A stretch of 60,449 nt of DNA, from assembly GCA_947474395.1 (NCBI GenBank), contig CANJID010000015.1, forward strand, positions 1 to 60,449. Reading direction: 5' to 3'. This document shows positions 1 through 60,449 of the stretch, piece after piece. Within the stretch, counting starts at the first letter, position 1. Each line of letters opens with the position of its first letter. A program made the translations under genes and the position numbers. The notes beneath the pieces were generated by a model that worked only from the letters and a program-made list of their open reading frames with translations, searched no databases and was not told where the DNA came from. Source of the DNA: Caulobacterales bacterium (GTDB taxonomy: Bacteria > Pseudomonadota > Alphaproteobacteria > Caulobacterales > Caulobacteraceae).

Positions 1-22
1 GCTTGTGGCGCTTCCTTGCCAT
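1..22 (-). CDS. IS3-family OrfA transposase, first 7 codons only
   Basis: This partial reading frame starts at an ATG at base 22 and runs off the window. It encodes MARKRHK, matching the usual start of an IS3-family OrfA helix-turn-helix protein. A GGATGGAACG stretch just upstream could act as ribosome binding site. Too little is present for an independent identification. Confidence 0.45.
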
Positions 23-89
23 CGTTCCATCCATCCAAATGGTCCTCGGACCAACATAAGGGATGGATCACTTCAAGGGGGTCAGACCA
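1..89 (-). mobile_element. End of an IS3-family-like insertion sequence (partial)
   Basis: Read on the minus strand, receptor coding sequence stops abruptly at base 90 and is followed by TGGTCTGACCCCC, a terminal sequence of the kind seen at IS3-family ends. About 65 bases further in a short ORF begins MARKRHK, preceded by a purine-rich GGATGGAACG. That N-terminus is familiar from IS3-family OrfA transposases. Only the outer end is present; the rest lies beyond the window edge. The junction, the terminal sequence and the ORF start are seen directly. The family is inferred from a few residues, so the exact group is not assigned. Confidence 0.6.
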
Positions 90-545
90 GTCGCGGTCGG
101 CGGTCAGGCTCTTGACCACCTCCACCTTGCCGATCAGCGAGGAGGGCACGTCGTCGAGCTTCACCTGCCGGCCTTCCGGCTCGGGCACGGCGGCGGTGGC
201 GCCGTTGATGGTGACGTTGGCCAGGTTCGGGTTGACCCCGCGGATCACCACATAGCGGCCCTCGCCCTGGTCGTTGGCGACGGAGATGGCGGGCAGGCGG
301 CGCAGGGCCTCGGCCACGTTCTGGTCGGGCAGCTTGCCCACATCGGTGGCGTAGAGGGTCTCCACCATGTTGTCGGCGACCCGCTTGGCGTCGACGGCCT
401 TCTGTTCGGCCGCGCGCTGGCTGGTCACCACCAGTTCGTCGGCGGTGGCCGTGGGCGTCTCCTGCGCCAGGGCCATGACCGGCGCCGCAGTCAGACCGAG
501 CGTCCATGCGCCCGCCAGCAGGCGCGCTTTCAAAGTGTGTCCCAT
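90..545 (-). pseudogene. TonB-dependent receptor, N-terminal 152 codons, cut by an insertion sequence
   Basis: This is the start of an outer-membrane TonB-dependent receptor of the Xanthomonas/Caulobacter type. A signal peptide (residues 1-29, ending AVMALAQ-like at APVMALAQ) is followed by a TonB-box-like DELVVTSQRA and the plug domain, with the family patterns VGKLPDQNVAEALRRLP, GEGRYVVIRGVNPNL and KVEVVKSLTADRD. Family members continue from DRD into a DGDAIGG-type stretch, but here the frame meets an IS end exactly after the Asp codon at 90-92. The reading frame is intact up to that base, so the damage is recent. The rest of the receptor is either beyond the element outside the window or lost. 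As it stands the protein would lack the whole barrel. Confidence 0.8.
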
Positions 546-716
546 TACCGATCCCCAACCTTTGCTGGGGCGGGCTTAGGAGCGGGCTGTGTCAGGACGG
601 CTACAGGGATGCGACGGGCTTACGACGCGTGTCGCCGCTGCGCCTCATTGACGGGCGCCGCCCCCGCCGTTGAATAGGCCCCCCCGGCCGCTGGCCGGTC
701 CCAGCCGGAGACCCGC

Positions 717-857
717 TTGGCCGACGACCCGAAAAATAGTCGTGCGAAGGACAGCCGCGAGGCGCGGCTGACGGCGGCGCTGCGGGACAACCTGCGTCGG
801 CGCAAGGCCACGGGCGAGGCGCCGGCCGCCAAGGACGACCAGAAAAAGCCAAGCTGA
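717..857 (+). CDS. Small conserved basic hypothetical protein (46 aa)
   Basis: This small frame starts at TTG 717 with GGAGA placed about seven bases upstream. It encodes a charged 46-residue protein containing ADDPKNSRAKDSREARL, AALRDNLRRRKA and a lysine-rich end. It looks like the short helical hypothetical proteins common in Caulobacterales, in which an Arg/Lys-rich amphipathic helix ends the chain. There is no signal peptide or membrane segment. Codon third positions are mostly G or C, which supports coding. Function is unknown. The non-ATG start would make automatic callers miss it. Confidence 0.5.
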   Translation: MADDPKNSRAKDSREARLTAALRDNLRRRKATGEAPAAKDDQKKPS

Positions 858-966
858 ACCGCAGACAACGCCGCCCTCCGAATCCGTTCAGGCGGGGCCG
901 CTCATTCTCCATCCCAAGGCCCGAGCCTGAATGCTCGCCGGCCACCCTTTGGAAGGAGAGCACGAG

Positions 967-1443
967 ATGACTACCAACCGAGTTCGCACCGCCGCCGCCG
1001 CGGTCGCCCTGATCGCCGCCTTCGCGGGCAGCCAGGCTTTGGCCCAGGACCGTGGTTTCGACGGCCGGGGTTTCGACAACCGGGGCGTGGACGCCCGGGT
1101 CCTCGACAACCGGGGTATCGACAACCGCAACGACGGGCGCTTCGACCGCGACTTCCGCGGCGACCGAGGTGACCGCCGGGGCGAGGTCCGCCAGCTTCAG
1201 GTCCGTATCGACGAGCTGCAGCGGGTGGTGGAGCGGCAGGCCCGCGAAGGCCGCCTCAACCGCTGGACCGCCCGCCGGGCCCTCGACGCCCTGAACGACG
1301 CCGAGCGTCAGCTCCGCATCGTCGGCCGCGACGGGGTCGATCGCCGGGAACTGCGCCAGGTCGATTTCCGCGTCGACCGGGTCGAGGAGGAACTGCGCCG
1401 CGCCCGTGTCAGCTTCAACGGCCCGGTGGGCCGCCGCTTCTGA
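967..1443 (+). CDS. Exported hypothetical protein with RG-x-DN repeats (158 aa)
   Basis: The ATG at 967 is chosen because GGAAGGAGAG lies just upstream and it begins a clean signal peptide (MTTNRVRTAAAAVALIAAFA, cleavage after ALA). An in-frame start 36 bases earlier would spoil the signal. The mature protein opens with about five tandem copies of R-G-(F/V/L/I)-D-(N/G/A), residues 29-53. An Arg/Asp-rich stretch follows, then two heptad-like helices (VRQLQVRIDELQRVVERQ; ALDALNDAERQLRIV) ending in GRRF. It is predicted to be periplasmic and probably a helical hairpin. A strong terminator follows, so it is a single-gene unit. No function is recognised. Confidence 0.75.
   Translation: MTTNRVRTAAAAVALIAAFAGSQALAQDRGFDGRGFDNRGVDARVLDNRGIDNRNDGRFDRDFRGDRGDRRGEVRQLQVRIDELQRVVERQAREGRLNRWTARRALDALNDAERQLRIVGRDGVDRRELRQVDFRVDRVEEELRRARVSFNGPVGRRF
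1051..1125 (+). repeat. Five tandem 15-bp in-frame repeats
   Basis: Five 15-base units encode RGFDG, RGFDN, RGVDA, RVLDN and RGIDN at the start of the mature exported protein. A decayed sixth unit follows at 1126-1140. Most differences between units fall in the hydrophobic codon. The block looks like slippage-type expansion kept in frame. Confidence 0.75.
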
Positions 1444-1472
1444 CATCGCCCCCACCGGGCGCGGAATGCGAG

Positions 1473-1507
1473 GAGGCCGGCCGTCCCAGGGCCGGCCTCT
1501 TTCGTTT
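1473..1507 (+). terminator. Rho-independent terminator
   Basis: A perfect 10-bp stem (GAGGCCGGCC / GGCCGGCCTC, 7-base loop) is followed by TTTCGTTT. It lies 30 bases after the exported-protein stop codon and just before the convergent CoA-transferase gene ends. Confidence 0.85.
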
Positions 1508-1509
1508 GC

Positions 1510-2718
1510 TCAGATGACGCCGCGGGCCTTCAGGGCCTCGATCTCTTCGGCGGAATAGCCGAGCACCCCCCCGTATATCTCGGCGTTGTGCTCGCCCAGC
1601 GCCGGGCCGGGCCAGCGGACGCCGCCCGGGGTGTCGGAGAGCTTGGGAACCACCCCCTGCATCTTCAGCGAGCCCAGGACCGGATGCGCCACGTCGATGA
1701 TCGCCTCTCGGGCCTGGAAGTGCGGGTCGGCCAGCATGTCGGAGGCCCGGTAGATCGGGCCGGCGGGCACCGAGGCCCCGTGCATCAGGGCCAGGACCTC
1801 TCCACTGGGCAAGGTCGCGGTCCAGTCGGCGATCAGGGCGTCGAGACGGGCCTGGTTGCGGCCGCGGGCGTCGTGGGTGGCGTAGTCCAGGCTTTTCGCC
1901 AGCTCGGGTTGCCCCATCGCCTCGGCCATGCGGGCGAAGATGGCGTCGTTGTTGCCGCCGATCAGCACCATCACGCCGTCGGCGCAGGGATAGACGTTGG
2001 AGGGGGCGATGCCGGGCAGAATCGAGCCCGAGCGTTCGCGGATGTAGCCCAGCTTGTCGTACTCGGTGACGAGGTTCTCCATCACCGTCAGCACGCTCTC
2101 GTAGAGGGCGGCGTCCACCACCTGACCCCTGCCCGTCCGCGCGCGGGCGTGCACCGCCGCCAGGGCGCCGAGGCAGCCGTAGGTCGCCGCCAGGGTGTCG
2201 CCGATGGAGATGCCGGGCCGGACCGGCGGGCGGTCCGGATCGCCGGTCACGTAGCGCAGGCCGCCCAGACCCTCGGCTATGGCCCCGAAACCCACACGGT
2301 CGCGATAGGGCCCGGTCTGCCCGTAGCCGGAGACGCGCACGAGAATTAGGCCGGGATTGTCGGTGGCGAGGGTCTCGTAGCCCAGGCCCCACTTCTCCAG
2401 CGTGCCGGGGCGGAAATTCTCGACCAGGATGTCGGCCTTGGCGATCAGGGCGCGGGCGATGGCCTGCCCCTCGGGGTCGCGCAGGTTCAGGGTGGCGCAG
2501 CGCTTGTTGCGGGCGATCACCGGCCACCACAGGGACTGGCCGTCGAGCTTGGCCCGGCCCCAGCCGCGCATGGCGTCGCCGGTCCCCGGGTCCTCGATCT
2601 TGATGACGTCGGCGCCGAAGTCGCCCAAAAGCTGGCCGCAGAAGGGCCCGGCGATCAGGCTGCCCATCTCCACGACCCTGAGGTCGGCGAGGGCTCCCAC
2701 CTTCGCTATCCCAGTCAC
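1510..2718 (-). CDS. CaiB/BaiF-type (class III) CoA-transferase
   Basis: This 402-residue protein transfers CoA between carboxylic acids through an enzyme-bound aspartyl anhydride. Family marks are [20 protein letters not shown] near the N-terminus, [11 protein letters not shown], the [14 protein letters not shown] segment and [14 protein letters not shown]. The likely catalytic Asp is residue 174 in [10 protein letters not shown]. Length is normal for the family. The start is a GTG overlapping the scoB stop codon (GTGA), so the two are translationally coupled. Its neighbours are the two subunits of a class I CoA-transferase, which suggests an acyl-CoA or dicarboxylate pathway. The substrate cannot be read from sequence. 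Confidence 0.9.
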
Positions 2719-3365
2719 GCGAAGGCTGGCGCCTCGAACGAGGCTTCGGTCTTGGCGCGCACCTCGTCCAGGGTCACGCCGGGGGCCAGTTCGACCAGCC
2801 GCATGCCCGCATTGCCCTTCTTGTCGATCTCGAACACCCCGAGGTCGGTGACCACCATGTCCACCACCTTGGCGCCGGTGAGCGGCAGGGTGCAGGCGGT
2901 GAGCAGCTTGGGCCCGCCGGTCTTCTCGTTGTGCTCCATGACCACGACGACGCGCTTGACGCCGGCGACCAGGTCCATGGCGCCGCCCATGCCCTTGACC
3001 ATCTTGCCGGGGATCATCCAGTTGGCGAGGTCGCCGTTGCCGGCCACCTGCATGGCGCCCAGGATCGACAGGTCGATGTGGCCGCCGCGGATCATGGCGA
3101 AGCTGTCGGCGGACGAGAAGAAGCTGGAGGTCGGCAGCTCGGTGATGGTCTGCTTGCCGGCGTTGATCAGGTCCGGGTCCTCGTCCCCCTCATAGGGGAA
3201 GGGACCCATGCCCAGCATGCCGTTCTCGCTCTGCAGGGTGACGGTCATGCCGGCGGGGATGTAGTTGGCCACGAGGGTCGGGATGCCGATCCCGAGGTTG
3301 ACGTAGAAGCCGTCCTTCAGCTCCCCGGCCGCGCGCTCGGCCATCTGGTCGCGGGTCCAGGGCAT
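2715..3365 (-). CDS. scoB: 3-oxoacid CoA-transferase subunit B
   Basis: This is the beta subunit (216 aa) of a class I CoA-transferase of the succinyl-CoA:3-ketoacid type, which activates acetoacetate or a related keto acid. The motif [11 protein letters not shown] carries the catalytic glutamate (Glu47), and [14 protein letters not shown] opens the domain. The start is ATG 3365, sharing a base with the scoA stop (TGATG). The longer in-frame extension upstream is Arg/Gly junk inside scoA. The end overlaps the CaiB-type gene by four bases. Length and motifs are typical. A pca-type 3-oxoadipate enzyme (PcaJ) is possible, but no other pca genes are here. Confidence 0.92.
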
Positions 3366-4111
3366 CAGACTTCCTCCCCTGCCGCGGCGCCGGCCATGTC
3401 GGCGGCGTCCGGACACTTGCGGACCGTGCGCTGCTCGATCTTCTTCAGGTAGTCCCGGCCCTGGATGATGCGGTCGACGTAGATGCCGGGGGTGTGGATG
3501 CCATCGGGCTCCAGCTGGCCCGGCTCGACCAGAATCTCGACCTCGGCCACGGTCACGCGACCGGCGGTGGCCATCATCGGATTGAAGTTCCGCGAGGTCT
3601 TCCGGTAGACGAGGTTGCCCTCGGTATCGCCCTTCCAGGCCTTGACCATGGCGAGGTCGGCGGTCAGCCCGCGCTCCATCACGTAGTGCTCGCCGTCGAA
3701 CTCGCGGGTCTCCTTGCCCTCGGCGACCAGGGTGCCGTAGCCGGTCTTGGTAAAGAAGGCGGGGATGCCCGCCCCGCCGGCGCGGATGCGCTCGGCGAGG
3801 GTCCCTTGCGGGTTCAGCTCAAGCTCCAGCTTGCCGGAGAGGAAGAGGTCGGCGAACAGCTTGTTCTCGCCCACGTAGGACGAGATCATCTTCCTGATCT
3901 GCCCGGCGTTCAGCAGCACCCACAGGCCGAAGTTGTCGGCGCCGCAGTTGTTGGAGACCACGGTGAGGTCCTTCACCCCCGACTTGTTCAGGGCGGTGAT
4001 CAGGTTCTCCGGATTGCCCGACAGGCCGAAGCCCCCGGACATGACGGTCATGCCGTCGCGCAGCAGGCCCCCCAGGGCGGCGTCGGCGTCGGGAAAGACT
4101 TTGCGGCTCAT
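3365..4111 (-). CDS. scoA: 3-oxoacid CoA-transferase subunit A
   Basis: This is the alpha subunit (248 aa), pairing with ScoB to form the active enzyme. It shows the CoA-binding [19 protein letters not shown] segment near residue 20, the [11 protein letters not shown] stretch, and [26 protein letters not shown] about eight bases upstream fixes the ATG at 4111. It heads a three-gene operon with scoB and the CaiB-type gene, all with overlapping ends. The C-terminal tail after residue 235 is Ala/Glu-rich and not conserved in the family. Confidence 0.92.
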
Positions 4112-4151
4112 CCGCCCTCCTCGCAGGTGCGGAAAATCCTGTCGCGCAGAA

Positions 4152-4182
4152 TGGGGCGGGTTTCAACCGAAACCCCGCCCCA
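4152..4182 (-). terminator. Terminator of the Mla operon
   Basis: A 13-bp stem with one bulged base encloses the tetraloop AACC on the plus strand (GGTT on the transcript). Read on the minus strand it is followed by TTCTG. It lies between the last gene of the lipid-transport operon (4198) and scoA (4111), so it separates the two transcription units. The U-tract is weak. Confidence 0.6.
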
Positions 4183-4197
4183 CGAGGCGGGTCGCGG

Positions 4198-4899
4198 TCA
4201 GGGCGCCCGGCGAACAGTCGTCGTGCTGGTCGAGGTGGAGTTGGTGAAGGCCGCCCCCGGTTTCGGCGGGACGCTCAGGGCCTGCTGCTCGGTTTCCGCC
4301 ACGATGGTCGCCAGCACCTCCGCGCTCGCCTCGTCGAAGGCGTGGACGATGGCGCTCACCCGGTTGTCGGCGGCGCGCTTGCGGCTGGTGAAGGTGCGGG
4401 CGTCCAGCAGGCGCCCATCCGCGCCGGTCATGCGAGCGTAGGCCCCGACCACGATCTCCGGCGCGGCGCCCGCGCCCTGGTCGTACACGGCCTGGAAGTC
4501 GCGCACGTCCATACGCACCAGAACCGCCGCCGCGCCGATGTCGCCCCGGTTCAGGAGGCGCACCCGCGAGCCCGGATGGTCGAAGGCCCGCTCGGCGGCC
4601 TCCTGGAACAGGGTCGTGGCTGGGGCCACCCAGCGGCTCTCGGCGATATAGGCCGCCTGGTCGCCGGTCAGGGTCAGGATGCCGTCGCCGGCGGCGGCTC
4701 GGGGGAAGTCGACCCCGACAAGCACCACGCCCGGCCCTGTCCCGGCGCCGGGCGCGGGGGCCTGGACCGCCGCGGGGCCGCCGCCGAAACGGTAGAGCTG
4801 CGCGGGCTTGGACTTGGGCAGCAGGGAGACGCAGGCGCCGAGGCTGAGGACCAGGGCGGCCCCCACGAAGGCGCGGACCACTATGCGGGGGGATCTCAC
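4198..4899 (-). CDS. ABC-type transport auxiliary lipoprotein (PqiC/YmbA-like)
   Basis: This 233-residue outer-membrane-facing lipoprotein completes an MCE/Mla-type lipid transporter. The signal peptide ends in the lipobox LGAC, with the lipidated Cys at residue 22. The body has the auxiliary-lipoprotein pattern of short beta strands (YRFGG; GVVLVGVDFPRAAAGDG; IAESRWVAPATTLFQEAAERAF). It ends in an unusual Ser/Thr-rich tail (NSTSTSTTTV). The start is GTG overlapping the MlaD stop (GTGA). It is the fourth gene of the operon. The family is known to sit beside MlaD-like proteins, and the partner relation here follows from gene order. Confidence 0.85.
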   Translation of the reverse strand: MRSPRIVVRAFVGAALVLSLGACVSLLPKSKPAQLYRFGGGPAAVQAPAPGAGTGPGVVLVGVDFPRAAAGDGILTLTGDQAAYIAESRWVAPATTLFQEAAERAFDHPGSRVRLLNRGDIGAAAVLVRMDVRDFQAVYDQGAGAAPEIVVGAYARMTGADGRLLDARTFTSRKRAADNRVSAIVHAFDEASAEVLATIVAETEQQALSVPPKPGAAFTNSTSTSTTTVRRAP

Positions 4900-5834
4900 G
4901 GCTTAACCTCCACCGTCTTGGCGGGCGGCTTGGAAATCACCGCGCTCGGATTGCGTTCGACCTCGCCGACCAGCCGGTCGAGGGATTCGGCCGCCTGCTG
5001 CAGGGTGACCACGGCGCGGGTCAATTGCGGCAGGCCGGTGGTGGCGAACTCGGCGGTCGGGCCTTCCAGCCCGGCGACCAGCTTGCGGGCCTCCGTCGCC
5101 GTGCCTTTCAGCTCGTCGGCGGCGTCGGCCAGGTTTTTGACCGCCCGCTTGCCGTCCCCGTTCAGAAGGCCGTTGGCGTTGTCGGCCACGGCGGTGAACC
5201 GCTTGGCGGTCTCGTTGGCGCTCTTCACCGTCTGGTCGAGGTCGGCCAGGAGCTGCTTCTGGTTCTTGATCTCCGTCGAAACGGCCTCGATGTTCGCCAT
5301 CGTCGTCGAGAAGCTGTTGATGTTCTTGTCCGACAGCAGCTTGTTCACCCAGTCCAGGGCGTCCACCGCTCGTGAGAGCACCGTGCCGCCGCCCTCCAGC
5401 AGGCTTTCGAGCTGGCCGCGGGTGGTCTGGATCACCGGCACGCGGTTGGCGGGGGTGACCTCCTTCAGGAGGGGCTTGGACGTGGTTCCGGCCGTGATCT
5501 GGATGTAGTTGATCCCGGTGATGCCGAGGGGCTCGAGGGTGCCGGTGGAGTCGGTCCGCACGGGGGCGTCGTCGGCGATGCGGATGCGGGCCACCACCCG
5601 GTTGGGGTCGTTGCGGTTGAGGGTCAGCTTGGTGACCTGTCCGACCTTGATCCCGTTGAAATAGACTTCGCCCCCGGCGGACAGGCCCCGCACGGGACCG
5701 GCGAAGTCGACGTCGTAGAGGTCATAGCCGTTGGCGACCTGCAGCCTGGCGAGCCAGACCACGAACACCATCAGGGCGGCCACCAGGACCAGCGACACCA
5801 GCCCGACCAGGGCGTAGTGGGCGTTGCGTTCCAT
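4896..5834 (-). CDS. mlaD: MlaD/MCE-domain lipid-transport protein
   Basis: This inner-membrane-anchored, periplasmic substrate-binding component has 312 residues. One membrane helix (residues 9-30) precedes the MCE domain (about 38-120), which has the expected VYFNGIKVGQVTKL and GITGINYIQI segments. A long helical C-terminal region (150-290) contains regularly spaced hydrophobics and would form the extended part seen in longer MCE proteins. The start codon abuts the MlaF stop with no gap. The protein is longer than the E. coli MlaD core, as usual in alphaproteobacteria. Confidence 0.9.
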   Translation of the reverse strand: MERNAHYALVGLVSLVLVAALMVFVVWLARLQVANGYDLYDVDFAGPVRGLSAGGEVYFNGIKVGQVTKLTLNRNDPNRVVARIRIADDAPVRTDSTGTLEPLGITGINYIQITAGTTSKPLLKEVTPANRVPVIQTTRGQLESLLEGGGTVLSRAVDALDWVNKLLSDKNINSFSTTMANIEAVSTEIKNQKQLLADLDQTVKSANETAKRFTAVADNANGLLNGDGKRAVKNLADAADELKGTATEARKLVAGLEGPTAEFATTGLPQLTRAVVTLQQAAESLDRLVGEVERNPSAVISKPPAKTVEVKP

Positions 5835-6650
5835 TCAGCCTGCTCCTGCGCGCACGGCCGCGCGGCCCCTGGGCCCCAGGAAATATTCCTGGATCCAGGG
5901 ATGCGGCGACTTCTCGAGTTCGGCGATCGGCGCGGCCGCCACCACCTTCTTGTCCGCGATCACGGCCACCCGGTCGCAGACCGCGTAAAGGCTGTCGAGA
6001 TCGTGGGTGATCATGAACACCGTCAAGCCGAGGGTCTTGGAAAGGTTCCGGATCAGGACGTCGAACTGCTCGGCGCTGATCGGGTCGAGGCCGGCCGTGG
6101 GCTCGTCGAGGAACAGCAGCTCGGGGTCCATGGCGAGCGCCCGCGCCAGGCCGGCGCGCTTGCGCATCCCGCCCGACAGCTCGGCCGGCCGCAGCGATCC
6201 CGCCTCGGGCGGAAGGCCGACCAGGGAGATCTTCAGGTCCGCGAGGGCGTCCACCAGGGAGACGGGCAGACGCGTGTGTTCGACCATGGGCGCGCCGACG
6301 TTCTCACGCACGGTCAGGGCCGAAAAAAGGGCGCCGCTCTGGAACAGGACGCCCCAGCGCGACTCCACCGCCCGGCGCTCGCGCTCGGACGCCTTGTGCA
6401 TGTTCAGGCCCATAACCTCGACCTGGCCCTCGTCCGGGTCGCGAAGGCCGATGATGGAATTGAGCAGGACCGACTTGCCTGCCCCGGAGCCCCCCACCAC
6501 GCCAAGGATCTCGCCCTTGTAGACCTCCAGGTCGAGGCCCTCGTGGATCACCTTGTCGCCGAAGCGGGAGACCAGGCCCTCGACCTTGACCACCACCTCG
6601 CGGTCGTTAGCCGGCTTGGGCGCGGGTTTGGGGGCGGGCGCTGCGGTCAT
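5835..6650 (-). CDS. mlaF: MlaF-type ABC transporter ATP-binding protein
   Basis: This 271-residue ATPase powers lipid transport with the MlaE permease. The Walker A motif is GGSGAGKS (residues 53-60). The signature LSGGM and the Walker B LLFLDEP follow, then the H-loop MITHDLDSL. The Lys/Pro-rich first 18 residues are an extension outside the fold. GMRKRAGLARALAMDPELL is characteristic of the Mla/Ttg2 group. The gene overlaps the permease gene by four bases and directly abuts mlaD. Confidence 0.92.
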   Translation of the reverse strand: MTAAPAPKPAPKPANDREVVVKVEGLVSRFGDKVIHEGLDLEVYKGEILGVVGGSGAGKSVLLNSIIGLRDPDEGQVEVMGLNMHKASERERRAVESRWGVLFQSGALFSALTVRENVGAPMVEHTRLPVSLVDALADLKISLVGLPPEAGSLRPAELSGGMRKRAGLARALAMDPELLFLDEPTAGLDPISAEQFDVLIRNLSKTLGLTVFMITHDLDSLYAVCDRVAVIADKKVVAAAPIAELEKSPHPWIQEYFLGPRGRAAVRAGAG

Positions 6651-7762
6651 ACGTCCATCTCCATGAAGAGAAGGGCGAAGGCGGCGTCCAGCAGGATGAT
6701 CGAGAAGATGGCCTGCACCACGGCCGTGGTCACCCGGCGGCCGAGCTGCTCGACGTCGCCGCCGACCTCCAGCCCCTGGTGGCAGCCGATGGCGGCGATG
6801 ACGATGGCGAAGACCGGCGCCTTGACGAAGCCGACCCAGAAGTGGGTCACCCCGACGTTTTCCAAGAGGCGCTGCACGAAGAAGGTGGGCGAGAGGTCAA
6901 GCACCGTCCACACCACCAGCAGGCCCCCGACCATGCCCGAGATCATGGCCGCGAAGGTCAGCAGGGGCAGCATGGCGAACATGGCGGTGAAGCGGGGCAG
7001 GACCAGGGCCTCATAGGGGTCGACCCCCATCACCTGGATGGCGTCCACCTCCTGGTTCATCTTCATCGCCCCGAGCTCGGCGGCGAAGGCCGAACCCGAG
7101 CGGCCGGCCAGGATGATGGCGGTGACCAGCACGCCGAATTCGCGCAGCACCCCGATCCCCACCAGCTCGACGGCGAATATCTGCGCGCCGAACTGACGCA
7201 GCAGGTTGGCGCCCAGGAAGGCGATGGTGGCGCCGACGAAGAAGTTGGTCAGGACCACGATCGGCAGCGCGTCGAGCCCCGACCGCTCCATCAGCGAGAC
7301 CGTGGGCGCCCAGCGGATGCGGCGGGGATTCATGGTCACCCGCCCCACCGTCTCCATCAGCCGGCCGTAGAAGGCGGCGGTGCTGTAGAGGTCGCCGAAG
7401 GCCTTCTCGACCCCGGCGCCGCAGCGAATCAGCAGGGAGTAGATAGGGTCCAGCCGTTTGCCGGCCGGCCGATCCTCCGGCATCCGGTCCTCGACCAGGG
7501 CCATCATCGCGCCGACGTCCTTGCGGTCGCCGAGGCCCGGGGAGTCCTGCGTGAACCCGGCGGTGCGGGCCAGGGCGTAGGCGCCGGCGGTGTCGAAGCG
7601 GCCGAGGCCGGTCAGGTCCAGGGACGCGGGCGCGCCGCTCTTCAGGGCTCCGGCCAGCCGGGAGCCCGTCCGCCCCAGTCCGGTAGCGGTCCAGTCGCCG
7701 GTAAGGGCGAGCACGGTTCCCCGCTCCCCCCGGTGCAGCCTGAAGTCGGCCGGCTGGTCCAT
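6647..7762 (-). CDS. mlaE: MlaE-family permease with N-terminal STAS-like domain
   Basis: The inner-membrane permease has 371 residues. Residues 1-95 read as a STAS-like domain (GERGTVLALTGDWTATGL; SLDLTGLGRFDTAGAYAL), which in Proteobacteria is often a separate MlaB protein. The MlaE fold follows with about five to six helices, including TNFFVGATIAFLGANLL, FGVLVTAIILAGRSGSAF and the conserved ELGAMKMNQEVDAI. ATG 7762 (MDQPADF) is preferred over a longer upstream start because the upstream extension is not family-like, although its ribosome site is weak. It is the first gene of the mlaEFD-lipoprotein operon. Confidence 0.88.
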   Translation of the reverse strand: MDQPADFRLHRGERGTVLALTGDWTATGLGRTGSRLAGALKSGAPASLDLTGLGRFDTAGAYALARTAGFTQDSPGLGDRKDVGAMMALVEDRMPEDRPAGKRLDPIYSLLIRCGAGVEKAFGDLYSTAAFYGRLMETVGRVTMNPRRIRWAPTVSLMERSGLDALPIVVLTNFFVGATIAFLGANLLRQFGAQIFAVELVGIGVLREFGVLVTAIILAGRSGSAFAAELGAMKMNQEVDAIQVMGVDPYEALVLPRFTAMFAMLPLLTFAAMISGMVGGLLVVWTVLDLSPTFFVQRLLENVGVTHFWVGFVKAPVFAIVIAAIGCHQGLEVGGDVEQLGRRVTTAVVQAIFSIILLDAAFALLFMEMDV

Positions 7763-8014
7763 CAGCCCGTCGCTCGCTCGGTTTTGCGCACAGAATCCCT
7801 CGTCGCGCCGGGACTGTGGCGCGCTTCCGCTCCTTCTCAAACTGCCAAGGGGCCGAAGCGTTGCGATGAGGTCATGCCGCAGTGCGGCGGCGACCGGCGC
7901 GCGAGGGCTCTCCCGAGGGGAAAAGCCCTATTTGCTCAATTGTTAAGCAGGGAACCTGCCCAAGAGCTTGGCGTTATCCATGGGCTGCGCCCACCACATT
8001 TGAAGGATTTGGCC

Positions 8015-10417
8015 TTGTTCGAGAAATCGTTCCGCGCGCGTGCGCCCCGTTCCGCCTCCTCAGTCATCGCTCCCCCCGCCTTTGGCCACCGCGGCGGAGA
8101 CACCCTGATCTGTTTTTCGCACCTGCGTTGGGACTTCGTGTTCCAGCGTCCGCAGCACCTGATGACCCGCTTCGCGGCCGCGAGGCGCGTGATCTTCTTC
8201 GAAGAGCCCATCCCGGCCGACGCCGGCGCCTCCGTCTCGCTGCAGCAGCGCAGCGATGAGAGCGGCGTGATCGTCGCCACTCCCCGCATCCCCGATGGCC
8301 TGGACCCCCTGGCCGCCGAGGCCGCCGTGCGCGGCCTGCTGGACGGCATGGTCGGCGACCTGAAGATCGAGCGCCCGGTGCTCTGGTACTACACCCCCAT
8401 GATGCTGGGCTTCTCCCGGCACCTCGCGGACAACGCGGCGGCGGTCGTCTACGACTGCATGGACGAGCTCTCCAACTTCAAGTTCGCCCCGCCCCGCCTC
8501 AAGGAGCTGGAGCGCGACCTGGTGGGGCTCGCGGACGTGGTCTTCACCGGCGGCTACAGCCTCTACGAGGCCAAGCGCGGCTGGCACGTGAACATCCACC
8601 CCTTCCCGTCGAGCGTCGACCGCGCCCACTTCGCCCAGGGCCGCACCCTGAAGGGCGAACCTGAGGACCAGGCGGGGCTTTCGCGCCCGCGCCTCGGCTT
8701 CTACGGCGTCATCGACGAGCGCATGGACCTGGAGCTTCTGGAGAAGCTGGCCGACGCTCATCCCGAATGGGCGATCGTCATGGTCGGGCCGGTGGTGAAG
8801 ATCGACCCGGCCGACCTGCCCAAGCGCGCCAACCTCCATTACCTCGGGGCTAAGACCTATGCCGAGCTGCCGGCCTATCTGGCGGGTTGGGACGTGGCCC
8901 TGATGCCCTTCGCCATCAACGAGTCGACCCGCTTCATCAGCCCGACCAAGACGCCGGAATACCTGGCGGGGGGCCGCCCCGTGGTCTCGACCGCCATCGT
9001 CGACGTCAGGCGCCACTACGGCGACCTGGCGGCGGTCAAGGTCGCCGATACCCACGAGGCCTTCATCGAGGCCTGCGAGGAGGCCCTGGCCCTGTCCAAG
9101 ACCCCCTCCGCCTGGATGCCCGAAGTCGACGCGGCTCTGGCCGAGCTTTCCTGGGATTCCACCTACGCCCGCATGGCGAGCCTGGTGGACGAAGCGACGG
9201 TCCGCCGATTTCAAACCGGCCTGAAGGATATCGCGGCCCCGGCCGTTCACGCCGCCGGCCGGCGCAGCCACTACGACGCCCTGATCGTCGGCGCGGGCTT
9301 CGCGGGCGCGGTCCTGGCCGAGCGCATGGCCCGGGAGGGTGGCAAGCGCGTCCTCCTGATCGACCGTCGCCCGCACGTGGGCGGCAACGCCTATGACGTG
9401 CACGACGACGCCGGGGTGCTGATCCACCGTTACGGACCGCACATCTTCCACACCAACTCCGACGAGATCGTCCGCTACCTGTCGCAGTTCACCGCCTGGC
9501 GCACCTACGAGCACCGGGTCTTGGCCAGCGTGGACGGCAAGCTCGTGCCGATCCCGATCAATCGCACCACCATCAACGCCCTCTACGGCCTCAGCCTGAC
9601 GACCGACGAGCAGGCCGAAGCCTTCCTGAAATCCCGCGCCGAACCGGTTGAAAAGATTGAAACCTCGGAGGACGTGGTCGTGGCCGCCGTCGGCCGCGAG
9701 CTCTACGAGAAGTTCTTCCAGGGCTATACCCGCAAGCAGTGGGGCGTGGACCCGTCCGAGCTCGACAAGTCGGTCACCAGCCGGGTCCCGACCCGCACCA
9801 ACACCGACGACCGCTATTTCAACGACACCTTCCAGGCCATGCCCAAGCTCGGCTTCACCCACATGTTCGAGAACATGCTGGACCACGACAACATCACCAT
9901 CGAGACCGGGGTCGAGTACCGGGACGTGATGGAGGACGTGCTGTTCGACCGGCTGGTGTTCACCGGGCCGGTGGACGAGTTCTTCGGCCACCGCCACGGC
10001 GCCCTGCCCTATCGCTCGCTGCAGTTCCGGCACGAGACCCACGACATGGAGCAGTTCCAGTCCGTCGCGGTGGTGAACTATCCGGACCCGGCCGTCCCCT
10101 ACACCCGGATTTCCGAGTACAAGCACCTGACCGGGCAGAAGCACTCCAAGACCAGCATCACCTACGAGATCCCGAGCGCCGAGGGCGATCCCTACTATCC
10201 GATCCCCCGTCCGGAGAATCAGGCGCTTTACAAGAAGTACGAAGCCCTGGCGCTCGCCCGCCCGGACGTGGCCTTCGTCGGGCGGCTGGCGACCTACAAA
10301 TACTACAACATGGATCAGGTCACCGGTCAGGCGCTGGCGACCTGGCGCCGGCTCGCGGAACGGGACGCCCGCCTGCCCAGCGTGCGGGACCTGACCCAGA
10401 CCGTCGCCAATGCCTAG
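8015..10417 (+). CDS. Glycosyltransferase-UDP-galactopyranose mutase fusion (800 aa)
   Basis: A single uninterrupted frame joins two enzymes. Residues 20-400 are a GT-B glycosyltransferase beginning FSHLRWDFVFQRPQHLMTRF and containing FINESTRFISPTKTPEYLAGG-like donor-site residues (NESTRFISPTKTPEYLAGG). Residues 418-800 are UDP-galactopyranose mutase, with the FAD-binding LIVGAGFAGAVLAERMA, HVGGNAYDVHD, YGPHIFHTN and the QWGVDPSELDKSV region. Together they would make UDP-galactofuranose and transfer a sugar, presumably for a surface glycan. The start is taken as TTG 8015, eight bases after AAGGA. The first in-frame ATG lies beyond the conserved RWDFVFQRPQH segment and is too late. Transcribed alone and divergent from the Mla operon. 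Confidence 0.85.
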   Translation: MFEKSFRARAPRSASSVIAPPAFGHRGGDTLICFSHLRWDFVFQRPQHLMTRFAAARRVIFFEEPIPADAGASVSLQQRSDESGVIVATPRIPDGLDPLAAEAAVRGLLDGMVGDLKIERPVLWYYTPMMLGFSRHLADNAAAVVYDCMDELSNFKFAPPRLKELERDLVGLADVVFTGGYSLYEAKRGWHVNIHPFPSSVDRAHFAQGRTLKGEPEDQAGLSRPRLGFYGVIDERMDLELLEKLADAHPEWAIVMVGPVVKIDPADLPKRANLHYLGAKTYAELPAYLAGWDVALMPFAINESTRFISPTKTPEYLAGGRPVVSTAIVDVRRHYGDLAAVKVADTHEAFIEACEEALALSKTPSAWMPEVDAALAELSWDSTYARMASLVDEATVRRFQTGLKDIAAPAVHAAGRRSHYDALIVGAGFAGAVLAERMAREGGKRVLLIDRRPHVGGNAYDVHDDAGVLIHRYGPHIFHTNSDEIVRYLSQFTAWRTYEHRVLASVDGKLVPIPINRTTINALYGLSLTTDEQAEAFLKSRAEPVEKIETSEDVVVAAVGRELYEKFFQGYTRKQWGVDPSELDKSVTSRVPTRTNTDDRYFNDTFQAMPKLGFTHMFENMLDHDNITIETGVEYRDVMEDVLFDRLVFTGPVDEFFGHRHGALPYRSLQFRHETHDMEQFQSVAVVNYPDPAVPYTRISEYKHLTGQKHSKTSITYEIPSAEGDPYYPIPRPENQALYKKYEALALARPDVAFVGRLATYKYYNMDQVTGQALATWRRLAERDARLPSVRDLTQTVANA

Positions 10418-10481
10418 GGATCGGCGGCCGGGTCCCGCGCCCGGCCGAACCTCTCGCCTACTTTAGTTTTTCTGCATGGAT

Positions 10482-10509
10482 TCGGACCTGGCCCTGTGGT
10501 CAGGTCCGA
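10482..10509 (+). terminator. Hairpin after the glycosyltransferase fusion
   Basis: A perfect 9-bp stem (TCGGACCTG / CAGGTCCGA, 10-base loop) is followed by GTTGTATA. It sits about 65 bases after the stop codon and may end the transcript. The U-run is poor, so this is tentative. Confidence 0.45.
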
Positions 10510-10559
10510 GTTGTATAGGGCCCAATCGACGTGCGTAGCCCAGCAGAAAAGCTTAACCC

Positions 10560-10769
10560 ATGCTGATGTCCAAGCCCGAGTTTCCGGCCGCCGCCCACAC
10601 CCCCTCGACCCTGCTGCTGTGCGTCGCGATTTCCTGCCCCTCCTGCGGCGAGGAGGCGGTGATCATCCGCAGCCGCCATGGCGCGGACACGATCGCCTGC
10701 GCTGAGTGCGCCTCGGTCGGGGTGCGCGCGGCGCCCTATCGGCCATGGGCGATCACTCTCGGGGCGTGA
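10560..10769 (+). CDS. Small zinc-ribbon hypothetical protein (69 aa)
   Basis: This short frame carries two Cys pairs, CPSC (about residues 26-29) and CAEC (about 47-50), separated by 17 residues, as in a zinc ribbon. The remainder is unremarkable. A second ATG three codons in is an equally good start. No family is recognised. Evidence for coding is the Cys pattern and high G/C at third positions. Confidence 0.5.
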   Translation: MLMSKPEFPAAAHTPSTLLLCVAISCPSCGEEAVIIRSRHGADTIACAECASVGVRAAPYRPWAITLGA

Positions 10770-10807
10770 TAGTCTGAGGGCGGTCGGAAGACGCAGGAGC
10801 CCTCAAG

Positions 10808-11167
10808 ATGAAGCTCGCGTACGCCATTGTTCTCGCCCTCGCCCTGGCCGCTCCCGGCGGCGCGGCGCTGGCCCACCACGGTTGGTCCACCTACGAGCCC
10901 AGTAAGACCACGACCCTCGAAGCGCAGGTCCAGGCGGTCCGCTACGCCAATCCGCACGTCGAGGTCGATGTCACGGTGAACGGCCAGAAGTGGCTGCTGA
11001 CCCTGGCGCCCGTGTCTCGAATGCAGACCCGGGGCGTGACCGAACAGATGCTGAAGGTCGGGCAGACCATCAAGATCGAGGGCAAGCGCAGCCTCGATCC
11101 CAAGCGCTTCGAGGTGAAGGTCGAGGCGATCACCGTCGGCGGCAAGACCACCGGGCTTCGGGCCTAA
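10808..11167 (+). CDS. Exported DUF6152-family protein (119 aa)
   Basis: A signal peptide (MKLAYAIVLALALAAPGGAALA) is followed directly by HHGWSTYEP at the new N-terminus and a small beta fold (TLEAQVQAVRYANPHVEVDV). The His-His start and the Y-x-NPH segment are typical of DUF6152 and could bind a metal once exported. AGGAGCCCTCAAG upstream supports the ATG. The next gene, a small membrane protein, starts seven bases after the stop. A second member of the family lies at 40075-40488. Function is unknown. Confidence 0.8.
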   Translation: MKLAYAIVLALALAAPGGAALAHHGWSTYEPSKTTTLEAQVQAVRYANPHVEVDVTVNGQKWLLTLAPVSRMQTRGVTEQMLKVGQTIKIEGKRSLDPKRFEVKVEAITVGGKTTGLRA

Positions 11168-11173
11168 CCAGGC

Positions 11174-11656
11174 TTGGAAGAGGTCTGGGGTTCGATCGTC
11201 GAGGCGGCGCGCGGGCTGGAAGGCTCGCCGCTGGGCGCCTTCATGCGCCGCTCTCCCATGGCCTATCCGGCGGCGAACCTGGTCCACCTCGCCGGGCTGG
11301 TGATGCTGTTGGGCGGGATCGGGGCCCTCGACCTGCGGGTGCTCGGCCTCGGCCGGGCCGTCCCTCTCTCGGCCCTTTCACGCTACCTGACGCCCTTCGG
11401 CCTGATAGGAATCGCGTTCAGCCTGATCAGCGGCGGCTTCATGTTCGCCGCCGACGCCGGCGCCCTGATCAATTCGCGGATGTTCCAGGCGAAGATGGCG
11501 ATCCTGGTGGTCGGCCTGCTCAACGCCGTCGCCTTCCGCGGCCTGTTCGGCGACCCCGGTGGAGAGCCCTCCTTCGGCGCGCGGGCGATGGCCGGCGTGT
11601 CGCTGCTGAGCTGGATCGCCGTCGCGGCCCTCGGGCGCCTGCTCGGCTATCTCTAG
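11174..11656 (+). CDS. Small integral membrane protein, DUF6644-like (160 aa)
   Basis: About four transmembrane helices are visible (NLVHLAGLVMLLGGIGALDL, PFGLIGIAFSLISGGFMF, AKMAILVVGLLNAVAF and a C-terminal helix). The pattern resembles DUF6644-type proteins, which are often found beside DUF6152 genes. The start is a TTG seven bases after the DUF6152 stop, so the pair is probably co-translated. The next ATG, 69 bases in, would remove the first conserved amphipathic segment. The gene ends exactly where the convergent gene ends, with adjacent stop codons. The role is unknown. Confidence 0.7.
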   Translation: MEEVWGSIVEAARGLEGSPLGAFMRRSPMAYPAANLVHLAGLVMLLGGIGALDLRVLGLGRAVPLSALSRYLTPFGLIGIAFSLISGGFMFAADAGALINSRMFQAKMAILVVGLLNAVAFRGLFGDPGGEPSFGARAMAGVSLLSWIAVAALGRLLGYL

Positions 11657-12439
11657 CTAGTTCCCCATCTTGTAGCTGCGGTTGGCCGGGCGGGTGTAGC
11701 GGACGTCGCCGCTGCCGCGCACCTCCTTCTCAACCGTGCCGGAGACCAGCCCAACGGTGACCAGCCCTGCTCCGTTCACCGCCCCGTTGAGCTGGCCGAT
11801 GGTTCCCTTGTGGTCGATGCGGCCCTTGCCCTTCACCAAAAGGTCCGCGTGGGCGGTGAAGCCCCCGGCGACGATCACTGTCCCGGCCCCGTTGACCTGA
11901 ACCGCAAGGCCGGCCGTGACCTGCCGGGCCCGGACCGTCCCGGCGCCGTCGTGGACGAGGCTGAGATTGGGCGTGTCGCCCAGGGCCCAGTCGCCGCAGC
12001 CCTTGTCGTTCAGGCTGACGTAGTCCGCCGCGCCGACCTGGCCGAGGACCGCGCCTACGCTTTCGATCTTCACGGTCATGGGCGCGCGCACCGTGACCAC
12101 GGGAAGCTGGTCGGCCCGCCAGCGCCCGCCGCCGGCGACCACCATCGTCCCTTCGCAGTCGGCCGCGGCGGGGCGCCCCTTCATCCGATCGACGAGCCCC
12201 GGCGTCAGTCCGCCGTCGATGATGGTCACCGCGCCCTGCCGGCTAACCTTGACGGCCGGCAGCCGGGCCGCGCCCGCGCGCACGCTCACCGCCAAGTCGG
12301 CCCGCGCCTCCGGGATCACCACCACCCGGACGGCGGCGTTCTCGATCTTCAAGGTAGGCCACTGGCTCTGGGCCTGGGCCGGAGCCGCCAGGACAGCCAG
12401 CAGGGGAAGCGCGAGCAGGCAGGTGCGGGGATAAGGCAC
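11657..12439 (-). CDS. Exported protein with GIN-type (DUF2807-like) beta-helix domain
   Basis: This 260-residue secreted protein has a signal peptide ending in APAQAQ and repetitive beta strands such as VQVNGAGTVIVAGGFTAHADLLVKG and INGAVNGAGLVTVG-like turns. These are typical of the head GIN (autotransporter-adhesin-like) domain. GTG 12439 is preferred because GAGG lies six bases upstream and it gives a clean signal peptide. An ATG 30 bases earlier has no ribosome site at proper spacing. Such proteins are probably periplasmic or surface exposed, and no specific role is known. Confidence 0.72.
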   Translation of the reverse strand: MPYPRTCLLALPLLAVLAAPAQAQSQWPTLKIENAAVRVVVIPEARADLAVSVRAGAARLPAVKVSRQGAVTIIDGGLTPGLVDRMKGRPAAADCEGTMVVAGGGRWRADQLPVVTVRAPMTVKIESVGAVLGQVGAADYVSLNDKGCGDWALGDTPNLSLVHDGAGTVRARQVTAGLAVQVNGAGTVIVAGGFTAHADLLVKGKGRIDHKGTIGQLNGAVNGAGLVTVGLVSGTVEKEVRGSGDVRYTRPANRSYKMGN

Positions 12440-12508
12440 GGCGAACCTCGTCGAATGCGGCGCCGCCATCCTATCGCGGACCGCGCCGCCCTGGCGAGCG
12501 GGCGCCCT

Positions 12509-13243
12509 TCAGATCAGGGTGCGCGGGACATTGTCGGCCGGCGATCCGGTGTAGTCGCAGAAGGCGGCCATCTTGGCCCCGTCGTCGATCTGGAGCTGCC
12601 CGGCGGTGAGGATGGCCCAGCCGCGGTCGCGCAGCTCGGCGAGGCTGCGGGCGAGCTGGGCGCGGGACAGGCCGAGGGCGTCGGCCATCTGGTCGTAGGT
12701 CAGGGGAAACTCGCAAGCCTGCTCGGTCCCCATCTGGCGGGCCCGCAGCCGGTCGCGGGTCTCCAGCATCAGATAGGCCAGCCTCTGGGTCGGACGCTGG
12801 CGGCCCAGGAGCAGCAGGCGCGAGTCCGCCCGGTCCTTGTCCAGCAGCAGGGTGGAGACGAGGGCGACGGTGAGGGCGGGCCGCCGCTCGAACAAGGTCT
12901 CGAAGGCCTGGCCGGCCAGGACGCACAGGCTGACCTGGGTGATGGTGCAGACCGAGTGGCGCATGCGGCCGGTGAACACCGACTGCAGGCCGATCATGTC
13001 CCCCGGCAGGAGGAAGTCGAGAATCTGCCGCCCGCCCCCGGCCAGGGTCTTGTAGCGAAAGGCCCAGCCCTCATAGAGGGTGTAGAGCGCCGGCGCCGTC
13101 TGCCCCGCCTCGACGATGTGATGGCGCGGCGCCACCGTCCGGTGCTCGGACTTCTGGCGCACCACATGGGGCAGATCCTCATCCGACAGGGGCCGGAACA
13201 GGTCCTTCCGACGCAAGGCGCACTCACTGCAGGCGATCGACAC
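12509..13243 (-). CDS. Crp/Fnr-family transcriptional regulator
   Basis: This 244-residue regulator has an N-terminal cyclic-nucleotide-binding-type beta roll (HHIVEAGQTAPALYTLYEGWAF; LLPGDMIGLQSVF). A long linking helix and a C-terminal winged helix follow, with a recognition helix in LTYDQMADALGLSRAQLARSL. The N-terminal CSEC may be a metal or redox pair, but the full four-Cys FNR cluster is not present. The start is GTG 13243 with GGAG upstream, 11 bases after the response-regulator stop, so the two are likely one transcript. The ligand is unknown. Confidence 0.9.
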   Translation of the reverse strand: MSIACSECALRRKDLFRPLSDEDLPHVVRQKSEHRTVAPRHHIVEAGQTAPALYTLYEGWAFRYKTLAGGGRQILDFLLPGDMIGLQSVFTGRMRHSVCTITQVSLCVLAGQAFETLFERRPALTVALVSTLLLDKDRADSRLLLLGRQRPTQRLAYLMLETRDRLRARQMGTEQACEFPLTYDQMADALGLSRAQLARSLAELRDRGWAILTAGQLQIDDGAKMAAFCDYTGSPADNVPRTLI

Positions 13244-13254
13244 TGCTCCGCCGC

Positions 13255-13689
13255 CTATTCCTGAAGCTCGTCGTCGGATGCCGAGGGTCCGCGCCCGTAG
13301 GGGTCGTCCGCCCCGTCCCGCAGCTCGGCGAGGATCGTGTCCACCAGGGCGGCGGCGGTGTAGGGCTTGGGCAGGAAGGTCACATCGCGGATCTGACTGG
13401 CGCCGCTGACCTCGTAGCCGCTGTAGCCGGAGGTGATGACCACCTTCAGCCCGGGGCGGGCGATGACGGCGGCGGCGGCGAGCTCCACCCCGTCCTGGCC
13501 GCCCGGCATGCGCACGTCGGTGAAGAGGATGTCGACCCGCGGGGCGAGGGCGAGGATGGCCATGGCCTCGCCGGCGCTCCCCGCCTCCAGCACATCGATG
13601 TCGGCGTCGGCCAGGACCCCCGCCGCCGTCATCCGGACCAGCGGATCGTCATCGACCACCAGGGCGACATAACCCCCGCGGGAGGTCAT
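13255..13689 (-). CDS. Single-domain response regulator
   Basis: This 144-residue receiver domain has no output domain. The acidic cluster is DDD (residues 13-15), the phospho-acceptor is Asp58 in ILFTDVRMPG, the switch Thr/Ser is in VVITSGYS and the invariant Lys is Lys108 in FLPKPY. Such receivers are common in Caulobacterales beside hybrid or HWE kinases. The closest regulator here is the downstream Crp/Fnr gene. A tail rich in Asp and Glu follows the domain. The partner kinase is not in the window. Confidence 0.9.
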   Translation of the reverse strand: MTSRGGYVALVVDDDPLVRMTAAGVLADADIDVLEAGSAGEAMAILALAPRVDILFTDVRMPGGQDGVELAAAAVIARPGLKVVITSGYSGYEVSGASQIRDVTFLPKPYTAAALVDTILAELRDGADDPYGRGPSASDDELQE

Positions 13690-14002
13690 GGCGCGCCCGC
13701 GCCCTTCGGCCGGTTACGTCCGGCGCCGCGCCTTGGAATTTCCGGAGAGGAGCAGTCAATCATCGACCCATCCCGCCGCCGACTCTCTTGTTCTCGCGGC
13801 CGGCGCCTTGATAACCGTGAGGAATTTCCCGAGTAACCGTCCAAGATGAGACTCGTCTGCAAGGAGACGGTTCCGTCAAGCTTAGCCATTCGGCCGGGCG
13901 GGTTCCTGCCAAGCTTGAAGCGGGCGCCGGCGAAACTTGGCGATGCTCGCAATAGGTGCGCGTGAAGACGCCGCGCCAGCGGAGCTGGCCCGGTCGGGAG
14001 CG
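13690..14002. other. Non-coding stretch upstream of the response regulator
   Basis: The 313 bases between the response regulator start and the end of ppdK hold no convincing gene. An 88-codon frame is possible but has no ribosome site or family features. The sequence has lower GC than its neighbours and contains GGAATTTCC at two places (about 13736 and 13821), which may reflect a promoter or binding site. No confident promoter could be assigned. Confidence 0.5.
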
Positions 14003-16687
14003 CTACTTCGCCTTGCCGGCCAATGCCGCTTGCGCAGCCGCCAAGCGGGCGATGGGGACGCGGTAGGGCGAGCAGCTGACGTAGTCGAGGCCTACCCGCT
14101 CGCAGAAGGCGATGGAGGCGGGATCCCCCCCGTGCTCGCCGCAGACGCCGAGCTTCACATCAGGGCGCACCGACCGCCCGCGCTCGGTGGCGATACGGAT
14201 CAGGTCCCCAACCCCCTCCTGGTCGAGGGTGACGAAGGGGTCCTTCTCGAACACGCCCTTGCGGATATAGACGTCGAGGAAGCGCCCCGAGTCGTCGCGG
14301 CTGATGCCGAAGGTGGTCTGGGTCAGGTCGTTGGTGCCGAAGGAGAAGAACTCGGCGTGCTGGGCGAGGTCGTCCGCGCGCAGGGCCGCCCGGGGCAGCT
14401 CGATCATGGTGCCGACCTTGTAGGCGATGCGCACGCCCTTCTCCGCCATGACCTGTTCGGCGACGCGGTCGGTCAGCTCGCGGAGGATCTTCATCTCCTC
14501 CTTCTTGGCGACCAGGGGGTGCATCACCTCCGGCTCCGGGGCGTCGCCCTTGGCGGCGATATCGCAGGCGGCCTCGAAGATGGCGCGCACCTGCATCTCG
14601 TAGATCTCGGGGAAGGCCACCCCCAGGCGGCAGCCGCGCCAGCCCAGCATGGGGTTGGTCTCGGCCAGCTCCGCCGCGCGGCGCTTCAGCTTGGCGATGT
14701 CCAGCCCTGACGCCTTGGCCAGGATCGCCATCTCCTCCTCGGTGTGGGGCAGGAACTCGTGCAGCGGCGGGTCGAGGAGGCGGATGGTGACCGGCAGGCC
14801 GGCCATGATGGTGAAGAGGGCGACGAAGTCCCCCCGCTGCATGGGCAGGATCTTGGCCAGCGCCGTGCGACGGCCGGCCTCATCGTCGGCCAGGATCATC
14901 TCGCGCACGGCGGCGATGCGGTCGGCCTCGAAGAACATGTGCTCGGTGCGGCAAAGGCCGATGCCCTCCGCGCCGAACTGGCGGGCGGTGCGGGCGTCCA
15001 GCGGGGTCTCGGCGTTGGCGCGGACCTTCAGCCGCCGGGCCCGGTCGGCCCAGCCCATCAGCATCGCGAAGTCGCCGGAAAGCTCCGGCTCCACCATGGC
15101 CACGGCCCCGGCCAGGACCTCGCCCTTGGAGCCGTCGATGGTGACCACGTCGCCGGTCCTGAAGGTGCGGCCCCGCGCGGACAGGGTCCCCTTGGCCGCG
15201 TCGATGTGGATTTCGCCCGCGCCGGAGACGCAAGGTCGGCCCATGCCGCGGGCGACCACCGCCGCGTGGCTGGTCATGCCCCCCCGGCAGGTGATGACGC
15301 CCCGGGCGGCGTGCATGCCGTGGATGTCTTCCGGAGAAGTCTCCTCGCGGACCAGGATCACGGAGTCGCCGAGCGTGCCCATGCGCTCGGCCTCGTCGGC
15401 GTCGAACACGATCTTGCCCACCGCCGCGCCGGGCGACGCGGGCAGGCCTTGCGCGATCACGTCGCGAACGGCGGCGGGGTCGATGGCGGGGTGCAGAAGC
15501 TGGTCGAGGGAAGAGGGCTCGACGCGCAGGATCGCCTCCTCCTCGCTGATCACACCCTCGGAGACAAGGTCACAGGCGACCTTCAGCGCCGCCTTGGCGG
15601 TGCGCTTGCCGTTGCGGGTCTGCAAGAGGTAGAGCCGGCCCTGCTCCACCGTGAACTCGATGTCCTGCATGTCGCGGTAGTGGCGCTCCAGCCGCTCCAC
15701 GGCGGCGCGGAACTCGGCGAACACCACCGGCATGGCCTCTTCCATGGAGGGGGCCGTCTCGCCCATCTCCTCGCGGGTTTCGCGGGTCAGGGCCTGGGGG
15801 GTGCGGATGCCGGCGACGACGTCTTCCCCTTGCGCGTTGATCAGGAACTCGCCGTAGAGACGGGCCTCGCCGGTGGACGGGTTGCGGGTGAAGGCGACCC
15901 CCGTGGCGGAGGTCTCGCCCATGTTGCCGAACACCATGGACTGGATGTTGACGGCCGTGCCCCAGCTCTCGGGGATGTCGTGCATGCGCCGGTAGAACTT
16001 GGCGCGGTCGTTCATCCAGCTCGCGAAGACGGCGCCCACCGCGCCCCAGAGCTGGGCCTTGGGGTCCTGCGGGAAGGGCGCGCCCAGCTCGCGGGCGACG
16101 ACGGCCTTGTAGTCGGCCACCACCGCCTCCCAGTCGGCCGCCTCCAGGGCGGTGTCGACGGTGACGTAGAGCCGGTCCTTGTGGTCGTCGAGGATCTCCT
16201 CGAACAGGTTGTGCTCCAGCCCTAGCACCACGTTGGAGAACATCTGGATGAAGCGGCGATAGCTGTCGAAGGCGAAGCGCCGGTCGCCGGACAGGGCCGC
16301 CAAGCCCTCCACGGTCTCGTCGTTGAGGCCGAGGTTCAGGACCGTGTCCATCATCCCCGGCATGGAGGCGCGGGCGCCCGAGCGGACGGAAACCAGCAGG
16401 GGATTGGAAGGATCGCCGAACTTCTTGCCGGTCAGGGTTTCCACCACCGCCAGCCCGTCGGCGACCTGGGCTTCCAGCTCGGCCGGATAGGCCTGGCCGT
16501 TCGCGTAGTAGTGGACGCAGGCCTCGGTGGTGACGGTGAAGCCGGGCGGCACCGCCAGCCCCAGGGCGGACATCTCCGCGAGGTTGGCGCCCTTGCCCCC
16601 GAGGAGGTTCTTCATCGCGGCGTCGCCTTCGGCCGCGCCGCCGCCGAAGCCGTAAACCCATTTCGTCATGGCGGGGGCGTCGGACAT
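14003..16687 (-). CDS. ppdK: Pyruvate, phosphate dikinase
   Basis: This 894-residue enzyme interconverts pyruvate, ATP and phosphate with phosphoenolpyruvate, AMP and pyrophosphate. The nucleotide domain opens GGKGANLAEMSALGLAVPPGFT. The swivelling phospho-His domain has CRGGMTSHAAVVARGMGRPCV. The C-terminal TIM barrel has LCRTEHMFFE and VGTMIELPRAAL, and ends FCERVGLDYVSCSPYRVPIARL. Length is normal for bacterial PPDK. A second ATG six codons in (MTKWVYGF) is where most relatives start, and either is possible. The gene follows glyS with a 13-base gap, so the glyQ-glyS-ppdK order may be one transcript. Confidence 0.96.
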   Translation of the reverse strand: MSDAPAMTKWVYGFGGGAAEGDAAMKNLLGGKGANLAEMSALGLAVPPGFTVTTEACVHYYANGQAYPAELEAQVADGLAVVETLTGKKFGDPSNPLLVSVRSGARASMPGMMDTVLNLGLNDETVEGLAALSGDRRFAFDSYRRFIQMFSNVVLGLEHNLFEEILDDHKDRLYVTVDTALEAADWEAVVADYKAVVARELGAPFPQDPKAQLWGAVGAVFASWMNDRAKFYRRMHDIPESWGTAVNIQSMVFGNMGETSATGVAFTRNPSTGEARLYGEFLINAQGEDVVAGIRTPQALTRETREEMGETAPSMEEAMPVVFAEFRAAVERLERHYRDMQDIEFTVEQGRLYLLQTRNGKRTAKAALKVACDLVSEGVISEEEAILRVEPSSLDQLLHPAIDPAAVRDVIAQGLPASPGAAVGKIVFDADEAERMGTLGDSVILVREETSPEDIHGMHAARGVITCRGGMTSHAAVVARGMGRPCVSGAGEIHIDAAKGTLSARGRTFRTGDVVTIDGSKGEVLAGAVAMVEPELSGDFAMLMGWADRARRLKVRANAETPLDARTARQFGAEGIGLCRTEHMFFEADRIAAVREMILADDEAGRRTALAKILPMQRGDFVALFTIMAGLPVTIRLLDPPLHEFLPHTEEEMAILAKASGLDIAKLKRRAAELAETNPMLGWRGCRLGVAFPEIYEMQVRAIFEAACDIAAKGDAPEPEVMHPLVAKKEEMKILRELTDRVAEQVMAEKGVRIAYKVGTMIELPRAALRADDLAQHAEFFSFGTNDLTQTTFGISRDDSGRFLDVYIRKGVFEKDPFVTLDQEGVGDLIRIATERGRSVRPDVKLGVCGEHGGDPASIAFCERVGLDYVSCSPYRVPIARLAAAQAALAGKAK

Positions 16688-16700
16688 CCGACGCGGCTCG

Positions 16701-18830
16701 TCAACCCGAAATCAGGGAGAAATCCGCCACGCGCCCCGCCGCCTGCCCAATCTTGGACAGCAGACGCAGCCGATTGAGGCGAACCTGGGCGTCCGGGTCG
16801 TTCACCAGCACGTGCTCGAAGAAGGCGTCGACGGGCGCGCGCAGGGTCGCAAGGCTGGTCATGGCGCCGGCGAAGTCTTCGCTACCGAGCTGCGGCTCCA
16901 GGGTCGCGAGGGCCTTGTCCAGGGCCGCGCCGAGCGCCTTCTCCTCGGGCGCGGAGAAGGCCGCCGCGGCGGGCTCGCCGTCATAGGCCTCGCCCGGGTT
17001 CTTCTTCTGCTCGGCCTTGAGGATGTTGGTTGCGCGCTTCACGCCGGCCAGCAGGTTGGCCCCGTCGTCGGACTTCAGGAAGCCGTCCAGCGCCTCCACC
17101 CGCGCCACGATCCGCACCAGGTCGTCGTCGCCGAGGGCGAACACCGCGTCCACCAGATCGTGCCGCTTGCCCTCGTCGCGGAGGAGGACCTTCAGTCGGT
17201 CGGCGAAGAAGGCGAGGAGGTCTCGCTGCCGACTCTTTCCATCGCCAACGATTCCTCGAGCGTGAACAAAGTCGCCGCCAGCGGCCTTCTTCCGAGCAAT
17301 CTCTCGGGCGTCGATCTGGGCATCCACTTGGTCGACCGCAGTCGAAAACACGTCGATCAGCGGCAGCCGCACCGCATTCACGATCAATACCCGAATGGCC
17401 CCAAGCGCCGCCCGCCTAAGCGCATACGGATCTTTGGAGCCCGTCGGCTTCTCGTCGATGGCGAAGAAGCCCACGAGGGTGTCGAGCTTGTCCGCCAGGG
17501 CGACAGCTATGCTCACCTTCGCGGTCGGCACGGAGTCGCCGGGCCCCTGGGGCTTGTAGTGGTCGCGGATGGCGTCGGCGATCTGCGGCTCCAGGCCGAA
17601 CTCGCGGGCGTAGTAGCCCCCCATGATGCCCTGAAGTTCGGGGAATTCGCCGACCATGCCGGAGGCGAGGTCGATTTTGGAGAGCTTGGCGGCCTCGGCG
17701 GCCATCTCCGGATCAGCGCCCACCAGATCGGCAATCTCGCGGGCCAGGGCCGTGATGCGCTCGACCCGCTGGTACATGGTCCCGAGCTTGGCGTGGAAGG
17801 TGACGCCCTGCAGCTTCTCCAGCCACTTGGCGAAATTGCCCTCGCGGCGGTCCTCGTCCCAGAAGAAGCGGGCGTCGGACAGGCGCGCGGACAGGACCTT
17901 GGCGTTGCCGGCCTTGACCAGGGCGCCGCCGTCCTTCGGGGCGACGTTGGCCACGACCAGGAAACGGGGGGCGAGGCCGCCGGTCTTGGGATCGCGGACG
18001 GCGAAGTACTTCTGGTGGGTCCGCATGGAGGTGCGGATCACCTCGGCGGGCAAATCGAGGAACGCCGGGTCCATGTCGCCCAGCAGGGGGACCGGATGCT
18101 CCACCAGGCCGGCGACCTCGTCGGCGAGGCCCTCGTCCTCCACCAGCTCCAGCCCCTCGGCCTTGCAGAGCTCGCGCGCCTTCGAGAGCAGCGCGGCGCG
18201 GCGGGCGGCGGCGTCGATCTCGACGAAATGGGCGGCAAGCTTGGCCCGATAGTCGGCGAAGTCCTTCACGGCGAAGGGGGCGTGGTCGCTCCCCATGAAG
18301 CGGTGGCCCTCGGTCACGTTCCCGCTCTCGATGCCGTCCACGTCGAAGGGGACCACGGCGCCGTCGAACAGGCAGAGGATGCGCTTCAGCGGTCGCACCC
18401 AGCGCAGGGTCCCCGAGCCCCAGCGCATCGACTTCGGCCAGGGAAAGCCCCGCACCACCGCGTCGACCATCTCGGCCACGATCTCGGGGGTCGGGCGGCC
18501 GTTGCGGGAGAGGTTGGCGTAATAGACCCCGTCGCGCTCGACCAGCTGGTCCTGGGTCAGACCCGCCTTCTTAAGGAAGCCCTCCATGGCCTGGGGCGGA
18601 GCGCCGACGCGCGGGCCCTTCAGCTCCTCGGTGCGGTTGGCTTGACCTGCGGGCAGGCCCTCGATCACCAGGGCGAGGCGGCGCGGGCCGACGTGGGTGG
18701 TCAGGCTGTCGAAGGTGAGGTCAGCGGCGCCCAGGCGCTCGCGCACCATGCGCTCCAGGTCGCGGGCGGCCCCCGCCTGCATCCGCGCCGGGATCTCCTC
18801 GGAGAACAGTTCGAGCAACAATTGCGGCAT
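16701..18830 (-). CDS. glyS: Glycyl-tRNA synthetase beta subunit
   Basis: This is the beta subunit (709 aa) of the bacterial alpha2-beta2 GlyRS, which binds and helps charge tRNA-Gly. It begins PQLLLELFSEEIPARMQ and shows LVIEGLPAGQ, HQKYFAVRD and the C-terminal anticodon-binding DALRR-like region. Length is typical. About 200 bases at 17226-17425 use clearly more A/T-ending codons than the flanks, while the protein stays family-like. A palindromic repeat (18854-18978) separates it from glyQ. Confidence 0.95.
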   Translation of the reverse strand: MPQLLLELFSEEIPARMQAGAARDLERMVRERLGAADLTFDSLTTHVGPRRLALVIEGLPAGQANRTEELKGPRVGAPPQAMEGFLKKAGLTQDQLVERDGVYYANLSRNGRPTPEIVAEMVDAVVRGFPWPKSMRWGSGTLRWVRPLKRILCLFDGAVVPFDVDGIESGNVTEGHRFMGSDHAPFAVKDFADYRAKLAAHFVEIDAAARRAALLSKARELCKAEGLELVEDEGLADEVAGLVEHPVPLLGDMDPAFLDLPAEVIRTSMRTHQKYFAVRDPKTGGLAPRFLVVANVAPKDGGALVKAGNAKVLSARLSDARFFWDEDRREGNFAKWLEKLQGVTFHAKLGTMYQRVERITALAREIADLVGADPEMAAEAAKLSKIDLASGMVGEFPELQGIMGGYYAREFGLEPQIADAIRDHYKPQGPGDSVPTAKVSIAVALADKLDTLVGFFAIDEKPTGSKDPYALRRAALGAIRVLIVNAVRLPLIDVFSTAVDQVDAQIDAREIARKKAAGGDFVHARGIVGDGKSRQRDLLAFFADRLKVLLRDEGKRHDLVDAVFALGDDDLVRIVARVEALDGFLKSDDGANLLAGVKRATNILKAEQKKNPGEAYDGEPAAAAFSAPEEKALGAALDKALATLEPQLGSEDFAGAMTSLATLRAPVDAFFEHVLVNDPDAQVRLNRLRLLSKIGQAAGRVADFSLISG

Positions 18831-18853
18831 CAGACGCGGTTCCTCGGCTCAAC

Positions 18854-18978
18854 TCTGCCCCCTTTGGGGGAAGTGGCCGCGAAGCGGACGAAGGGGGTTG
18901 CAGGGCGCAATGGCATGGGGCGCGCGTTCCAGCCCCCTACCCCGGCTTCGCCGGTACTTCCCCCAGAGGGGGCAGAGT
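18854..18978. repeat. Inverted palindromic element, family 1, copy A (empty)
   Basis: Two inverted arms of about 50 bases each surround a short spacer. Each arm holds a CCCCC-loop-GGGGG hairpin, then a small hairpin with a GAA loop, then GAAGGGGG. The left arm small hairpin is CCGC-GAA-GCGG and the right arm one is CCGGC-GAA-GCCGG, so the stems differ but pair. The element lies in the glyQ-glyS gap, 24 bases before the glyS start. The same arrangement occurs at 41253-41371 and, around a DUF559 gene, at 35454-35929. Confidence 0.85.
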
Positions 18979-18990
18979 AAGAAGCGCCCT

Positions 18991-19872
18991 TCACCCCCGC
19001 GTCTCCAACTCGACCCAGGCGCTCGCGCAGGCTTTGCACAGGTCGCGGATGCGGCCGATGTAGCTGGCGCGCTCGGCGACGGCGATGGCGCCGCGGGCGT
19101 TCATGACATTGAAGAGGTGGCTGGCCTTCAGCACGTGGTCGTAGGCCGGCAGGACCAGGGACTGCGAGGCTTTCATGGCCAGGAGGCGCTTCACCTGGGC
19201 CTCCATGTCCTCGAACTGGCGCTGCAGGGTGGCCACGTCCGCGGCCTCGAAGTTGTAGGCCGAGTGCTGGCGCTCGTTCTCCAAGAACACGTCGCCGTAC
19301 TTCACGCCGGCCGTGTTGAAGGGCAGGTCGTAGACGTTGTCGACGCCGAACACATACATGGCCAGCCGCTCGAGGCCGTAGGTCAGCTCGCCCGCCACCG
19401 GGTCGCAATCGAGCCCGCCGACCTGCTGCATGTAGGTGTACTGGCTGACCTCCATCCCGTCGCACCAGACCTCCCAGCCGAGGCCCCAGGCGCCCACGGT
19501 GGGGTTCTCCCAGTCGTCCTCGACGAAGCGGATGTCGTGCAGGTCAGGGTCGAGGCCGATGGCCTTGAGCGAACCGAGATAGAGGTCCTGCATGTCGGCC
19601 GGGTTCGGCTTCAGGATCACCTGGTACTGGTAATAGTGCTGCAGCCGGTTGGGGTTCTCGCCGTAGCGGCCGTCGGACGGGCGCCGCGAGGGCTGCACAT
19701 AGGCCGCGTTCCAGGACTTGGGGCCGAGCGCCCTGAGCACCGTGGCCGGATGCAGGGTCCCCGCCCCGACCTCGGTGTCGTAGGGCTGCAGGATCAGGCA
19801 GCCGCGGCTGCTCCAATAGGCGTGGAGCGTCAGGATCAGGTCCTGGAACGACAGGGGTGCGGCGGCGCTCAT
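18991..19872 (-). CDS. glyQ: Glycyl-tRNA synthetase alpha subunit
   Basis: This is the catalytic class II subunit (293 aa) forming glycyl-adenylate. Recognisable segments are [18 protein letters not shown] at the N-terminus, [35 protein letters not shown] and [19 protein letters not shown]. Length is normal. It lies upstream of glyS on the same strand, separated by 160 bases filled by a palindromic repeat, so the usual tight coupling of the two subunits is loosened here. The fasciclin gene terminator lies just upstream. Confidence 0.96.
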
Positions 19873-19901
19873 GACGCGGAATCGGGACCGGTTAGGGGCT
19901 G

Positions 19902-19935
19902 AAAAAAGGACGGCGGACCATAGGGCCCGCCGTCC
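19902..19935 (-). terminator. Rho-independent terminator of the fasciclin gene
   Basis: On the minus strand a 9-bp GC stem (GGACGGCGG / CCGCCGTCC) is followed directly by six T residues. It lies 26 bases after the fasciclin stop and just before glyQ begins. This is a textbook intrinsic terminator. Confidence 0.9.
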
Positions 19936-19960
19936 TGTCGTTCAAGCGAAGTGGGGTGGG

Positions 19961-20605
19961 TTACGCCGGAGGCGTGAGCACCTTGTCCACCGGATAGATC
20001 ACCCCGTTGGCCGCGGCGACCTCTTCCTGCAGGACGTAGGCGTCGCCGACCTTGATGTGGTCGGCGGTGCTGCCGTCGATCTCGACCGGCTTGCCGATGG
20101 CGGTGCCGACCGGGCCCTTGGCGCCCTTGACCTGCGAGGCGGCGACCTTGGCGCCGACGAGGTGGTAGGCGACCAGCGCCTGCAGTTGGCCGGCGTTGTC
20201 CGGCTTCATCAGGTTGTCCAGCGTGCCGGCCGGCAGGGCCGCGAAGGCCGCGTCGGTCGGGGCGAACACCGTCCAGGTGCGGCCGGCGGCCGTCAGGAAG
20301 CCGGTCATGTTCACCGTCTCCACGGCCTTGAGGAAGGTCGTGTATTGGCCGGCGGCCTTCAGCTCGGCGACGACGTCCTGGGACGCGTTGGCGGTGATCG
20401 GCGTGAAGCCGGCGGCGCCGGCGTTCAGCACCGCCGTGATCGGCGGCGGGGCGGGCGCCTCGATGGTCTCCTGGACCGGAGCGGGAGCGGCCGGAGCGGG
20501 CCGGGCCGCGGGCCGCGCGGCCCGCGCGCCGGCCTGCGCCAGGCCCGGAGCGACGCCCAGGACGGCCACGGCCGCGGCGAGGGTCAGAATACGCGTCGAA
20601 ATCAT
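19961..20605 (-). CDS. Exported fasciclin-domain protein
   Basis: This 214-residue secreted protein has a signal peptide (residues 1-25), an Ala/Pro-rich linker (about 26-55) and one FAS1 domain. The domain shows the H1 pattern TVFAPTDAAFAALPAGTLD and the closing ANGVIYPVDKVL. FAS1 domains mediate adhesion and are often secreted in bacteria. AGGAGGAG seven bases upstream fixes the ATG at 20605, and the longer in-frame extension is non-coding. It is transcribed alone and ends in a strong terminator. Confidence 0.9.
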   Translation of the reverse strand: MISTRILTLAAAVAVLGVAPGLAQAGARAARPAARPAPAAPAPVQETIEAPAPPPITAVLNAGAAGFTPITANASQDVVAELKAAGQYTTFLKAVETVNMTGFLTAAGRTWTVFAPTDAAFAALPAGTLDNLMKPDNAGQLQALVAYHLVGAKVAASQVKGAKGPVGTAIGKPVEIDGSTADHIKVGDAYVLQEEVAAANGVIYPVDKVLTPPA

Positions 20606-20708
20606 GCAGTCTCCTCCTAGTCGGTAGCGATCTTTATGGCCCGTGGGGCGAGCAGCAATGAGGCGAGCGGCGAGAAGGACGACTTGTCGCGCCTCCCCCC
20701 GAAAGCGC

Positions 20709-21065
20709 TCAGCCCCGACCCAGGAAAACCAGTGCGGCCCCGGCGACAATAAGCATGAAGCCCACCAGGGTCGTCCAGTGCAAGGGCTCTCTTAGGTACA
20801 GGACGGAAAACCCCACGAAAACAACAAGGGTGATCACTTCCTGCAGGGTCTTGAGCTGGGAGGGAGAATAGACGGCGGCCCCCATGCGGTTGGCTGGGAC
20901 GGCGATGGCGTACTCGAAACCCGCGATCAGCCAGCTGATCGCGATGACCTTCAGGATCGGCACGCCCCTGAACTTCAGGTGCCAATACCAGGCGAAGGTC
21001 ATGAAGACGTTGGAGAGCGCCAGCATCCCCAAAGGGGCGAGGTGCAGCCAGGAAAGCTTGGGCAT
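20709..21065 (-). CDS. DMT-superfamily small membrane protein (DUF486)
   Basis: This 118-residue protein has four predicted membrane helices. The DUF486 patterns are MLALSNVFMTFAWYWHLKF near the start and KTLQEVITLVVFVGFSVLYL near the end. Members resemble half-size drug/metabolite transporters and probably work as dimers, but their substrates are unknown. The start ATG 21065 is chosen because the in-frame upstream part is not hydrophobic and not conserved. Confidence 0.85.
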   Translation of the reverse strand: MPKLSWLHLAPLGMLALSNVFMTFAWYWHLKFRGVPILKVIAISWLIAGFEYAIAVPANRMGAAVYSPSQLKTLQEVITLVVFVGFSVLYLREPLHWTTLVGFMLIVAGAALVFLGRG

Positions 21066-21711
<646 letters not shown>

Positions 21712-21740
21712 AACTGAAAAGACAAGGGGAACTCCGCATC

Positions 21741-23201
21741 ATGAGACATACGTCTTGGACACGGCGATTGGCGGGGCTTGCGCTCGCCGTCGCCACGGTC
21801 GGGCTGCTCGCCTCCGCGCCTCTGGGCGCCGGTAAGGCTTTTGCTCAGGACAACGCCGCGCCTGCCGCAGCCGCTCCGGCGGCCAACGCCACGGCCGCCG
21901 CGCCTGCCGACAACGCCGCCGCGCCTGCCGCCGCTCCGGCCGAGGCCGCTCCCGCCCCGGCCGCCGAAGAGCCCAAGCCCTGGGCTCCCGACACCGGCGA
22001 CACGGCCTGGATGCTCACCTCCACCGCCCTGGTGCTGATGATGACCATCCCGGGCCTGGCCCTGTTCTACGGCGGCATGGTCCGGCGCAAGAACGTCATC
22101 GCCACCGTGGCCCAGTCCTTCGCCATCACCTGCCTGGTGACGGTGATCTGGTTCGTCGCCGGCTACTCCATGGCCTTCACGACGAACCCCGACATGGACA
22201 TGAACAAGTACATCGGCGGGTTCTCCAAGGCGATGATGGGCGGGGTCACCATGACCAGCGCCAACTCGCTGGCCGGGACCATCCCCGAGTCCGTCTTCAT
22301 GATGTTCCAGATGACCTTCGCCATCATCACCCCGGCCCTGATCGCCGGCGCCTTCGCCGAACGGATGAAGTTCTCGGCGATGATGCTGTTCATGGGTCTG
22401 TGGTCGCTGGTCGTCTACGCCCCCATCGCCCACTGGGTCTGGGGCGGCGGCTTCCTGGGCGGTCTGGGCGTGCTCGACTTCGCCGGCGGCACCGTGGTGC
22501 ACATCAACGCCGGTGTCGCGGGCCTCGTCTGCGCCCTGGTGCTCGGCCGTCGTAAGGGTCTCGGCTCCGAGAACATGGCGCCGAACAACCTGGTCTTCAC
22601 CATGATCGGCGCGAGCCTGCTGTGGGTGGGCTGGTTCGGCTTCAACGCCGGTTCGGCCGTGGCGTCCAACGCCCTCGCCGGCCAGGCCATGCTCAACACC
22701 CAGGTCGCGACCGCCGCGGCGGCCCTCGCCTGGATGGTTGTGGAATGGATCGAGCGCAAGAAGCCCTCCATGCTCGGCCTGGCTTCGGGCGCGGTCGCCG
22801 GCCTCGTGGCCGTCACCCCCGCCTCGGGCTTCGTCAACGGCACGGGCGCCCTGATCGTGGGCGTCGTGGCCGGCGCCGGCTGCTACGCCGGTGCGGTGTG
22901 GGTGAAGCGCCTGTTCAAGTACGACGACAGCCTGGACGCCTTCGGCGTGCACGGCATCGGCGGCCTGATCGGCGCCCTCTTGACCGGCGTGCTGGCGGAC
23001 CCCGCCATCAACGCCCTGGGCAAGGACGCCACCCTGATGAAGCAGGTCATCGGCTGCCTGGGCACCATCGCCTGGTCCGGCCTGCTGACCTTCATCATCC
23101 TGATGGTCTGCAAGTTCACGGTCGGCCTGCGGGTCTCCGAGGAAGACGAAGTCGAGGGCCTGGACACCTCGCTGCACGGCGAAGCCCTGCACGAGCACTA
23201 G
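21741..23201 (+). CDS. amtB: Ammonium transporter
   Basis: This 486-residue trimeric channel conducts ammonia or ammonium. The cleavable signal peptide (to about residue 32) is followed by an Ala/Pro-rich periplasmic spacer (about 34-72) and then eleven membrane helices. The twin histidines of the pore are in YAPIAHWVWGGGF and FGVHGIGGLIGALLTG. The family signature FAGGTVVHINAGVAGL is present. The long Ala/Pro spacer is typical of Caulobacter-type AmtB. The gene is co-transcribed with glnK and ends in a strong terminator. Confidence 0.96.
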   Translation: MRHTSWTRRLAGLALAVATVGLLASAPLGAGKAFAQDNAAPAAAAPAANATAAAPADNAAAPAAAPAEAAPAPAAEEPKPWAPDTGDTAWMLTSTALVLMMTIPGLALFYGGMVRRKNVIATVAQSFAITCLVTVIWFVAGYSMAFTTNPDMDMNKYIGGFSKAMMGGVTMTSANSLAGTIPESVFMMFQMTFAIITPALIAGAFAERMKFSAMMLFMGLWSLVVYAPIAHWVWGGGFLGGLGVLDFAGGTVVHINAGVAGLVCALVLGRRKGLGSENMAPNNLVFTMIGASLLWVGWFGFNAGSAVASNALAGQAMLNTQVATAAAALAWMVVEWIERKKPSMLGLASGAVAGLVAVTPASGFVNGTGALIVGVVAGAGCYAGAVWVKRLFKYDDSLDAFGVHGIGGLIGALLTGVLADPAINALGKDATLMKQVIGCLGTIAWSGLLTFIILMVCKFTVGLRVSEEDEVEGLDTSLHGEALHEH

Positions 23202-23227
23202 TCCAAGTCACATCGCTACAAGGTGGA

Positions 23228-23258
23228 GGGCGGGACTTCGGTCCCGCCCTTTGCTTTT
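23228..23258 (+). terminator. Rho-independent terminator after amtB
   Basis: A perfect 9-bp stem (GGGCGGGAC / GTCCCGCCC) closes on a stable TTCG tetraloop and is followed by TTTGCTTTT. It lies 26 bases after the amtB stop and directly before the convergent ispE end. Confidence 0.92.
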
Positions 23259-23265
23259 GTGGAGC

Positions 23266-24156
23266 TCAGTCCGGCCAGGGCCCGCCGATGCGGCAGGGCT
23301 CGATCCACCAGCCGGGATGCTCGGTCGCAAGGGCGCCAGCGAAGGCCTTGGCCTCGCCATCCGTGCCCAAGATCGCGAAACAGGTGGCGCCCGATCCTGA
23401 CAGCCGGGCCATCAGCACGCCGGGCTCGGCCCGTAGCCGGTCAAGCACCCTCCCGATCACCGGCACGAGACCGATGGCCGGATTCTCCAGGTCGTTGCGG
23501 CAGGCGGCCATGAATGCGGTGGTCTGCGCCACGGTGGGGAAGGCGTCGGGCAGCAGGGGCCGATCGGCGGGCCGGCCGGGCTCGGCGAAGGCGTCGAAGG
23601 CGCGATAGACCGCGCCCGTCGGACAGGCGACGCGGGGATTGACCAGCACCGCGGGAAGCGGCGGGAAGGCCGGGCTCGCCGACAGCCGCTCTCCCCTGCC
23701 CTCCGAGATCACCGGGCGGCCCCACAGGCACGGGGGCCCGTCCGACCCGGTCGCGGCGGCCGCCGCCTCCAGCACCGTGTCGGGAACCGGCAGCAGCGTG
23801 TCGCGCAGCACCCGCAAGGTCGCCCCCGCGTCGCTGGAGCCGCCCCCGAGGCCGGAGGCGATCGGCAGGGCCTTGGTCAGGGTCAGGTCGAAAGGTGGGG
23901 CCGCGACGCCTGCCTGGGCTTCCAGCGCCCTTGCCGCGCGCAGCACCAGGTTGTCGGCGGGGGCCGTGGTCCCGAGCTCGCCCGCGAACGGGCCCTCCAC
24001 CGCGAAGGCGCCGGACCCCTCGGTGTCGAGAGTCACCCGGTCGCCCACGTCGGCGAAGGCCATCAGGCTGGCGATGGGATGGAAGCCGTCAGGCGCGGGG
24101 GCGCCGACGTGCAGGAACAGGTTGATCTTCGCCGGAGCGAACGCCGTCCGCCTCAC
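23266..24156 (-). CDS. ispE: 4-diphosphocytidyl-2-C-methyl-D-erythritol kinase
   Basis: This GHMP-family kinase (296 aa) phosphorylates CDP-methylerythritol in the MEP route to isoprenoids. The N-terminal PAKINLFLHVG and the ATP loop PIASGLGGGSSDAGATLR are diagnostic, and LSGSGATCFAI near the end is the third GHMP motif. Length is normal. The start overlaps the stop of the TPR lipoprotein gene by four bases, so expression is coupled. The same pairing of TPR protein and ispE is seen in related genomes. Confidence 0.95.
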   Translation of the reverse strand: MRRTAFAPAKINLFLHVGAPAPDGFHPIASLMAFADVGDRVTLDTEGSGAFAVEGPFAGELGTTAPADNLVLRAARALEAQAGVAAPPFDLTLTKALPIASGLGGGSSDAGATLRVLRDTLLPVPDTVLEAAAAATGSDGPPCLWGRPVISEGRGERLSASPAFPPLPAVLVNPRVACPTGAVYRAFDAFAEPGRPADRPLLPDAFPTVAQTTAFMAACRNDLENPAIGLVPVIGRVLDRLRAEPGVLMARLSGSGATCFAILGTDGEAKAFAGALATEHPGWWIEPCRIGGPWPD

Positions 24157-25973
24157 CGGATGGCGGTCTCCGAGGGCGCCTCCAGGCGGGCGGAAACCTC
24201 GTTGCCCCGCGGGATCGGCGCGGGCGGCAGGCCGGAGCGCAGCTTGCCCTCGATCGAGGTCTTGGTGGCGTCGTCAGGCTGCAGGGTCAGGACCCGGCGC
24301 CACTGGTACTCGGCCTCCAGCTTGCGGTTGACCCGCCAGTAGGCGTCGCCGAGGTGATCGTTCACGTCCGGGTCGGAGGGGACCAGCAGGACCGCCTGTT
24401 CCAGGTCGCGCACCGCCTGGGTGTAGTCCCCGGCGCGATAGCGGGCCCAGCCCAGGGAATCGATGATGGCGCCGTCGCGGGGACGCAAGGCGGCGGCCTT
24501 CTGCAGCATCTCCGTGGCTTGCTTGATGTGCAGGTTGCGGTTGGCCCACCCGAAGCCGAGGTAGTTCAGGGCGTCCGGCGAATTGGGGTTCAGCTTCAGG
24601 GCCTGCACGAGGTCGGCCTCGGCCGCGTCCCAGCGTCCCGCCCGCTCGTTCATCATCCCGCGCAGGTAGTAGAGCCGCCAGCCCGGGGCCGGGGCGGATT
24701 TCTTGATCACCTCGGAAAGCACGTCGACCGTCTCGCCGAACCGCTCGTTGGCGCGCAGCAGGTCGGCGTAGTCGGCCAGGGCCTGCAGGCTGTTGGGCAG
24801 GGCCTGGATGGTCTCGCGGGCCATCTTCAGAGCGCCCTCGGAGTCCTTCTCGTTCTGCAGGCTCCAGGCGAGGCGGCCGCGGGCCGTGGAATATTCGGTC
24901 GAGGCCGGACCGACGCGGCGGTAGGCCTCGCGGGCCGCGACCACGTCGCCGCCGGCGTTCATGGAATCGCCCACCAGCACCCAGGCCTCGTCGAGCTTGG
25001 AATCGAGCCGCAGGGCGAGGCGAAGGTACGCGAGACCGATGTCCGCCTGGCGCTGGCCCATCAGCTGGGCGGCCGGGCCGATCAGGGCCTGGGCGGCGCC
25101 CTCGCGGAAGGTCGGCAAGGGCGGGGCGGGCTTGTTGGCGGCGACCCGGTCGCGGGCGCTCCTCAGCTCGACATCCTGACGCTTGGCCAGAAGGCCGTCG
25201 TAGAAGGCCAGGGCGTCGGCGCGGCGGCCGCGCCGTTCCAGGAAATTGCCGTAGGAGGCGGCGAACACCCCCTGCCGGTCCACCAGGGCCTTGTAGGCGG
25301 CCTCGGCCTTGTCGGTGCGGCCGGCGATCTCGAGCAGCTGGGCCCGGCCGTAGGCGGCGAAGAGGGTGTTCATGGCCCGGTCGGCGCCGGGCGCCGGTTC
25401 GGCCAGGGCGACATCCCAGTCGGCGGCGCTCGCCGCGGCCCAGGGCTTCAGCAGGGCCGCGGCCGTGCCGTAGGGCGCGGGCATGGCGTCGCCCGACAGC
25501 AGGCTCTGGGCCTCCCGGCCCCGGTTGTTGGACAGGGCTTCGACGGCGCGGGTGATGCGGCCGAGGCGTTCGGTGGCGACATTGGCGCCTTCCCCCGGGC
25601 CGGGCGCGGAAGCCGCCGCCTTCTCGATATCGCCGGCCATGATGGCGGCCTTGAACGCCTGCTCGCGGAGCATGGGCGTCTCGGGGGCCAGCGCGCTGGC
25701 GCGGCCAAGGTAGTCGGCCGCCTCGCGGCTGGAGCCCTGGTCCAGGGCCGACAGGCCGGCCAGGAACAGGCCGTAGAGCGAGCGGCTCTGGTCGCCCGCC
25801 GGCTTGCCGTCGCGGCTGGGCTTGGCGGCCTCGACCGGGAACAGCTCCGCGGAGGTGGTGGGCTTGGGGGCGGGCGCGGTGGCGCAGGCCGACAATGCGG
25901 CGCCGGCGAGCGCCACGATCGTCAAGCGGACCGCCCAAATGCTGAGGCTTCTGGAACTGAGGACTTCGGCCAT
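24153..25973 (-). CDS. TPR-repeat outer-membrane lipoprotein
   Basis: This 606-residue lipoprotein has a lipobox LSAC at about residues 26-29. At least eight tetratricopeptide repeats fill the rest, clearest at GRWDAAEADLVQALKLNPNS, SPDALNYLGFGWANRN and GDYTQAVRDLEQAVLLVPSD near the C-terminus. TPR arrays form scaffolds for protein complexes, so a role in envelope assembly is likely but not shown. ATG 25973 is used because it begins the signal peptide and GGGAGGA lies upstream. A longer TTG start would only add Pro/Lys residues. Confidence 0.85.
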   Translation of the reverse strand: MAEVLSSRSLSIWAVRLTIVALAGAALSACATAPAPKPTTSAELFPVEAAKPSRDGKPAGDQSRSLYGLFLAGLSALDQGSSREAADYLGRASALAPETPMLREQAFKAAIMAGDIEKAAASAPGPGEGANVATERLGRITRAVEALSNNRGREAQSLLSGDAMPAPYGTAAALLKPWAAASAADWDVALAEPAPGADRAMNTLFAAYGRAQLLEIAGRTDKAEAAYKALVDRQGVFAASYGNFLERRGRRADALAFYDGLLAKRQDVELRSARDRVAANKPAPPLPTFREGAAQALIGPAAQLMGQRQADIGLAYLRLALRLDSKLDEAWVLVGDSMNAGGDVVAAREAYRRVGPASTEYSTARGRLAWSLQNEKDSEGALKMARETIQALPNSLQALADYADLLRANERFGETVDVLSEVIKKSAPAPGWRLYYLRGMMNERAGRWDAAEADLVQALKLNPNSPDALNYLGFGWANRNLHIKQATEMLQKAAALRPRDGAIIDSLGWARYRAGDYTQAVRDLEQAVLLVPSDPDVNDHLGDAYWRVNRKLEAEYQWRRVLTLQPDDATKTSIEGKLRSGLPPAPIPRGNEVSARLEAPSETAIR

Positions 25974-26025
25974 CCCCTGGAAAATCCTCCCTTTCGGGGG
26001 CGGGGGCAAGGGCGCTCCTCGCGGC

Positions 26026-27705
26026 TTACATATTTGGATAGTTCGGGCCGCCGCCGCCCTCGGGGGTGGTCCAGATGATGTTCTGGGACGGATCCTTGAT
26101 ATCGCAGGTCTTGCAGTGGACGCAGTTGGCCGCGTTGATCACGAAACGCGGGTCCTCGCCCTTGTCGTCATAGACCACCTCATAGACCCCGGCCGGGCAG
26201 TAGAGCCGGGCCGGCTCGCCGTAGAGCGGCAGGTTCACGGCGATGGGGACGGACGGGTCCTTCAGCTTCAGGTGGCTGGGCTGGTCCTCGTCGTGGGCGG
26301 TGTTGGAGACGAACACCGAGGAGAGCTTGTCGAAGCTCAGGACCCCGTCGGGCTTCGGATAGGCGATTCGCGGATGGTCCTTCGCCAGCCCCGTGGCCGC
26401 CGCGTCGGTCTTGCCGTGACCCATCGTGCCGAACAGCGAGAACCCGCCCAGGATGTGTGTGCTCCAGAGGTCGATCCCGGAGAGCAGGATCCCGCCCACG
26501 AGGGTGCCGAACCGCGACCAGAGCGGCTTGGCGTTGCGCACCTTGTAGAGCTCGGCGCGGATCGCCGAGGCTTGGTAAGCCTCTTCGTAAGCGGTCAGAA
26601 CGTCGCCGCTGCGGCCCTCGCGCAGGGCCGCAGCCACGGCGTCGGCGGCGAGGATGCCCGAGCGGATGGCGCTGTGGCTGCCCTTGATCCGCGGCAGGTT
26701 CACAAAGCCCGCCGAGTCCCCGATCAGGGCGCCGCCGGGGAAGGCGAGCTTGGGGACCGACTGGAAGCCGCCCTCGACGATGGCCCGCGCGCCGTAGGAG
26801 ATTCGCTTGCCGCCCTGCAGGTTCTTGGCGATGGCCGGATGGTGCTTGAAGCGCTGGAACTCGTCGAAGGGCGACAGCCACGGGTTGGCGTAGTTCAGGT
26901 GCACCACCAGGCCGATGGCCACGTAGCGGTCGCCGAAATGGTAGAGGAAGGAGCCGCCGCCGACGTCGTCGGACAGGGGCCAGCCGAAAGTGTGCTGGAC
27001 GTAGCCCGGACGGAACACCCCCTCGGGGACCTGCCAAAGCTCCTTGAGGCCGATGCCGTACTTCTGCGGCTCGGCGCCCGCGCAAAGATCCTGCTCGGCC
27101 TGGACGATCTTGGACAGCGACCCTCGCGCGCCCTCGGCCAGCAGGGTGTAGCGGCCGTGCAGCTCCATCCCCGGCTGGTAGTCGGGCTTATGCTCGCCGG
27201 TCTTGCCGACGCCGAACACCCCGGCGACGACGCCCTTGACCACCCCGTCCTCGCCCTTGACCAGGCTTGAGGCCGCCATGCCCGGATAGACCTCGACGCC
27301 GAGGGCCTCCGCCTCGCCCGCCAGCCAGCGGCACAGGTTGCCCAGGGAGGCGATGTAGTTGCCGTGGTTCTTGATCTCCGGCGGCATGGGCAGCCAGGAG
27401 ATGTCCACCGACCCCGTCTCTGTCAGATAGATGAAGGCGTCCTTGGACACTGGGGTTTCCAGAGGCGCGCCCTTGGCCTTCCAGTCAGGGATCAGTTCGG
27501 TCAGGCCCGCCGGATCGATCACGGCGCCCGAGAGGATGTGGGCGCCGACCTCGGAGCCCTTCTCCACCACAGCGACCGTGATCTCCTCGCCTGCCGCCGC
27601 GGCGGCCTGCTTCAGGCGGATGGCGGCGGCGAGGCCCGCGGGGCCCGCGCCCACGATCACCACGTCGTATTCCATCGTTTCGCGCTCGGGGGCGGCGTCG
27701 GACAT
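26026..27705 (-). CDS. Electron transfer flavoprotein-ubiquinone oxidoreductase
   Basis: This 559-residue membrane-associated enzyme passes electrons from ETF (fed by acyl-CoA and other dehydrogenases) to ubiquinone. The FAD-binding VVIVGAGPAGLAAAIRLKQ is near the N-terminus, GDSAGFVNLPRIKGSHSAI lies in the middle, and the C-terminal ferredoxin-like domain has CVHCKTCDIKDP for one 4Fe-4S cluster. Length matches the human ETFDH-type family. ATG 27705 has GGAG upstream; an in-frame extension above it is not conserved. It stands alone on the minus strand. Confidence 0.95.
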   Translation of the reverse strand: MSDAAPERETMEYDVVIVGAGPAGLAAAIRLKQAAAAAGEEITVAVVEKGSEVGAHILSGAVIDPAGLTELIPDWKAKGAPLETPVSKDAFIYLTETGSVDISWLPMPPEIKNHGNYIASLGNLCRWLAGEAEALGVEVYPGMAASSLVKGEDGVVKGVVAGVFGVGKTGEHKPDYQPGMELHGRYTLLAEGARGSLSKIVQAEQDLCAGAEPQKYGIGLKELWQVPEGVFRPGYVQHTFGWPLSDDVGGGSFLYHFGDRYVAIGLVVHLNYANPWLSPFDEFQRFKHHPAIAKNLQGGKRISYGARAIVEGGFQSVPKLAFPGGALIGDSAGFVNLPRIKGSHSAIRSGILAADAVAAALREGRSGDVLTAYEEAYQASAIRAELYKVRNAKPLWSRFGTLVGGILLSGIDLWSTHILGGFSLFGTMGHGKTDAAATGLAKDHPRIAYPKPDGVLSFDKLSSVFVSNTAHDEDQPSHLKLKDPSVPIAVNLPLYGEPARLYCPAGVYEVVYDDKGEDPRFVINAANCVHCKTCDIKDPSQNIIWTTPEGGGGPNYPNM

Positions 27706-27887
27706 GGCGGTCTCCGTTGGCGGGCCGGTCTTATTCGAGCCCAAGCGGGCCCGGTCAAGCAGCACCGCTAAGCTATTCTACTCCGGCCCAAGCGGGCGAG
27801 CCGCGGCGGTCCGTTTTCCGACCCTCTCCCTTGAACCCGGCTGGATCGGGGACGATCATAGCTCGCCTATCTTGATGAGACCCACGG

Positions 27888-28559
27888 ATGGTCACGGACG
27901 AACGGGTCGGACGACGCGACTTTCTGTCGACTGCAGCCGCGGCGATGTTTGTCGGCGGGGGCGGCGTTGCGTTGTGGACCTTGCTCAAGAGCACGAGCCC
28001 GGCGACCGACCCCGCGCCGCAGCTTGTCCAATATCCGGTGGATGAACTCCGGTTCGGGCAGATGGTCACCATCACCTGGCGCGGGTATCCCGTCTCGATC
28101 CTGCGCCGTTCCCGGGGCGATATCGCCTCGCTGGTCGGAACACCCACGCCCGAGGAGTTGGACCAGCCGCCGTACCGCCGGGGCGTGTTTCGTTCGTTGC
28201 GACAGGACCTCTTCGTTTTCCGGTCCGACTGCACCCACGAACCTTGCGTCGTCGCCCTGGATCAAAGCCTGAACGATAGGACACGGGCGCTCGCATGCCC
28301 TTGCTGCGGAACACGCTACGATCTCGCTGGGCGCGTCCAGGAGGGCCCGGCCCCGCGCTCCCTGGCGGTCCCGCCCTATCATTTTCGTGGAAACACCACC
28401 CTGGTCGTCGGCGAGGAATCGCCAGGGTTCGGAGTCGGCCGGACTCGCTCAACCCGCTCATTTTCCGCGCTCCTCCCCAAGCAGGCGGGGACCCAGGTTT
28501 TTTCTGACAGCCGCGCGCTCTACGATAAAACGCCTGGGTCCCGGCTTTCGCCGGGATGA
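27888..28559 (+). CDS. Orphan Rieske-type iron-sulfur protein with altered cluster motif
   Basis: This 223-residue protein resembles the Rieske subunit of a bc1 complex. It has a twin-arginine-like signal (VGRRDFLSTAAAAM), one membrane anchor and a Rieske domain with CTHEPC (115-120) and CPCCGTRYDLAGRVQEGPAP (137 onward). Canonical Rieske proteins read CPCH at the second box. Here the last ligand is Cys140 (TGC) instead of His, giving Cys115, His117, Cys137 and Cys140, while the disulfide pair Cys120/Cys139 remains. No cytochrome b or c1 gene is near. Residues from about 189 to the end are encoded by an inserted repeat. It may be a specialised electron carrier or a decaying copy. Confidence 0.78.
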   Translation: MVTDERVGRRDFLSTAAAAMFVGGGGVALWTLLKSTSPATDPAPQLVQYPVDELRFGQMVTITWRGYPVSILRRSRGDIASLVGTPTPEELDQPPYRRGVFRSLRQDLFVFRSDCTHEPCVVALDQSLNDRTRALACPCCGTRYDLAGRVQEGPAPRSLAVPPYHFRGNTTLVVGEESPGFGVGRTRSTRSFSALLPKQAGTQVFSDSRALYDKTPGSRLSPG

Positions 28560-28566
28560 GCGGAAA
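28456..28566 (+). repeat. Palindromic repeat, family 2, copy 1
   Basis: Two inverted modules, each with CCGCTCAT, a GC hairpin and GGGACCCAGG, flank a core containing TCTGACAGCCGCGCGCTC and TACGATAAAA. The same core and right half occur inverted at 52476-52550. The element forms the last 35 or so codons of the Rieske gene, its stop codon and the region before the uracil-DNA glycosylase start. The composition differs from both genes, so it is an insertion. Confidence 0.8.
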
Positions 28567-28570
28567 AGAG

Positions 28571-29392
28571 ATGCCCGGAACCCTCGCAGACGAAGACGCC
28601 CGCGCCCTGGCCAGCCTCATGGCGTTCTGGTCGGACGCCGGCGTGGACGCGAGCATGGCGGACGCGCCGATCGACCGGCTGGCCGAGGGCCGCAAGCGGC
28701 TGCAGGCGCCGGTGCGCCCCGCCCCACTTCCCCGCGCAGCCGCCCCTGCGCCGATCGCCATGGCTCCCGCCGGTCCCGACATCGCACAGGCGGCGGCCGA
28801 CGCTCGCCGCCTCGCCTCCGAAGCCCCCGACCTCGCCGCCCTGGAGGCGGCCATCGGCGCGTTCGAGGGCTGCGCCCTGCGCTTCGCCGGGGCGGCCAGC
28901 AAGGCCGTGTTCGCCCGTGGAAACCCGCAAGCCCCCATCATGGTCATCGGCGAAGGCCCCGGGGCGGACGAGGACGCGCAAGGCGCCCCCTTCGTCGGCC
29001 GGGCCGGCAAGCTGCTGGACAAGATGCTGGCGGCGGCGGGCCTGGAAGGGCGCGTCTTCATCACCAACACCGTCTTCTGGCGCCCGCCCGGCAACCGCAC
29101 CCCGACGGCCGAGGAACAGGCCGCGTGCCTGCCCTTCCTGGAGCGGGCGATCGAACTGGTCCACCCCAAGCTGCTGCTGCTCTCGGGCGCCGCCTCGGCC
29201 AAGTCGATGCTGAAGCGCAAAGAGGGAATCCTGGCGATACACGGCAAGTGGTTCGAGTGGACCAGCGAGGATGGCGCCCTGACCATCCCCGCCCTGCCCA
29301 CCCTGCACCCCGCCTTCCTGCTGCGGCAGCCGCAGGCCAAGAAGCGGGCGTGGGGAGACCTTTTGACGCTTGTCCACAAACTTGAGGGTTGA
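28571..29392 (+). CDS. Uracil-DNA glycosylase superfamily protein, family 4-like
   Basis: This 273-residue base-excision repair enzyme should remove uracil from DNA. The active-site motif GEGPGADEDAQGAPFVGRAG (residues 128-147) and ITNTVFWRPPGNRTPT are family 4-like, and LPTLHPAFLLRQP is the C-terminal His motif. In classical family 4 enzymes four Cys hold a 4Fe-4S cluster. Here only two are at the expected places (Cys101, Cys186), with Arg104 and Trp170 at the other two, so the cluster is probably absent. ATG 28571 is used because GGAAAAGAG precedes it. An ATG at 28556 overlaps the Rieske stop and lies in the repeat. Confidence 0.88.
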   Translation: MPGTLADEDARALASLMAFWSDAGVDASMADAPIDRLAEGRKRLQAPVRPAPLPRAAAPAPIAMAPAGPDIAQAAADARRLASEAPDLAALEAAIGAFEGCALRFAGAASKAVFARGNPQAPIMVIGEGPGADEDAQGAPFVGRAGKLLDKMLAAAGLEGRVFITNTVFWRPPGNRTPTAEEQAACLPFLERAIELVHPKLLLLSGAASAKSMLKRKEGILAIHGKWFEWTSEDGALTIPALPTLHPAFLLRQPQAKKRAWGDLLTLVHKLEG

Positions 29393-29495
29393 GGAAGGTT
29401 GGCTTAGGGATTCCGGCGCTTTATCAAGCGTATCGCGAGCCGGCCCTGCCGGATCGCTGCTCCCGGGACGCGGGGCGCAACATCGAGGGGAACGG

Positions 29496-31241
29496 ATGAA
29501 GGCAGGACGGCGTCACGCCGCGCTCGCCGCATCGATCGGAGCCCTGGTCCTGGCCGCCGGGCTGGGCGCGGCCCCGACCGCGTTCGCCGCCCCCGCTGCC
29601 GAAGCTCCTGCCCTTTCCAGCCTGAAGGTCCTGTCGGCCCGCGACCTGCGCGCCTATTCCTCCGCCTTCGACGCCACCAAGCGGGGCGACTTCGACGACG
29701 CCGACGATGCGGCCGCCCGCATCGACGACACCCTGCTGATGGGGCGCCTCGCCTACGCCAAGCTGATGCACCCGGTCTATGTCGCCAAGTTCGACGAGCT
29801 GAAGGCCTGGCTGAAGACCTATCGCGAGCAGCCGGACGCCGACCGGGTCTACACCCTGGCCAAGAAGCGCCTGCCGACCGCCCAGACTAAGACGGCCAAG
29901 CTGACCCCGACCTCGGCCCTGGACTCGTTCCGCGCGGACCTTGGCGCGGACACCACCCTGGACGCCCCGCCGGCGCCCACGGTCGATCCCACCTGGGCGC
30001 GGGTCGAGACCCAGGCCGAGCGGATCGAAGCCAAGAAGCTCGACGCCGTCGCCGCCAAGACCAAGGTCGATCCCAAGCTGCAGGCTTCCCGCGAAGCCTT
30101 CTACGCGGGCGATGTGGAGAAGGCCTACACCCTGGCCACCGCGGCGGGCGAGCAGTGGATCGCCGGCCTCGCCGCCTTCCGCAAGGAACGCTACGCCGAA
30201 GCTGTCCGCCGCTTCGACACCCTCTCCACCGACGGGTCGCAGAACGAGTGGGTGCGCTCGGCCGCCGCCTACTGGGCCGCCCGCGCCGCCACCGCCAGCG
30301 GTGAGCCGGACAAGGCGCCCGAGTTCCTCGAGCGGGCGGCCAAGACCCCCTACACCTTCTACGGCCTGATCGCCGAACGGCAGCTGGGCCTCGACGCCGC
30401 CGTCACCGCCGACGGCCTGGACCTCGGCGACGAGGATTCCGCCGCCTCACCTGCCCAGCCGCTCAAGGCCCTCTTGGTCACCGGCGAGGCGGGCGAGGCC
30501 GTCGCCAGGCTGGTCAAGAAGGACCCCCGCGCCCGCCGCGCCGCCGCCTACGCCCAGCTCGGCATGAAGACCGAAGCGGGCGCGGAGCTGCGCACCGCCC
30601 TGATGGGCGCCGCCGGTAACGAGGCCCGCAAGACCTGGGCGAACCTGGCGCTCGCCCTCAACGCCCCGATCACCTCGCCGGCGGACCTGGCCCGCTCAGG
30701 CGGCCGCAACCGCTTCGACCTCGCCCAGTATCCGATGCCGGACCTCGATCCGAACGGCGGCTTCACCCTGGACAAGGCCCTGGTCTACGCCCTGGTCCGC
30801 CAGGAAAGTAAGTTCAACGCGGCCGCCGTCTCCAGCGCCGGGGCCCACGGCCTGATGCAGCTGATGCCCGAGACCGCCGCCCGCGTGGCCGGCGATCCGA
30901 AGTCCAACTTCGACCCCGCCGCCCTGCACGATCCGGCCGTGAACCTGCGCATCGGCCAGGACTATGTGGCCAAGCTCCTGTCGGGCGCCGACGGGGACCT
31001 CTTGAAGGCCGTCGCCGCCTACAACATCGGCCCGGTCGCCATCCAGAAGCTGGTCGCGCGCATGGGCGACGCCGACAGCCTGCTCACCATCGAGAGCATG
31101 CAAGGGGCCCAGACCCGCGAGTTCGTGGAGAAGGTGGTCGCCGGCTACTGGATCTACCGCAACCTGTTCGGCCAGGCCTCCCCCAGCCTCGACGCCGCCG
31201 CCTCCGCTTCGAAGGCCGTCCGCGCGGCGGTGGACCGGTAG
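29496..31241 (+). CDS. Soluble lytic murein transglycosylase
   Basis: This 581-residue periplasmic enzyme cleaves peptidoglycan glycan strands with formation of 1,6-anhydro-muramyl ends. The signal peptide covers residues 1-31. A long alpha-helical superhelix (about 40-400, TPR-like) precedes the SLT catalytic domain with LVYALVRQESKFNAAAVSS (catalytic Glu437), GAHGLMQLMPETA and AAYNIGPVAIQKL. GAGGGGAACGG places the start at ATG 29496. Domain order matches the Slt70 family. The gene stands after the glycosylase with a 103-base gap. Confidence 0.92.
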   Translation: MKAGRRHAALAASIGALVLAAGLGAAPTAFAAPAAEAPALSSLKVLSARDLRAYSSAFDATKRGDFDDADDAAARIDDTLLMGRLAYAKLMHPVYVAKFDELKAWLKTYREQPDADRVYTLAKKRLPTAQTKTAKLTPTSALDSFRADLGADTTLDAPPAPTVDPTWARVETQAERIEAKKLDAVAAKTKVDPKLQASREAFYAGDVEKAYTLATAAGEQWIAGLAAFRKERYAEAVRRFDTLSTDGSQNEWVRSAAAYWAARAATASGEPDKAPEFLERAAKTPYTFYGLIAERQLGLDAAVTADGLDLGDEDSAASPAQPLKALLVTGEAGEAVARLVKKDPRARRAAAYAQLGMKTEAGAELRTALMGAAGNEARKTWANLALALNAPITSPADLARSGGRNRFDLAQYPMPDLDPNGGFTLDKALVYALVRQESKFNAAAVSSAGAHGLMQLMPETAARVAGDPKSNFDPAALHDPAVNLRIGQDYVAKLLSGADGDLLKAVAAYNIGPVAIQKLVARMGDADSLLTIESMQGAQTREFVEKVVAGYWIYRNLFGQASPSLDAAASASKAVRAAVDR

Positions 31242-31250
31242 GCGCAGACG

Positions 31251-31607
31251 ATGGGCTGGCTCGCCCGGTTCAGACATCGTCAAGCTGCACGAAGCTATGC
31301 TCGCCGGCTGATCCCGATCATGGTCGCTGGCTGGGGTTCTTCGAAATTCTACTCCCTGGGACAGGTGAAGGCGGCGCTGGAGAAGGCCGGGCCTCAGGGC
31401 CCCTTCGAAGCTATCGCTTACGCCGGTCTGGTTTCGGAAGCCGACTATGCGGCCCGCCAGACCGAACATCCGACGACCATAGCCTATGACGAGGCTAGGC
31501 GAATGTTCGAGCGACACTGCGCGCGCCTCCCCTCAGGCGCCTACTGGCATGATCCCATAACCAACGAGCAAGCGGCCTCTCGACACAGCCTCGGCGGGCA
31601 TTTCTAG
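31251..31607 (+). CDS. Small hypothetical protein, possibly DUF6559-like (118 aa)
   Basis: The protein starts with an Arg-rich amphipathic helix (GWLARFRHRQAARSYARRLI), followed by YSLGQVKAALEKAG and YAGLVSEADY. The pattern resembles DUF6559 proteins, but I am not certain of the family. There is no signal peptide. The gene follows the transglycosylase by nine bases and precedes a lipoprotein gene by five, so the three may be one transcript. GC is lower than in the flanking genes. Confidence 0.6.
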   Translation: MGWLARFRHRQAARSYARRLIPIMVAGWGSSKFYSLGQVKAALEKAGPQGPFEAIAYAGLVSEADYAARQTEHPTTIAYDEARRMFERHCARLPSGAYWHDPITNEQAASRHSLGGHF

Positions 31608-31612
31608 CGTCG

Positions 31613-32110
31613 ATGGCTAAGAAGGCCCGCGGATCGAACGGTCGCCTTGCCGCTACACTCGCCGCCCTGTTCCTCGGCGGTTGCGGCGTTTGCGGCAACG
31701 ACGTCGTCAAGTCCACGCCCTCTCCCGACGGCCGCTGGAGCGCCGTCCTGTTCCAGCGTGACTGCGGCGCGACCACCGGGTTCTCAACGCAGATTTCCGT
31801 GGTGCGCCGGGGCGGCGAGCCTGCGGGCGGAGGCAACATTTTCGTCGCCGATGACGACCACGGCGCCGCGCCGACGGCTGCGTGGGGTGGGCCCTGGGCG
31901 GATGTGAAATGGTCTTCACCGACCACGCTCACCGTTTTCTACGACGGACGCTCGAGGCTGTTCGCCAAGAGGGAGCGGATCGTCGACGTCCACATCAGCT
32001 ACGCGCCGTCCTCACCCTCCGGACGCGCCACGGCCATCCCCACCCCGACCCCAGTCACCGGCCGAAGCCCAACAACCTCGCGGCCAGCAGGACAAACCCC
32101 ACGACGATGA
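31613..32110 (+). CDS. Lipoprotein of a CGN-DCGATTG type (165 aa)
   Basis: A signal peptide ends in the lipobox LGGC (Cys25). The mature protein has the pattern CGNDVVKSTPSPDGRWSAVL and RDCGATTGFSTQISVV, seen in small conserved bacterial lipoproteins of unknown function. WADVKWSSPTTLTVFYDG follows. The last 30 residues are Pro/Thr/Arg-rich and overlap the end of the convergent gene at 32055, so the C-terminus may have been lengthened by loss of an earlier stop. The location is probably the periplasm or outer membrane. Confidence 0.7.
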   Translation: MAKKARGSNGRLAATLAALFLGGCGVCGNDVVKSTPSPDGRWSAVLFQRDCGATTGFSTQISVVRRGGEPAGGGNIFVADDDHGAAPTAAWGGPWADVKWSSPTTLTVFYDGRSRLFAKRERIVDVHISYAPSSPSGRATAIPTPTPVTGRSPTTSRPAGQTPRR

Positions 32111-32402
32111 TCGGCCCGAACACCTTGAAGGTGTGACGGGTCAGGCGCTCGGGCAGGAAGGTGTCGGACACCCCGCCCGCCGGCCCCGCGTACCTGGCCG
32201 CCACTGCCGTCAGCGGGCACTTCAGCCCATTGCCGAGGAAGACGACGCTCTCGATCAGCACGAGCCCTGCAGCCGTCCACAGCCATGGACCGTGCACCCC
32301 GGCGATCGCCGCGTAGAGAACGAACACGGAGGACGCGGCCATCACGACATAGATCGCGGTGTGCAGCGCCCGCACCCAGGTCAGGCGTTGGGCGTCGGTC
32401 AT
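32055..32402 (-). CDS. Small four-helix membrane protein (115 aa)
   Basis: Four membrane helices are predicted (HTAIYVVMAASSVFVLYAAI, WTAAGLVLIESVVFLGNGL, and two more at the end). NGLKCPLTAVAARYAG between helices 2 and 3 is a conserved-looking loop. ATG 32402 begins the hydrophobic protein; the upstream extension of the frame is not coding. It overlaps the lipoprotein gene tail-to-tail by 56 bases. No function is recognised. Confidence 0.7.
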   Translation of the reverse strand: MTDAQRLTWVRALHTAIYVVMAASSVFVLYAAIAGVHGPWLWTAAGLVLIESVVFLGNGLKCPLTAVAARYAGPAGGVSDTFLPERLTRHTFKVFGPIIVVGFVLLAARLLGFGR

Positions 32403-32514
32403 GCGACCACCCTGCCGCCGCCGTTGCGCCGAGGCAATGACGGCCCTCCGCGCGCCGTTGCGGCCAAGCTCGAACCGTGGCCCAATTCGCCCTGGCCGCC
32501 GGAGCACGCCGACC

Positions 32515-33354
32515 ATGGAGACGCTTGGGACCTGGCGCTGCCCCACCTGCCCGGCCGAGCATGACACCCCCTTCTGCCCGACCTGCGGCGAGGAGCGGCC
32601 GGGGCGCCTGACCCTCAAGGAGCTGGGCAAGGAAGCGGTCGAGGCGGCGCTCAGCCTCGACGGCAAGCTGATGCGCAGCCTGCACGCCCTGATCGTCCGC
32701 CCCGGAACGCTGACCGCCGCCTATGTGGCGGGCCAGCGGAGGGCCTACGTCGGCCCCCTCACCCTGTTCCTGGCGGCCAACGCCCTCTTCTTCGCCGTGC
32801 AGTCGATGTCGAGGACAAACATCTTCGCCACGTCGCTGGACGGCCACCTGCACCACCAGGACTGGAGCGCGGTCGCGAGCGCCATGACCGCCCGCCACCT
32901 CGCCGCCAAGGCGACGACCCTGGCCGCCTACGCGCCCCTGTTCGACCAGGCGGCGGTGCTGAACGCCAAGGCCCTGATCATCCTGATGCCGCTGGTGTTC
33001 TGGCCCCTGCCCGCCCTGCTGTTCGCCGGGAAGAAGCAGCCGCTGATCGTGCACGGCGTCTTCGCCCTGCACCTCTACGCCTTCCTGCTCTTGCTGTTCT
33101 GCCTGGCCCTGGCGCTCTCGACGGCCAGCGTCTTCCTCGGGGGGCCGGGGCTGGACGCGCCGCTGGTGGATGCGGTGCTGTCGGTCTTCAACCTGGTGGT
33201 CTGCGTGAGCTACCTCTACCTCGCGACGGGCGCGGTCTATGGAGCGCGAGGCTGGACGCGGGCGGTGAAAGCCGCAGCGCTTACGGCGGTCGTGTCCGTC
33301 CTTGTCCTCGGCTACCGCTTCGCCGTCTTCGCCATCACCCTGGGGACGACCTAG
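32515..33354 (+). CDS. DUF3667-type zinc-ribbon membrane protein
   Basis: This 279-residue protein has an N-terminal zinc ribbon with Cys9, Cys12, Cys21 and Cys24 (CPTC and CPTCGEE), then a short helix and about five membrane segments from residue 80 on. The order zinc ribbon, RSLHALIVRPGTLTAAYVAGQR, then membrane helices fits DUF3667/YckC-like proteins of unknown role. GGAG ten bases upstream supports ATG 32515. The end overlaps the convergent DUF805 gene by four bases. Confidence 0.8.
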   Translation: METLGTWRCPTCPAEHDTPFCPTCGEERPGRLTLKELGKEAVEAALSLDGKLMRSLHALIVRPGTLTAAYVAGQRRAYVGPLTLFLAANALFFAVQSMSRTNIFATSLDGHLHHQDWSAVASAMTARHLAAKATTLAAYAPLFDQAAVLNAKALIILMPLVFWPLPALLFAGKKQPLIVHGVFALHLYAFLLLLFCLALALSTASVFLGGPGLDAPLVDAVLSVFNLVVCVSYLYLATGAVYGARGWTRAVKAAALTAVVSVLVLGYRFAVFAITLGTT

Positions 33355-34262
33355 GGCGCAAGGCTTTGCTTGGTGCGAGACGAATCTCCGCGGCTCGCGA
33401 ACCCGTAACGGTTCGGCCCGGGGGTTCCCGGCCATAGGGCCAGGAATCCGAGAATGAACAGGTTCGGTATCCACCAGAGCCAACCGGCGACGATTGGGCC
33501 GCCAGTATCGCGAGCGATGTCGTGTATTTCGGCGCAGAAAAAGGTCCATGCGAACCACGGGACCATCCACCAGCCGCTCAGCCTCAGGTCATGCAGTCTG
33601 CGGACGATCGCAGACATGCCGAACGCGCCGCTCGCGATCAGCGTCGCCAGGAAGAGCAGCAATTTAAAGCCGATCCAGCCCATGGCGACCCACGCGCCGA
33701 CAATCCCGGCAAGCGCAATAAGAAAACCGAGGCGCGAACATCGCCCCTCCCAGAGGAGCCACTGCCACCCAAGGGCGCTCGGCTCGAGCCGCTCAATGGC
33801 GAGCGCCTCTTCAGACTTGATCAGGTCCGACAGACTCTTGGCTCCGCGCAATTGCTTCCGACGGTCGGCGCCATAGCCGTCACGGTATGCTTCGGGGTTC
33901 GCCGTCACGGCCGCGAACAGGCGGCTCTTGACCTTGTCGAAGGGCGCGGGCGGCCGTTCCGCGAACTCGAGAGCAAGTCTGTAGCGCGGATGATAGAGCC
34001 ACTTAGGCAGCGCCCGCGTCCACCAGGCGTCGGCTCTGCCCACGACACGGGAGGACACCGCCTCCCAACTGCGCCCCTCAGCATCCACGAACGTCCAGTG
34101 AAGCCGCAGGTCCGTCTCGGGAAAGTAGATCGTGGTCAGGTCCCGGAGCGTGAGAATCTCCCGGGTCCCGTCGTCGAAGGGGTCGCCCGTCGCCGGTTCC
34201 GGCGCCCATGCGATCACCGGGAACGAGAAGCTGGCCGGATCGGCGCCGTTCGTATCCGCCAT
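33351..34262 (-). CDS. DUF805-domain membrane protein with N-terminal extension
   Basis: This 303-residue protein ends in a DUF805-like domain (about 180-295): FGMSAIVRRLHDLRLSGWW is its hallmark, and PGTPGPNRYG closes it. The first 170 residues form a soluble, Trp-rich region (LHWTFVDAEGRSWEAVSSR; ALPKWLYHPRY) that I do not recognise. Three membrane helices are likely. AGGAG upstream supports ATG 34262. GC at third positions is lower than in neighbouring core genes, which suggests an accessory gene. Confidence 0.75.
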   Translation of the reverse strand: MADTNGADPASFSFPVIAWAPEPATGDPFDDGTREILTLRDLTTIYFPETDLRLHWTFVDAEGRSWEAVSSRVVGRADAWWTRALPKWLYHPRYRLALEFAERPPAPFDKVKSRLFAAVTANPEAYRDGYGADRRKQLRGAKSLSDLIKSEEALAIERLEPSALGWQWLLWEGRCSRLGFLIALAGIVGAWVAMGWIGFKLLLFLATLIASGAFGMSAIVRRLHDLRLSGWWMVPWFAWTFFCAEIHDIARDTGGPIVAGWLWWIPNLFILGFLALWPGTPGPNRYGFASRGDSSRTKQSLAP

Positions 34263-34363
34263 CCCGCGCCTCGTTCTCCTCGCGTCGGGAATATTGCATC
34301 GGAAATCGCGCCCGCGCAACACCATGTTCTTGATATGTTCCTCCTGGGGATTAGGATGCGGCC

Positions 34364-35449
34364 ATGGCCTCATCCGTCCCCATCGTGGGCGCCGTGCGCG
34401 GGCGCGGCGCCAAGTCGAACCGCTCCGGGCGCTTCGAGCCCGAAGCCCGCGAGGACTTCGACGACGGCTGGACGCAGGACGATGTCGAGCCGGTGCGGAT
34501 CGACACCACCGTCACGGCCGAGCGCGCCAAGACCATCATCACCAGGAACGACAGCCCGGACATCGGCTTCGACCAGTCCATCAACCCCTACCGGGGCTGC
34601 GAGCACGGCTGCATCTACTGTTACGCGCGGCCGGCCCACGCCTATGTGGGCCTGTCCCCCGGCATCGACTTCGAGACCAGGCTGTTCTTCAAGGCCGACG
34701 CCGCGCGCCTCTTGGAAAAGGAGCTGTCGCGGCCGAGCTATAAGCCCAAGCACATCCACATCGGCGGCAACACCGACCCCTATCAGCCGACCGAGCGCAG
34801 GCTGAAGGTCACCCGTTCGGTGCTGGAGGTGCTGCAGCGGTTCAATCACCCGTTCTCGATCATCACCAAGTCGGCCCTGATCGCCCGCGACGCCGACATC
34901 ATCGGCGAGATGGGGCAAAGGCGGCTGGCGCGGGCCTTCGTCTCAATCACCACCCTGGACCGCAAGCTCGCCCGCATCATGGAGCCCCGCGCCGCCACGC
35001 CCGAGCGGCGGCTGCAGGCGGTGAAGGCCCTGGCCGAAGCAGGCGCCCTGGTCGGCGTCGGCTTCGCGCCCGTCATCCCCGGCCTGAACGACCACGAGCT
35101 GGAGGCGGTGCTGAAACGCGCCGCCGAGGCCGGCGCCCGGCAGGCCATGTTCACCATGCTGAGGCTGCCCCGGGAGATAAAGGACCTGTTCCGCGAGTGG
35201 CTGGACGCGGAAGTTCCCGACCGGGCGAAGAGGGTCATGTCCCTGGTGCGCCAGATGCGCGGGGGCCTGGACTACGACATCCGCTGGGGCGCCCGCATGA
35301 GCGGCGAAGGCCCCATCGCCGAACTGGTCGCCGCCCGGTTTCGGCGGGCCTGCGCCAGCCTGGGCCTCAACGGCGCCCACGTTCCGACACGGCTGGACCT
35401 GTTCAAAGTCCCGGTGCGCGAGGGCGGGCAGCTGGATTTGTTTGGGTAA
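34364..35449 (+). CDS. PA0069-family radical SAM protein
   Basis: This 361-residue radical SAM enzyme has the cluster motif CEHGCIYCYA (Cys79, Cys83, Cys86) and the following GNTDPYQPTERRLKVTRS, ITKSALIARD and FAPVIPGLND, all typical of the SplB-like PA0069 group. It would cleave S-adenosylmethionine to start a radical reaction, with the substrate unknown. The Arg-rich N-terminus (GRGAKSNRSGRFEP) is also family-like. The left arm of the DUF559-bearing palindromic element starts five bases after its stop codon. Confidence 0.9.
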   Translation: MASSVPIVGAVRGRGAKSNRSGRFEPEAREDFDDGWTQDDVEPVRIDTTVTAERAKTIITRNDSPDIGFDQSINPYRGCEHGCIYCYARPAHAYVGLSPGIDFETRLFFKADAARLLEKELSRPSYKPKHIHIGGNTDPYQPTERRLKVTRSVLEVLQRFNHPFSIITKSALIARDADIIGEMGQRRLARAFVSITTLDRKLARIMEPRAATPERRLQAVKALAEAGALVGVGFAPVIPGLNDHELEAVLKRAAEAGARQAMFTMLRLPREIKDLFREWLDAEVPDRAKRVMSLVRQMRGGLDYDIRWGARMSGEGPIAELVAARFRRACASLGLNGAHVPTRLDLFKVPVREGGQLDLFG

Positions 35450-35453
35450 TCAA

Positions 35454-35514
35454 CTCTTCCCCCTCTGGGGGAAGTGGCGCCCCGAACGGGGCGACGAAGG
35501 GGGCTGTAGGGAGC
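35454..35514 (+). repeat. Left arm of element copy C
   Basis: The arm has TTCCCCCTCTGGGGGAAGT (hairpin 1), a GCCCCGAACGGGGC hairpin (hairpin 2) and GACGAAGGGGGCTG. It begins five bases after the radical SAM stop codon and ends 13 bases before the DUF559 start, so the nuclease promoter or ribosome site must lie in or near it. Confidence 0.85.
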
Positions 35515-35527
35515 CGCGGTTTGCAGC

Positions 35528-35941
35528 ATGGACGCCACTCGCAAAACAGTCAGACGCGCCCGAAGCCTTCGGAAGGACATGACCTCGCCGGAAGTTTTCC
35601 TCTGGCACGAACTGCGCGGTCGCAAGGCAGGCGGTCTGAAGTTCCGCCGGCAGCATCCCTTCGGGCGCTACATTCTCGACTTTTACTGCGCCGAGGTTTG
35701 GCTCGCCGTCGAGATCGACGGATGGGGTCACAACATGGGCGATCGGGCGGCGAAGGATGCTTTCCGCGATCACTGGCTGAGAGCTCAAGGCGTGAAGGTG
35801 CTGCGCTTTTCCGCAACCGACGTGCTCAAGGAAATGGACGGCGTGATCGAGACGATCGTGGCGAGGGCGCGCCCTTCAGCCCCCTTCGTCACGCCGTTCG
35901 GCGCGACACTTCCCCCAGTGGGGGAAGAGTGGGGCGCCTAG
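35528..35941 (+). CDS. DUF559 (Vsr/PD-(D/E)XK-like) endonuclease-domain protein
   Basis: This 137-residue protein is a DUF559 member, related to very-short-patch repair and other PD-(D/E)XK nucleases. It shows RARSLRKDMTSPEVFLWHEL, then LKFRRQHPFGRYILDFYC and WLAVEIDGWGHN. The Asp of ILDFYC and the Glu of AVEIDG are the likely metal ligands. GVKVLRFSATDVLKEMDGVI closes the domain. The final 23 or so residues (from about SAPFVTPFGATLPPVGEE) are encoded by the right palindromic arm. No methylase or repair gene is adjacent, so a stand-alone or element-linked role is likely. Confidence 0.88.
   Translation: MDATRKTVRRARSLRKDMTSPEVFLWHELRGRKAGGLKFRRQHPFGRYILDFYCAEVWLAVEIDGWGHNMGDRAAKDAFRDHWLRAQGVKVLRFSATDVLKEMDGVIETIVARARPSAPFVTPFGATLPPVGEEWGA
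35871..35929 (-). repeat. Right arm of element copy C
   Basis: Read on the minus strand it repeats the left arm: a TTCCCCCACTGGGGGAAGT hairpin, a CGCCGAACGGCG hairpin and GACGAAGGGGGCTG. It overlaps the 3' end of the DUF559 gene and supplies its last codons before the stop at 35939-35941. Confidence 0.85.
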
Positions 35942-35951
35942 CCTCTTAGCC

Positions 35952-36812
35952 TCAGTGCAGCATCCCCCAACGACGGACGGTACGCTGCTCGATCACGGCG
36001 AACAGGCCCTCGAAGGCCAGGCCCACGGCCATGATGGCGAGGATGCCGGCGAAGACCGTGGGGATCTCCAGGTTCTGCTTCTCGGCCATGACGAACCAGC
36101 CGAGGCCGCCGGCGCCGGTGGCCGCCCCAATGACCATCTCCAACGCCACCAGGGCGCGGAACGCGTTGGAGATGCCGCTGCGCAGGCCCGTCATGATCGA
36201 CGGCAGGGCCGCCGGGATCAGGATCGAGACGGTGTGGCGAAAGCCCGAGAGGCCGAAGTTGCGGCCGACGAACCGCAGGGTCTGGGACACGCCCCTGAAG
36301 CCCTGGAACATGGCCACGGCCACCGGGAAGACGGTCGCCCAGGTGGTGATGAACACCACCGAGGTCCAGGAGATGCCGAACCACATCAGGGCCAGAGGGA
36401 AGATCGCCACCGCCGGCAGGGGGGCGAAGGCGCTGGTGACGGTGGACAGGAAATCCTCGCCGATCCGCGTGTTGACCGCGAACACCGTCAGGATCGCCGC
36501 GATGATCGTCCCAAGCACGAAGCCGGCCAGCAGCGACTTCAGGGATTCGCCGATGTAGCTGACGATCCCCATGTCGCCCGCCTTGAACGACGCGACGAGG
36601 GCCTTCAGCGTATCGCCGACGCTGGGCAGCAGGAGGGGCGAATTGGCCTGGCGGGCGGCCAGCTCCCACACCAGGAAAATGGCCAGGACCACGAACACCC
36701 GGCGCACCATCCCGTTGTTCTTGAACTGCACCCACCAGGGGATGGGCTTGAGGATCCGCGCGCCCGCGGGGGCCTCGACCTTTTCGACGATGAAGTGCTC
36801 CGGACCGCTCAT
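35952..36812 (-). CDS. ABC transporter permease, TauC/SsuC type
   Basis: This 286-residue inner-membrane permease has about six helices. The conserved inner loop ALVALEMVIGAATGAGGLGWFV matches the EAA motif of nitrate/sulfonate/taurine importers. The N-terminal 40 residues are cytosolic. The start overlaps the ATPase gene by four bases. With the ATPase and binding protein it forms an importer. The TauD-like gene in the same operon points to a sulfonate, sulfate ester or related organic substrate, but this is not certain. Confidence 0.9.
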   Translation of the reverse strand: MSGPEHFIVEKVEAPAGARILKPIPWWVQFKNNGMVRRVFVVLAIFLVWELAARQANSPLLLPSVGDTLKALVASFKAGDMGIVSYIGESLKSLLAGFVLGTIIAAILTVFAVNTRIGEDFLSTVTSAFAPLPAVAIFPLALMWFGISWTSVVFITTWATVFPVAVAMFQGFRGVSQTLRFVGRNFGLSGFRHTVSILIPAALPSIMTGLRSGISNAFRALVALEMVIGAATGAGGLGWFVMAEKQNLEIPTVFAGILAIMAVGLAFEGLFAVIEQRTVRRWGMLH

Positions 36813-37579
36813 GCCCGCGCGCCTGCGTCATGGATCAGCGAGCCGACGGCGTCGGCGAGGGCCTCGCGGCTGGCGAACCGGCCGACGTCGAGGTTGGCCT
36901 TCACCTGGCCGGGGTGGGGCGAGAGCACCAGGATGCGGGTGGCGAGCTTGCAGGCCTCGGCGATGTCGTGGGTGACGAACACCACCGTCGCTCCGGTTTC
37001 GGCCTGCAGACGAAGGAGCTCGTCCTGCATGCGGTGGCGGGTCAGGGCGTCCAGGGCCGCGAAGGGCTCGTCCATCAAAAGGACCGCCGGCTTCATGGCC
37101 AGGCCCCGGGCCACGGCGACGCGCATCTTCATCCCGCCGGAAAGCTGGTGCGGGTACTGGTCGGCGGCGCGGGTCAGGTCGACCATGGCGATGAAGGCGT
37201 CCGCCCGCTCGTTCGCCTCGGCCTTCGACACCCCCGTCAGCGTCAGGGGATAGACCACGTTCTGCCGGACCGTCTTCCACGGCAGCAGCTGGTCGGGGTC
37301 CTGCCAGACCACCATGCGGTCGGGGCCGGCCGAGCCGATCGGCTTGCCGTGCAAGGTGATGCGCCCCTCCACCGGTGTCAGGTAGCCGCCGATGGCCTTC
37401 AGAAGCGTGGACTTGCCGCACCCCGAACGGCCGAGGATCACGAACCGCTCGCCCTTGCGCACGCTGAACGAGACCTGGTGGATCGCCACCACCACGGCCG
37501 CCTCGCTCTCATACTGGATCGTCGCGGCCTCTACCTCGAGCAGGGGCTGGCCGGCCTGAATGTCGCCAGAGCCGTCCAT
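36809..37579 (-). CDS. ABC transporter ATP-binding protein, TauB/SsuB type
   Basis: This 256-residue ATPase has Walker A GRSGCGKSTLLKAIGGY, signature LSGGMKMRVAVARGLA, Walker B VLLMDEPFAALD and the switch FVTHDIAEACKLATR. The spacing and sequence are typical of the nitrate/sulfonate/taurine group. Only four bases separate it from the binding-protein gene and it overlaps the permease gene. It energises the importer. Confidence 0.92.
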   Translation of the reverse strand: MDGSGDIQAGQPLLEVEAATIQYESEAAVVVAIHQVSFSVRKGERFVILGRSGCGKSTLLKAIGGYLTPVEGRITLHGKPIGSAGPDRMVVWQDPDQLLPWKTVRQNVVYPLTLTGVSKAEANERADAFIAMVDLTRAADQYPHQLSGGMKMRVAVARGLAMKPAVLLMDEPFAALDALTRHRMQDELLRLQAETGATVVFVTHDIAEACKLATRILVLSPHPGQVKANLDVGRFASREALADAVGSLIHDAGARA

Positions 37580-37583
37580 GCGG

Positions 37584-38594
37584 TCAGGAGCCGCCCTTGC
37601 CGTGCAGGTCGGGCATGGTGAGGGCGTCCATGTCGTAGAGGGTCTTCACCGTGCCGATCTCGTGCATGAAGGAGGCATAGCGCCCGAGCGTCGCCGGCAG
37701 GACGGTGAACTCGATCTCCGGCGAGGCGATCTGGCGCATCACGTTTTCCAGGGTCTCCTTGGAATTTTCGGTCTTGATGTAGAGCTCGGCCGCCGCCTTG
37801 GGATTGGCGTTCACCCAGGCGATCGCCTCCTCATAGGCCTCGCTGACGGCCTGGTAGGCCTTGGGGTTGGCCAGCCGGTACTTGTCGGAGGCCAGGAGCA
37901 GCACCAGCGTCGATTTCCCGCCGAACACGTCATAGGAGTTCAGCACCCGGTGGACCTTGCCCTTCCCCTTCTCCAGCTCGTCGTAGGAGAAGGGCGGGGT
38001 GGTCATGTGGCTGTCGACCGTGCCCGACATCAGGGCGTTGTAGCCGTCGGGGTGGGCCATGGAGACGGTGTAGCGGTCGGCCTTGTACGGGTCGCCGCAA
38101 TACTTCTGGGCCGCCATCTGCAGGGCCACGGCCTGGACAGAGGACTTGATGGTCGGCAGGGCAATCTTGTCGGCCGGACCGAAGTCGCAGACCGTCTTGA
38201 TCTTCGGGTTCGTGCTGTTGAGGTACATGGGCAGGCTGACCACCGCCCCCACCGCCTTGATGTCGCCGGCGGTCTTGTCGTGCAGGGTGACCAGGGTCGG
38301 CGGTCCGGCCACGCCGAACTGAATCTGGCCGGCGATCAGGGCGTCGCGCACGAACTGGGACGAGCCGAGGTTGCGAACGTCCGCCGTCACGGCCACGCCG
38401 ATCGCCTTGGCGTGCTTCTCCACTAGTTTCTGGTCGGTCATCACATGGAAGGGGATATAGGCCACCCCGTTCTGGACCCCGATCACCACCTGGACCGGGG
38501 GGCCGCCAGCCGTCGCCGTCTGCTGATCGGAGGACTTGGAGCAGGCTGAGAGCAACAAGCCCGCCGCAACCAGCGCGCCAAGGACCATCCGCAT
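37584..38594 (-). CDS. ABC transporter substrate-binding lipoprotein (NMT1/TauA-like)
   Basis: This 336-residue periplasmic binding protein is anchored by a lipobox (LSAC, Cys18). The mature part has the NMT1/SsuA-like two-lobe pattern: VVIGVQNGVAYIPFHVMTD at the start, DALIAGQIQFGVAGPPTLV, then IKSSVQAVALQMAAQKYCG. It differs enough from TauA and SsuA that the ligand cannot be named. It is the third gene of the operon; a perfect hairpin lies just before it, so its level may differ from that of the upstream dioxygenase. Confidence 0.85.
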   Translation of the reverse strand: MRMVLGALVAAGLLLSACSKSSDQQTATAGGPPVQVVIGVQNGVAYIPFHVMTDQKLVEKHAKAIGVAVTADVRNLGSSQFVRDALIAGQIQFGVAGPPTLVTLHDKTAGDIKAVGAVVSLPMYLNSTNPKIKTVCDFGPADKIALPTIKSSVQAVALQMAAQKYCGDPYKADRYTVSMAHPDGYNALMSGTVDSHMTTPPFSYDELEKGKGKVHRVLNSYDVFGGKSTLVLLLASDKYRLANPKAYQAVSEAYEEAIAWVNANPKAAAELYIKTENSKETLENVMRQIASPEIEFTVLPATLGRYASFMHEIGTVKTLYDMDALTMPDLHGKGGS

Positions 38595-38621
38595 TGCTCT
38601 ACCTCCCCTAGGATGCCGCCT

Positions 38622-38644
38622 CTAGAGCGCGCAACGCGCTCTAG
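38622..38644 (-). terminator. Perfect 10-bp hairpin between dioxygenase and binding-protein genes
   Basis: CTAGAGCGCG and CGCGCTCTAG pair perfectly around a 3-base loop. The hairpin covers the TauD-like stop codon. There is no U-run, so it is more likely an mRNA processing or stabilising hairpin, or a partial terminator, than a full stop. It splits the operon 28 bases before the binding-protein start. Confidence 0.5.
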
Positions 38645-39528
38645 GAACTTAAAAGCGTCTGGGGTGACTCACCCACCACCGACACCCGTTCGCCATAGCG
38701 CGAATGCGGGTAGTAGTCCCACACCGCACAGTGCTGGGTCGACAGGTTGTCCCACATGACCAGGGTTCCCGGCGTCCAGCGCACCCGGCACTGGAACTCC
38801 GGATTGGTCTCCACGTGCCGGAACAGCATCTCCAGCACCGCCTCGCTCTCGCGCTTGCCGAGCCCCTCTATCCGGGTGGTGAAGCCGCGGTTGACGTAGA
38901 GGCAGGGCCGCCCGCTCTCCGGATGACGGATCACCACGGGATGGACGGCCTTGGGCCAGCCCCCGGGCGGGGGCGCCATGTCGTAATTGCCGGTGTAGAG
39001 CTTGGCGCCCTCGTGCATCGCCGTCAGCGGCGCGAGAAAGGCCTGCATCGGTTCGGACAGGGCCTCAAACGCCCGCGCCGTGGAGGCGAAGAGGGTGTCC
39101 CCGCCCCCCGGCTCCGGCGTCCTGGTGATGTAGAGCAGGGACAGCCAGGGCGGGGCTTCGTGGCAGGTGACGTCGGTGTGCCACTCCTCGCCGTTGACGT
39201 TGGCCGAGGTCTCGTCGGCCTTGACCACCAGCACCTCCCGGTCCGCCCCGGGCGCCTTGGCGTGGTAGGGATGGACGTGCAGCGGCCCGAACAGGGCGGC
39301 GAAGGCCTTGTGCTGGTCGCGGGTCAGTCTCTGGTCGCGGAATACCAAGAGGTGACGGTCGGCCAGGGCCTGGCGGATCGCCGCCAGCCGCTCAGGCTCG
39401 AGGGGGCGGGACAGGTCCACCCCCTCCACCTCGGCCCCGATCGCGGGGGAGATGACGCTGAGCGACAGGCCGTCGGGCGCGGCGCCGGTCGCCGCGGTCG
39501 TCAGCCTGTGGCCCGCGCGCGACGCCAT
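38641..39528 (-). CDS. TauD/TfdA-family 2-oxoglutarate-dependent dioxygenase
   Basis: This 295-residue non-haem Fe(II) enzyme couples 2-oxoglutarate decarboxylation to oxidation of a small organic acid. The metal ligands are His117 and Asp119 in EEWHTDVTC and the distal His266 in NLSTQHCAVWDYYPHSRYGERVS, where the Arg binds 2-oxoglutarate. ATG 39528 shares a base with the SnoaL-like stop. The upstream Arg/His-rich frame is not used. With a TauABC-type importer downstream, cleavage of taurine, a sulfonate or a sulfate ester is plausible. Confidence 0.9.
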   Translation of the reverse strand: MASRAGHRLTTAATGAAPDGLSLSVISPAIGAEVEGVDLSRPLEPERLAAIRQALADRHLLVFRDQRLTRDQHKAFAALFGPLHVHPYHAKAPGADREVLVVKADETSANVNGEEWHTDVTCHEAPPWLSLLYITRTPEPGGGDTLFASTARAFEALSEPMQAFLAPLTAMHEGAKLYTGNYDMAPPPGGWPKAVHPVVIRHPESGRPCLYVNRGFTTRIEGLGKRESEAVLEMLFRHVETNPEFQCRVRWTPGTLVMWDNLSTQHCAVWDYYPHSRYGERVSVVGESPQTLLSS

Positions 39529-40013
39529 CAGAACATGGTGTTGGTGTTGGCGGGCTTCTCGGGCGGCTCCTGGGCCACGTCCCAATGCTCGACCACCTTG
39601 CCGTTCTCCAGCCGGAAGATGTCGACGATGGCCCGTCCGCGCGGGTCGGGCCGGCTCGATTTGACGTGCAGGATCACATAGTCGCCGGTGGCGAAGACCC
39701 GCAGGATGTCGCTGTGCGAGGTCGGTGCGCTGGTCTTCAGGAAGGTCAGGAAGGCGGTGAAGCCCTCGAACCCGTCCTGCGCCGTCGGATTATGCTGGAT
39801 ATATTTGTCGCCGAGATAGGGCCGGGCCTTGGCGAAATCCTTGTCGTTGATGGCGGCATTGTAGAAGGCCACCACGTTCTCGGCGTTTTTCTGCTCCTGG
39901 GCGTTCATCGGCCCGAGGTACTTGGTCACGCCCGGCGCCGGCTGGGCGCTCGCGGCGCCGGCTGCGAGGGCGACGGCGCATGCGGCCGCAAGCCCGATAG
40001 CAAATTTTCTCAC
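39528..40013 (-). CDS. Exported SnoaL-like (NTF2-fold) protein
   Basis: This 161-residue protein has a signal peptide (to about residue 24, ASAQ) and a SnoaL/NTF2-like fold: AENVVAFYNAAINDKDFAKA, YIQHNPTAQDG and IFRLENGKVVEHWDVAQEP. The group is annotated as aldol-condensation-like, but its substrates vary. GTG 40013 is chosen because GGGGAG lies eight bases before it and the signal peptide starts there. ATG starts 30 or 33 bases earlier would reach towards the palindromic site. It is the first gene of the SnoaL-TauD-ABC operon. Confidence 0.82.
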   Translation of the reverse strand: MRKFAIGLAAACAVALAAGAASAQPAPGVTKYLGPMNAQEQKNAENVVAFYNAAINDKDFAKARPYLGDKYIQHNPTAQDGFEGFTAFLTFLKTSAPTSHSDILRVFATGDYVILHVKSSRPDPRGRAIVDIFRLENGKVVEHWDVAQEPPEKPANTNTMF

Positions 40014-40053
40014 TGGCGTTCTCCCCGTCTTGGTCGCAAACATCACCCCAGCA

Positions 40054-40064
40054 TAGCAGTGCTA
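40054..40064. promoter_or_regulatory. Palindromic operator-like site in the SnoaL/DUF6152 divergent region
   Basis: TAGCA-G-TGCTA is a perfect palindrome with a central base. The 13 bases TAGCAGTGCTAGG from 40054 are identical to those at 54710-54722 before the TonB-dependent receptor. It lies about 40 bases upstream of the GTG of the SnoaL-like gene and 10 before the divergent DUF6152 ATG, suitable for a repressor or activator. The binding protein is unknown. Confidence 0.55.
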
Positions 40065-40074
40065 GGGGCCGTCG

Positions 40075-40488
40075 ATGCCGAAGCTTCTCCCATCCCTCGC
40101 CGGGCTGGCAATGGCCTTCACCGCCTCCGCCGCCCTCGCCCACCACTCGTTCGCGGTCTTCTTCGACCAGGACAAGGTGCAAAAGGTCACCGGCGTGGCG
40201 CAGGACTTCCGCTTCGCCAATCCGCACGGGACCCTGACCCTCCTGGTCAAGGGCAAGAACGGCGAGGCCGAGACCTGGAAGGCCGAGACCAACTCCCCGT
40301 CGATCCTGCTCCGCCGCGGCTGGAAGAAGGATTCCATCAAGGTCGGCGAGACCATCACCATCGAGGGCTGGATGGCCCGCGACGGTTCGCACTACATGCG
40401 CATGATGAAGGCCAGCCGCGGCGATGGCTCGGTGATAGGCATACCCATCGAAGCCGACCGCTACCGCAGCGTCGCCGACCAGAAGTAG
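40075..40488 (+). CDS. Exported DUF6152-family protein (137 aa)
   Basis: The signal peptide ends AALA, leaving HHSFAVFFDQ at the mature N-terminus, as in the DUF6152 protein at 10808. The FRFANPHGTLTLLV segment matches the YANPHVEVDV of that paralogue. A mature His-His start invites metal binding, but no role is known. It is followed by another exported protein after five bases, so they are one unit. It diverges from the SnoaL-like operon. Confidence 0.82.
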   Translation: MPKLLPSLAGLAMAFTASAALAHHSFAVFFDQDKVQKVTGVAQDFRFANPHGTLTLLVKGKNGEAETWKAETNSPSILLRRGWKKDSIKVGETITIEGWMARDGSHYMRMMKASRGDGSVIGIPIEADRYRSVADQK

Positions 40489-40493
40489 GACCA

Positions 40494-41246
40494 ATGCGCC
40501 TGAAGATTTTCGCGGCCGTCGCCGCCTCCAGCCTCTCGCTGTGCTGTTTGTCGGGAACCGCGAGCGCCGCCGCGCGCCATCCGGACCTCTCGGGCTACTG
40601 GTCCACCAACACCCCGCCCTCGATCGAGGACCCGGCGCTTAAGGCCAAGCTCTCGCCCAACGCGGTGATCCTGCACGACACCGGCGCGCCGGAGCTGCAG
40701 CCCGGGGACTTCGGCGGGCTGAAGCTGAAGCCGGAGGTGGCCGCCGCCGCCGCCAAATGGGACCCCCGCTCCGACTTCACCCTCGACAAGGCCTGCCTCG
40801 CGCCGTCGATCATCTACGCCATGCAGGGGCCCTTCCCCCTGGAGATCTTCCAGGACGAGCACCTGATCGTCATCAAGCTCGAGTATTTCGAGATGACCCG
40901 CATCGTCCACATGGACGGCAAGCACCCGCCCGCCGACGCGCCCCACACCAAGACCGGCCATTCCACGGGCCGCTGGGAAGGCGACACCCTGGTGGTCGAC
41001 ACCACCCACCTCTCCGGCGCGACCATCACCAACAACGGCCTCTACCACTCGGACAATGTCCACGTGATCGAGCGCTTCAAGCTATCCCCCGACGGCAAGA
41101 AGCTGATCTCCAGCCAGGAGTTCGAGGACCCGGAGACCATCGACAACCGCGGCGCCCGCTTCATCGCCTGGCAGAAGCAGGACGGCCAGTACCTCAACGC
41201 CTACGAGTGCGACCCCACCTTCGCCCTGAACTACGGGGCGAAGTGA
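40494..41246 (+). CDS. Exported hypothetical protein, DUF6152 partner (250 aa)
   Basis: The signal peptide runs to about residue 26 (ASAAA). The mature protein starts RHPDLSGYWSTNTPPSIED, and has PFPLEIFQDEHLIVIKLEYF, RIVHMDGKHPP and TGRWEGDTLVVDTTHLSG. These last patterns are common in secreted proteins found beside DUF6152 genes in proteobacteria that degrade aromatic or steroid compounds. Beta-rich, possibly a small lipid- or ligand-binding fold. No specific function is assigned. ATG 40494 is six bases after the DUF6152 stop. Confidence 0.78.
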   Translation: MRLKIFAAVAASSLSLCCLSGTASAAARHPDLSGYWSTNTPPSIEDPALKAKLSPNAVILHDTGAPELQPGDFGGLKLKPEVAAAAAKWDPRSDFTLDKACLAPSIIYAMQGPFPLEIFQDEHLIVIKLEYFEMTRIVHMDGKHPPADAPHTKTGHSTGRWEGDTLVVDTTHLSGATITNNGLYHSDNVHVIERFKLSPDGKKLISSQEFEDPETIDNRGARFIAWQKQDGQYLNAYECDPTFALNYGAK

Positions 41247-41252
41247 GCGCCA

Positions 41253-41371
41253 CTCACCCTTCCCCCTCTGGGGGAAGTGGCCGACCGAATGGGCGGACGA
41301 AGGGGGCTGAAGGGCGCTGCGTGTAGCCCCCTTCCCGGCCTTCGGCCGTACTTCCCCCAGAGGGGGAAGAG
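41253..41371. repeat. Inverted palindromic element, family 1, copy B (empty)
   Basis: This element is the closest full match to copy A: two inverted arms with a TTCCCCCTCTGGGGGAAGT hairpin, a second small hairpin (CCGACC-GAAT-GGGCGG left, CGGCC-GAA-GGCCG right) and GACGAAGGGGGCTG. It fills almost exactly the gap between two convergent genes (stops at 41246 and 41378). It may also act as a bidirectional terminator. Confidence 0.85.
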
Positions 41372-41377
41372 GCCCCC

Positions 41378-42421
41378 TTACTTCGGCCGGCCCTTGAAGC
41401 CTTCGGCCTGCATCTGGATCCGGTAGATGCTGAAGCCGACGTTGCGGACGCCCAGGGGCGTGACCCATTCCTTGCCGTCGAGGCCGATGGCGCCCGACAT
41501 CGGGGCGAACAGCACCTTCTTGTCGGGACCGGAGAAGGCCAGGCTGATCGGGCGGCGGGGGGTCGGGATCAGGCCAAGGGACTGGCCCGTCGGCGAATAG
41601 ACCTGCACCCCGAGATTGGTGGTGACGTAGAGCCGGCCGGTGTTGTCGATGGCCATGCCGTCCGCGCCGCCGTCGCCCTGGGGCAGGATCGCGAAGTCCC
41701 GCCGCCGGCTGGTCGAGCCGTCCGCCGCCACGTCGAAGGCCAGCACGCCGGTGTTGTTGGTGACGTAGAGGGTCTTCATGTCCGGCGACAGGGTGATGCC
41801 GTTGGAGCGGATGTCCTTCTCCTCGACCACCGTCACGTCGCCGTCGGCGGTCACATGCCAGGCGCCGTTCACCGCCCCGTTGGAGGTGAAATAGGCTCCA
41901 CCCTTGCCGTCGGCGATCAGGTCGTTCAGCCGGCCGAAGGTGCGCCCGTCCTTGAAGCTGTTGGCCAGGAGGCGCCGCTCGGGGGCGATCTGGCTGATCG
42001 CCGTCAGCTCCTGGCAGCTCTGGTAGAACGGCTTGGCGCTGTCGGTGCAGGTGCGCTGGGCGGCGAACATCCGGCCCTTGGCGTCCACCGAGATCGAGCC
42101 GGTCCCGTGGGTGTCGGTGAGGTAGATCCACTCCTTGTTGGAGGTGTCGAGCTTCTTGATGGTGTCCGACTGCTCCTGGGCGAACCAGATGCCGCCGTCG
42201 GGGGAGCCCACGAAACCGTCTGCGCTCATGGTCGAGGCCCAGATCAGCTCCCACTGGGCGCCCGCGGCGACCACGCCGGGGATGGCCGTGACGCTGTAGG
42301 GCCGGGGTCCGGCCGGCGCCGCGGGGGCCGCGCCCGCGGGCGCGCCCGCCTGCACCGCGCCGGTCGTGGCCACGAGAGCCGCCACGCAGGCAGCCAGGAT
42401 CAAAGCCTTCTTGGAATTCAT
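41378..42421 (-). CDS. Exported SMP-30/gluconolactonase-like beta-propeller protein
   Basis: This 347-residue secreted protein has a signal peptide (to about residue 26) and an Ala/Pro-rich linker. Repeated blades such as GGIWFAQEQSDTIKKLD, GITLSPDMKTLYVTNNTGVLAF, GRLYVTTNLGVQVYSPTG are typical of SMP-30/gluconolactonase/LRE proteins. ADGMAIDNTGRL is the classical metal-site-like blade. Periplasmic. It may be a lactonase or a non-enzymatic propeller. ATG 42421 begins the signal peptide. Confidence 0.82.
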   Translation of the reverse strand: MNSKKALILAACVAALVATTGAVQAGAPAGAAPAAPAGPRPYSVTAIPGVVAAGAQWELIWASTMSADGFVGSPDGGIWFAQEQSDTIKKLDTSNKEWIYLTDTHGTGSISVDAKGRMFAAQRTCTDSAKPFYQSCQELTAISQIAPERRLLANSFKDGRTFGRLNDLIADGKGGAYFTSNGAVNGAWHVTADGDVTVVEEKDIRSNGITLSPDMKTLYVTNNTGVLAFDVAADGSTSRRRDFAILPQGDGGADGMAIDNTGRLYVTTNLGVQVYSPTGQSLGLIPTPRRPISLAFSGPDKKVLFAPMSGAIGLDGKEWVTPLGVRNVGFSIYRIQMQAEGFKGRPK

Positions 42422-42493
42422 GTCGCCCCCCATACTCCGGCGCTCTCACGGCGCGGGGGAACTGTCCGCCCGCCGGGGCGGACAGGCAAGCCC

Positions 42494-43108
42494 TCAGGCC
42501 AAGCGTTCCAGGTCCTCGAGCCCGGCCACCGAGCAGTCGAGGTCGGTGACGATGCCGTTGGAGAGGGAATAGACCCAGCCGTGCACGCAGATCGACTGGC
42601 CGCGGGCCCAGGCGTCCTGCACGAAGACGTCGGAGGCGACGTTGCGCACCTGGCGGATCACGTTCAGCTCGCACAGCCGGTCGTGCCAGGCGACATCCTC
42701 GGTGATGGTGTCGAGCTCGTGCTTGTGGTCCTTGCAGACCTCGCGGATCGGGTGGAGCCAGTGGTCGACGAGGCCGCGCCTCTGGCCGTCCACGGCGGCG
42801 CGCACGCCTCCGCAGCCATAGTGGCCCACCACCATGATGTGCTTCACCTTGAGGACGTCGACGGCGAACTGCAGCACCGACAGGTAGTTGGCGTCCTGCG
42901 GCGGGGCCAGGTTGGCGACGTTGCGGTGGACGAACAGCTCGCCGGGGTCCAGGCCCACGATCTCGTTGGCCGGCACCCGGCTGTCGGAGCAGCCGATCCA
43001 CAGGTAGGAGGGCGCCTGCTGGCCCTCCAGCCGCTTGAAGAATCCGGGGTCCGCCGCGGTCTTGCGCGCGGCCCAGTTCCGGTTGTTGGCCTTCAGGTCG
43101 TCGAGCAT
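42494..43108 (-). CDS. Beta-class carbonic anhydrase
   Basis: This 204-residue zinc enzyme interconverts CO2 and bicarbonate. The zinc ligands are Cys40 in CSDSRVPANEI, with Asp42 beside it, and His96 and Cys99 in VGHYGCGGVRAA. The length and the C-terminal HGWVYSLSNGIVTDL fit the E. coli Can type. No signal peptide is present, so it is cytosolic. It stands alone between the SMP-30-like and HupE genes. Confidence 0.95.
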   Translation of the reverse strand: MLDDLKANNRNWAARKTAADPGFFKRLEGQQAPSYLWIGCSDSRVPANEIVGLDPGELFVHRNVANLAPPQDANYLSVLQFAVDVLKVKHIMVVGHYGCGGVRAAVDGQRRGLVDHWLHPIREVCKDHKHELDTITEDVAWHDRLCELNVIRQVRNVASDVFVQDAWARGQSICVHGWVYSLSNGIVTDLDCSVAGLEDLERLA

Positions 43109-43149
43109 GGCCCGGAAATAGGCCGCCTAGGCCCCGCCGACAACCACGC

Positions 43150-44424
43150 TTACGTCGCGTAGCCGCGGCTGACGAACAGGAACAGGCCGAACGCCACCAG
43201 TCCGGCGGAGACCACGTCGATGACGATGGGCCTCGGCAGGGCCATCCGCAGCTTGCGCAGGACCAGCACCAGGCCGGTGACCACGAACACCACCGAGATC
43301 TGTCCGATCTCGACCCCGACGTTGAAGCCGACCAAAAGCTCGGCCAGCCGCCCCTTAGGCAGTTTCTCGTCCAGCAGGTTCGCCGCGAAGCCGAAGCCGT
43401 GGATCAGCCCAAACACCAGGGTCACCACCAGTCTCACCCGCGCAGCGTCGCGAAGGTGGCCCGAGATCATCAGGTAGTTGGCGGTGAAGAGGCCCCCGCC
43501 CAGCAGCAGCAGGGCCGGCAGGCCCGTGCCGCCGATCTCGCGCCCGAGGGTGGCCAGCTCAAGCGAGCCGGCGTGCCCGCCGATATACATGGCCGCCGCC
43601 CCGGCGCCCTTCACCAGGGCCATGAGGCCCAGGAGGCCGATCACCGTGATGGCCACCGTGGTCGGTTTTCCGCTGGATAGGGCCACGTTCTCCGCCCCCA
43701 CCAGGGCGATGGTCAGGCCGATCAGGGCGTCGATGTATTCGGCGTGGGGTCGGAACAGGCCGGTCACCGCCAGGGCCAGGGTGATCGAATGGCCGATGGT
43801 GAAGCCGGTGACCACGAACAAGAGGTCGCGCATCCGCCGGGCGATGATGATGAACCCGACGATGAAGGCCATGTGGTCGATGCCGGTGAAGATGTGCATC
43901 ATCCCCATGCGGATGTATTCGAAGAAGCTCGCGCTCTGCAGCGGGCTGGCGCCTGCGTCGGCGGTGTCGATCTCCTGGTGGTCCTTGGTGAGCAGCTGGG
44001 CCACGAACCGCCCGCTCGGCAGGGTGATCTGGGCGAAGGTGACGTGCTGGGCGGCCAGGTCGAAGAAGGCGCTGGAGTGCAGCACGATCCCGTCCTTGCT
44101 CGGACAGGTGAAGGTCAGCTCGAAGCGGCGGAAATCGATGGTCGCGGCGACCGCCTGGGGCGGCTTGGCGGTGCAGGCGCCGCCCTCCGACTTCACCGAG
44201 ACGTTCTTGGCCAGGTAGGCGCCGAGCACCGGGTCGGCGGCGCCGTCCGGCAGGGTGGCGTCCAGGCGCCGGGCCTCGGTCTTGGGAATGTTGAAGCTGA
44301 GGTGGACCGTGTTGTCGACGATCCGCCAGACCGTGTGGGTTTCGCTCTTGGTGTGCGCGGCCGCCTGGCCCGCCAATCCGAAGATCGCGGCCAGGAAAAA
44401 CAGGAACGGAAGAAGCCGCCTCAC
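43150..44424 (-). CDS. HupE/UreJ-family membrane protein with N-terminal periplasmic domain
   Basis: This 424-residue protein has a signal peptide (to about residue 23) and a periplasmic beta domain (about 24-155, starting HTKSETHTVWRIVDN). A HupE/UreJ-type membrane domain with about seven helices follows. GMMHIFTGIDHMAFIVGFI and GFTIGHSITLALAVTG carry the conserved His/Asp residues, and FGLIHGFGFA a further His. These resemble nickel/metal permeases, but the metal here is not known. The start is GTG overlapping the PPIase stop. It ends the cytochrome-PPIase-HupE operon. Confidence 0.85.
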   Translation of the reverse strand: MRRLLPFLFFLAAIFGLAGQAAAHTKSETHTVWRIVDNTVHLSFNIPKTEARRLDATLPDGAADPVLGAYLAKNVSVKSEGGACTAKPPQAVAATIDFRRFELTFTCPSKDGIVLHSSAFFDLAAQHVTFAQITLPSGRFVAQLLTKDHQEIDTADAGASPLQSASFFEYIRMGMMHIFTGIDHMAFIVGFIIIARRMRDLLFVVTGFTIGHSITLALAVTGLFRPHAEYIDALIGLTIALVGAENVALSSGKPTTVAITVIGLLGLMALVKGAGAAAMYIGGHAGSLELATLGREIGGTGLPALLLLGGGLFTANYLMISGHLRDAARVRLVVTLVFGLIHGFGFAANLLDEKLPKGRLAELLVGFNVGVEIGQISVVFVVTGLVLVLRKLRMALPRPIVIDVVSAGLVAFGLFLFVSRGYAT

Positions 44425-45368
44425 TTGGCGCCGTCCTCGTATTCGGGCGCGAGGCGGACGTCGGCCTGGGTGCGCAGGTAGTCGAGGTTGGCGCGGTCGA
44501 CCTTCTCGCGCTGCTCGCGCTGCAGGTCGATCGCCACGTTGTCCTTCACCTGGTCGAAGCCGACCGGGACGGAGCGGACGCGCTTGATCATGTAGAGGAC
44601 GTGCCAGCCGGTCGTGTGGCTCTCGTCCATCACGTGGGTGGCCGGCGACACGCCGCCGGCGTCGAGCTTGAGCGACTGGTCGAACAGCACCTGGCCCAAC
44701 CGCGCATGGATGCCGAAGTCGAAGTTGTCCTCCCGGTCGACCAGCTTGGTGTCCACCAGGCCGAACTGCTTCATCGCAGCGTCGGGGGTCATGCCTGCCA
44801 TCATGGCCTTGGAGGCCGCGTCCGCCTTGGCCTTGGCCGCGGCGTCGGGATTGGTCGGGGTGATCGGCGACACCAGGTCCACGACCCGCATCACGCCGGC
44901 AGAGGAGTACTTGTCCTGGTGCTTCGTGAAGTAGTCGCGCAGGGACGCCTCGGTGGGCTGAGCGGCCAGGACGTCGGCATCCACCTGCAGGTTGACCCCG
45001 TTGACCAGGGCGGCCCGCACGTCAGGATCGTAGGAGGCGAGGTCGACCTCCAGCCCCCGCTGCACCAGCATCTCCTCGTCGATCATCTCGCGCACCACCT
45101 TCAACCGCTGGGCGCGGGTGGTGTCCTTGAAGGCGAGGCCGGTCTCGACCTGGGTCTGCAGGATGAAGTCGCTGCGCAGGATCGGCCGCCCGTTGACCAG
45201 GGCCAGGTCCTCCGGCGGCAGGGCGGTCGAGAACGACGCCTTGGCGGTGAACAGGGTGTAGCCGGCCAGGCCGAGGCCCAGGATCGCGCCTGCCGCGTAG
45301 AGGATCAGCGATCGCCTGCCGCTGGCGCTATGCCAGTCGAAGACCGCTTCAGCCGATGTGTGTGTCAT
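44421..45368 (-). CDS. Membrane-anchored parvulin-type peptidyl-prolyl isomerase
   Basis: This 315-residue protein has one membrane helix (about 20-42), so the body is periplasmic. SurA/PpiC-like N-terminal helices (LVNGRPILRSDFILQTQVET) precede a parvulin-like domain with VMRVVDLVSPITP, LGQVLFDQSLKLDAGGVSPA and GWHVLYMIKRV. It may help fold the adjacent HupE periplasmic domain or the cytochrome. It overlaps the cytochrome gene by 20 bases and the HupE gene by four. Confidence 0.82.
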   Translation of the reverse strand: MTHTSAEAVFDWHSASGRRSLILYAAGAILGLGLAGYTLFTAKASFSTALPPEDLALVNGRPILRSDFILQTQVETGLAFKDTTRAQRLKVVREMIDEEMLVQRGLEVDLASYDPDVRAALVNGVNLQVDADVLAAQPTEASLRDYFTKHQDKYSSAGVMRVVDLVSPITPTNPDAAAKAKADAASKAMMAGMTPDAAMKQFGLVDTKLVDREDNFDFGIHARLGQVLFDQSLKLDAGGVSPATHVMDESHTTGWHVLYMIKRVRSVPVGFDQVKDNVAIDLQREQREKVDRANLDYLRTQADVRLAPEYEDGAK

Positions 45369-46149
45369 GGGCGCTCGCGCTCTGGGTGGGGGTGGGCTTG
45401 TGCGAATTGACGTAGAGGTAGACCGCCATGGCGCGGATCTGGGCCGCGCTCAGCTTGTCCACCCAGGCGGGGCACTTGCCGTGCCGGCCGTAGTAGATCG
45501 AGTGGTAGATCGTGTCGTAGTCGCCGCCGTACAGCCAGTCCTTGTCGGTGAAACCGGGGGCGCCATAGTCGGAATTGCCCTGGGCGTCGCTGGAGTGGCA
45601 GTCGTAGCAGACACCCTTGTCCTGGAAGATCGCCGCCCCGCGCTTGATCGCCTCCTGATCGTCGGTCTTTCCGGTCGATAGGTAGAGCACGTACTTGGTC
45701 GCGTCCTTGACCTCGTAGGGGTAGAGCTGGCCCGAGAGGCCAAGCCCCGGCATGTCGGTGATGTTGCGCGATTTCCCGAGGCCCGAGCGCACGCCGTAGA
45801 GCACGGTCATCTCGATGTCGCTCACGTGGCCGAAGTCGAACAGCCAGATGTTGTCGGCGAGGTTCGGGGCGCCCTTCTTCTGGTCGCCCTTCATGTCGGC
45901 GCCATGGCAGCTGGCGCAGTGGCTGGCGAAGGTGGGCTTGGCCATGGAGATGGCCATCTTGGTCAGGGCCGCGTCCTTGACCACGTCGTCGGGGAACATC
46001 GCGACCATGCGCGCCTGGGCCTGATGGGCCAGCATCTGGGTGATTACGACCAGGGCCACCACGATCACGCCCACCACCGCGGCGGTAATCAGCCTGGACT
46101 TGGTCAACAGCCCACGGCGCGGGGTTACTTCCGCCTCAGGTGTCGTCAT
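45349..46149 (-). CDS. Membrane-anchored dihaem cytochrome c (CcoP/FixP-like)
   Basis: This 266-residue protein has one N-terminal membrane helix (about 20-41) and two haem-binding sites, CASCH (78-82) and CYDCH (181-185). Met ligands are likely in DMPGLGLSG and later. The layout is that of CcoP, the cbb3 oxidase electron-entry subunit, but no ccoN, ccoO or ccoQ gene is near. It may donate electrons to another oxidase or serve the neighbouring HupE/PPIase system. It is the first gene of that operon and overlaps the next by 20 bases. Confidence 0.88.
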   Translation of the reverse strand: MTTPEAEVTPRRGLLTKSRLITAAVVGVIVVALVVITQMLAHQAQARMVAMFPDDVVKDAALTKMAISMAKPTFASHCASCHGADMKGDQKKGAPNLADNIWLFDFGHVSDIEMTVLYGVRSGLGKSRNITDMPGLGLSGQLYPYEVKDATKYVLYLSTGKTDDQEAIKRGAAIFQDKGVCYDCHSSDAQGNSDYGAPGFTDKDWLYGGDYDTIYHSIYYGRHGKCPAWVDKLSAAQIRAMAVYLYVNSHKPTPTQSASAHDTHIG

Positions 46150-46337
46150 CTATGCGCCAATCTCCACGGCGTTACCCACCGTGGACTCATACGCGCCGAA
46201 ACGCGTGTTTCCCTCACCAAAGCGCGCCGGAACCCCACTTTCGACGCGCGCCTTGTCTTAGCCGCAAGTCTGGGCCACCACATCCCCCGAACGCAACAGC
46301 TAAGCCTCTCGCCGCGAAGAGGCTGATGGGGAAACCG

Positions 46338-47384
46338 ATGAAGCGCTTCACCCTGGGTCTCAGCCTCGCCGCCGCCGCCCTCGCCTTGAGCGCCTGCAGC
46401 GAACACCACGATCGCGACGCCGCCGCGCCGGCCGCCGCCGGCCACAGCATCTTCGTCACCAACGAGACCTCCGGCGACCTGACCGTCATCGACAGCGCCA
46501 CCAACATGGTCACGGCGACCATCCCCCTGGGCAAGCGCCCCCGCGGCCTCCACCTCAGCGCCGACGGCCGCACCCTGTTCATCGCCCTCTCAGGCTCGCC
46601 GATCGCCGGTCCCGGGGTGGACGAGAGCAAGCTGCCCCCGCCGGACAAGGCGGCCGACGGCGTCGGCGTGATGGACGTGGCCACCGGCAAGGTGATGCGG
46701 GTGATCCGCGGCGTTTCGGACCCCGAGCAGGTGGTGGTCACCGCCGACGGCAAGCTCGCCGTCGCCAGCGAGGACACGGGCGCCCTGGTCATCATGGACG
46801 CCGCCGACGGCCGCACCCTGGCCACCGTCCCCGTTGGCGAGGAGCCGGAGGGCGTCGCCATCTCCCCCGACGGCAAAACCGCCTACGTCACCTCCGAAGG
46901 CGCGGGGAAGATCGCGGTGGTCGACCTCGCCACGCAGAAGGTGATCAAGAGCCTGGACGTGGGCGATCGCCCCCGCGGCCTGGTTTTCAGCCCGGACGGC
47001 GCCTTCGCCTACGCCACCGTCGAGGTGGGCCGCGCCCTGGCCAAGATCGACGCCAAGACCCACACGGTCCTGAACTCGGTCAAGTTCGCCGAGGCGACGA
47101 CCCGGCCCATGGGCGTCGTGCTCTCGCCGGACGCCAAGCGCATCTACATCACAACCGGCCGCGGCGGCATGCTGATGGCCTTCGACGCCGACACCCTGGC
47201 GGCGCAGGGCTCGGTCCAGGTGGGGCAGCGTCCCTGGGGCCTCGCCATCAGTCCGGACGGCAAGACCCTCTACACGGCCAACGGCCCGGGCGGCGACGTC
47301 ACGGTGGTCGACGCTGCGACCCTGATGGTCATTGCCAAGGTCAAGGCCGGCGGTGGACCCTGGGGCGTCGCCGTCGGCAAGTAG
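46338..47384 (+). CDS. YncE-like seven-bladed propeller lipoprotein
   Basis: This 348-residue lipoprotein has a lipobox LSAC (Cys20) and about seven repeated blades, each like GLHLSADGRTLFIAL, GVAISPDGKTAYVTSEGAGKIAVVD or GLAISPDGKTLYTANG. These are YncE/PQQ-dependent-like 40-residue propeller repeats. It is probably periplasmic and may bind a ligand or partner protein. GATGGGGAAACCG before ATG 46338 is a good ribosome site. It diverges from the cytochrome-PPIase-HupE operon, so they may share control. Confidence 0.85.
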   Translation: MKRFTLGLSLAAAALALSACSEHHDRDAAAPAAAGHSIFVTNETSGDLTVIDSATNMVTATIPLGKRPRGLHLSADGRTLFIALSGSPIAGPGVDESKLPPPDKAADGVGVMDVATGKVMRVIRGVSDPEQVVVTADGKLAVASEDTGALVIMDAADGRTLATVPVGEEPEGVAISPDGKTAYVTSEGAGKIAVVDLATQKVIKSLDVGDRPRGLVFSPDGAFAYATVEVGRALAKIDAKTHTVLNSVKFAEATTRPMGVVLSPDAKRIYITTGRGGMLMAFDADTLAAQGSVQVGQRPWGLAISPDGKTLYTANGPGGDVTVVDAATLMVIAKVKAGGGPWGVAVGK

Positions 47385-47440
47385 GATTGCGACGGCCCTG
47401 CCCCGGCTGAACCGGAGCGGGCTTTGTGAAGGGGGAAACT

Positions 47441-47905
47441 ATGGCGCTGACTTCGGATCGCCTCGAGCGGGCGGTGCAGTCCATGCACGGCATAGGCATG
47501 AGCCTGACCACCCTGGTCCTGGCCGCCATCAGCGCCGACAAGGCCACCTCGGCCTTCGACCTGGGAGACCTCAGCCACGGCCTGCTCTACGGATCGCTGG
47601 GCTTCTTCGTCCTGACCGCCGTGGCCGGAGGGCACCTGATCACCCGGCTGCCGCTGATGGACGGAGAGCTGGACGACGTCATGGCCCAGCCCGCGCCCCT
47701 GATCGGCGAGACCAAGGGCCTGTTCGCCTTCAAGGTGAAGGAGTGGCGCAACATCCAGCACTGGTCCCTGATCATCGCCGTCATCCTCGGCGTCGCCGGC
47801 GCCCTGGTCACCACCTCGGCCGAGGACCTGGAGAAGGCCAAGGCGGCCGCCGCGCCGCCGCCCGCGGCCGCGGCGCCGGCCGCGACCGCGAACACCGCGG
47901 GATAG
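47441..47905 (+). CDS. Small two-helix membrane protein (154 aa)
   Basis: Hydrophobic segments lie at about residues 22-35, 50-67 and 111-127 (WSLIIAVILGVAGALVT). The C-terminus is a long Ala/Pro-rich tail, probably periplasmic. AAGGGGGAAACT before ATG 47441 is a strong ribosome site. A five-codon longer start is in frame but lacks spacing. It follows the propeller lipoprotein by 56 bases and may share its transcript. No family is recognised. Confidence 0.65.
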   Translation: MALTSDRLERAVQSMHGIGMSLTTLVLAAISADKATSAFDLGDLSHGLLYGSLGFFVLTAVAGGHLITRLPLMDGELDDVMAQPAPLIGETKGLFAFKVKEWRNIQHWSLIIAVILGVAGALVTTSAEDLEKAKAAAAPPPAAAAPAATANTAG

Positions 47906-47920
47906 CAACGACGTCCACGG

Positions 47921-48112
47921 TCAGAACCGCGGCGGGTCCCGGCCGTGCAGGGACCTGAAGCCGCTGTCCTTGTGCAGATCCAGCCGGCCCGGCGTCTCGG
48001 GCGCGCGCAGCAGCCGGCGCTCGCGGTCATCCACGAACGGGGTCAGCTCGTGCGCACCGAGGGTGCGGCGGGAGAGCCGGGCCCACAGGCGCCGGAGCAG
48101 GGTCGAAAACAC
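47921..48112 (-). CDS. Small basic hypothetical protein (63 aa)
   Basis: The frame starts at GTG 48112, about eight bases after GAAGGA. It encodes an Arg-rich N-terminal helix (LLRRLWARLSRRTL) and a charged tail with FVDDRERRLLRAPETPGR. Third codon positions are almost all G or C, which argues for real coding. The ribosome site overlaps the 3' arm of a perfect hairpin (48123-48155), and a 30-codon ORF lies just upstream. Function unknown. Confidence 0.5.
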   Translation of the reverse strand: MFSTLLRRLWARLSRRTLGAHELTPFVDDRERRLLRAPETPGRLDLHKDSGFRSLHGRDPPRF

Positions 48113-48122
48113 GGGAGTAGTC

Positions 48123-48155
48123 CTTCGGTCGGAGGGCGACGGGCGCCGACCGAAG
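48123..48155 (-). promoter_or_regulatory. Hairpin covering the ribosome site of the 63-aa gene
   Basis: CTTCGGTCGG and CCGACCGAAG form a perfect 10-bp stem with a 13-base loop. Read on the minus strand, the 3' arm ends in GAAG, the first part of the GAAGGA ribosome site of the gene starting at 48112. The layout of a small ORF, then a hairpin that hides the next ribosome site, resembles translational attenuation. Sigma and ligand are unknown. Confidence 0.5.
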
Positions 48156-48163
48156 AGCTCAGG

Positions 48164-48256
48164 TCAGGCGCGTAGGGCGGCGCTTGGGGCGTGACGGCGG
48201 GCGTTCATGCCGCCATTGCCGCCGCAGCGGAGGGCCGGATTAAAGTACGATCGCAT
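48164..48256 (-). CDS. 30-residue peptide ORF, possible leader
   Basis: ATG 48256 is preceded by AAAGGAGGGACCG, an almost ideal ribosome site. The peptide starts MRSYFNPALRCGGNGGMN and ends RHAPSAALRA. It is too short for a fold. Its stop lies nine bases before the hairpin that covers the ribosome site of the 63-residue gene. A leader peptide or an independent small protein are both possible. The strong ribosome site is the main evidence. Confidence 0.5.
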   Translation of the reverse strand: MRSYFNPALRCGGNGGMNARRHAPSAALRA

Positions 48257-48482
48257 CGGTCCCTCCTTTCGCGGTTCGAGGACGGGCGGAAGCTAGGCCG
48301 CACCGCCTCCGTCGGTCAACGCGTGTTGCAACCGAGACGCGATTCCGCGGTGCAGCGTGTCGCCAAAGACACGTTCCTCACGCAGCCCTGGAACAAGTCC
48401 GTTCCTGGCGGGTAAGAGTGATGGGGGCCGCCGGTTCGTATATCGACTGTCGGACCCAGGTGGGATGCAAGGAGCGACGACA

Positions 48483-48779
48483 GTGCCAGCCGCCGCCGAA
48501 GACCGCCCCGGCGCCGCCTCCATCGTGGTGCGGACCGCCGCCGCCACCCTGGGGGCCTATGCGGTCGCCTACTTCCTGACTTCGGCCCTCACCGGGGGCC
48601 TGTTCCGCCTCGGGCTCGACCGCGCCGACTCGGTCATGTCGGCCTCGAGCATCGCCCTGCTGGTCTTTCCCGCCGTCTCCATCTGGGCCTTCGCCGAGCG
48701 ACGCCTCGTGGTGGTCGCCGCCGCCCCGGTCATGACCGCCCTCATCCTGGCCGTTCTCTCGGCGGTGCTGCACCCATGA
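48483..48779 (+). CDS. DUF3649-type small membrane protein
   Basis: This 98-residue protein has three hydrophobic segments (LGAYAVAYFLTSALTGGLF, SSIALLVFPAVSIWAFA, VMTALILAVLSAVLH). Position directly before a PepSY membrane protein and a DUF3325 protein identifies it as the DUF3649-type partner of iron-uptake clusters. GTG 48483 is chosen because AAGGAG lies eight bases upstream; an ATG six codons earlier is the alternative. The stop overlaps the PepSY start (ATGA). Confidence 0.72.
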   Translation: MPAAAEDRPGAASIVVRTAAATLGAYAVAYFLTSALTGGLFRLGLDRADSVMSASSIALLVFPAVSIWAFAERRLVVVAAAPVMTALILAVLSAVLHP

Positions 48780-50296
48780 GGAAGACCTTCACCCTGTCGA
48801 TGACCTTCCTGCACACCTGGGGCGGGCTGGTGTTCGGCTGGCTCCTGTTCATGGTGCTCCTGACAGGCTCCATCGCCGTCTTCGCCGGAGAGCTGACCTA
48901 CTGGCTGACGCCGGAAATTCGCGGGGGCCTGCGCCCTGACGCGGTCCGCTCCATGCAGATCGGCGAGGACTACCTGCGCGCCCACGCCCCTACGTCGCGA
49001 CTCTGGCGCGTCACCCTGCCCACCTCCCGCGAGCCCGCCCTGAAGGTCACCTGGAAGGAACTCGGCGAAGGCTCAAAGAAGCTCGATCCCGAGACGGGCG
49101 CCGAGATCGTCCGCAAGACCGAGGGCGGATCCTTCTTCCTGCAGGTGCACGAGGACTTCCACTCCAACCGCGACAAGAACCCCACCGGCTTCTTCCTGGT
49201 GTGCCTGGCGGGGATGGCCATGCTGGTCGCCAGCGTCAGCGGCATCGTGGTGCACAAGCGCATCTTCAAGGACCTGTTCCTGTTCCGCCCGAAGACCTCC
49301 CCGCACCGGGCCTGGCTCGACGCCCACAACGTCTTCGGGGTCCTGGCACTGCCCTTCCACATGATGATGGCCTTCACCGGCATCCTCTTGCTGTACTGGC
49401 TGTTCCTCCCCTCCGCCGCGCCCGTGGTCTATCCCGGCGGCAACTCCGAATTCCGCCGCGAGGCCAACGCCCAGGACTACCGTCAGGTGAAGGGCGAGGC
49501 CGGCGATCCGGCCCCGACCGCGCCGCTCAAGTTCTACGTCGACAAGGCGGAAAGCCTCTTCGGCGCCGGGCGCACCGCCTACCTCTATGTCCGCGATCCG
49601 GGCCGCACCAATGCGGTGGTCGAGGTCTATCGCGAGCGGACCGAGCGGGTCAGCCAGCAGGTCGACCAGATCGCCATGGACCGCAACGGCACGGTGATCC
49701 GCTCCCTGCTGATCAAGGAGAAGACGCCCCTCTTCCGCCTGCAGTCCTTCGTGGCCTCGTGGCATTGGATCGAGTGGGGCGGAAACCTCGCCCGCTGGTT
49801 CTACTTCCTCGCCGGCCTGATGGGGGCGGCCGTCACCGCGGCGGGCCTGGTGGTCTTCACCGCCAAGCGCCGCAAGGGCGCGGAAGGTCAGGCCTGGTTC
49901 CGCATCGTCGAGGCGGTCAACGTCGCCGCCGTAGCCGGGGCCTGCATCGCCAGCGTCGCCTTCTTCTGGGCCGAGCGCCTGACCCCGGTGGAGGCCGCCG
50001 CCCGCGACGACATCCCGGTGCAAGCGTTCTGGGTCGTCTGGGCCGCCGCCCTGGTCCACGCCGCGTTGCGGCCCGCCCGCCAGGCCTGGGTGGAGCAGCT
50101 GGCACTCACCGCCCTGCTCTGCCTCGGAGCGCCCTTCCTGCAGGGGCTGGTGTTCCGCGACCTCGCCACCGCCGACTGGGTCCGCATCGCGGTGGACGCC
50201 ACCTTCATCGCCGGAGGCCTCTGCTTCGCCCTGGCCGCCTGGAAGGTGCGCACGCCTAGCTTTGCCGCAACCCTGCCCGCCCGGCGGGAGGCCTGA
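48776..50296 (+). CDS. PepSY-associated transmembrane protein
   Basis: This 506-residue membrane protein has four to six helices and two periplasmic PepSY-like regions. The start HTWGGLVFGWLLFMVLLTGSIAVF, the VHEDFHSNRDKNPTG segment, the DAHNVFGVLALPFHMMMAFTGILLL helix (with His residues suited to haem binding) and the later VASWHWIEWGGNLARWFYFLAG are typical. Relatives next to siderophore receptors (FoxB/PiuB-like) reduce or process ferric siderophores at the inner membrane. The receptor itself is not adjacent here. Overlaps the DUF3649 gene by four bases. Confidence 0.85.
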   Translation: MRKTFTLSMTFLHTWGGLVFGWLLFMVLLTGSIAVFAGELTYWLTPEIRGGLRPDAVRSMQIGEDYLRAHAPTSRLWRVTLPTSREPALKVTWKELGEGSKKLDPETGAEIVRKTEGGSFFLQVHEDFHSNRDKNPTGFFLVCLAGMAMLVASVSGIVVHKRIFKDLFLFRPKTSPHRAWLDAHNVFGVLALPFHMMMAFTGILLLYWLFLPSAAPVVYPGGNSEFRREANAQDYRQVKGEAGDPAPTAPLKFYVDKAESLFGAGRTAYLYVRDPGRTNAVVEVYRERTERVSQQVDQIAMDRNGTVIRSLLIKEKTPLFRLQSFVASWHWIEWGGNLARWFYFLAGLMGAAVTAAGLVVFTAKRRKGAEGQAWFRIVEAVNVAAVAGACIASVAFFWAERLTPVEAAARDDIPVQAFWVVWAAALVHAALRPARQAWVEQLALTALLCLGAPFLQGLVFRDLATADWVRIAVDATFIAGGLCFALAAWKVRTPSFAATLPARREA

Positions 50297-50299
50297 GCC

Positions 50300-50605
50300 A
50301 TGGGCGTGGCCCTCTCGTGCCTGCTGACCTTCGCCTCGCTGGTGCTGTTCGCCCTGGCCATGCGCCGCCACCACCGCCAGGCCTTCGGCCGCGATCCTGC
50401 GCCCCGCGCGGTCCTGGCCTACCGCCTCGCCGCGACCGTGCTGATCGTCCTGGCCCCCGCCCCCTGGATGCTGGAGCGCGGCCCCTACATGGGCTTCGTG
50501 ACGTGGATGTTCTGCGGCGTGCCTCTGGTGGGGCTGGCCGCGGTGGCGCTGTTCACCGCCCTGGCGGCGCGCCGTTCGGAGGTCGAGACAGAAGTCGAGG
50601 CCTAA
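50300..50605 (+). CDS. DUF3325-type small membrane protein (101 aa)
   Basis: Three helices are predicted, beginning SCLLTFASLVLFALAM and ending VPLVGLAAVALFTALAA. The HHRQAFGRDPAPRAVLAYRLA loop between helices 1 and 2 is the DUF3325 pattern. GGGAGG upstream of ATG 50300 and a three-base gap to the PepSY gene show tight coupling. With DUF3649 and PepSY it forms the usual three-gene iron-uptake module. Confidence 0.78.
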   Translation: MGVALSCLLTFASLVLFALAMRRHHRQAFGRDPAPRAVLAYRLAATVLIVLAPAPWMLERGPYMGFVTWMFCGVPLVGLAAVALFTALAARRSEVETEVEA

Positions 50606-50618
50606 GAGGCCTAAGGCC

Positions 50619-50888
50619 CTATTCCGCGGGGGGCCAGCCGACCAGGGCGCTGGAGCTGACAGCGCCCACCGCCACGGTCACGCCGAGATAGCGCATGGCG
50701 CCGTCGGCGAAGCTGATGTCGTGCACGGGGATGGACTGGTCGCGCCTCAGTTTGGCGGCGTCGGTGTGGGTGAGCTGGAGCAGCATGGCCGAGGGGGCGA
50801 TGCCGCCTTCCTTGGCCTCTTCGATGGCGGACCGGAACCGTTCGCCAGGAGGCAGAAGGGGCTTGGCGACGGGCGGGCGGGCGGCCAT
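50619..50888 (-). CDS. Small conserved hypothetical protein (89 aa)
   Basis: The protein opens with Pro-rich residues, then PGERFRSAIEEAKEGGIAPSA, LTHTDAAKLRRD and a C-terminal stretch with MRYLGVTVAVG. No signal peptide or clear membrane helix is present. GAGGAG upstream of ATG 50888 is a good ribosome site. It forms a two-gene unit with the gene upstream (gap 11 bases). I do not recognise the family, though similar proteins occur in Caulobacterales. Confidence 0.62.
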   Translation of the reverse strand: MAARPPVAKPLLPPGERFRSAIEEAKEGGIAPSAMLLQLTHTDAAKLRRDQSIPVHDISFADGAMRYLGVTVAVGAVSSSALVGWPPAE

Positions 50889-50899
50889 GGGATGGCTCC

Positions 50900-51151
50900 T
50901 CAGACGGATTGGGTTTCGGACGCGGCCTCAGCCCTGGCTGGGGCGAAAGACGGCGGCGGTCCCTCGCCGAGCCAGGCGGTCTTGGTCGTCCAGGTGTGGA
51001 TCTCGCCGCAGGAGCCGCAGCGGAAAGAGCGCGGGCCGACGATGGCGGCGAACTCGTTCACGCGCATGCGATGGCCGGTCGAGACCGGCTCACCCTTGAC
51101 CTCGCATGTGAACATGACCGGCTGGATGTAACGCGTGCGGACTTCGACCAT
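50900..51151 (-). CDS. Small hypothetical protein with CxxC motif (83 aa)
   Basis: MVEVRTRYIQPVMFTCEVKG, GHRMRVNEFAAIVGPRSF and RCGSCGEIHTWTTKTAW are the visible features. The Cys pair plus an earlier Cys and nearby His could bind zinc. ATG 51151 is preferred to one five codons earlier by similarity to related small proteins that begin M(V/I)EVRTR. Neither has a strong ribosome site. Function unknown. Confidence 0.62.
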   Translation of the reverse strand: MVEVRTRYIQPVMFTCEVKGEPVSTGHRMRVNEFAAIVGPRSFRCGSCGEIHTWTTKTAWLGEGPPPSFAPARAEAASETQSV

Positions 51152-51310
51152 GGCCGAGAATAACATTTGTGGGGCCAGTCCGGGGAACTATTTCCCCATA
51201 TCCGCAAAATACTTAACCAGCGCTAGGGATTCCCGGGCCCCTGGCGCAGGGTGCCCGACCCATCGGAGAAGAGGCGCGCCGCGCCCCCGCGCCGGTGCGA
51301 AAGGGACGTC

Positions 51311-51442
51311 ATGTCCAACCCCGCCAAGCCCCAGTCTCCGCCCCGCGCCACCCTGATGGACCCGCGCTCCACCGGCGCCCCGCCGCGCATGCGGCCGCGC
51401 GACATCCTGGCCCTGAGGGGCACGTTCCGGCAGCGGCCGTAA
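51311..51442 (+). CDS. Small Pro/Arg-rich protein (43 aa)
   Basis: ATG 51311 follows AAAGGGACGTC. The peptide contains SPPRATLMDPRSTGAPPRMR and ends RDILALRGTFRQRP. Most codons end in G or C. It stops eight bases before the convergent aldo/keto reductase stop. It may be an independent small protein; no family is recognised. Confidence 0.4.
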   Translation: MSNPAKPQSPPRATLMDPRSTGAPPRMRPRDILALRGTFRQRP

Positions 51443-51449
51443 GCCGGGT

Positions 51450-52454
51450 CTAGGCCTGCTCGGGTTCGGGCTGGGTCTCGGTGTCGATCTCGGCGTCGAC
51501 AACCGGGGGATAGCGAGGCCCGCTGACGGTCCTCGGATTGATCAGCGCCTCCAGCTCGTCCATCGTCGCGGGGTCCAGCTCCACGCCCGCCGCCGCCACG
51601 TCCTCGTCGAGGTGCTCGATGCGCGTCGTGCCCGGGATCGGAACGATGTGCGGCGCCCGGGCCAGCAGCCACGCGAGCGCCAGCTGGGCCATGGTGCAGC
51701 CCACCTTGTCGGCCACGTTCCCGAAGCCTGGCAAGAGGGCGAGGTTGGCCTGCCAGTTCCCGTCCTGGAACCGCGGCATGGTGCGGCGGATGTCGCCCGG
51801 CTCCAGCCCCGACAGGTCCTTCAGCTTTCCGGTCAGGAAACCCCGCGCCACGGGGGAGAAGGCCACGAAGGTCGTCCCGAGTTCGCGGCAGGCCTCAAGC
51901 ACGGCGATCTCGGGGTTGCGGGTCCACAGGGAATATTCGGTCTGCAGGGCGGCGATGGGGTGCTCCTTGTGCGCCCGCCTCAGGGTCTGGGCCGAGACCT
52001 CCGACAGGCCGACGCCGCGGATCTTGCCGGCCTGCACCAGCTGCGCGAGGCCGCCCACGCTCTCCTCGATCGGCACCCGCTTGTCCCAGCGGTGCAGGTA
52101 GTAGAGGTCGATCACGTCGGTCTGCAGCCGCTGCAGGCTCTCGTCGCAAGTGCGGATCAGAGTCTCGGGCCGCCCGTCGATCTGGCGCTTGCCGTCCACG
52201 CCGGTCATGCCGCACTTCGAGGCCAGGACATATTCGCCCCGCCGCTTCTTCAGGCTGTTCCCCACCAGGGTCTCGTTGGCGCCGAAGCCGTAGAGGGCGG
52301 CGGTGTCGAGGAAGGTGACGCCGAGGTCCAGGGCGTGGTTCAGCACCCGGTCCGACTGCTCCACCGGCGGGGGAGAGCCGTAGGCATGGCTCAGGCTCAT
52401 GCAGCCGAGCCCGATGCACGACACCTCGAACGACCCAAGCTTTCGCGTCTTCAT
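51450..52454 (-). CDS. Aldo/keto reductase
   Basis: This 334-residue NADPH-dependent TIM-barrel reductase has GLGCMSLSHAYG at the start, then FLDTAALYGFGANETLVG with the catalytic Asp and Tyr, the Lys in VLASKCG and the His in YYLHRWD. The end TRIEHLDEDVAAAGVEL is typical. It resembles the YajO/PLP-type general reductases, so the substrate is open. ATG 52454 is preferred to a longer one. The C-terminal tail is Glu/Pro-rich. A family 2 repeat lies between it and the next gene upstream. Confidence 0.9.
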   Translation of the reverse strand: MKTRKLGSFEVSCIGLGCMSLSHAYGSPPPVEQSDRVLNHALDLGVTFLDTAALYGFGANETLVGNSLKKRRGEYVLASKCGMTGVDGKRQIDGRPETLIRTCDESLQRLQTDVIDLYYLHRWDKRVPIEESVGGLAQLVQAGKIRGVGLSEVSAQTLRRAHKEHPIAALQTEYSLWTRNPEIAVLEACRELGTTFVAFSPVARGFLTGKLKDLSGLEPGDIRRTMPRFQDGNWQANLALLPGFGNVADKVGCTMAQLALAWLLARAPHIVPIPGTTRIEHLDEDVAAAGVELDPATMDELEALINPRTVSGPRYPPVVDAEIDTETQPEPEQA

Positions 52455-52475
52455 TCCACGACCGTCCATAAATTC

Positions 52476-52550
52476 CGCTCATCCCCACTCATGCGGGGAC
52501 CCGGGTTTTTATCGTAGAGCGCGGCGTTGTCAGGAAAAACCCGCAGCTAG
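52476..52550 (-). repeat. Palindromic repeat, family 2, copy 2 (partial)
   Basis: Read on the minus strand it matches the core and right half of the copy at 28456-28566: TTCCTGACA, GCGCTCTACGATAAAAAC, CGGGTCC, a GC hairpin and GGATGAGCGG. The outer left module is missing. It lies between the aldo/keto reductase and a glycosyltransferase and reaches the stop codon of the latter (52547-52549). Confidence 0.78.
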
Positions 52551-53653
52551 ACGCCGCCCGCGTCCGATTTCTTCACCGCCCGCCGCCAGGCCGCGAGGTA
52601 GTGGTTCGCCGCCCGCGTCAGCTGCTGCTCGCCGGCGATGGCGGCGGCGTGGGGCGTGAGCCTCGCCCGGCGCTCCCGGGGTGTCGGCCCGGTCCGGGAG
52701 GCCTCGACCAGTCCGTCCACGAAGGGCTCCAACCGGAAGGACTCCAGTCCGGCCTCGCTCAAGGATCGCGCATAGACCGCCGCGTCGGCGAAGCCGGCCT
52801 TCACCTCCTCCGCCAGGGCCTCGGCGCCGAGCCTGCGCCCGCAACAGCGCCCCGAGAAGTTGGTCCGCATCGCCGGCTGGAAGGTCTCCGCAGACAGCCA
52901 TCCCGGCCCGCCCAGGTGGTCGTAGACGAAGACCGGCACCCGCGCGGCCAAGGCGTAGGGCACGGTCTTGCCGATGGTCAGCACCGCGTCGGCGCCCTGA
53001 AGGTCGGCGGGTTCGATCCGGCGACCCTCGAGGTCCCCACCCTTGCCCATCCGCACCACCTCGACCCCGTCGGCGCGCAGCAGGTCGGCGGCCTCCGCCA
53101 CCTCGGCCGGCGCATGGTTGGAGACGATCAGCAGACGGCGCAGATCGATGGGGCGACCCTCGCCGGGGACGAAGGTGGCCGGGGCGGCGTTGCGGAACAG
53201 GCGGATCTTCGCCGACTCCAGGCCGGCGGCGGCGAAGTGGTCGCGGGCCTCCTCGGAGGTGACCACATAGGCGTCGGCCAGCAAGGGCTCCAGCACCGGG
53301 CCCGGCTGGGTCAGGGACCATTTCAGGTCGAGATGCGCGAAGGCGAAAAAGGTGCGCGGCGCCTCGTCCGGTCCCGGGGCGTAGTCCATCGCCGCTTCCA
53401 GCCGGGTCTGGATCCAGACCATGTCGTAGGTCAGGGGGCGGACCTCGGCGGGCTTGCCGATAACCGTCGCCCCGGCCGCGCGCGCCAGCCCGCGCATGGG
53501 CTCGTCCGCCCAGGCGGCGAGGATGTCGCAACGCCAGCCGCGGGCGATCAGCTGCTCGGCCAGTTCCAGCAGCACGAGCTCCGAGCCGGCGATCCCGGCG
53601 AACTGGCTGGTCGCCAACAGGGCCGAGGGCCCGCGCGGCGTCTCGTCGGACAC
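52547..53653 (-). CDS. GT-B-fold glycosyltransferase
   Basis: This 368-residue protein begins ALLATSQFAGIAGSELVLLELAEQLIARGW, the usual N-terminal Rossmann pattern of family-4-like glycosyltransferases. It continues AFAHLDLKWSLTQPG and has a second Rossmann lobe (LLIVSNHAPAEVAEAADLL; DAVLTIGKTVPYALAARVPVF). Donor-site E-x7-E is not clear. GTG 53653 is used because AGGGCGGG lies upstream and it follows the previous stop by 11 bases. The product glycan is unknown. It is probably co-transcribed with the 53665 gene. Confidence 0.78.
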   Translation of the reverse strand: MSDETPRGPSALLATSQFAGIAGSELVLLELAEQLIARGWRCDILAAWADEPMRGLARAAGATVIGKPAEVRPLTYDMVWIQTRLEAAMDYAPGPDEAPRTFFAFAHLDLKWSLTQPGPVLEPLLADAYVVTSEEARDHFAAAGLESAKIRLFRNAAPATFVPGEGRPIDLRRLLIVSNHAPAEVAEAADLLRADGVEVVRMGKGGDLEGRRIEPADLQGADAVLTIGKTVPYALAARVPVFVYDHLGGPGWLSAETFQPAMRTNFSGRCCGRRLGAEALAEEVKAGFADAAVYARSLSEAGLESFRLEPFVDGLVEASRTGPTPRERRARLTPHAAAIAGEQQLTRAANHYLAAWRRAVKKSDAGGV

Positions 53654-53664
53654 GGAAGCCCGCC

Positions 53665-54090
53665 CTAGCGCTTGCGGAAGGTCTTGGCGTCGCGCGCCAT
53701 CTTGGCTCCCCAGTCGTCGGAGGCTTCCTTCTCCGCCTCGAAGGGGATGGTCCCGGCCACGCCGCGGATCGCCAGCCAGAGCTGGGCTGCGAAGTGGGGC
53801 AGCATGCGAAGAGGCCGGCGACGGCTGTCCGTCACGTCCCAGCCGGCGTCCTCGAAGGCGAACACCTGCTGGGCGGCGGGCTTCTTGTCGACATCGTCCC
53901 AGCCGGCGGGCCGGGGCGTCTCCTCCGCCTGGTCTGCGGTGATGCCGAAGACGGCGAGGGAGCATTCGTCGATCTCGGGGAATTCGGCCCGCGCGCCGAC
54001 GTCCGAATAGGCGGGCTTCATCAGCGCCCTGGTCTCAAGGTCGGCGATCCCGGGCAGGTCGATCAGGCGGCGAAGGGGGGGCTTGCTCAT
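53665..54090 (-). CDS. Conserved hypothetical protein (141 aa)
   Basis: The protein has no signal peptide. Visible stretches are RRLIDLPGIADLETRALMKPA, FEDAGWDVTDSRRRPLRMLPH and LWLAIRGVAGTIPFEAEKEA. It is acidic in the middle and basic at the end (KTFRKR). The ATG at 54090 has AGGGTGATC upstream. It lies directly before the glycosyltransferase gene. I do not recognise its family. Confidence 0.65.
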   Translation of the reverse strand: MSKPPLRRLIDLPGIADLETRALMKPAYSDVGARAEFPEIDECSLAVFGITADQAEETPRPAGWDDVDKKPAAQQVFAFEDAGWDVTDSRRRPLRMLPHFAAQLWLAIRGVAGTIPFEAEKEASDDWGAKMARDAKTFRKR

Positions 54091-54143
54091 GGCGATCACC
54101 CTAGCAGAGGGAGAGGGCGCGAGGGCGTGCGTCCGCCGTCGCT

Positions 54144-54575
54144 TCAGGCGCGGGGGGTCTCGGGATCGGCGCAGGCGGCCTTGAGGATTCCGGCGCCGAA
54201 GCTGCCCTTGGCCTCGTCCTGCCAGGCCGGCGCCTGGGCCCGGTCGACGCGGCTCTCGCCCTTCAGGTTGCTCTGCTTGTAGCGGGTGTCCTGGATTACC
54301 CGGGTTCGCTGTCCGGCGCAGTCGATCTCGTCGATCTCCACGCTCGACATGGAGGCGAAGCCGCGCCGGTCGAAGGGCTTGGCCTCCTCGAAACGGACCA
54401 GGACGCGGGGATAGGCGCCGCCCTCGGGGGTGGCCTCATGCCGGATGAACATCACCGAGGTGGCCGAGGCGCCGACATAGGTCCAGCCCTCGACGTCGAG
54501 CGCCGGCCGTTCAGCGGCAGCGGCGGCCGCCATCGGCAGCAATGCGCACAAGAGAGCCGGCGCCAGAGATCTCAT
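54144..54575 (-). CDS. Exported protein resembling surface-adhesin E domains (143 aa)
   Basis: The signal peptide ends AAAAAAE (residues 1-21). The mature part starts WTYVGASATSVMFIRHEAT, then RVLVRFEEAKPFDRRG, SVEIDEIDCAGQRTRVIQDTRY and GESRV. The order of beta strands with a single IDC resembles surface-adhesin E-type proteins, though this is only suggestive. GGAGGG seven bases before ATG 54575 decides the start over a GTG two codons earlier. Periplasmic or surface exposed. Confidence 0.68.
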   Translation of the reverse strand: MRSLAPALLCALLPMAAAAAAERPALDVEGWTYVGASATSVMFIRHEATPEGGAYPRVLVRFEEAKPFDRRGFASMSSVEIDEIDCAGQRTRVIQDTRYKQSNLKGESRVDRAQAPAWQDEAKGSFGAGILKAACADPETPRA

Positions 54576-54708
54576 CAACACACCCTCCTCGCGCGCCCAT
54601 CCTAACGTCTCGGGCCCGACTATAGCGGGACAGGCGCGGGAAGGAAGGAGAGCGCCAGGACTTGGTCCCTCGGGCGGATGGCTGGCCTAACACCGCTAGG
54701 TGCGGTAA

Positions 54709-54721
54709 CTAGCAGTGCTAG
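54709..54721. promoter_or_regulatory. Palindromic operator-like site before the TonB-dependent receptor
   Basis: CTAGCA-G-TGCTAG is a perfect 13-base palindrome, 33 bases upstream of the receptor ATG. TAGCAGTGCTAGG is shared exactly with the SnoaL/DUF6152 divergent region (40054-40066). A second weaker GCTAG...CTAGC pairing surrounds it. Position fits an operator overlapping the transcript start. Confidence 0.6.
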
Positions 54722-54754
54722 GCTGGTGAGGGAACCAGCCGTTGGGGGAACGAC

Positions 54755-57700
54755 ATGATCAAACACAGCTTCAAAAGCTGCGCCCTGGGCGGCGCGGCCC
54801 TCGCGGCTCTGGCCGCCGCCTCGTCAGCCCAAGCCCAGGCGGCCGACGCCGCCGCCGATGAGGTGGTCGTCACCGGCTCGCGGATCATCAAGGACGGCTT
54901 CGCTCAGCCCACGCCTGTGACCGTGGTCACCATGGAGCAGATGCAGGCGACCGCGCCGAACAGCCTTTCGGACGCCATCAACCAGCTCCCGCAGTTCAAG
55001 AGCTCCTTCATCTCGGCCTCCACGGGCTTTCGCAACGGCGCGGGCGACGGCGGCAACTTCGTCAACCTGCGCGGCCTGTCGCCGAAGCGCACCCTGGTGC
55101 TGCTGGACGGCAAGCGCGTGGTGCAGTCCCAGGCCAACTCATCCGTCGCCGGCGCGGTGGACCTCAACGTCCTGCCGCAAAGCCTGGTCAAGCGCGTGGA
55201 CGTAGTCACCGGCGGCGCCTCGGCGGCCTATGGCGCCGACGCCCTCTCGGGCGTGGTCAACTTCATCCTCGACACCAAGTTCACCGGGCTGAAGGGCGAG
55301 GTCCGCTACGGCGTCTCCACCTACGGCGACGACCAGACCTATGACGTCTCGCTGGCCTACGGCCACGCCTTCGCCGGGGGCCGTGGCCACGTCATCGGCT
55401 CGTTCGAGCACTACAAGACCTTCGGCATCAAGGACTTCACCGACCGCCGGTGGGCCGACAACAGCAGCGCGACCTTCACCACCACCACCGCCCTGCCCCA
55501 GACCTCCACCAGCAACCCGACGCGGATCATCGCCAGCAACATCCGCGCCTCGAACATGACCTCGGGCGGGCTGATCACCGCCGGCGCCACGGCGCTGCGG
55601 GACTTCGCCTTCACGGGGACGAACGCGACCCTGACGGCCTTCCCGGTCGGCGCCATGCGCAACGCCACCACCATGATCGGCGGCGGGCTCGACCCCGACT
55701 ACGGGCGCTATTTCTCCAGCCTGCCGCCCGCCAGCCGCAACGACGCCTTCCTGCGCGCCAGCTACGACCTGACGCCGGACTGGAACCTCTATGCCGAGGC
55801 CCTCTACGGCAATGCGCAGAACCGCTATCGCGGCACCCTGTCGTCGGGAGCCAACACCCAGGCCTTCACCATCTTCGCCGACAACGTCTATCTGCCGGCG
55901 GCGGCCAGGGCCCTGATCGGCGGCCCCGGCGCGACCACCACCGCCCTCTACAATCCTGCGACCGGCGCCTTCAACGGGCCGGTGACCCCCATCATCACCG
56001 TCAACCGGATTGACACGGACTGGGGCTTCAAGACCGAGACCTCGTTCTTTTCGACCATGCGCGGGGTGCTCGGCCTCGACGGCAAGATCGGCGGCTGGAG
56101 CGTCAACGCCTACTACACCCACGGCGAGGCCACTCATAAGATCGGCGGCCGCGGCTACGCCAACGTCAACCGGCTGTTCGCCGCCGTGGACGCGGTCGCC
56201 AGCCCAGGGACCGCGGGCTTGCCGGCGGCGGGCACGCCGATGTGCCGCTCGACCATCACCAACACGGCCAACGGCTGTATCCCCCTGAACGTCATCGGCC
56301 AGAACGTCGCCAATCCGGCGGCCCTGGCCTGGATCATCGGCAGCGCGCCGACCCTGAAACAGAAGCTGAAGCAGGACGTGGCCGACTTCACCGTCCACGG
56401 CGAGCCCTTCTCCAGTTGGGCCGGGCCGGTCTCGGTGGGCGCGGGGGCCACCTACCGCAAGGAGACGGTGTTCGGCACGGCCGATGCGATCTCCGAATCC
56501 TACAATCCCGCCATCGTGGGGACCTCGGCCTATACCGCTGGCCTCACCCCCGCCCTCAGCATCAACGGCTTCCCCTCGACCCTGCGGGGCGCGCGGGGCG
56601 GCTGGGAGACCGGCAATCCCGGCGGGATGAAGGGCCAGTACAGCGTCAAGGAAGTCTATGCCGAGACCCTGATCCCGCTCTTGAAGGACTCGCCCTTCGC
56701 CCGCTCGCTCGATCTGAACGGCGCCATCCGCTACGCCCGCTACTCGACCAGCGGCGGCGTGCTGAACTGGAAGGTGGGGCTGAGCTATCGGCCGATCGAG
56801 GACCTGCGGATCCGCACCACCCGCTCGCGCGACGTCCGCGCCGCCAACCTCGCCGACCTCTACGGCGGGATCACCGCGGCCCACCCGGCGATCAGCGATC
56901 CCTTCCGCCTGGGGACCACCGGATCGCCGGAATCCAACGCCAACGCCATCACCTCCAGCCGGGGCAACCCGACCCTGTCGCCGGAATTCGGCGACACCTT
57001 CACCCTCGGCGCGGTCTACCAGCCGTCCTGGCTCCAGGGCTTCAGCGTCTCGGCGGACTACTATTCGATCATCATCACCAACGCGATCGCCTCGGCCGGT
57101 GCGGCGACGATCCTCAACCAGTGCCAGCAGGGCAACAAAGCGTTCTGCACCCTGGTCGCGCGCAACATCGACCCGACCAGCTTCGGCGCCGGCAACACGA
57201 TCGGCCCGATCACGGTGCTGGAGAACAGCCCGCAGAACATCGGCACCACCAAGAACGCGGGCTTCGACGTGGAGGCGAGCTACCGCCTGCCGCTGTCGCG
57301 TTTCGCCGAGGACCGCGACGACATCCTGACCCTGCGGGTGCTGGCCAGCTACACCGGCAAGAACGCGGCGACGGTGGTGGGCACGACCTCGGTCACCAAT
57401 TCGGTGGGCATCGTGGGGGGCGGCATCGTCGGCGGGACCGGCGGCAACACCAACTGGCAGGGCTCGCTGAACATCAACTACCAGAACGGTCCCCTGACCG
57501 TGAACTGGCAGACCCGCTTCATCAACAAGGGGCGGCTGGTCGCCACCGCCGACGAGGCGGGCAATCCCTACCCCGCCAACCTGCTGGTCAATCCCAATAC
57601 CAACGGCAACGGCCAGGTGCCCAACTCGGTGCCGGCCTATTTCTACAACGACCTGACGCTGAACTATAAGTTCGGGCGGGACCGGCGCTTCGAGGGCTTC

Positions 57701-57838
57701 CTGACGATCAACAACCTGCTCGACAAGGATCCGCCCCGGATCGGCACCTTCTTCTTCTACGGAGTCGAGCCGACCAACTACTCCCTCTACGACAGCATCG
57801 GCCGCAACTTCACCGCCGGCCTGCGCTTCAAGTTCTAG
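54755..57838 (+). CDS. TonB-dependent receptor
   Basis: This 1027-residue outer-membrane receptor has a signal peptide (to about residue 28, AQAQA), a TonB-box-like DEVVVTGSRI, the plug domain (about 45-170, with NLRGLSPKRTLVLLDGKRVV and VDVVTGGASAAYGADALSGVVNFI) and a 22-strand barrel ending in the usual aromatic (LRFKF). It takes up a large or scarce ligand with energy from TonB. GGGGGAACGAC precedes the ATG. It converges on the lig genes and shares a palindromic site with the SnoaL-TauD-ABC operon, so an aromatic or sulfonated ligand is possible. Iron-siderophore uptake is the other choice. Confidence 0.93.
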   Translation: MIKHSFKSCALGGAALAALAAASSAQAQAADAAADEVVVTGSRIIKDGFAQPTPVTVVTMEQMQATAPNSLSDAINQLPQFKSSFISASTGFRNGAGDGGNFVNLRGLSPKRTLVLLDGKRVVQSQANSSVAGAVDLNVLPQSLVKRVDVVTGGASAAYGADALSGVVNFILDTKFTGLKGEVRYGVSTYGDDQTYDVSLAYGHAFAGGRGHVIGSFEHYKTFGIKDFTDRRWADNSSATFTTTTALPQTSTSNPTRIIASNIRASNMTSGGLITAGATALRDFAFTGTNATLTAFPVGAMRNATTMIGGGLDPDYGRYFSSLPPASRNDAFLRASYDLTPDWNLYAEALYGNAQNRYRGTLSSGANTQAFTIFADNVYLPAAARALIGGPGATTTALYNPATGAFNGPVTPIITVNRIDTDWGFKTETSFFSTMRGVLGLDGKIGGWSVNAYYTHGEATHKIGGRGYANVNRLFAAVDAVASPGTAGLPAAGTPMCRSTITNTANGCIPLNVIGQNVANPAALAWIIGSAPTLKQKLKQDVADFTVHGEPFSSWAGPVSVGAGATYRKETVFGTADAISESYNPAIVGTSAYTAGLTPALSINGFPSTLRGARGGWETGNPGGMKGQYSVKEVYAETLIPLLKDSPFARSLDLNGAIRYARYSTSGGVLNWKVGLSYRPIEDLRIRTTRSRDVRAANLADLYGGITAAHPAISDPFRLGTTGSPESNANAITSSRGNPTLSPEFGDTFTLGAVYQPSWLQGFSVSADYYSIIITNAIASAGAATILNQCQQGNKAFCTLVARNIDPTSFGAGNTIGPITVLENSPQNIGTTKNAGFDVEASYRLPLSRFAEDRDDILTLRVLASYTGKNAATVVGTTSVTNSVGIVGGGIVGGTGGNTNWQGSLNINYQNGPLTVNWQTRFINKGRLVATADEAGNPYPANLLVNPNTNGNGQVPNSVPAYFYNDLTLNYKFGRDRRFEGFLTINNLLDKDPPRIGTFFFYGVEPTNYSLYDSIGRNFTAGLRFKF

Positions 57839-57850
57839 GGATATTCCGAC

Positions 57851-57876
57851 GGGTTCAGGTCGCTCGGCCTGAACCC
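57851..57876. terminator. Hairpin between receptor and lig operon, bidirectional terminator-like
   Basis: GGGTTCAGG and CCTGAACCC pair over an 8-base loop between two convergent genes (stops at 57838 and 57884). There is no U-run, so efficiency is unclear. Confidence 0.5.
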
Positions 57877-57883
57877 GGACGGC

Positions 57884-60210
<2,327 letters not shown>

Positions 60211-60251
60211 TCAATAATTCCCGCGCCTTCTAGCCGTCCGGCCCAGGCGCG

Positions 60252-60449
60252 TCAGCCCCAATAGAGCCGCATCGGGTTGTCGATGAGGAGCTTGTTCTGC
60301 AGCTCGGCCGTGACGGCGATCTTCGGGATCACGTCGACCAGCACGCCGTCGTCGGCCATGTGCGACTTCAGATTGGGGTGCGGCCAGTCGGTGCCCCACA
60401 GCACGCGGTCGGGGAAGCGCTCGACGATGGTGCGGGCGTAGGGGACCAC
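60252..60449 (-). CDS. ligI: 2-pyrone-4,6-dicarboxylate hydrolase, C-terminal part
   Basis: The last 65 codons of an amidohydrolase are present; the 5' part lies outside the window. DRVLWGTDWPHPNLKSHMAD is the C-terminal metal-binding motif of LigI-type lactonases, and KLLIDNPMRLYWG closes the protein. LigI hydrolyses the lactone made by LigC. Location upstream of ligA on the same strand fits the 4,5-cleavage pathway. Confidence 0.88.
   Translation of the reverse strand: MVPYARTIVERFPDRVLWGTDWPHPNLKSHMADDGVLVDVIPKIAVTAELQNKLLIDNPMRLYWG

Follow-up and report, generated by a model that had tools for sequence, protein, structure and literature searches.

Structure of the DUF559 unit and its protein

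The window, i.e. the whole stretch of 60,449 nucleotides analysed here, contains at 35454-35929 a unit of ~476 bp that consists of an arm, a gene for a DUF559 (PF04480) nuclease and an inverted arm. Two shorter elements of the window have arms of the same kind without a gene. The features are as follows.

35454..35515, + strand: left arm of the DUF559 unit, an inverted repeat with 35870-35929
35456..35474, + strand: left arm hairpin H1, CTTCCCCC/GGGGGAAG with a 3-nt loop (sequence; arm DNA fold)
35478..35493, + strand: left arm hairpin H2 (DNA fold; sister arms show many different H2 stem sequences)
35496..35503, + strand: left arm tail GAAGGGGG, mirroring the purine strand of H1, putative third strand (sequence; rule tested on other arms)
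35528..35941, + strand: DUF559 nuclease gene, 137 aa (Pfam E 9.6e-32; invariant residues; structure model)
35864..35938, + strand: ~25 C-terminal codons within the right arm, probable read-through
35870..35929, - strand: right arm of the DUF559 unit (arm pattern; inverted-repeat score)
35909..35927, - strand: right arm hairpin H1 (arm DNA fold)
35888..35907, - strand: right arm hairpin H2 (DNA fold)
35880..35887, - strand: right arm tail GAAGGGGG, mirroring the purine strand of H1 (sequence)
18852..18978, no strand assigned: gene-less two-arm element, arms of the same kind as the unit
41253..41371, no strand assigned: gene-less two-arm element, arms of the same kind as the unit

The inverted-repeat score of the unit arms was 44.5 as compared to at most 13.5 in 20 shuffles, and both arms folded better than shuffles as single-stranded DNA (z -3.4 left, -3.2 right). 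The left arms of the gene-less elements folded weakly better than shuffles (z -1.9 for the arm at 41256 and z -1.4 for that at 18851). Together with the Pfam match and the reality of both gene-less elements, these results bear out the first-pass annotation, which had placed a DUF559 gene inside a palindromic element with the arms of the short elements. Convergent gene ends surround the unit and the 41253-41371 element.

The same annotation had the last 20 or so nuclease codons written in the right arm, and ~25 codons were found there. These codons are probably read-through, as the TCA of the window corresponds to TGA in a second DUF559 copy of the same genome (L002). The reading frame ended inside or beyond an arm in 55 of 100 frame-resolved DUF559 loci. 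A structure model of the window protein had a pLDDT of 81.3 with values below 50 for residues 127-137; the last, arm-encoded residues are disordered in this model.

The window protein matched DUF559 with 109.5 bits (Pfam curated cut-off 20.6). Residues E22, D51, E62, D64 and H68 were invariant in 44 aligned sequences (the window plus 43 of 80 loci from named genomes; L160 was dropped for a stop and L179 was also left out) and are intact in the window protein. The closest structure was 3hrl (NGO0050; Z 16.0), which was in addition the sole PDB entry matched by sequence (E 5e-15). The closest enzyme of named activity by fold was the homing endonuclease I-Bth0305I (Z 11.8), and Vsr (1cw0) matched with Z 9.8 and an rmsd of 2.8 over 101 residues. 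TnsA (Z 7.0) and Holliday junction resolvases (Z 4.7-6.7) matched weakly, in a range where a common arrangement alone may explain the score. No PF01797 (RAYT-type Y1 transposase) match at E<=1e-6 was present in the window's genome. The DUF559 match, the Vsr-like fold and this result agree with the earlier assignment of a PD-(D/E)XK-type nuclease in place of a Y1 transposase. A defence-system gene was rejected on weak PADLOC matches (DpdF, E 1e-4; mREase_II, E 2.6e-4). For a phage origin, distant matches came from two phage records and no PHROGs E value was better than 0.0013, and this reading was rejected too.

Most of the DUF559 genes examined had arms around them, in relatives and in distant genomes alike. 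DUF559 was detected at E<=1e-8 in 86 of 119 family genomes (1-12 matches each among the matches listed), and inverted arms of differing sequence (score >=16) flanked the gene in 27 of the 30 family loci fetched. A scan of named genomes yielded 80 DUF559 loci, including Alpha- and Betaproteobacteria, Planctomycetes, Nitrospira, Bacteroidetes, Chloroflexi and candidate phyla. Arm scores of at least 16 were obtained for 62 of these 80 loci versus 10 of 2694 positions taken at random within them, and scores of at least 20 for 57 versus 4; 18 loci fell below 16 and 17 lacked an arm of the mirror type described below. Among the named Caulobacter relatives, L110 and L141 had arms around DUF559 and L130 scored 15.5, just below the cut-off. 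Discrete units were found at 18 of 20 further multi-copy DUF559 loci. Unit length had a median of 500 bp (n=101, all locus sets); two family loci at contig ends (L054 and L075) were left out of this count and of the mirror-rule, tree and arm-orientation counts. No target duplication was detected at unit ends (2.03 versus 1.89 by chance), these ends being known only to a few bases.

Three loci had unusual layouts or positions. In a Deinococcus plasmid (L263, 1398-1870), strong inverted DUF559 arms (score 48.5) carry the hairpin and a C-rich stretch in opposite order. In Sinorhizobium (L258, 2329-3052), the DUF559 gene has an arm doublet on each side, i.e. two arms per side. In a Sphingomonas parapaucimobilis plasmid (L257, 2442-2889), the unit lies between an NAD(P) transhydrogenase alpha gene and the next transhydrogenase subunit gene.

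The mirror rule of the arms

Read inward, an arm consists of the H1 hairpin (pyrimidine then purine strand), a linker often containing the H2 hairpin, and a tail rich in G, whose sequence mirrors the H1 purine strand instead of complementing it. This rule was tested on arms with an asymmetric 7-base purine strand, 51 of 216 sides having no qualifying H1. In 148 such arms, the mirror fit exceeded the direct fit in 84, was lower in 6 and tied in 58; when identity alone was counted, the mirror was better in 78, worse in 8 and tied in 62. Tails fitted their own arm better than did the tails of other arms in 2347 of 3300 comparisons (214 worse, 739 ties), and in elements with two differing arms the tail fitted its own arm better in 17 cases, worse in 1 and equally in 13. 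Counted by distinct stem, the rule scored 14 versus 1 with 12 ties. Mirror-rule arms faced the gene at one end or more in 63 of 80 loci (both ends in 34) as compared to 13 of 689 random positions; as an orientation control, outward-facing arms were found in 21 of the 80 loci (both ends in 2).

In the purine-motif triplex code, an antiparallel third strand places G facing G-C and A or T facing A-T, and T is tolerated at C-G. The tail base facing A was A in 177 cases, T in 78 and C or G in 13, and that facing C was T in 6 of 8, counts that lean towards the code because the positions were chosen under the same code. In the window's genome, with tail patterns fixed beforehand and most stems counted twice, at two lengths, all 15 stems found with a C-ending purine strand had T-starting tails while G-ending ones did not. 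The mirror rule is as expected of an intramolecular purine-motif triplex, and we infer from these sequences that the arms may fold into one. Mirror-symmetric G-rich tails could alternatively serve protein recognition or form G-quadruplexes. No matches to Rfam RNA families were obtained at the gathering score for seven sources.

Gene-less copies, dispersal and presence/absence of the unit

The first-pass annotation had called for a genome-wide count of arms and of empty and nuclease-bearing copies. In the window's genome (3.58 Mb, 103 contigs), the arm pattern GGGGGAAGTN{4,40}GACGAAGGGGGC occurred 32 times and the reversed pattern not at all, and a DNA search returned 107 matching pieces, the query region included. 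Thirty two-arm elements were listed among the fetched loci, one being an internally deleted DUF559 copy. This 205-bp copy (L082) has kept both arms, the gene start and the last codons and has lost the middle; it is a direct intermediate between the full and gene-less forms. Several arm subfamilies coexist. The second DUF559 gene, on contig C34, retains a right arm of a sister family, and its 5' end is cut by other DNA that we read, from its sequence, as an insertion sequence remnant. The genome also has 27 arms of a CCTCTCCC family, which neither of its two DUF559 genes found carries.

Whole units are repeated in one genome (G115), where they lie at four places (L187, L188, L190 and L193) and are 85-97% identical. 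Similarity stops within ~15 bp of the right arm end in five of six pairs; L187 and L190 have a further ~200 bp of right flank in common past the arm. The left arm is partly doubled in L188 and L193. L187 with its flanks, in which the arms end at 862 and 1376, was compared with 61 genus genomes. Among the matches listed, 39 (counted by hand), from 19 other genomes, have their start within 839-866 and their end within 1372-1395; others cover part of the unit, and none joins the left flank of L187 to the unit in another genome. Two genomes (G137 and G167) have both L187 flanks close together with no unit between them.

At the orthologous site L191, the unit was present in 10 of 59 genomes with a match among the matches listed (61 genomes searched). 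Thirty loci were read, these being the best-scoring ones, so that unit-bearing loci come first. The 20 other loci read comprised four with a gene-less pair of another arm family and, by eye, 16 with neither, two of the latter having a short C/G-rich hairpin. In L226, L227, L231 and L233, the interval between the flanks holds a different palindromic repeat of the GTCATCCCGG...CCGGGATGAC type, and the site therefore seems to be a hotspot for several repeat families.

In E. coli, ycjD is a DUF559 gene between sapF and fabI. No upstream arm was detected by inverted-repeat score (10.0) and arm-like repeats lie downstream; as ycjD lacks an upstream arm, E. coli may hold a settled relic. A 246-bp query from downstream of ycjD matched 111,907 places in 5375 of 5426 E. 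coli genomes (median 23 per genome). Five of seven dispersed copies read had the stem GGGGAGAGGG and the tail GGGTGAGGGG, a string that fits the mirror but not the direct orientation, and two were near variants. The repeats form inverted pairs at fepB-entC and yijF-gldA. The fepB-entC region was matched across 80% or more of the query length in 2752 of 5375 genomes, and three strains lacking the pair have uninterrupted flanks save for ~185 bp (by eye, the alignment program having misplaced the gap). The occupied allele is ~185 bp longer than the empty one, which exceeds the arm pair, and this difference is not polarised as gain or loss; a 3-base TAA repeat is possible there (by eye). The alternative allele at yijF-gldA carries what we take to be a classical REP. 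The ycjD-linked repeat may be BoxC, which it resembles in copy number: the accessible text of PMC2267715 gives 22 BoxC copies in its table and 32 from literature that it cites.

The unit is dispersed and its presence varies between genomes. The comparison of orthologous loci for empty sites, proposed at the outset, thus found presence/absence variation at the L191, L187 and E. coli fepB-entC sites, and arms fixed at such loci as simple terminators were not what was seen. The earlier picture of an autonomous element with non-autonomous relatives is likewise upheld by the internally deleted copy, the near-identical copies in one genome and an arm number that tracks DUF559 number.

For this last relation, two patterns that catch only two arm families detected 5552 arms over the 119 family genomes. 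The median was 38.5 arms in DUF559-bearing genomes (none in 2 of 86) versus 3 in DUF559-lacking ones (none in 14 of 33). Arm and DUF559 numbers were correlated (Spearman rho 0.56; Mann-Whitney p 6e-7), such p values being too small because genomes are phylogenetically non-independent. Nonetheless, 9 of the 33 DUF559-lacking genomes had 20 or more arms. PF01797 matched at E<=1e-6 in only 16 of 119 genomes and did not correlate with arm number (rho 0.10, p 0.29); in the 103 genomes without a Y1 match, the DUF559 effect persisted (medians 38 versus 3). On the nuclease tree, which omits those 22 of 129 loci that lack arms, arm class (assigned by a crude pattern script) changed 35 times as compared to a shuffled mean of 60.6 and minimum of 53. 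Arm and nuclease distances were also related (Mantel rho 0.29; null maximum 0.14). This co-variation partly reflects genome relatedness and shared ancestry.

A candidate mobile element and its known counterparts

Copies of the ~500-base unit, and of its ends without the gene, lie dispersed across many bacterial genomes, and the system thus appears to be a type of mobile DNA not recognised before. The best reading, to which we assign a probability of roughly two in three, is a small autonomous mobile element whose nuclease acts on its own structured ends and moves gene-less pairs in trans, i.e. a transposable system comparable to REPINs and RAYTs and driven by a Vsr-like PD-(D/E)XK nuclease with presumed catalytic activity. 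The first-pass annotation had likewise suggested that the nuclease recognises or mobilises the palindromes, as we infer here. Under this reading, a unit of ~450-630 bp would be the autonomous element, with the Vsr-like DUF559 nuclease as its sole gene, and the nuclease would act on the structured ends flanking that gene. The G-rich tail would fold back on the hairpin as an antiparallel third strand in a purine-motif triplex, often capped by the second hairpin, and the nuclease would nick or cut at the triplex, probably during replication and on DNA in single-stranded or cruciform form. Host repair or replication would complete insertion. Gene-less inverted pairs would have arisen from the unit by deletion and be moved in trans, in the way proposed for REPINs and RAYTs.

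Alternatively, DUF559 could be a passenger or a Vsr-like repair enzyme caught between two arms that something else moves. The accessible text of PMC12907096 (2026) proposes from genetics that VsrA of C. crescentus, a DUF559 protein, is a very-short-patch repair enzyme, needed for a damage response in cells without the methyltransferase ScmA, and places it in mismatch repair; that text makes no mention of palindromes or inverted repeats. The Vsr-like fold of the window protein and the nine DUF559-lacking genomes that keep many arms point the same way. However, differing arms flank DUF559 in several phyla and co-vary with the nuclease, the unit repeats as a whole, and Y1 transposases, the one other mover tested, are unmatched in 103 of 119 genomes, so that we regard this alternative as unlikely. 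Somewhat less likely still is a housekeeping resolvase for arm hairpins or triplexes that limits the damage from repeats spread otherwise, or a gene kept for that purpose. Both unit arms are strong structure formers and the Holliday junction resolvases align, if weakly, but a host resolvase needs no place inside a repeat, no multicopy state (1-12 per bearing genome among the matches listed) and no arm boundaries. A fixed role of the arms at the ends of genes, as bidirectional terminators or as mRNA-stability hairpins with DUF559 incidental, would suit the convergent gene ends around the unit and the 41253-41371 element; presence/absence at orthologous sites and co-variation with the nuclease make this explanation improbable, and a terminator role may be a by-product. 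Least probable of all is movement of the arms in trans by RAYT or IS200-type transposases: the architecture resembles REPINs, yet the PF01797 results given above led us to reject it.

Known bacterial transposable elements are grouped by enzyme chemistry, i.e. DDE, HUH, tyrosine, serine and reverse transcriptase. A compact element with a Vsr-like nuclease and ends written in a third-strand code would, if true, add a class. The odds appear even for the full proposal of a new class with DNA triplex-hairpin ends and a PD-(D/E)XK nuclease as only enzyme, present in many phyla including E. coli K-12 as YcjD and its repeats, supplying the missing enzyme of orphan palindromic repeats and recasting VsrA-type proteins as mobile-element enzymes. 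If it holds, the nuclease would be a candidate enzyme type for palindromic repeats without a transposase of the kind described in the accessible part of PMC3733652, and the VsrA damage-response finding, as given in the available text of PMC12907096, would be open to a mobile-element nuclease acting on structured DNA as an alternative to mismatch repair. The question becomes testable in E. coli K-12 and Caulobacter.

Text searches of the openly licensed PMC literature found no description of such a DUF559 element, in line with the first-pass remark that no system of this kind was known, and nothing joining DUF559 to repeats was seen in the accessible portions of PMC12306157, PMC5896051 and PMC10969869. 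The nearest counterparts are the REP/REPIN-RAYT systems, which, as described in PMC3116915 and PMC3733652, share small inverted doublets between genes, a dedicated nuclease gene beside them and several families per genome. Arms in the window's genome were indeed found as inverted palindrome doublets dispersed between genes. Unlike these systems, the DUF559 unit has a PD-(D/E)XK rather than a Y1/HUH enzyme and the mirror rule at its ends, and its gene is multicopy and lies inside the repeat pair, whereas RAYTs are, in the accessible text of PMC3116915, single copy and apparently not self-mobile. A conserved GTAG tag at one arm end was absent, by eye, from the listed arms, and an inner GTAG of the window's left arm is missing from the right arm.

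I-Bth0305I, the nearest named activity by fold, is a site-specific homing enzyme and, unlike the DUF559 unit, is not known to have flanking structured ends. The likeness to Vsr, a repair endonuclease that nicks at T:G mismatches, and to VsrA lies in the Vsr-like fold of the window protein and in the DUF559 domain that VsrA contains according to the accessible text of PMC12907096. The gene-less copies resemble MITEs as deletion derivatives with inverted ends; they differ in that the DUF559 unit has no detected target duplication and the full copy encodes an enzyme other than a DDE transposase. CIR repeats were rejected as an identity since GANTC was not enriched (3 of 30 own-genome elements versus 84 of 500 random windows). 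Finally, CGTC-tagged REPs are described in the accessible text of PMC3733652 as dominant in Alphaproteobacteria, apparently without a dedicated transposase, with a CGTC tag, an 8-9 bp stem starting with A-T pairs and a CCA tail. By eye, the other strand of some arms reads CGTC-stem-loop-GCCA at H2, but the H2 stems seen here start without the A-T pairs, and another hairpin and a tail are also part of the arm.
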